Assembly: GCA_023411445.1 (NCBI GenBank)
Contig: JAEYOT010000416.1
Location: forward strand, 1 to 11,227
Source of the DNA: Pseudomonadota bacterium
GTDB taxonomy: Bacteria > Myxococcota_A > Polyangia > Polyangiales > Polyangiaceae
Reading direction: 5' to 3'
DNA length: 11,227 nucleotides
Shown: in pieces, positions 1 to 11,227 of the stretch
How positions within the stretch are numbered: the stretch's first letter is position 1
Layout of the letters: every line of letters starts with the position of its first letter
Notes under the pieces: model-generated
What the model was told of the DNA's origin: nothing
The model's input: the letters and a program-made list of their open reading frames with translations, nothing else
The model's database searches: none
Position numbers and translations under genes: made by a program

Positions 1-1062
1 GAACAAGCTGGGCTGCACGAAGATAACGAACGGGTGCTCGGCGACGCTGCCGTCGCTCACGGCGGCTTCGGCCCTCGCCACGTCTTCCAGCGTGCCCGCT
101 AGGTGCACCGTGGCGGCCTGCCGGCAACGCGCATCGAGCCAGGGTACGGGGCCGGCCAGCGCCCAATCCATCTTGAACACACCGGGCCCATAGCGAAAGC
201 GCCGGAGTCGCGCGCGGTAGCCGGCCGGCCAGCGCTCGCCGACCACGTGCAGCAGCTGGCGGGGGGTGAGGTCGTACAGGTAAGCGCGTGCTTGCGGGAG
301 CTCCGTGTGGCTCCTGACCGGCTGTCTCAGCGCCAGCTCGCCGCCCAGCTGCTCGAAGCAGCGCACCAGCGCGCGGGTGATGCTCTGCGAGCCGCCCTGA
401 GCCAGCGGCCAGCCCGCCACGTGGGCGCTCAGCGCCAGCACCAGCGCGAACGACGCTGTCGCGGGGAGGTGTAGCGGCTGCATGGCGTGCGCTCCCATGC
501 CGGCCAGCAGCGCTCGGGTAGCGGGCTCTGCGAAATGCCGGCGCGCAAAGCCCGCGAGCGAAGGCAGCGCCAGCAAGCCGAAGCGAGCCAGCAGCAGCGG
601 CGCCCGCGGCACCCGCAAGGGGCCGAGCACCTCTCGGAACAGCTCGTCCGCGCGCGCCACGAGCGGAGACATCAGCTCGTGGTAAGCGCTGTGGTCGGCG
701 CCCAACCCCTGCGCCGTGGCATCGAGTGAGCGGGATAAGGTTGCGGCCGAGCCGTCGCTCAGCACATGGGCCAGCGCCAGCGGCGAATCACACCAGCTGA
801 CGCCGTAGCGTTCCAGGCTCAAAGAGCGGAAGAAGGGCGAGGCGACGCCGAGCGGGTGTACCGTAGAGCACACGTCGTGGTGGTGGCCGGGGAGCGTGAG
901 CTGAGCCGTGCGTGCGCCGCCACCCGGCGTCGGCTTGGCTTCGATCAGCAAGGTCGAGAGCCCTGCACGGCAGAGCTCAATCCCGGCGGCCAGGCCGTTC
1001 GGGCCCGCGCCGACGACTCCTGCGTCGTAGCGCTGGCTGCGGCCGAAGCGGCGGGCGCTCAC
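1..1062 (-). CDS. NAD(P)/FAD-dependent oxidoreductase, phytoene dehydrogenase-like (3' end outside window)
   Basis: The frame is open for 354 codons from a GTG at 1062 to the window edge, so the C-terminal part is missing. The N-terminus carries a dinucleotide-binding motif, VVGAGPNGLAAGIEL (about residues 16-30), then an acidic residue at the end of the second strand (LLIEA, E41) and the GG-ART segment that contacts FAD in this family. The stretch DVCSTVHPLGVASPFF and the later GWPLAQGGSQSITRAL are typical of phytoene-desaturase-related amine-oxidase-fold flavoproteins (COG1233). Family members are usually near 480-530 residues, so roughly 130-170 are missing. The substrate cannot be read from sequence; few such relatives are real carotenoid enzymes. 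The GTG start overlaps the SDR stop codon as GTGA, so translation is probably coupled and the two redox enzymes may act together. Confidence 0.85.
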   Translation of the reverse strand, partial: MSARRFGRSQRYDAGVVGAGPNGLAAGIELCRAGLSTLLIEAKPTPGGGARTAQLTLPGHHHDVCSTVHPLGVASPFFRSLSLERYGVSWCDSPLALAHVLSDGSAATLSRSLDATAQGLGADHSAYHELMSPLVARADELFREVLGPLRVPRAPLLLARFGLLALPSLAGFARRHFAEPATRALLAGMGAHAMQPLHLPATASFALVLALSAHVAGWPLAQGGSQSITRALVRCFEQLGGELALRQPVRSHTELPQARAYLYDLTPRQLLHVVGERWPAGYRARLRRFRYGPGVFKMDWALAGPVPWLDARCRQAATVHLAGTLEDVARAEAAVSDGSVAEHPFVIFVQPSLF

Positions 1063-2021
1063 GCGCCGCGCAGCGCCCGCCCCGCGTAGTGACCAAACAG
1101 CCAAGCGATCAGCGAGGGCAGGCTCACTCTCGGGGGCCGTTGGCCTCGCACCGCGGGTCCCTCAGCAGCGGGGCGCCACAAGTTTCCACCCGCATCCAGC
1201 TGCTGGCGCTCGCCGAAATGCCAGCGGCTGAGCGTGTCGTGAATGACTCGTTCCACGGTGCGCGGGAAGAGGGCGTGCAGCGCCAGGCCGAGCTGGGCGG
1301 AGCGCGGCACGTGGAGCTCTCGGCGCGGTCGCTCGATCAGCGTCACCAGCGCCCGCGCGACGACCTCCGGCGCCAGCGCCGGCGGCATGGCGTGCGCCTC
1401 GCGACCGACGAAGTTGGCTCCGGTTTGGAAGTGGGGCGTGTCGACAGCATACGGAAGCAGCGTGCAGACGTGGATGCTCGGCTCGTCCGCGACCTCCGCG
1501 CGCAGCGCCTCACTCAGCCCGCGCAGCGCGAACTTGCTGATGACGTAGGAGGGGACGAAGGGCTGCCCGACCTTGCTCAAGATCGAGCCGACGTTGATCA
1601 GGGTCCCGGCGTGCTGACGCCGAAAAATCGGTATCACGGCGCGAGCTCCGTGCACGGAGCCCCAAAGGTTGGTTTCGACCACTCGTCGCAGTTCCGGAAG
1701 CGGGGTGCTCTCGAGCGCTCCGAACGCCGTGACCCCGGCGTTGTTGATCCACACGTCGATGCGGCCCGCCTGCTCCAGAGCGTGGCTCGCCACGCGCGCC
1801 ACGTCTGCTTCGAGCGTCACGTCGCAGACGAGCGCCGTGGCGCTAGCGCCCAACGCACGACAACGCTGCGCGGTGTCCTCGACTGCGTCAGCGCGACGCG
1901 CTGCGAGGATCAGGCGAGCGCCCTGACCAGCTAGCTCTAGCGCCGTGGCTCGTCCGATGCCGCTCGAAGCTCCGGTTAGCACCACGCATTGGCCAGCTAC
2001 GGGTGTCGTTCGTTGGAGCAT
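1059..2021 (-). CDS. Short-chain dehydrogenase/reductase (SDR)
   Basis: A 320-residue classical SDR. The cofactor motif TGASSGIG is at residues 16-23, CDV at 66-68, NNAG at 93-96, and the catalytic tetrad is N118, S146, Y159, K163 (YVISK). The fold ends near residue 240. The remaining 80 residues form a C-terminal extension with a hydrophobic stretch (LPSLIAWLFGHYAG, 301-314), which may bind membrane or a partner. Classical SDRs are about 250 residues, so this belongs to the longer ~320-residue type. It should oxidise or reduce an alcohol/carbonyl substrate with NAD(P)(H); which one is unknown. The ATG at 2021 leaves a normal 15 residues before the glycine motif. No Shine-Dalgarno precedes it, but a sigma-54-like promoter ends 12 nt upstream. 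It is the first gene of an operon with the overlapping FAD oxidoreductase. Confidence 0.92.
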   Translation of the reverse strand: MLQRTTPVAGQCVVLTGASSGIGRATALELAGQGARLILAARRADAVEDTAQRCRALGASATALVCDVTLEADVARVASHALEQAGRIDVWINNAGVTAFGALESTPLPELRRVVETNLWGSVHGARAVIPIFRRQHAGTLINVGSILSKVGQPFVPSYVISKFALRGLSEALRAEVADEPSIHVCTLLPYAVDTPHFQTGANFVGREAHAMPPALAPEVVARALVTLIERPRRELHVPRSAQLGLALHALFPRTVERVIHDTLSRWHFGERQQLDAGGNLWRPAAEGPAVRGQRPPRVSLPSLIAWLFGHYAGRALRGA

Positions 2022-2033
2022 GCGACGCAGGCT

Positions 2034-2048
2034 GCAACGCGCATGCCC
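2034..2048 (-). promoter_or_regulatory. Sigma-54-like -24/-12 promoter for the SDR operon
   Basis: Read on the minus strand it is GGGCATG-CGCG-TTGC, matching TGGCACG-N4-TTGC at 9 of 11 positions with exact GG-N10-GC spacing and an A after TTGC. There are 12 nt between its last C and the ATG, so the predicted start of transcription is about 1 nt before the start codon. Seen: motif and spacing. Inferred: promoter function. Confidence 0.5.
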
Positions 2049-2212
2049 GCGTGGCGTTTGCTCTGCTCAAGTGGTGTCGGCGTCAGCGTTCTGATGCATC
2101 AGCGTGATGGATCGCCGGTCGGAGCTGCCATGCCGATCGTGGTGGTACCGATTGATGTTGGGGTCGCCCACCCCATCGGAGCCGCGCTCGTTCGCTTTCG
2201 TGAGACAAAAAA

Positions 2213-2227
2213 CGTCAGGATTTGACG
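2213..2227. promoter_or_regulatory. Inverted repeat CGTCA-N5-TGACG, possible operator
   Basis: A perfect 5 bp dyad with a 5 bp spacer, centred about 125 bp upstream of the response regulator start. The right arm overlaps a TTGACG hexamer that could serve as a -35 box, so a bound regulator might block or recruit polymerase. The half-site recurs once as TGACG at 2272-2276. The dyad is short enough to be chance. Confidence 0.3.
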
Positions 2228-2344
2228 ACTTCTTTGCGCACATACTGGGTAGGTGCACTTCATAAATCGTTTGACGCCATACGTTCTCCAACTCAAAAGC
2301 GGATGTTCATGAGTCGGTCAAGTATGACGCCTGTGAGCAGCTCG

Positions 2345-2995
2345 ATGCCTGTGCGGCTGCTCTTGGTCGATGATCACCCCGCGTTCCGCGCGGGGGTGTC
2401 CGGATTGCTCGGCACCGATCCGGAGCTATCGGTCGTGGCCGAGGCCTCCGACGGAAGCTCCGCGCGGGCGAGCGCGCTGGAGCTGCGACCGGACATGGTG
2501 CTGATGGACCTATCGCTCCCGGACCAGCGCGGCGTGGACGTGACGCGTGACCTCGTCGCGCAGCTGCCTGGCATCAAGATCCTGGGTCTCTCCGCGCATG
2601 AGGAGCCGGCATACGCCCGGGCGATGCTGGACGCAGGCGCAGCCGGCTACGTGCTGAAGCGCAGCGCTTGTGACGATCTCATCCGCGCTGTGAAAGCCGT
2701 CGCCAAGGGCGGCACGTACGTGGACCCAGCCATCGCGCGCTCGCTAATGCGCGGCCACTCCCGCGCCAGCTCGGGTGTCGGCGTCTCTACCGACATCAAC
2801 TTGAGCGAGCGCGAAATTCAGGTCATTCGTCTGGTGGCGAGCGGCCACACGGCGAAGGAGATGGCGGACGATCTCGGCGTCAGCCCAAGGACGCTGGAGA
2901 CGTACCGCGCACGCGCGATGTCGAAGCTCAACTTGCGCAGCCGCGCCGAGCTGATCCGCTATGCGCTCCGCTCGGGTTGGCTGCGCGATGGTTGA
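2345..2995 (+). CDS. Orphan response regulator, NarL/FixJ (REC-LuxR HTH)
   Basis: From the ATG at 2345 it has 216 residues, the usual length for the family. The receiver domain (3-120) has the acidic pair D9-D10, phosphoacceptor D55 (LMDLSLPD), S83 and K105 (GYVLKRS). A LuxR-type helix-turn-helix follows (about 152-213: LSEREIQVIRLVASGHTAKEMADDLGVS), with recognition helix SPRTLETYRARAMSKL. It should bind DNA as a phosphorylation-controlled dimer. The frame is open further upstream (ATGs at 2303, 2309 and 2324), but those add residues with no family similarity. No clear Shine-Dalgarno identifies the start, so the exact N-terminus is uncertain. No kinase is adjacent. The nearest candidate is the GAF kinase 6 kb away, whose own regulator is a close paralogue of this one (shared SPRTLETYR). 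Confidence 0.93.
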   Translation: MPVRLLLVDDHPAFRAGVSGLLGTDPELSVVAEASDGSSARASALELRPDMVLMDLSLPDQRGVDVTRDLVAQLPGIKILGLSAHEEPAYARAMLDAGAAGYVLKRSACDDLIRAVKAVAKGGTYVDPAIARSLMRGHSRASSGVGVSTDINLSEREIQVIRLVASGHTAKEMADDLGVSPRTLETYRARAMSKLNLRSRAELIRYALRSGWLRDG

Positions 2996-2997
2996 CC

Positions 2998-3729
2998 TCA
3001 CTCAGCGGCGCTGCGTCCCTGTGCCGCCGTCAGCCAGGCTCGCACGTCCTCGAGGTGAACGGCTTCCTCCGCCAACGCGCGTTCGAAGGCGTCGACGGTC
3101 TCCTCGTCGCCGGTAGCGCGCACGAGCTCAATCAGCGTCTCCCAGCAGTCGTTGTCGGCGAGCTCCGCCACGAGGGCCGCCTCCAGGCACTGCACGAACG
3201 TCGTGCGCGGATCGACCATGACCTCGAGCGCACCCTTCGTTATGGTGGCTTGCAGGTCGGCCGACGGGGTCATGACGGTCGGATCCGCGCCCAGCTTGGC
3301 GAGCACCTGCGTCAAGAGCAAGAACTGCTCGTACTCCTCGCGCATCGCCTTCTCGAGGTGGAGCAGCTCGGGGCCGCCGGGAAAGCTGCCGTACACGTTG
3401 TACTTGGAGATGAGCGCCTCATACAGCCGAACGCCCGTGCGCTCGAACGCCAAGCGCTCGCCGAGCTTGTCGATGAGTTGAGTGGGCTTGGTTCCCTTCA
3501 CGGCCTCCACGGCGGTGGAGACCATGCCCTTGACGGTGGGGGGCGGCGGGAGCGTGCCAATGGGCTCGGACTGCTCGGCGAACAGCTCGCGCACGTCCGA
3601 GATGCCGCGCTCATTTCCCACGCCATCTGCCGGGAATTCGCGCGTCCCTTCCACCATGCGCGCTGCGTCCGTGGGAGACGTGCCGATGCCCGTACGATTC
3701 CTGCCGAGGCTCACTGATTGACTAGACAT
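2998..3729 (-). CDS. Ferritin-like domain protein (small)
   Basis: A 243-residue protein with a long polar, low-complexity N-terminus (1-80, with NRTGIGTSP and a four-proline run) followed by a four-helix ferritin-like domain. Candidate metal ligands fall in helix order: E96 and E104 (AFERTGVRLYEAL), E126/E131/E132 (HLEKAMREEYEQF), E183 and E189 (CLEAALVAELADND), and E221/E222 with H225 (EEAVHLEDV). The last is the classic ExxH. A di-iron or iron-handling role is therefore likely, though the reaction (storage, oxidase or peroxide defence) is unknown. The ATG at 3729 is chosen over a start 7 codons upstream because GAGGAAAG precedes it at good spacing. It lies 13 bp after the larger ferritin-like gene, in the same operon. 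Its stop codon is 2 bp from that of the convergent regulator. Confidence 0.8.
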   Translation of the reverse strand: MSSQSVSLGRNRTGIGTSPTDAARMVEGTREFPADGVGNERGISDVRELFAEQSEPIGTLPPPPTVKGMVSTAVEAVKGTKPTQLIDKLGERLAFERTGVRLYEALISKYNVYGSFPGGPELLHLEKAMREEYEQFLLLTQVLAKLGADPTVMTPSADLQATITKGALEVMVDPRTTFVQCLEAALVAELADNDCWETLIELVRATGDEETVDAFERALAEEAVHLEDVRAWLTAAQGRSAAE

Positions 3730-3732
3730 GTT

Positions 3733-3740
3733 CTTTCCTC
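3733..3740 (-). promoter_or_regulatory. Shine-Dalgarno fixing the start of the small ferritin-like gene
   Basis: GAGGAAAG on the minus strand, with its GAGG core 7 nt before the ATG at 3729. It selects this ATG over the in-frame start 21 nt upstream. It contrasts with the large ferritin-like gene of the same operon, which has no such site. Confidence 0.75.
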
Positions 3741-3742
3741 GT

Positions 3743-4942
3743 TCAAGCAATTGGGTTGCGTTCGCCCTGGCGCAGCGGCGCGCGGCGGCTGAGCTCGGTG
3801 CCGGGCATCCACACGTAGCCCTGAGCTACCGTGTCCGAAGGTGAGCCTTCCGAGTTGAGCTGCGCCCGCTGGCGAGCGCTGGGTCCCTGCGGGTCCTCCT
3901 CGTCGAAGGGCACGAACACCGGACCTACCGCGGTGAGCTGCACCTCCGTGCGCAGGACCTCACGGACGAAGTCGCGGTGGCTCTCGTAGGCGATGGGCGC
4001 CGGCAGCTTGGCGTTGAGGATCTCCGCGGCGTCGCGGCGTTCATGCCGCTCGAACAGCGCGATGACGTGTTGGAGCTGACCGAGCTCGTAGTCCAGGAAG
4101 CGCTCCCAGATGGCCTTGATGCGCTTGTTGCCTTCGTACTCGACGCAGCTGTGGTAGTTGTAAACCTCGTTGGCCTCGTGCAGAAGGAGCTTCTCGAGCC
4201 ACGTCTCTTCCGGGTCGACGATCGACTCGTACTGCGTGACGTGCTGCTCCTCAATCGACGCGATCTCGGCGTACAGCTGACGACCGATGGGATCCGCGTA
4301 AGTGGGGCCGACGGTCATGTAATAGTCGTGGGTCTGGTACTCGGCGGCGACCAGCGTGAGAGCATGCAGCTTGGTGCTGAGCGCTGTGGCATGACGGTCG
4401 TAGGGCGAGCGCAGGTCGTCCTCGGGCGCGCGGTGCTCCACGATCGTGGGGCGACCCGGCAGGATGTCGGTGTAGCTCTGGAGCAAGTTGTTGGCATCCT
4501 TGCCCTCTACACGGTCCATCAAGGCCGAGTAGCGGTACATGTGGTCGAAGTCCTCCAGCAGACCGAAGCGGTAGACCTGGGCCAGGTACGGGTCCTGCTC
4601 GGCTTTGGCCAGCGCCGCCGTCACCTCGATCGCCACCTGCTCGAAGCCGATGGTGGTCTCGAGCACGTTTTGATCGGCGGGGTTGAGCCAGTTGACCAGC
4701 GTCTGCTGGTGCTGCTCCACGCGGCGGATCTTGGCCAGATCCAGCTGCAGCTGCCGGTTCATGCGTGAACAGGCGTGGCTGAAGCGAATCGCTTCGGACT
4801 CGATGCCGTTCATGAGGATGACGCGCACGCGCGTGAAAGCGTCGTCATCCAACTTGCTGTACGGGGGAGACGTCAGCTCCTTCCAGGTAAATTTTTGCTG
4901 TTCGAGCGGCGTGCCGCGGTCCTTCAAGAGATCGATCGCCAT
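3743..4942 (-). CDS. Large ferritin-like protein with two helical-bundle halves
   Basis: A 399-residue soluble protein. After a conserved-looking opening (SPPYSKLDDDAFTRVRVILMNGIE, 25-48) there are two helical regions rich in metal-ligand motifs. The first half (about 45-145) has E48/E50, E101/E106 and EDFDH (130-134). The second (about 190-300) has E201, EEQHVTQYE (231-239), E257, E268/E270 and DYELGQLQHV (284-293). ExxH and ExxxxxH patterns support a ferritin/rubrerythrin-like fold, apparently duplicated. The last 60 residues look disordered. The exact family and any catalytic activity are not known to me. ATG 4942 is preferred; a GTG 40 codons upstream only adds an arginine-rich tail that looks like non-coding sequence. 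No Shine-Dalgarno is present, and a strong sigma-54-like motif ends 14 nt upstream. It is the first gene of the operon with the small ferritin-like protein. Confidence 0.75.
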   Translation of the reverse strand: MAIDLLKDRGTPLEQQKFTWKELTSPPYSKLDDDAFTRVRVILMNGIESEAIRFSHACSRMNRQLQLDLAKIRRVEQHQQTLVNWLNPADQNVLETTIGFEQVAIEVTAALAKAEQDPYLAQVYRFGLLEDFDHMYRYSALMDRVEGKDANNLLQSYTDILPGRPTIVEHRAPEDDLRSPYDRHATALSTKLHALTLVAAEYQTHDYYMTVGPTYADPIGRQLYAEIASIEEQHVTQYESIVDPEETWLEKLLLHEANEVYNYHSCVEYEGNKRIKAIWERFLDYELGQLQHVIALFERHERRDAAEILNAKLPAPIAYESHRDFVREVLRTEVQLTAVGPVFVPFDEEDPQGPSARQRAQLNSEGSPSDTVAQGYVWMPGTELSRRAPLRQGERNPIA

Positions 4943-4956
4943 GGGCGCGACCGAAC

Positions 4957-4971
4957 GCACGGAACGTGCCA
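4957..4971 (-). promoter_or_regulatory. Sigma-54-like -24/-12 promoter for the ferritin-like operon
   Basis: TGGCACG-TTCC-GTGC on the minus strand matches TGGCACG-N4-TTGC at 10 of 11 positions, including all seven of the -24 block, with GG-N10-GC spacing. There are 14 nt to the ATG, so the expected transcript would start about 3 nt before the start codon. The core also forms a small dyad, GCACG-TTC-CGTGC, so a repressor site is an alternative reading. Confidence 0.6.
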
Positions 4972-5058
4972 GGGCGTTAAGTCGCCTGTTCGCGCCAGAC
5001 GCAAGATTCCTCGTCCTCCGTAGCGCTTCTTTGCGCCGAACCCTCGCGCCCCTGTGGT

Positions 5059-5074
5059 GCACAATCGTGCCAGG
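5059..5074 (-). repeat. Second copy of the CCTGGCACG element
   Basis: CCTGGCACGATTGTGC on the minus strand resembles CCTGGCACGTTCCGTGC of the promoter about 100 bp downstream (4957-4973). Both share the first nine bases and a terminal GTGC. Here the GG-to-GC spacing is 9, not 10, so it should not be a working sigma-54 promoter. It could be a regulator site or a duplicated promoter remnant. Confidence 0.4.
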
Positions 5075-5308
5075 CTGTTTGCGGACAGCGACGTGATCGC
5101 GCGAGCGCCCGTCGGCAGCGGGGCGATGCGGAGTACCGCGACTGTGAGGGCGCGGCGGTGAAATGCGCGCCCGACTTGGCGGCTACGTGCCCTGCTCTTT
5201 CGTGGTGGCGAGACGGTCGAGAACCCGTGCGGCGTTCTCTCCTGGCATCGAGCACCACCCTGTGACGAGGAGGAATGAGCTGCCGGGACGCTCACCCCTC
5301 AGGTTGAA

Positions 5309-5353
5309 GCAGCGACTCGCACGAACAACCCTTTCCGCCGTACGAGTCGCTGC
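5309..5353 (-). repeat. Perfect 11 bp inverted repeat with 23 nt loop
   Basis: GCAGCGACTCG (5309-5319) is exactly mirrored by CGAGTCGCTGC (5343-5353). It lies 50-94 nt after the dehydrogenase stop codon in the direction of transcription. The 11 bp GC-rich stem would be stable, but no U-run follows. It could mark a transcript end, protect the 3' end of the mRNA, or be a protein-binding dyad. Confidence 0.6.
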
Positions 5354-5355
5354 AA

Positions 5356-5400
5356 CGAGCGTGACCTTTGCAGCCCGCATGCCAAGGCTGCTCGCGCTCG
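5356..5400 (-). terminator. Nested stem-loop directly after the dehydrogenase gene
   Basis: CGAGCG (5356-5361) pairs with CGCTCG (5395-5400), and inside it GCAGCC (5370-5375) pairs with GGCTGC (5386-5391) around a 10 nt loop. It begins 3 bp after the stop codon and is followed by the 11 bp stem at 5309-5353. It has no U-tract, so it is not a textbook intrinsic terminator; Rho-dependent ending or mRNA protection is as likely. Confidence 0.4.
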
Positions 5401-5402
5401 AG

Positions 5403-6581
5403 TCACGCCGCCTTGAGCACTACCTTCTCGCACTCATCGCGGTTGTTCAGGAACAAGTCGTAGCCCTCCGCGGCGGCCGTGAGCGGCAGTCGGTGTGTGA
5501 CCACGAAGCTGGGGTCGATTTCGCCGCGCTCGATCCGCTCCAGCAGTGGCTTCATGTAGCGATGGACGTGACACTGTCCGGAACGGAGCGTGAGCGAGCG
5601 GTTCACGATGGCGCCCATCGGAAAATGATCGATGAAGCCACCGTAGACGCCGATCACCGACACCACCCCGCCGTTCTTGACGCAGCGGATGGCTTGGCGC
5701 AGCGCGATCGGCCGGTCGCTCTCCAGCATCATGGCTTGCTTTCCGCGATCCAGCGCGTAGAGGAGCGCGTTCTCGGAGTGCGCCTCGAGGCCCACCGCAT
5801 CGATGCAGGCATCGGGTCCTCGCCCGCCCGTGAGGCCTTGCAGCGTGTCGTACACGTCGTGCTGTTCGTAGTTGATCACGTCAGTGGCGCCAGCCTGGTC
5901 GGCGGCGCGCTGCAAGCGGCGCTCGAAGCGGTCGATGGCGATGACGCGCTCGGCCCCGAGCATGCGCGCGCTGGCGATTGCAAACAGGCCCACGGGGCCG
6001 GCGCCCCAGACCGCCACCACGTCGCCAGGCTTGATGTCGCACATCTCCGCGCCCATGTAGCCCGTCGGGAAGATGTCCGACAGGAAAAGCACCTGCTCGT
6101 CGGTCAGGTGCTCCGGCACCTTGAGCGGACCGATGTCCGCGAAGGGCACGCGCACGTACTCTGCTTGACCGCCCGCGTACCCGCCTAGCAAGTGCGAGTA
6201 CCCGAAGATGCCGCAGGGCGAGTGTCCCCACATCTTCTCGGCGGCCCAGGCGTTGGGGTTAGAGTTCTCACACAGCGAGGTGGTGCCTGCCTTGCACGCC
6301 CCGCAATTGCCACAGGCGATCGGGAACGGTACGACCACGCGGTCGCCCACCGTCAAGTTGGAGACGCCCGCGCCCACCTCGACGACTTCCCCCATGAACT
6401 CGTGCCCTAGGATGTCGCCGTGCTGCATGCTGGGCACGAAGCCATTGTAGAGGTGTAGGTCCGAACCGCAGATGGCCGTGCTGGTCACGCGTACAATCGC
6501 GTCACGCGGGGTCAAAATCTTGGGATCCGGCACGTCCTGGACTTGGACCTTCTTCTTGCCGATGAAGCAATTCGCTTTCAT
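5403..6581 (-). CDS. Zinc-dependent alcohol dehydrogenase, formaldehyde dehydrogenase-like
   Basis: A 392-residue medium-chain dehydrogenase. Catalytic zinc ligands are visible as C38 (AICGSD), H60 and E61 (LGHEFMG) and probably D169 (LSDIFPTGY). The structural zinc site is C90, C93, C96, C104. The Rossmann motif VWGAGPVGL spans 191-199, with D217 at the end of the second strand, favouring NAD+ over NADP+. The FLSDIFPTGYMGAEM segment and the 370-400 residue length are those of the glutathione-independent formaldehyde dehydrogenase-like branch (COG1063), but the aldehyde or alcohol used cannot be told. The ATG at 6581 starts 1 bp after the SRPBCC stop codon, with AAGGAG 11 nt upstream inside that gene, so translation is coupled. 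The open frame upstream of this ATG is a shadow of the SRPBCC gene. Confidence 0.93.
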   Translation of the reverse strand: MKANCFIGKKKVQVQDVPDPKILTPRDAIVRVTSTAICGSDLHLYNGFVPSMQHGDILGHEFMGEVVEVGAGVSNLTVGDRVVVPFPIACGNCGACKAGTTSLCENSNPNAWAAEKMWGHSPCGIFGYSHLLGGYAGGQAEYVRVPFADIGPLKVPEHLTDEQVLFLSDIFPTGYMGAEMCDIKPGDVVAVWGAGPVGLFAIASARMLGAERVIAIDRFERRLQRAADQAGATDVINYEQHDVYDTLQGLTGGRGPDACIDAVGLEAHSENALLYALDRGKQAMMLESDRPIALRQAIRCVKNGGVVSVIGVYGGFIDHFPMGAIVNRSLTLRSGQCHVHRYMKPLLERIERGEIDPSFVVTHRLPLTAAAEGYDLFLNNRDECEKVVLKAA

Positions 6582-6582
6582 T

Positions 6583-7521
6583 TCAGACTTCGCTCCTTCC
6601 GAGCACGATGGGGGTTTCGTCGGCTGACGGGGGACGTGCGGCGTGCATGAAACGGTGAATGCTGGCGTCCGAGTGGGCGATGCTGCCCGTCTCGAGCACC
6701 TGCTTGAGCCGCCGCAAGTCCCCGCTGATCTGCTGGCCCGGCTCTTCGCCGAACAGCTTCGCGAAGGCAGCTCCGATCGCTCCTCCGGGCGGCTCGTACT
6801 TGAGCTCGACCAGCACCTCAGTGCCGCGATCACCCGGCGCTGGGCTGAAGCGCACGACGCCGCGGTTCGGCACGAGGGCTCCCTCGACGGAGCGCCACGC
6901 GATGCAGCGACCCGGCTCGTCCTGCGTGATTTCCGCGCGCCACTCGATGCTCGAGCCGGCCGGCCCCTTGGCGCGCCAGTACGATGCGACGCCTTCCTCG
7001 CGCACTTCCTCCAGGTGAGCCATAAAGCGTGGCAAATTCACCAGGTCTCGCCAGAACTCGTACACCACGCTCGGAGGCGCGCCGATCGTGATGCTGCGCA
7101 CCACGTGAATCGGCTTCACCAGGTCCTGCGCCTTGCCGGAGCGCGACAGGCGCGCGGCGCTGAGCGTGTCCACCGCCGCGATGCCGGCCACCGCAGCCGT
7201 AGCGGCGCTCAGGCGCGGACGGCTCTTCACGCCGTTGGTCATCGCAGCGCCGAGCAGGGTCAAGTCGACCACGTCGCCTGCGACGCGAGCCCACAGCGGT
7301 CCGGCCGAGCGGCGTGCCAGGAGTCCGAGGCCACTGACCACCTCGCGTGCCCCGACCGCTCGCATCACGTTTCGAACCGAGGAGCTATCTTTGAGCCCGA
7401 TGAGACGCGCCAGGCGTCCCGGCGCGACCAACTGCGAAATGCCCAGCGCTAGGCTGAACAAGCCGAGTAACTCCGCGCGCCGCTCGCTGCTTTCCCGCCG
7501 ACTGATGGCTAGTGCTTGCAT
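6583..7521 (-). CDS. SRPBCC (cyclase/dehydrase-type) protein with N-terminal membrane region
   Basis: 312 residues in two parts. The first 125 residues hold about four hydrophobic helices (near 18-34, 56-70, 82-96, 104-122) separated by arginine-rich loops, predicting membrane attachment. Residues 137-280 form an SRPBCC (START-like, ligand-binding) domain: VVRSITIGAPPSVVYEFWRD, NLPRFMAHLEEV, WRAEITQDEPGRCIAWRS, VRFSPAPGDRGTEVLVEL, and the closing EEPGQQISGDLRRLKQVLETG. The fold binds hydrophobic small molecules; the ligand is unknown. Such proteins are often found beside zinc dehydrogenases and general-stress genes, as here. ATG 7521 has no Shine-Dalgarno, but a sigma-54-like motif ends 13 nt upstream. 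It is the first gene of a two-gene operon with the dehydrogenase. Confidence 0.85.
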   Translation of the reverse strand: MQALAISRRESSERRAELLGLFSLALGISQLVAPGRLARLIGLKDSSSVRNVMRAVGAREVVSGLGLLARRSAGPLWARVAGDVVDLTLLGAAMTNGVKSRPRLSAATAAVAGIAAVDTLSAARLSRSGKAQDLVKPIHVVRSITIGAPPSVVYEFWRDLVNLPRFMAHLEEVREEGVASYWRAKGPAGSSIEWRAEITQDEPGRCIAWRSVEGALVPNRGVVRFSPAPGDRGTEVLVELKYEPPGGAIGAAFAKLFGEEPGQQISGDLRRLKQVLETGSIAHSDASIHRFMHAARPPSADETPIVLGRSEV

Positions 7522-7534
7522 GGCGCGCGGGAGT

Positions 7535-7549
7535 GCAACCCGTGTGCCT
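7535..7549 (-). promoter_or_regulatory. Sigma-54-like -24/-12 promoter for the SRPBCC-dehydrogenase operon
   Basis: AGGCACA-CGGG-TTGC on the minus strand, followed by A, matches TGGCACG-N4-TTGC at 9 of 11 positions with GG-N10-GC spacing. There are 13 nt to the ATG, giving a predicted leader of about 2 nt. A direct repeat lies about 88-126 bp upstream of the predicted start, where sigma-54 activators commonly bind. Confidence 0.5.
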
Positions 7550-7611
7550 CGAGCAGGGAGCGCAGGGAGTGGCAGCTTGCCCGCCGCGCACCCGCCGCGG
7601 CGTCGCGAGTT

Positions 7612-7650
7612 GGCGCCCTCTTGTCCGTGCGGGGCGCCCTTGTCGTCACG
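7612..7650 (-). repeat. Imperfect tandem direct repeat, 21 bp period
   Basis: On the plus strand GGCGCCCTCTTGTCCGT (7612-7628) is followed by GGCGCCCTTGTCGT (7633-7646). The two differ by a two-base and a one-base indel. The start-to-start distance is 21 bp, two helical turns, so both copies face the same side of the DNA. The location upstream of the SRPBCC operon suggests a paired regulator site. Together with the promoter it fills much of the 142 bp gap between the CxxC gene and SRPBCC. Confidence 0.4.
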
Positions 7651-7663
7651 CTCTGCCGAGCGT

Positions 7664-8113
7664 CTATTGCGCTTTCCGAGACGTGCCCGGATCCTCCACC
7701 GCTAGCATGGTGCCAGAGCTTCGCTGCATGGACAGGGCCGACAAGATCGTGCGCAGCATGCCCAAGGCGTAGCGTTGCGCGGAGGGTTTGCCTCCGTAAG
7801 CGAGTTGGAGCGGCGTGAAGCCAGGCAAGCGGCTAGACATCACCTCGAAGAACGCCTCGTAGGTGCCGTCCTGAAGCGCGGCTTCCAACCGCAAGAGCAG
7901 CTGCGCAGCCTGAAGAGAGCCCAGCGAGCCTTCTGCCACGGCTTGACTCAGATCCGCGAACAGCTCGCGATCTTTCTCGCCGTACAGACAGCTGGGGATC
8001 ACGCGCGCTGCCTCGCCACACTGCGCGCAGGCGAGCGGACCCTGCGCAATCTGCGTGGCAGCCGTGAGGTCGACAGCGCTACATCGGCTGCAGATGGTCG
8101 GTAAGTAGGACAT
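7664..8113 (-). CDS. Small protein of unknown function with two CxxC pairs (zinc ribbon-like)
   Basis: 149 residues. The N-terminus carries C8-x2-C11 and C29-x2-C32, spaced like a zinc ribbon or small metal-binding knuckle, with a further C42. The rest (45-130) is mostly helical and soluble: ELFADLSQAVAEGSLGSLQA, then a leucine-rich helix (LLLRLEAAL) and MLRTILSALSM. I do not recognise the family. GGAGAGG stands just before the ATG at 8113 and fixes the start; the frame upstream of it is arginine-rich non-coding sequence. It lies 62 bp downstream of the response regulator on the same strand, so it is probably co-transcribed with the kinase-regulator pair. It could be a regulatory partner, but nothing in the sequence proves that. 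Confidence 0.75.
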   Translation of the reverse strand: MSYLPTICSRCSAVDLTAATQIAQGPLACAQCGEAARVIPSCLYGEKDRELFADLSQAVAEGSLGSLQAAQLLLRLEAALQDGTYEAFFEVMSSRLPGFTPLQLAYGGKPSAQRYALGMLRTILSALSMQRSSGTMLAVEDPGTSRKAQ

Positions 8114-8175
8114 GCCTCTCCATAGCCGTTTTGCGACAGGGCCCCATGTCAGTCGTTTCACGGACACGGTCCGGC

Positions 8176-8851
8176 TTAGCCATGCGCAGGCCCGGAGGGC
8201 TCTCGATCTTCCGCAGCCTCGCGTAGCCAACCGCACGCGGCAGCGAAGCTCATCAGGTCCGCCCGGGAACGCAGCTGCAGCTTGTGCATCCCGCGGCTCC
8301 GGTACGTTTCCAGCGTGCGCGGGCTCAACCCCAAGCGCCTAGCGATCTCGAAGCGGTCGTGACCGAGGGCCGTCAGGCGCAGCACGAGGCCTTCGCGCTC
8401 GCTCAGCGCTGGCGAAGCCAGCGTGACCGGAGACTGGTCTTGCCTGCCCAGCTCGATCCGGCGATCCACGTAGATCTGCCCCCTGGCGACCTGACGCACC
8501 GCCTGGAGCAGCTCCTGCAGCGAGCTCCGCTTGCTCAGGTAGCCGCGAGCCCCGGCAGCCAGGGGCCTGCTGCACCAGCCATGCTTCCTCGCGCATCGAG
8601 AAGATCAACACCTGGAGCGTGGCCTGTGCCCGCAGTAGCTGCTGCGTCAGCTCGATGCCGCTAGTCAGCGGCAACATCATATCTATCAATGCCACCTGAG
8701 GGCGCGCGGCCAAGGCTTGGAGCGCGGACTCGGCGTCGCCTGCTTCCGCCACCACCTCGAGCTCCGCGCTCTGCGACAAAACGCCGCGAACTCCCCGGCG
8801 CAGGGCAGCGTGATCATCCACCACCAGAACTCGCGTTGGCGCGGACGCCAT
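8176..8851 (-). pseudogene. NarL/FixJ response regulator broken by a one-base frameshift
   Basis: The receiver part starts at ATG 8851: acidic pair D12-D13, phosphoacceptor D57 (LIDMMLPL), S85. It loses frame at a run of four C's on the minus strand (GGGG at 8562-8565), just after EEAWLVQQA. Removing one base restores LAAGARGYLSKRSS, with the conserved K107, and leads without a stop into the LuxR helix-turn-helix (LSEREGLVLRLTALGHDRFE, then SPRTLETYRSRGMHKL) ending at TAA 8176. The repaired product is 224 residues, full family length, and no other damage is seen, so this is either a very recent mutation or a sequencing error. As written, the regulator would lack its DNA-binding domain. GGGGAC lies close upstream of the ATG. 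It follows the kinase by 43 bp and is its obvious partner. The HTH is closely related to that of the regulator at 2345. Confidence 0.85.
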
Positions 8852-8894
8852 TTGTCCCCGTGTGTGCATGCCTGCGTGCCCTGTCAATAGCACC

Positions 8895-10124
8895 TCAGGG
8901 CCGGGAGGGGAGGTCGGCGGGGGGCGGCAGCGCTGTTGGCAACCGGAACGAAAACTCGCTACCGCTACTCGTGCTGGCGACGTCCAACGTCCCGCCGTGC
9001 GCCTCGGCGATGCGCCGAGCCAAGTACAGGCCGAGCCCGAGCCCTCGCGCCGGTCCAGCAGCGACGAAGCGGTCGAACAAGCGTTCCCGGAGCGATGGCT
9101 CGATGCCGCTACCCTGGTCGCTGACCCGGATCGTGACAGCCTGAGCGTCCGAGGACATGGCAATGACGACCGGCTTGCCGCGAGAGTGCTTGACGCCGTT
9201 GAGCACGACGTTCTCCAGCGCCTGTCGCAAGCGATTGGCGTCGGCGATCAGCACCAGCTCTGCCGGTGCCTCCACGTGTACTCGGCCGCTGCCGCTGCTG
9301 CATAGTTGCCCCACCTCCTGCGCCAGCGCGGAGACGTCGACCGGAGCGAGCTCCAGGGCGAACAGACCCTGCTCTAAACGCGCCGAATCCAGCAGATCTT
9401 GCGTCAGGCGTGAGAGTCGCTGAACGGAGGCCACGGCGGCGTCGAGCTGCGCCACCTCGATGACCTCGCCTTGCAGCACGAGCAGCCGAAGCATCTGCAA
9501 GCGACCGAACAACGGGTTGAGGTGGTTCCAAATGTCGTGCGCCAAGACCGTGACAATCTCGTCGGCGGCGGCGCGTCGGCCGTGCTCTGCTTCCTCGCGG
9601 CGCAGTCGCTGGACCAGGTGAGAGCGCTGCGCCAGCGAGCTCACACACTGGCCGATCAGCTGGAGCAACTGCACGTCATCGTCCCTGAAATGCTCTGGCT
9701 GGGGGCTGCACGCGCCGAGCACGCCCTGGAGCTCGTCATCCAAATAGAGGGGGACGAGCAACTGCGAGCGCACGCCCAGATCGTGGACGATGCCGCGCAG
9801 CTCCTCGCCGTCGCGCTCGACGTGCCCGTCCAGGTGCGGCCGGCCGGAGCGAAAGACCTGCACGATGCGGCCTCCGTTGGCGACCGGCAGCACGTCGAGG
9901 CCCAGCTGCTTCTGGCGTTCGCCCAACGGGGTTCGACTGGTGCCGATCGCGATCAGCGAGCTGCGGCTGCTGTCGTAGAAGAATGCGTCTACCTTCTCGC
10001 AGCTGAGCACGCCTGCCACGGCGCTCGCTGCCTCGGTGAGCGCTTGTCGCTCATCGACCGCCGACAGCTTCAATAGGTCTTGCAGCAGCCCGACCAGCTT
10101 GCTCGGCTCGAGCGGGCTCGCCAT
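8895..10124 (-). CDS. Cytosolic GAF-domain sensor histidine kinase
   Basis: 409 residues, no signal peptide or membrane helix. A GAF sensor domain (about 20-165; AVAGVLSCEKVDAFFYD, QLLVPLYLDDELQGVLG) is followed by a short coiled coil (165-185), then the dimerisation/phosphoacceptor domain with H196 in VLAHDIWNHLNPLFGRLQML. The HATPase domain has N305 (ALENVVLNGVKHS), the G1 box DQGSGI (336-341), the F box LFDRFVA and the G2 box GLGLGLY (361-367). The H-box resembles the HDLRNYLTPL variant seen in GAF kinases rather than the common HELRNPL. It should sense a cytosolic ligand or redox state and phosphorylate the adjacent regulator. ATG 10124 is preferred because a sigma-54-like motif ends 16 nt upstream; an ATG at 10169 would sit beyond that promoter. 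No Shine-Dalgarno is present. Confidence 0.92.
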   Translation of the reverse strand: MASPLEPSKLVGLLQDLLKLSAVDERQALTEAASAVAGVLSCEKVDAFFYDSSRSSLIAIGTSRTPLGERQKQLGLDVLPVANGGRIVQVFRSGRPHLDGHVERDGEELRGIVHDLGVRSQLLVPLYLDDELQGVLGACSPQPEHFRDDDVQLLQLIGQCVSSLAQRSHLVQRLRREEAEHGRRAAADEIVTVLAHDIWNHLNPLFGRLQMLRLLVLQGEVIEVAQLDAAVASVQRLSRLTQDLLDSARLEQGLFALELAPVDVSALAQEVGQLCSSGSGRVHVEAPAELVLIADANRLRQALENVVLNGVKHSRGKPVVIAMSSDAQAVTIRVSDQGSGIEPSLRERLFDRFVAAGPARGLGLGLYLARRIAEAHGGTLDVASTSSGSEFSFRLPTALPPPADLPSRP

Positions 10125-10140
10125 TGGAAGGGGATGGGAA

Positions 10141-10155
10141 GCGAAGGACGTGCCA
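10141..10155 (-). promoter_or_regulatory. Sigma-54-like -24/-12 promoter for the histidine kinase operon
   Basis: TGGCACG-TCCT-TCGC on the minus strand, preceded by T and followed by T, matches TGGCACG-N4-TTGC at 10 of 11 positions with GG-N10-GC spacing. There are 16 nt to the kinase ATG, so the predicted leader is about 5 nt. Its upstream edge is 6 bp from the divergent hydrolase promoter. Confidence 0.55.
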
Positions 10156-10161
10156 ACGGCT

Positions 10162-10176
10162 TGGAACATGCGTTGC
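10162..10176 (+). promoter_or_regulatory. Sigma-54-like -24/-12 promoter for the cysteine hydrolase
   Basis: TGGAACA-TGCG-TTGC, preceded by T and followed by A, matches TGGCACG-N4-TTGC at 9 of 11 positions with GG-N10-GC spacing. There are 12 nt between its last C and the GTG at 10189. It overlaps the ATG at 10168, which argues against that ATG as the translational start. Confidence 0.5.
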
Positions 10177-10188
10177 AGCTCAGACGGC

Positions 10189-10767
10189 GTGCCTGACTCT
10201 TTGCCGGATGCGCCGAGCCCCGTTGTTCTCCTGTTGATTGACGTGATCAACCCCTTCGACTTCGAGGGGCGCGAGCCGCTGCTGGAGGCCGCACAGCAGT
10301 GCGCGCCCCGCATCGCAGCCCTCCGGGATGAGTGCCGTCGCGCAAAGATTCCCGTCATTTACGTCAACGACAACTTTGGGCGCTGGCGCTCGGATTTTAG
10401 GTCCATCGTCGAGATGTGCGCGGCGCCGGAGCAGGCCGGGCGCCGCGTCACCGAGCTACTGAGCCCAGGCGAGCAGGACTATTTCGTGCTCAAGCCCCGA
10501 CATTCGGCGTTCTACTGCACTGCCTTGGAGCTTTTGCTCGAGCAGCTGGAAGCGCGCACGCTGATCGTGGTCGGCTTCGCGACCAACATTTGCGTCTTGT
10601 ACACCGCGAATGACGCGCACATGCGAAGCTACGACGTGGTCGTGCCCTCCGACTGCACTGCGTCCAACTCCCCGCAGTTGACGGAGCAGGCGCTCGCGCA
10701 AATGCGCCTGGTCTCACGGGCTCGCACGGAGCCCTCCACCGAGTTGAACGTCGAGCTCCTTCGTTGA
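10189..10767 (+). CDS. Isochorismatase-like cysteine hydrolase
   Basis: From GTG 10189 it has 192 residues, typical of the family. The catalytic triad is D18 (LLLIDVINPFDFEG), K102 (FVLKPRHSAFYCT) and C135 (GFATNICVLYTANDAHM), and the FAT-N stretch before the cysteine is where this family has its cis peptide. Members hydrolyse amide or vinyl-ether bonds (nicotinamide, carbamoyl compounds, isochorismate); the substrate here is unknown, and nothing nearby points to siderophore or NAD metabolism. The frame is open upstream to an ATG at 10168, but that start lies inside a sigma-54-like promoter and adds nothing conserved, so the GTG is preferred. No Shine-Dalgarno precedes either start. It is divergent from the histidine kinase with 64 bp between start codons. 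Confidence 0.88.
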   Translation: MPDSLPDAPSPVVLLLIDVINPFDFEGREPLLEAAQQCAPRIAALRDECRRAKIPVIYVNDNFGRWRSDFRSIVEMCAAPEQAGRRVTELLSPGEQDYFVLKPRHSAFYCTALELLLEQLEARTLIVVGFATNICVLYTANDAHMRSYDVVVPSDCTASNSPQLTEQALAQMRLVSRARTEPSTELNVELLR

Positions 10768-10804
10768 CCAACCGTGGGGGGATGCTTGCTGTCGCGGGTG
10801 CGTG

Positions 10805-10819
10805 CGGCATCCAAATTGC
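10805..10819 (+). promoter_or_regulatory. Sigma-54-like -24/-12 promoter for the terminal small gene
   Basis: CGGCATC-CAAA-TTGC followed by A matches TGGCACG-N4-TTGC at 8 of 11 positions, with GG-N10-GC spacing and A's before TTGC. It is the weakest of the six. The predicted transcription start is near 10831, giving an ordinary leader of about 19 nt that contains GGAG (10840-10843) 6 nt before the ATG. Confidence 0.45.
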
Positions 10820-10821
10820 AC

Positions 10822-10835
10822 CGTGGCGCGCCACG
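10822..10835. repeat. Perfect 14 bp palindrome over the predicted transcription start
   Basis: CGTGGCGCGCCACG reads the same on both strands. It begins 2 bp after the -12 element of the candidate promoter at 10805-10819 and covers the predicted +1. A regulator bound here would block promoter opening, so an operator is a reasonable reading; a 5'-end hairpin is less likely because there is no loop. Confidence 0.45.
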
Positions 10836-10849
10836 CTACGGAGTACTGA

Positions 10850-11227
10850 ATGCAAGGAAGTAACGTGACGCGACGCTTTGCGGACCAGGTGCACGGTGTT
10901 GCGCGCGCGCTGGAGCAGGCGTCCAGCGGGCTGCGCGCCGGCGAGCACTCAGAGCTGGCCCGCCACACCGAAGGCTTGGCCAAGAAGATGGAGCAAGTGG
11001 CCGACGCGCTGGCGACCCGCGATGTGTCGTCGCTGGCTCGCGAGGTGAAGCGGTTGGCGCAGCAGCAGCCCGCGCTCTTCATCAGTGGTGCGTTCACGGC
11101 CGGCTTGGTGGCCGCACGCTTCCTGAAGAGCAGCGCGCGCCGCGCTCCTGCTCTCGAGCAGGAGGCCGAGCCCGTGGCGGCATCGATGGAGCGAGCTGCC
11201 GACGACGATGGCTTCGGCCCTGCGCCG
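10850..11227 (+). CDS. Small one-helix membrane protein, stress-associated type (3' end outside window)
   Basis: 126 codons are visible and the frame is still open at the edge. The N-terminal 75 residues are hydrophilic and helical, with heptad-like leucines (VARALEQASSGLRAGEHSEL, LAKKMEQVADALATRDVSSL). Then comes the signature RLAQQQPALFISGAFTAGLVAARFLKSSA (about 73-101) with one hydrophobic helix, followed by an acidic, disordered tail. The QQPALF-x-GAF-x-G-ARFLKSS pattern occurs in small hypothetical proteins of stress or nutrient-limitation clusters, often beside holin-like and YtxH/DUF3618-type genes. No biochemical function is established to my knowledge. ATG 10850 has GGAG 6 nt upstream; GTG 10865 with AAGGAAG before it is an equally possible start. 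It lies 82 bp after the cysteine hydrolase on the same strand and has its own promoter motif. Confidence 0.75.
   Translation, partial: MQGSNVTRRFADQVHGVARALEQASSGLRAGEHSELARHTEGLAKKMEQVADALATRDVSSLAREVKRLAQQQPALFISGAFTAGLVAARFLKSSARRAPALEQEAEPVAASMERAADDDGFGPAP

Follow-up and report, generated by a model that had tools for sequence, protein, structure and literature searches.

Putative sigma-54 promoters placed at start codons in Polyangiaceae: predicted leaderless genes as a candidate lineage trait

The window, by which we mean the whole stretch of 11,227 nucleotides that was analysed, has a GC content of 67% and derives from a relative of the soil myxobacteria. It contains genes for a short-chain dehydrogenase (SDR), two ferritin-like proteins, an SRPBCC protein, a GAF-domain histidine kinase and an isochorismatase-family cysteine hydrolase (Table 1). 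Five of the starts are closely preceded by a motif resembling the –24/–12 element of sigma-54 promoters. These five matches to TGGCACG-N4-TTGC had been reported in a preliminary description of the sequence, and the scores and gaps claimed there were reproduced in every case. All five sites hold the GG-N10-GC core and score 9–10/11 against the consensus, and in four of them W follows the GC of the –12 element. Judged by eye from the upstream sequences, a Shine-Dalgarno (SD) core is absent before all five motif-bearing starts and present before the small ferritin-like (3729), ADH (6581), CxxC (8113) and terminal (10850) genes, also as first described. The upstream sequences of the response regulators at 2303 and 8851 have neither SD nor motif. 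Gene 10850 combines its SD with a weaker site at a gap of 30 nt and represents a leadered contrast case which the preliminary list lacked.

Table 1. Genes and sigma-54-like sites in the window, with predicted transcription starts (+1) and leaders
Feature	Position	Strand	Score	Gap to start (nt)	Predicted +1 (leader)	Remarks
SDR gene	1059..2021	-			near 2022 (~1 nt)	PF00106, E 2.9e-46
Sigma-54 –24/–12 site GGGCATGCGCGTTGC	2034..2048	-	9/11	12		SDR gene
Small ferritin-like gene	2998-3729					after large ferritin-like gene, own SD
Large ferritin-like protein gene	3743..4942	-			near 4945 (~3 nt)	'ferritin-like' is the label of the preliminary description; no Pfam family found in Pfam scan
Sigma-54 site TGGCACGTTCCGTGC	4957..4971	-	10/11	14		large ferritin-like gene
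ADH gene	5403-6581					next after SRPBCC gene
SRPBCC (polyketide cyclase-like) gene	6583..7521	-			near 7523 (~2 nt)	PF03364, E 1.1e-12; PF10604, E 1.1e-9
Sigma-54 site AGGCACACGGGTTGC	7535..7549	-	9/11	13		SRPBCC gene
GAF-domain histidine kinase gene	8895..10124	-			near 10129 (~5 nt)	PF02518, PF01590; PF00512 just below cut-off
Sigma-54 site TGGCACGTCCTTCGC	10141..10155	-	10/11	16		GAF histidine kinase gene
Sigma-54 site TGGAACATGCGTTGC	10162..10176	+	9/11	12		hydrolase GTG
Isochorismatase-family cysteine hydrolase gene	10189..10767	+			near 10188 (~1 nt to GTG)	GTG start; PF00857, E 7e-37
Weaker sigma-54-like site CGGCATCCAAATTGC	10805..10819	+	8/11	30		GG/GC core; gene 10850

Across both strands of the window (22,426 positions) there are nine sites with the GG/GC core and a score of at least 9/11, five of which fall 12–16 nt before one of 11 starts and four elsewhere. 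This placement exceeds chance, as had been argued beforehand, with five starts observed versus 0.022 expected (Poisson P ~4e-11), and in dinucleotide-preserving shuffles (n = 300) at most one of the 11 starts was matched.

A peak at 12–16 nt in a genome-wide plot of distances from motif to start codon had been named beforehand as a result that would support the reading, and such a peak is present in relatives of the source organism. In one of these, G082, 61 of the 100 gaps of 0–30 nt between GGCAYN5TTGC and an ATG fall within this range. The counts are 17, 16, 11, 9 and 8 at 12 to 16 nt, with two at 11 nt and one at 17 nt, giving a sharp onset at 12 nt; searched alone, the 12–16 nt range yields 68, sites with several ATGs being apparently incompletely listed among the 100. 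W follows the –12 GC in 51 of the 63 G082 matches at 11–16 nt, and SD-like cores accompany 12 of the 63. The corresponding figure for a second relative, G086, is four of 22 short-gap matches, among the matches listed (50 of 119 for G086, and all 100 for G082).

The peak is also family-wide. Together, 108 genomes of the same family hold 2597 matches at 12–16 nt versus 786 at 30–34 nt. The trait is uneven, the excess at 12–16 nt reaching p<1e-3 in 41 of the 108 and a ratio of 2 in 78, with one genome showing no excess. For the same two ranges, five Myxococcaceae/Archangiaceae-type control genomes gave 58 versus 42 and eleven beta/gammaproteobacterial controls 120 versus 111, the ranges hardly differing in Archangium, Corallococcus and others (these groupings, like that of 'other MAGs', are the analysis's own, based on record titles). 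Since the peak is genome- and family-wide, the idea of a peculiarity confined to the island was dropped.

Distances were also counted from starts called by a simple codon-usage script in 798 kb of G082. These 798 kb came from contigs with known pattern matches, which biases the absolute frequencies and much less the distance profile; the whole-genome counts for the 108 family genomes and controls are free of this bias. With codon-only starts, 21 sites lie at 12–16 nt, the next highest 5-nt bin holding seven, and the reversed motif gives 0 at 12–16 nt. When the GG-N10-GC core alone was required, the unused TT column was matched in 20 of 64 sites at 12–16 nt and 0–6 times per bin elsewhere, and the unused CA column in 19 of the 64; enrichment of the consensus columns not used for selection is highest at 12–16 nt and next highest at 17–21 nt. 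An SD core precedes two of the 21 abutting-site genes, 16 of which were taken into a Pfam scan, versus 48 of 104 operon-internal genes and 93 of 560 chance positions.

These results bear on the explanation that the matches are accidents of GC-rich DNA or sites of another DNA-binding protein. The GC content of the window does inflate the counts of GG and GC, and four of its nine strong sites lie elsewhere; however, neither the shuffles nor the reversed motif reproduces the placement, the unselected columns are most enriched at precisely the distance in question, and Archangium, at 68.5% GC, has no peak. On the shuffles, the reversed motif and Archangium, chance in GC-rich DNA was set aside, and the explanation as a whole appears extremely improbable.

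Conservation of the motif in relatives, to which the preliminary description had attached importance, is mixed: it holds for the SRPBCC and kinase genes and partially for the SDR gene, whilst the position is not kept for the large ferritin-like and hydrolase genes. The SRPBCC orthologues in G082 and G086 carry CGGCACG-N4-TTGC at exactly 13 nt. Kinase orthologues were sought with the first 169 residues, the whole-kinase query having returned mostly other kinases; among the 13 found, three have a site at 12–14 nt (12 in G086, 13 in G082, and 14 in G084, which has a TTG start), one at 25 nt and one, weak, at 35 nt, with none in the remaining eight. In the SDR orthologues of G082 and G086, whose ATG aligns with the window start, TTGC is kept at 12–13 nt and the –24 box is degenerate.

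For the hydrolase, TGGTACA-N4-TTGC lies 25 nt (G082) and 24 nt (G086) from the starts of the orthologues. The closest orthologues align to a start 3–5 codons further in, with an SD there in G082. The window gene has an alternative TTG start at 10201 (gap 24), from which it would possibly carry a 13-nt leader, and from sequence its start position is ambiguous. Such a case, along with the GTG starts called for five of the 21 abutting-site genes in G082, fits the suggestion that the sigma-54 sites are real whilst the true start codons lie further downstream behind ordinary leaders, the abutment being a start-calling error. This is nevertheless improbable, as the peak recurs with starts called from codon usage only, the starts of the SRPBCC, SDR, kinase and large ferritin-like genes coincide with those of their orthologues in alignments, and miscalled starts would not be expected to yield so abrupt an onset at 12 nt.

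Relatives of the large ferritin-like protein occur in 171 contig stretches. None of 80 has a GG/GC site of at least 9/11 at 12–16 nt, and 22 of the 80 have one within 130 nt, at 27–113 nt (22 with refitted starts; 21 with starts extrapolated for matches that did not reach residue 1). An SD core is found in 70 of the 80 and in 17 of the 22 with an upstream site. Several promoters per gene are common, and these more distant sites are in keeping with the idea that each gene also has a further promoter upstream, giving a leader of normal length, the abutting site being minor or conditional. This appears somewhat less remote than a start-calling error, yet still unlikely: the five window genes lack an SD and it is scarce in the abutting-site class of G082, which leaves no obvious benefit to translation from a longer leader.

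RpoN (PF04552) was detected in all 17 genomes searched, relatives and outgroups alike; its absence, which the preliminary description would have counted against its reading, was thus not encountered in the relatives. In Myxococcus xanthus, loss of rpoN by deletion is reported to be lethal (PMC12316311). A sigma-54 promoter needs an AAA+ enhancer-binding activator. The strict GAFTGA pattern found no such protein in the window, and in the 798 kb of G082 only one, on contig C9, with none on the fetched stretches of contigs C7 and C29; the activator of the window promoters would work from outside the window.

Transcription from sigma-54 promoters begins roughly 12 nt downstream of the GC. With the –12 GC located 12–16 nt ahead of the codon, the five mRNAs are predicted to begin 1–5 nt before their start codons, without a Shine-Dalgarno. 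The abutting motifs are thus quite probably real –24/–12 sigma-54 promoters giving rise to leaderless or near-leaderless mRNAs, as a trait of the lineage, and the sequence evidence supports the preliminary interpretation, which had paired sigma-54 with leaderless translation. Operon-internal genes would more often keep an SD. Such placement would link leader-independent translation to a transcription switch that depends on an ATP-driven activator whose gene lies elsewhere.

Leaderless placement appears to extend past sigma-54 promoters and past this island. Candidate –10 boxes lie 6–8 nt before starts in G082, where TANNNT occurs 18, 8 and 7 times at gaps of 6, 7 and 8 nt versus ~2 per position; Archangium has no TANNNT peak. 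Leaderless initiation thus looks general in G082, and the notion that sigma-54 is its sole user was rejected. Both sigma-70-type and sigma-54 promoters would commonly be placed in this way, as a lineage trait, in the Polyangiaceae and in certain other Myxococcota-type genomes.

A number of parallels can be drawn with known systems. The window sites resemble sigma-54 (RpoN) promoters in their core and consensus, in the W that mostly follows the –12 GC and in the presence of RpoN in relatives, and differ from them in lying 12–16 nt before the codon, with no room for an SD leader. PMC3160421, PMC12340547 and PMC5397173 concern leaderless genes with a –10 box adjoining the open reading frame, which share with the window sites the constant, short spacing between a promoter element and the codon and the lack of an SD, but are of sigma-70 type. 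PMC3160421 finds leaderless genes by their Pribnow box, and sigma-54 cases would therefore be missed. Start maps of Sinorhizobium, Bradyrhizobium and Leptospira, in the sections consulted (PMC3616915, PMC4842269, PMC5243855), record both leaderless mRNAs and sigma-54 promoters for a single organism and treat the two apart; lineage-wide sigma-54 placement at start codons was not found in those sections, and the literature searches brought up no account of leaderless genes under sigma-54 promoters as a feature of a lineage.

The chances are about even that Polyangiaceae and related lineages express an entire stress-type sigma-54 regulon from leaderless mRNAs, activator-gated transcription leading to SD-independent, possibly 70S-type, translation under stress. 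The island genes may have a role in stress. If true, the strictest on/off transcription switch in bacteria would be joined to the simplest translation start throughout a family-sized group. Each genome would offer dozens of natural cases for studying how ribosomes choose leaderless mRNAs, and the placement would be a simple predictor both of sigma-54 regulons and of true start codons in such genomes. Furthermore, surveys of leaderless genes that rest on the –10 box alone can overlook a class.

All five sigma-54-like motifs (TGGCACG-N4-TTGC, with a GG-N10-GC core) claimed in the preliminary description were recovered by a scan of the window, with the same positions, scores and gaps from motif end to start codon: 12, 14, 13, 16 and 12 nt for the SDR, large ferritin-like, SRPBCC, kinase and hydrolase genes. 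Upstream sequences judged by eye agreed with the claimed absence of a Shine-Dalgarno (SD) core from these five genes and its presence before the small ferritin-like, alcohol dehydrogenase (ADH), CxxC and terminal genes, and the chance rate proposed, a 9/11 match once per 8,000 positions, agrees with the binomial at equal base frequencies. The GC content of the window is 67%. Its 22,426 positions on both strands hold nine sites with the GG/GC core and at least 9/11 matches, and in five cases one of the 11 gene starts follows 12-16 nt on, where chance would give 0.022; in 300 dinucleotide-preserving shuffles of the window at most one of the 11 starts had a site. The kinase and hydrolase sites stand back to back, their -24 ends 6 bp apart, so that two closed complexes could hardly be accommodated simultaneously.

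Pfam families in the window comprise SDR, a response regulator with a LuxR-type HTH, zinc alcohol dehydrogenase, polyketide-cyclase-like, GAF histidine kinase and isochorismatase, and the small ferritin-like gene has a Pfam ferritin domain; nothing in Pfam matches the large ferritin-like, CxxC or terminal gene at E 0.001. One response regulator is apparently split between two frames, as if by a frameshift. The SRPBCC protein is 67% identical to that of G082 and, over residues 1-255, 62% to that of G086, both genomes of relatives; the large ferritin-like protein shares 82-83% identity with proteins of two Polyangiaceae MAGs (L001, L002).

Coordinates of features in the window
Feature	Position	Strand
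Response regulator, apparently split	8176-8851	-
Receiver domain frame	from 8851	-
HTH-like part, other frame	8499-8176	-
Possible frameshift	near 8560-8580	-
Kinase (-) and hydrolase (+) sigma-54 sites	10141-10176	- and +

A genome-wide peak at 12-16 nt, proposed in the preliminary description as support, is present in relatives of the window, and the finding both holds and broadens beyond the five genes. When GGCAY-N5-TTGC was searched with an ATG 0-30 nt on, G082 gave 100 matches versus 26 for the reversed pattern, and G086 gave 119 versus 25. The gap counts in G082 at 12, 13, 14, 15 and 16 nt are 17, 16, 11, 9 and 8, with 2 at 11 nt and 1 at 17 nt. Transcription from sigma-54 promoters begins about 12 nt downstream of the -12 GC, and the sharp lower edge at 12 nt is expected if the start codon lies only just within the transcript. 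In G086, 20 of the 50 matches listed (of 119) fall at 12-16 nt, and 62 were found when that range was searched alone. SD-like cores lie between motif and ATG in 12/63 cases at 11-16 nt and 6/8 at 20-30 nt in G082, and in 4/22 and 6/9, respectively, among the matches listed for G086.

Across the 108 genomes of the family, 2597 matches at 12-16 nt compare with 786 at 30-34 nt. The excess reaches p<1e-3 in 41 genomes and a ratio of at least 2 in 78, and is absent from one. It is slight in some of the largest genomes (G109, 15 vs 13; G108, 14 vs 11; G094, 19 vs 15; G096, 20 vs 17) and present in others of similar size (G092, 36 vs 11; G110, 24 vs 6). Outside the family search, the same comparison gave 60 vs 10 in a Kofleriaceae MAG (G009), 162 vs 35 in six pooled Myxococcota or deltaproteobacterial MAGs including it, 58 vs 42 (p 0.07) in five Myxococcaceae/Archangiaceae-type genomes, 120 vs 111 in 11 beta- or gammaproteobacteria, 5 vs 4 in Nannocystis and 4 vs 1 in one planctomycete.

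The same signal is seen at gene level in 798 kb of G082, where gene calling relied on nothing but codon usage and gave 603 genes, their starts thus being placed without regard to upstream signals. Among the 598 with enough upstream sequence, 21 sites with the GG/GC core and at least 9/11 matches fall at 12-16 nt, 7 at 17-21 nt and 0-4 in each remaining 5-nt bin; the reversed motif gave none at 12-16 nt. When genes were selected on the bare GG-N10-GC core only, the consensus columns outside the selection were also most enriched at 12-16 nt: TT in 20/64 (0-6 per other bin), CA in 19/64 (11/40 at 17-21 nt) and, as a modest rise, A or T after GC in 39/64. An SD core precedes 2/21 genes whose site lies at 11-16 nt, 6/18 whose site lies at 25-80 nt, 48/104 operon-internal genes, 93/380 others with an upstream gap of at least 60 nt (24%) and 12/75 of the rest; control positions inside genes gave 93/560 (17%). 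TANNNT boxes peak 6-8 nt before G082 starts (18, 8 and 7 versus roughly 2 per position), which is a sign of putatively leaderless sigma-70-type genes. The identical pipeline was applied to 400 kb each of Archangium and genomes G036 and G092. In Archangium, 88/214 first genes have an SD (chance 52/255), TANNNT shows no peak (5 boxes at gaps 5-8, where 4.4 would be expected) and the 12-16 nt range is free of sigma-54 sites. G036 has 12 TANNNT boxes versus 3.0 and three sigma-54 sites at 12-16 nt, and G092 9 versus 3.2 and one sigma-54 site.

Gene by gene, conservation of the motif, whose loss in close relatives the preliminary description named as a refutation, was borne out in part. It stands for SRPBCC, whose G082 and G086 orthologues carry CGGCACG-N4-TTGC exactly 13 nt before the start, and for three of 13 kinase orthologues (12 nt in G086, 13 nt in G082, 14 nt from a TTG start in G084); the other kinases have a site at 25 nt (G085), a weak one at 35 nt (G079) or none (eight). 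For the SDR gene only TTGC, at 12-13 nt, is preserved in G082 and G086, the -24 box being degenerate, and in G047 a 9/11 site precedes two alternative starts, by 14 or 26 nt. The sites of the hydrolase orthologues lie 25 nt (G082) and 24 nt (G086) upstream of their starts, which in alignment fall 3-5 codons inside the reading frame of the window's hydrolase gene, where it has a TTG; this makes the start of that gene uncertain. Conservation of position fails for the large ferritin-like gene, which G082 lacks: none of 80 relatives has a site at 12-16 nt, 22 have a GG/GC site of at least 9/11 within 130 nt, at 27-113 nt (a perfect one at 27 nt, with SD, in locus L005), and an SD core occurs in 70 of the 80, among them 17 of the 22 with a site. 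These relatives (L001-L080; 60-83% identity) come from records labelled Myxococcota, beta- and gammaproteobacteria, planctomycetes and others, and the small ferritin-like gene follows in 78/78 loci with room; the pair is perhaps a spreading stress module. Sites of the form TGGTTCGA-N3-TTGC recur 51-85 nt upstream of ADH in loci of G002 and G052 (L133, L134), with SD-like cores closer to the ADH start, and also 95 nt upstream of the extrapolated SRPBCC start in G052.

In the parts of the published texts available, leaderless genes in PMC3160421 are recognised through a sigma-70 Pribnow box, and a term search there gave no mention of Sorangium, Haliangium, Myxococc- or sigma-54. Distances of sigma-54 sites in PMC3162934 are binned by 100 nt; the survey of sigma-54 regulons in PMC12316311 includes Polyangia, and the terms 'leaderless' and 'start codon' were absent from a search of it. 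No account of leaderless genes under sigma-54 as a trait of a lineage was found in the literature searched, which also took in PMC3616915, PMC5397173, PMC5243855, PMC4842269 and PMC4287350, most subscription papers being beyond reach.

RpoN is present once per genome in all 17 relatives and outgroups searched; a motif scan found no activator motif in the window. On the most likely reading, sigma-54 polymerase would be held waiting on the -24/-12 site until an activator operating from elsewhere opened the complex, the mRNA 5' end would fall 1-5 nt before the start codon, and translation would proceed without SD pairing. Contigs C7 and C29 of G082 hold 19 of its 100 matches on 3.6% of the genome, C7 carrying the SRPBCC, ADH and kinase orthologues and C29 those of SDR and hydrolase. 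Of the 21 G082 proteins behind abutting sites, 16 were scanned against Pfam, with matches above cut-off to hemerythrin, haem-oxygenase-like, BrkB, glutathione transferase, PNPOx-like, GAF kinase, Ser/Thr kinase, Gfo/Idh/MocA oxidoreductase, lactonase, DUF4142 and three response regulators, families that suggest a stress regulon. There is strong support at the sequence level for regarding the abutting sigma-54 sites as a lineage-level variant that would join two known things.
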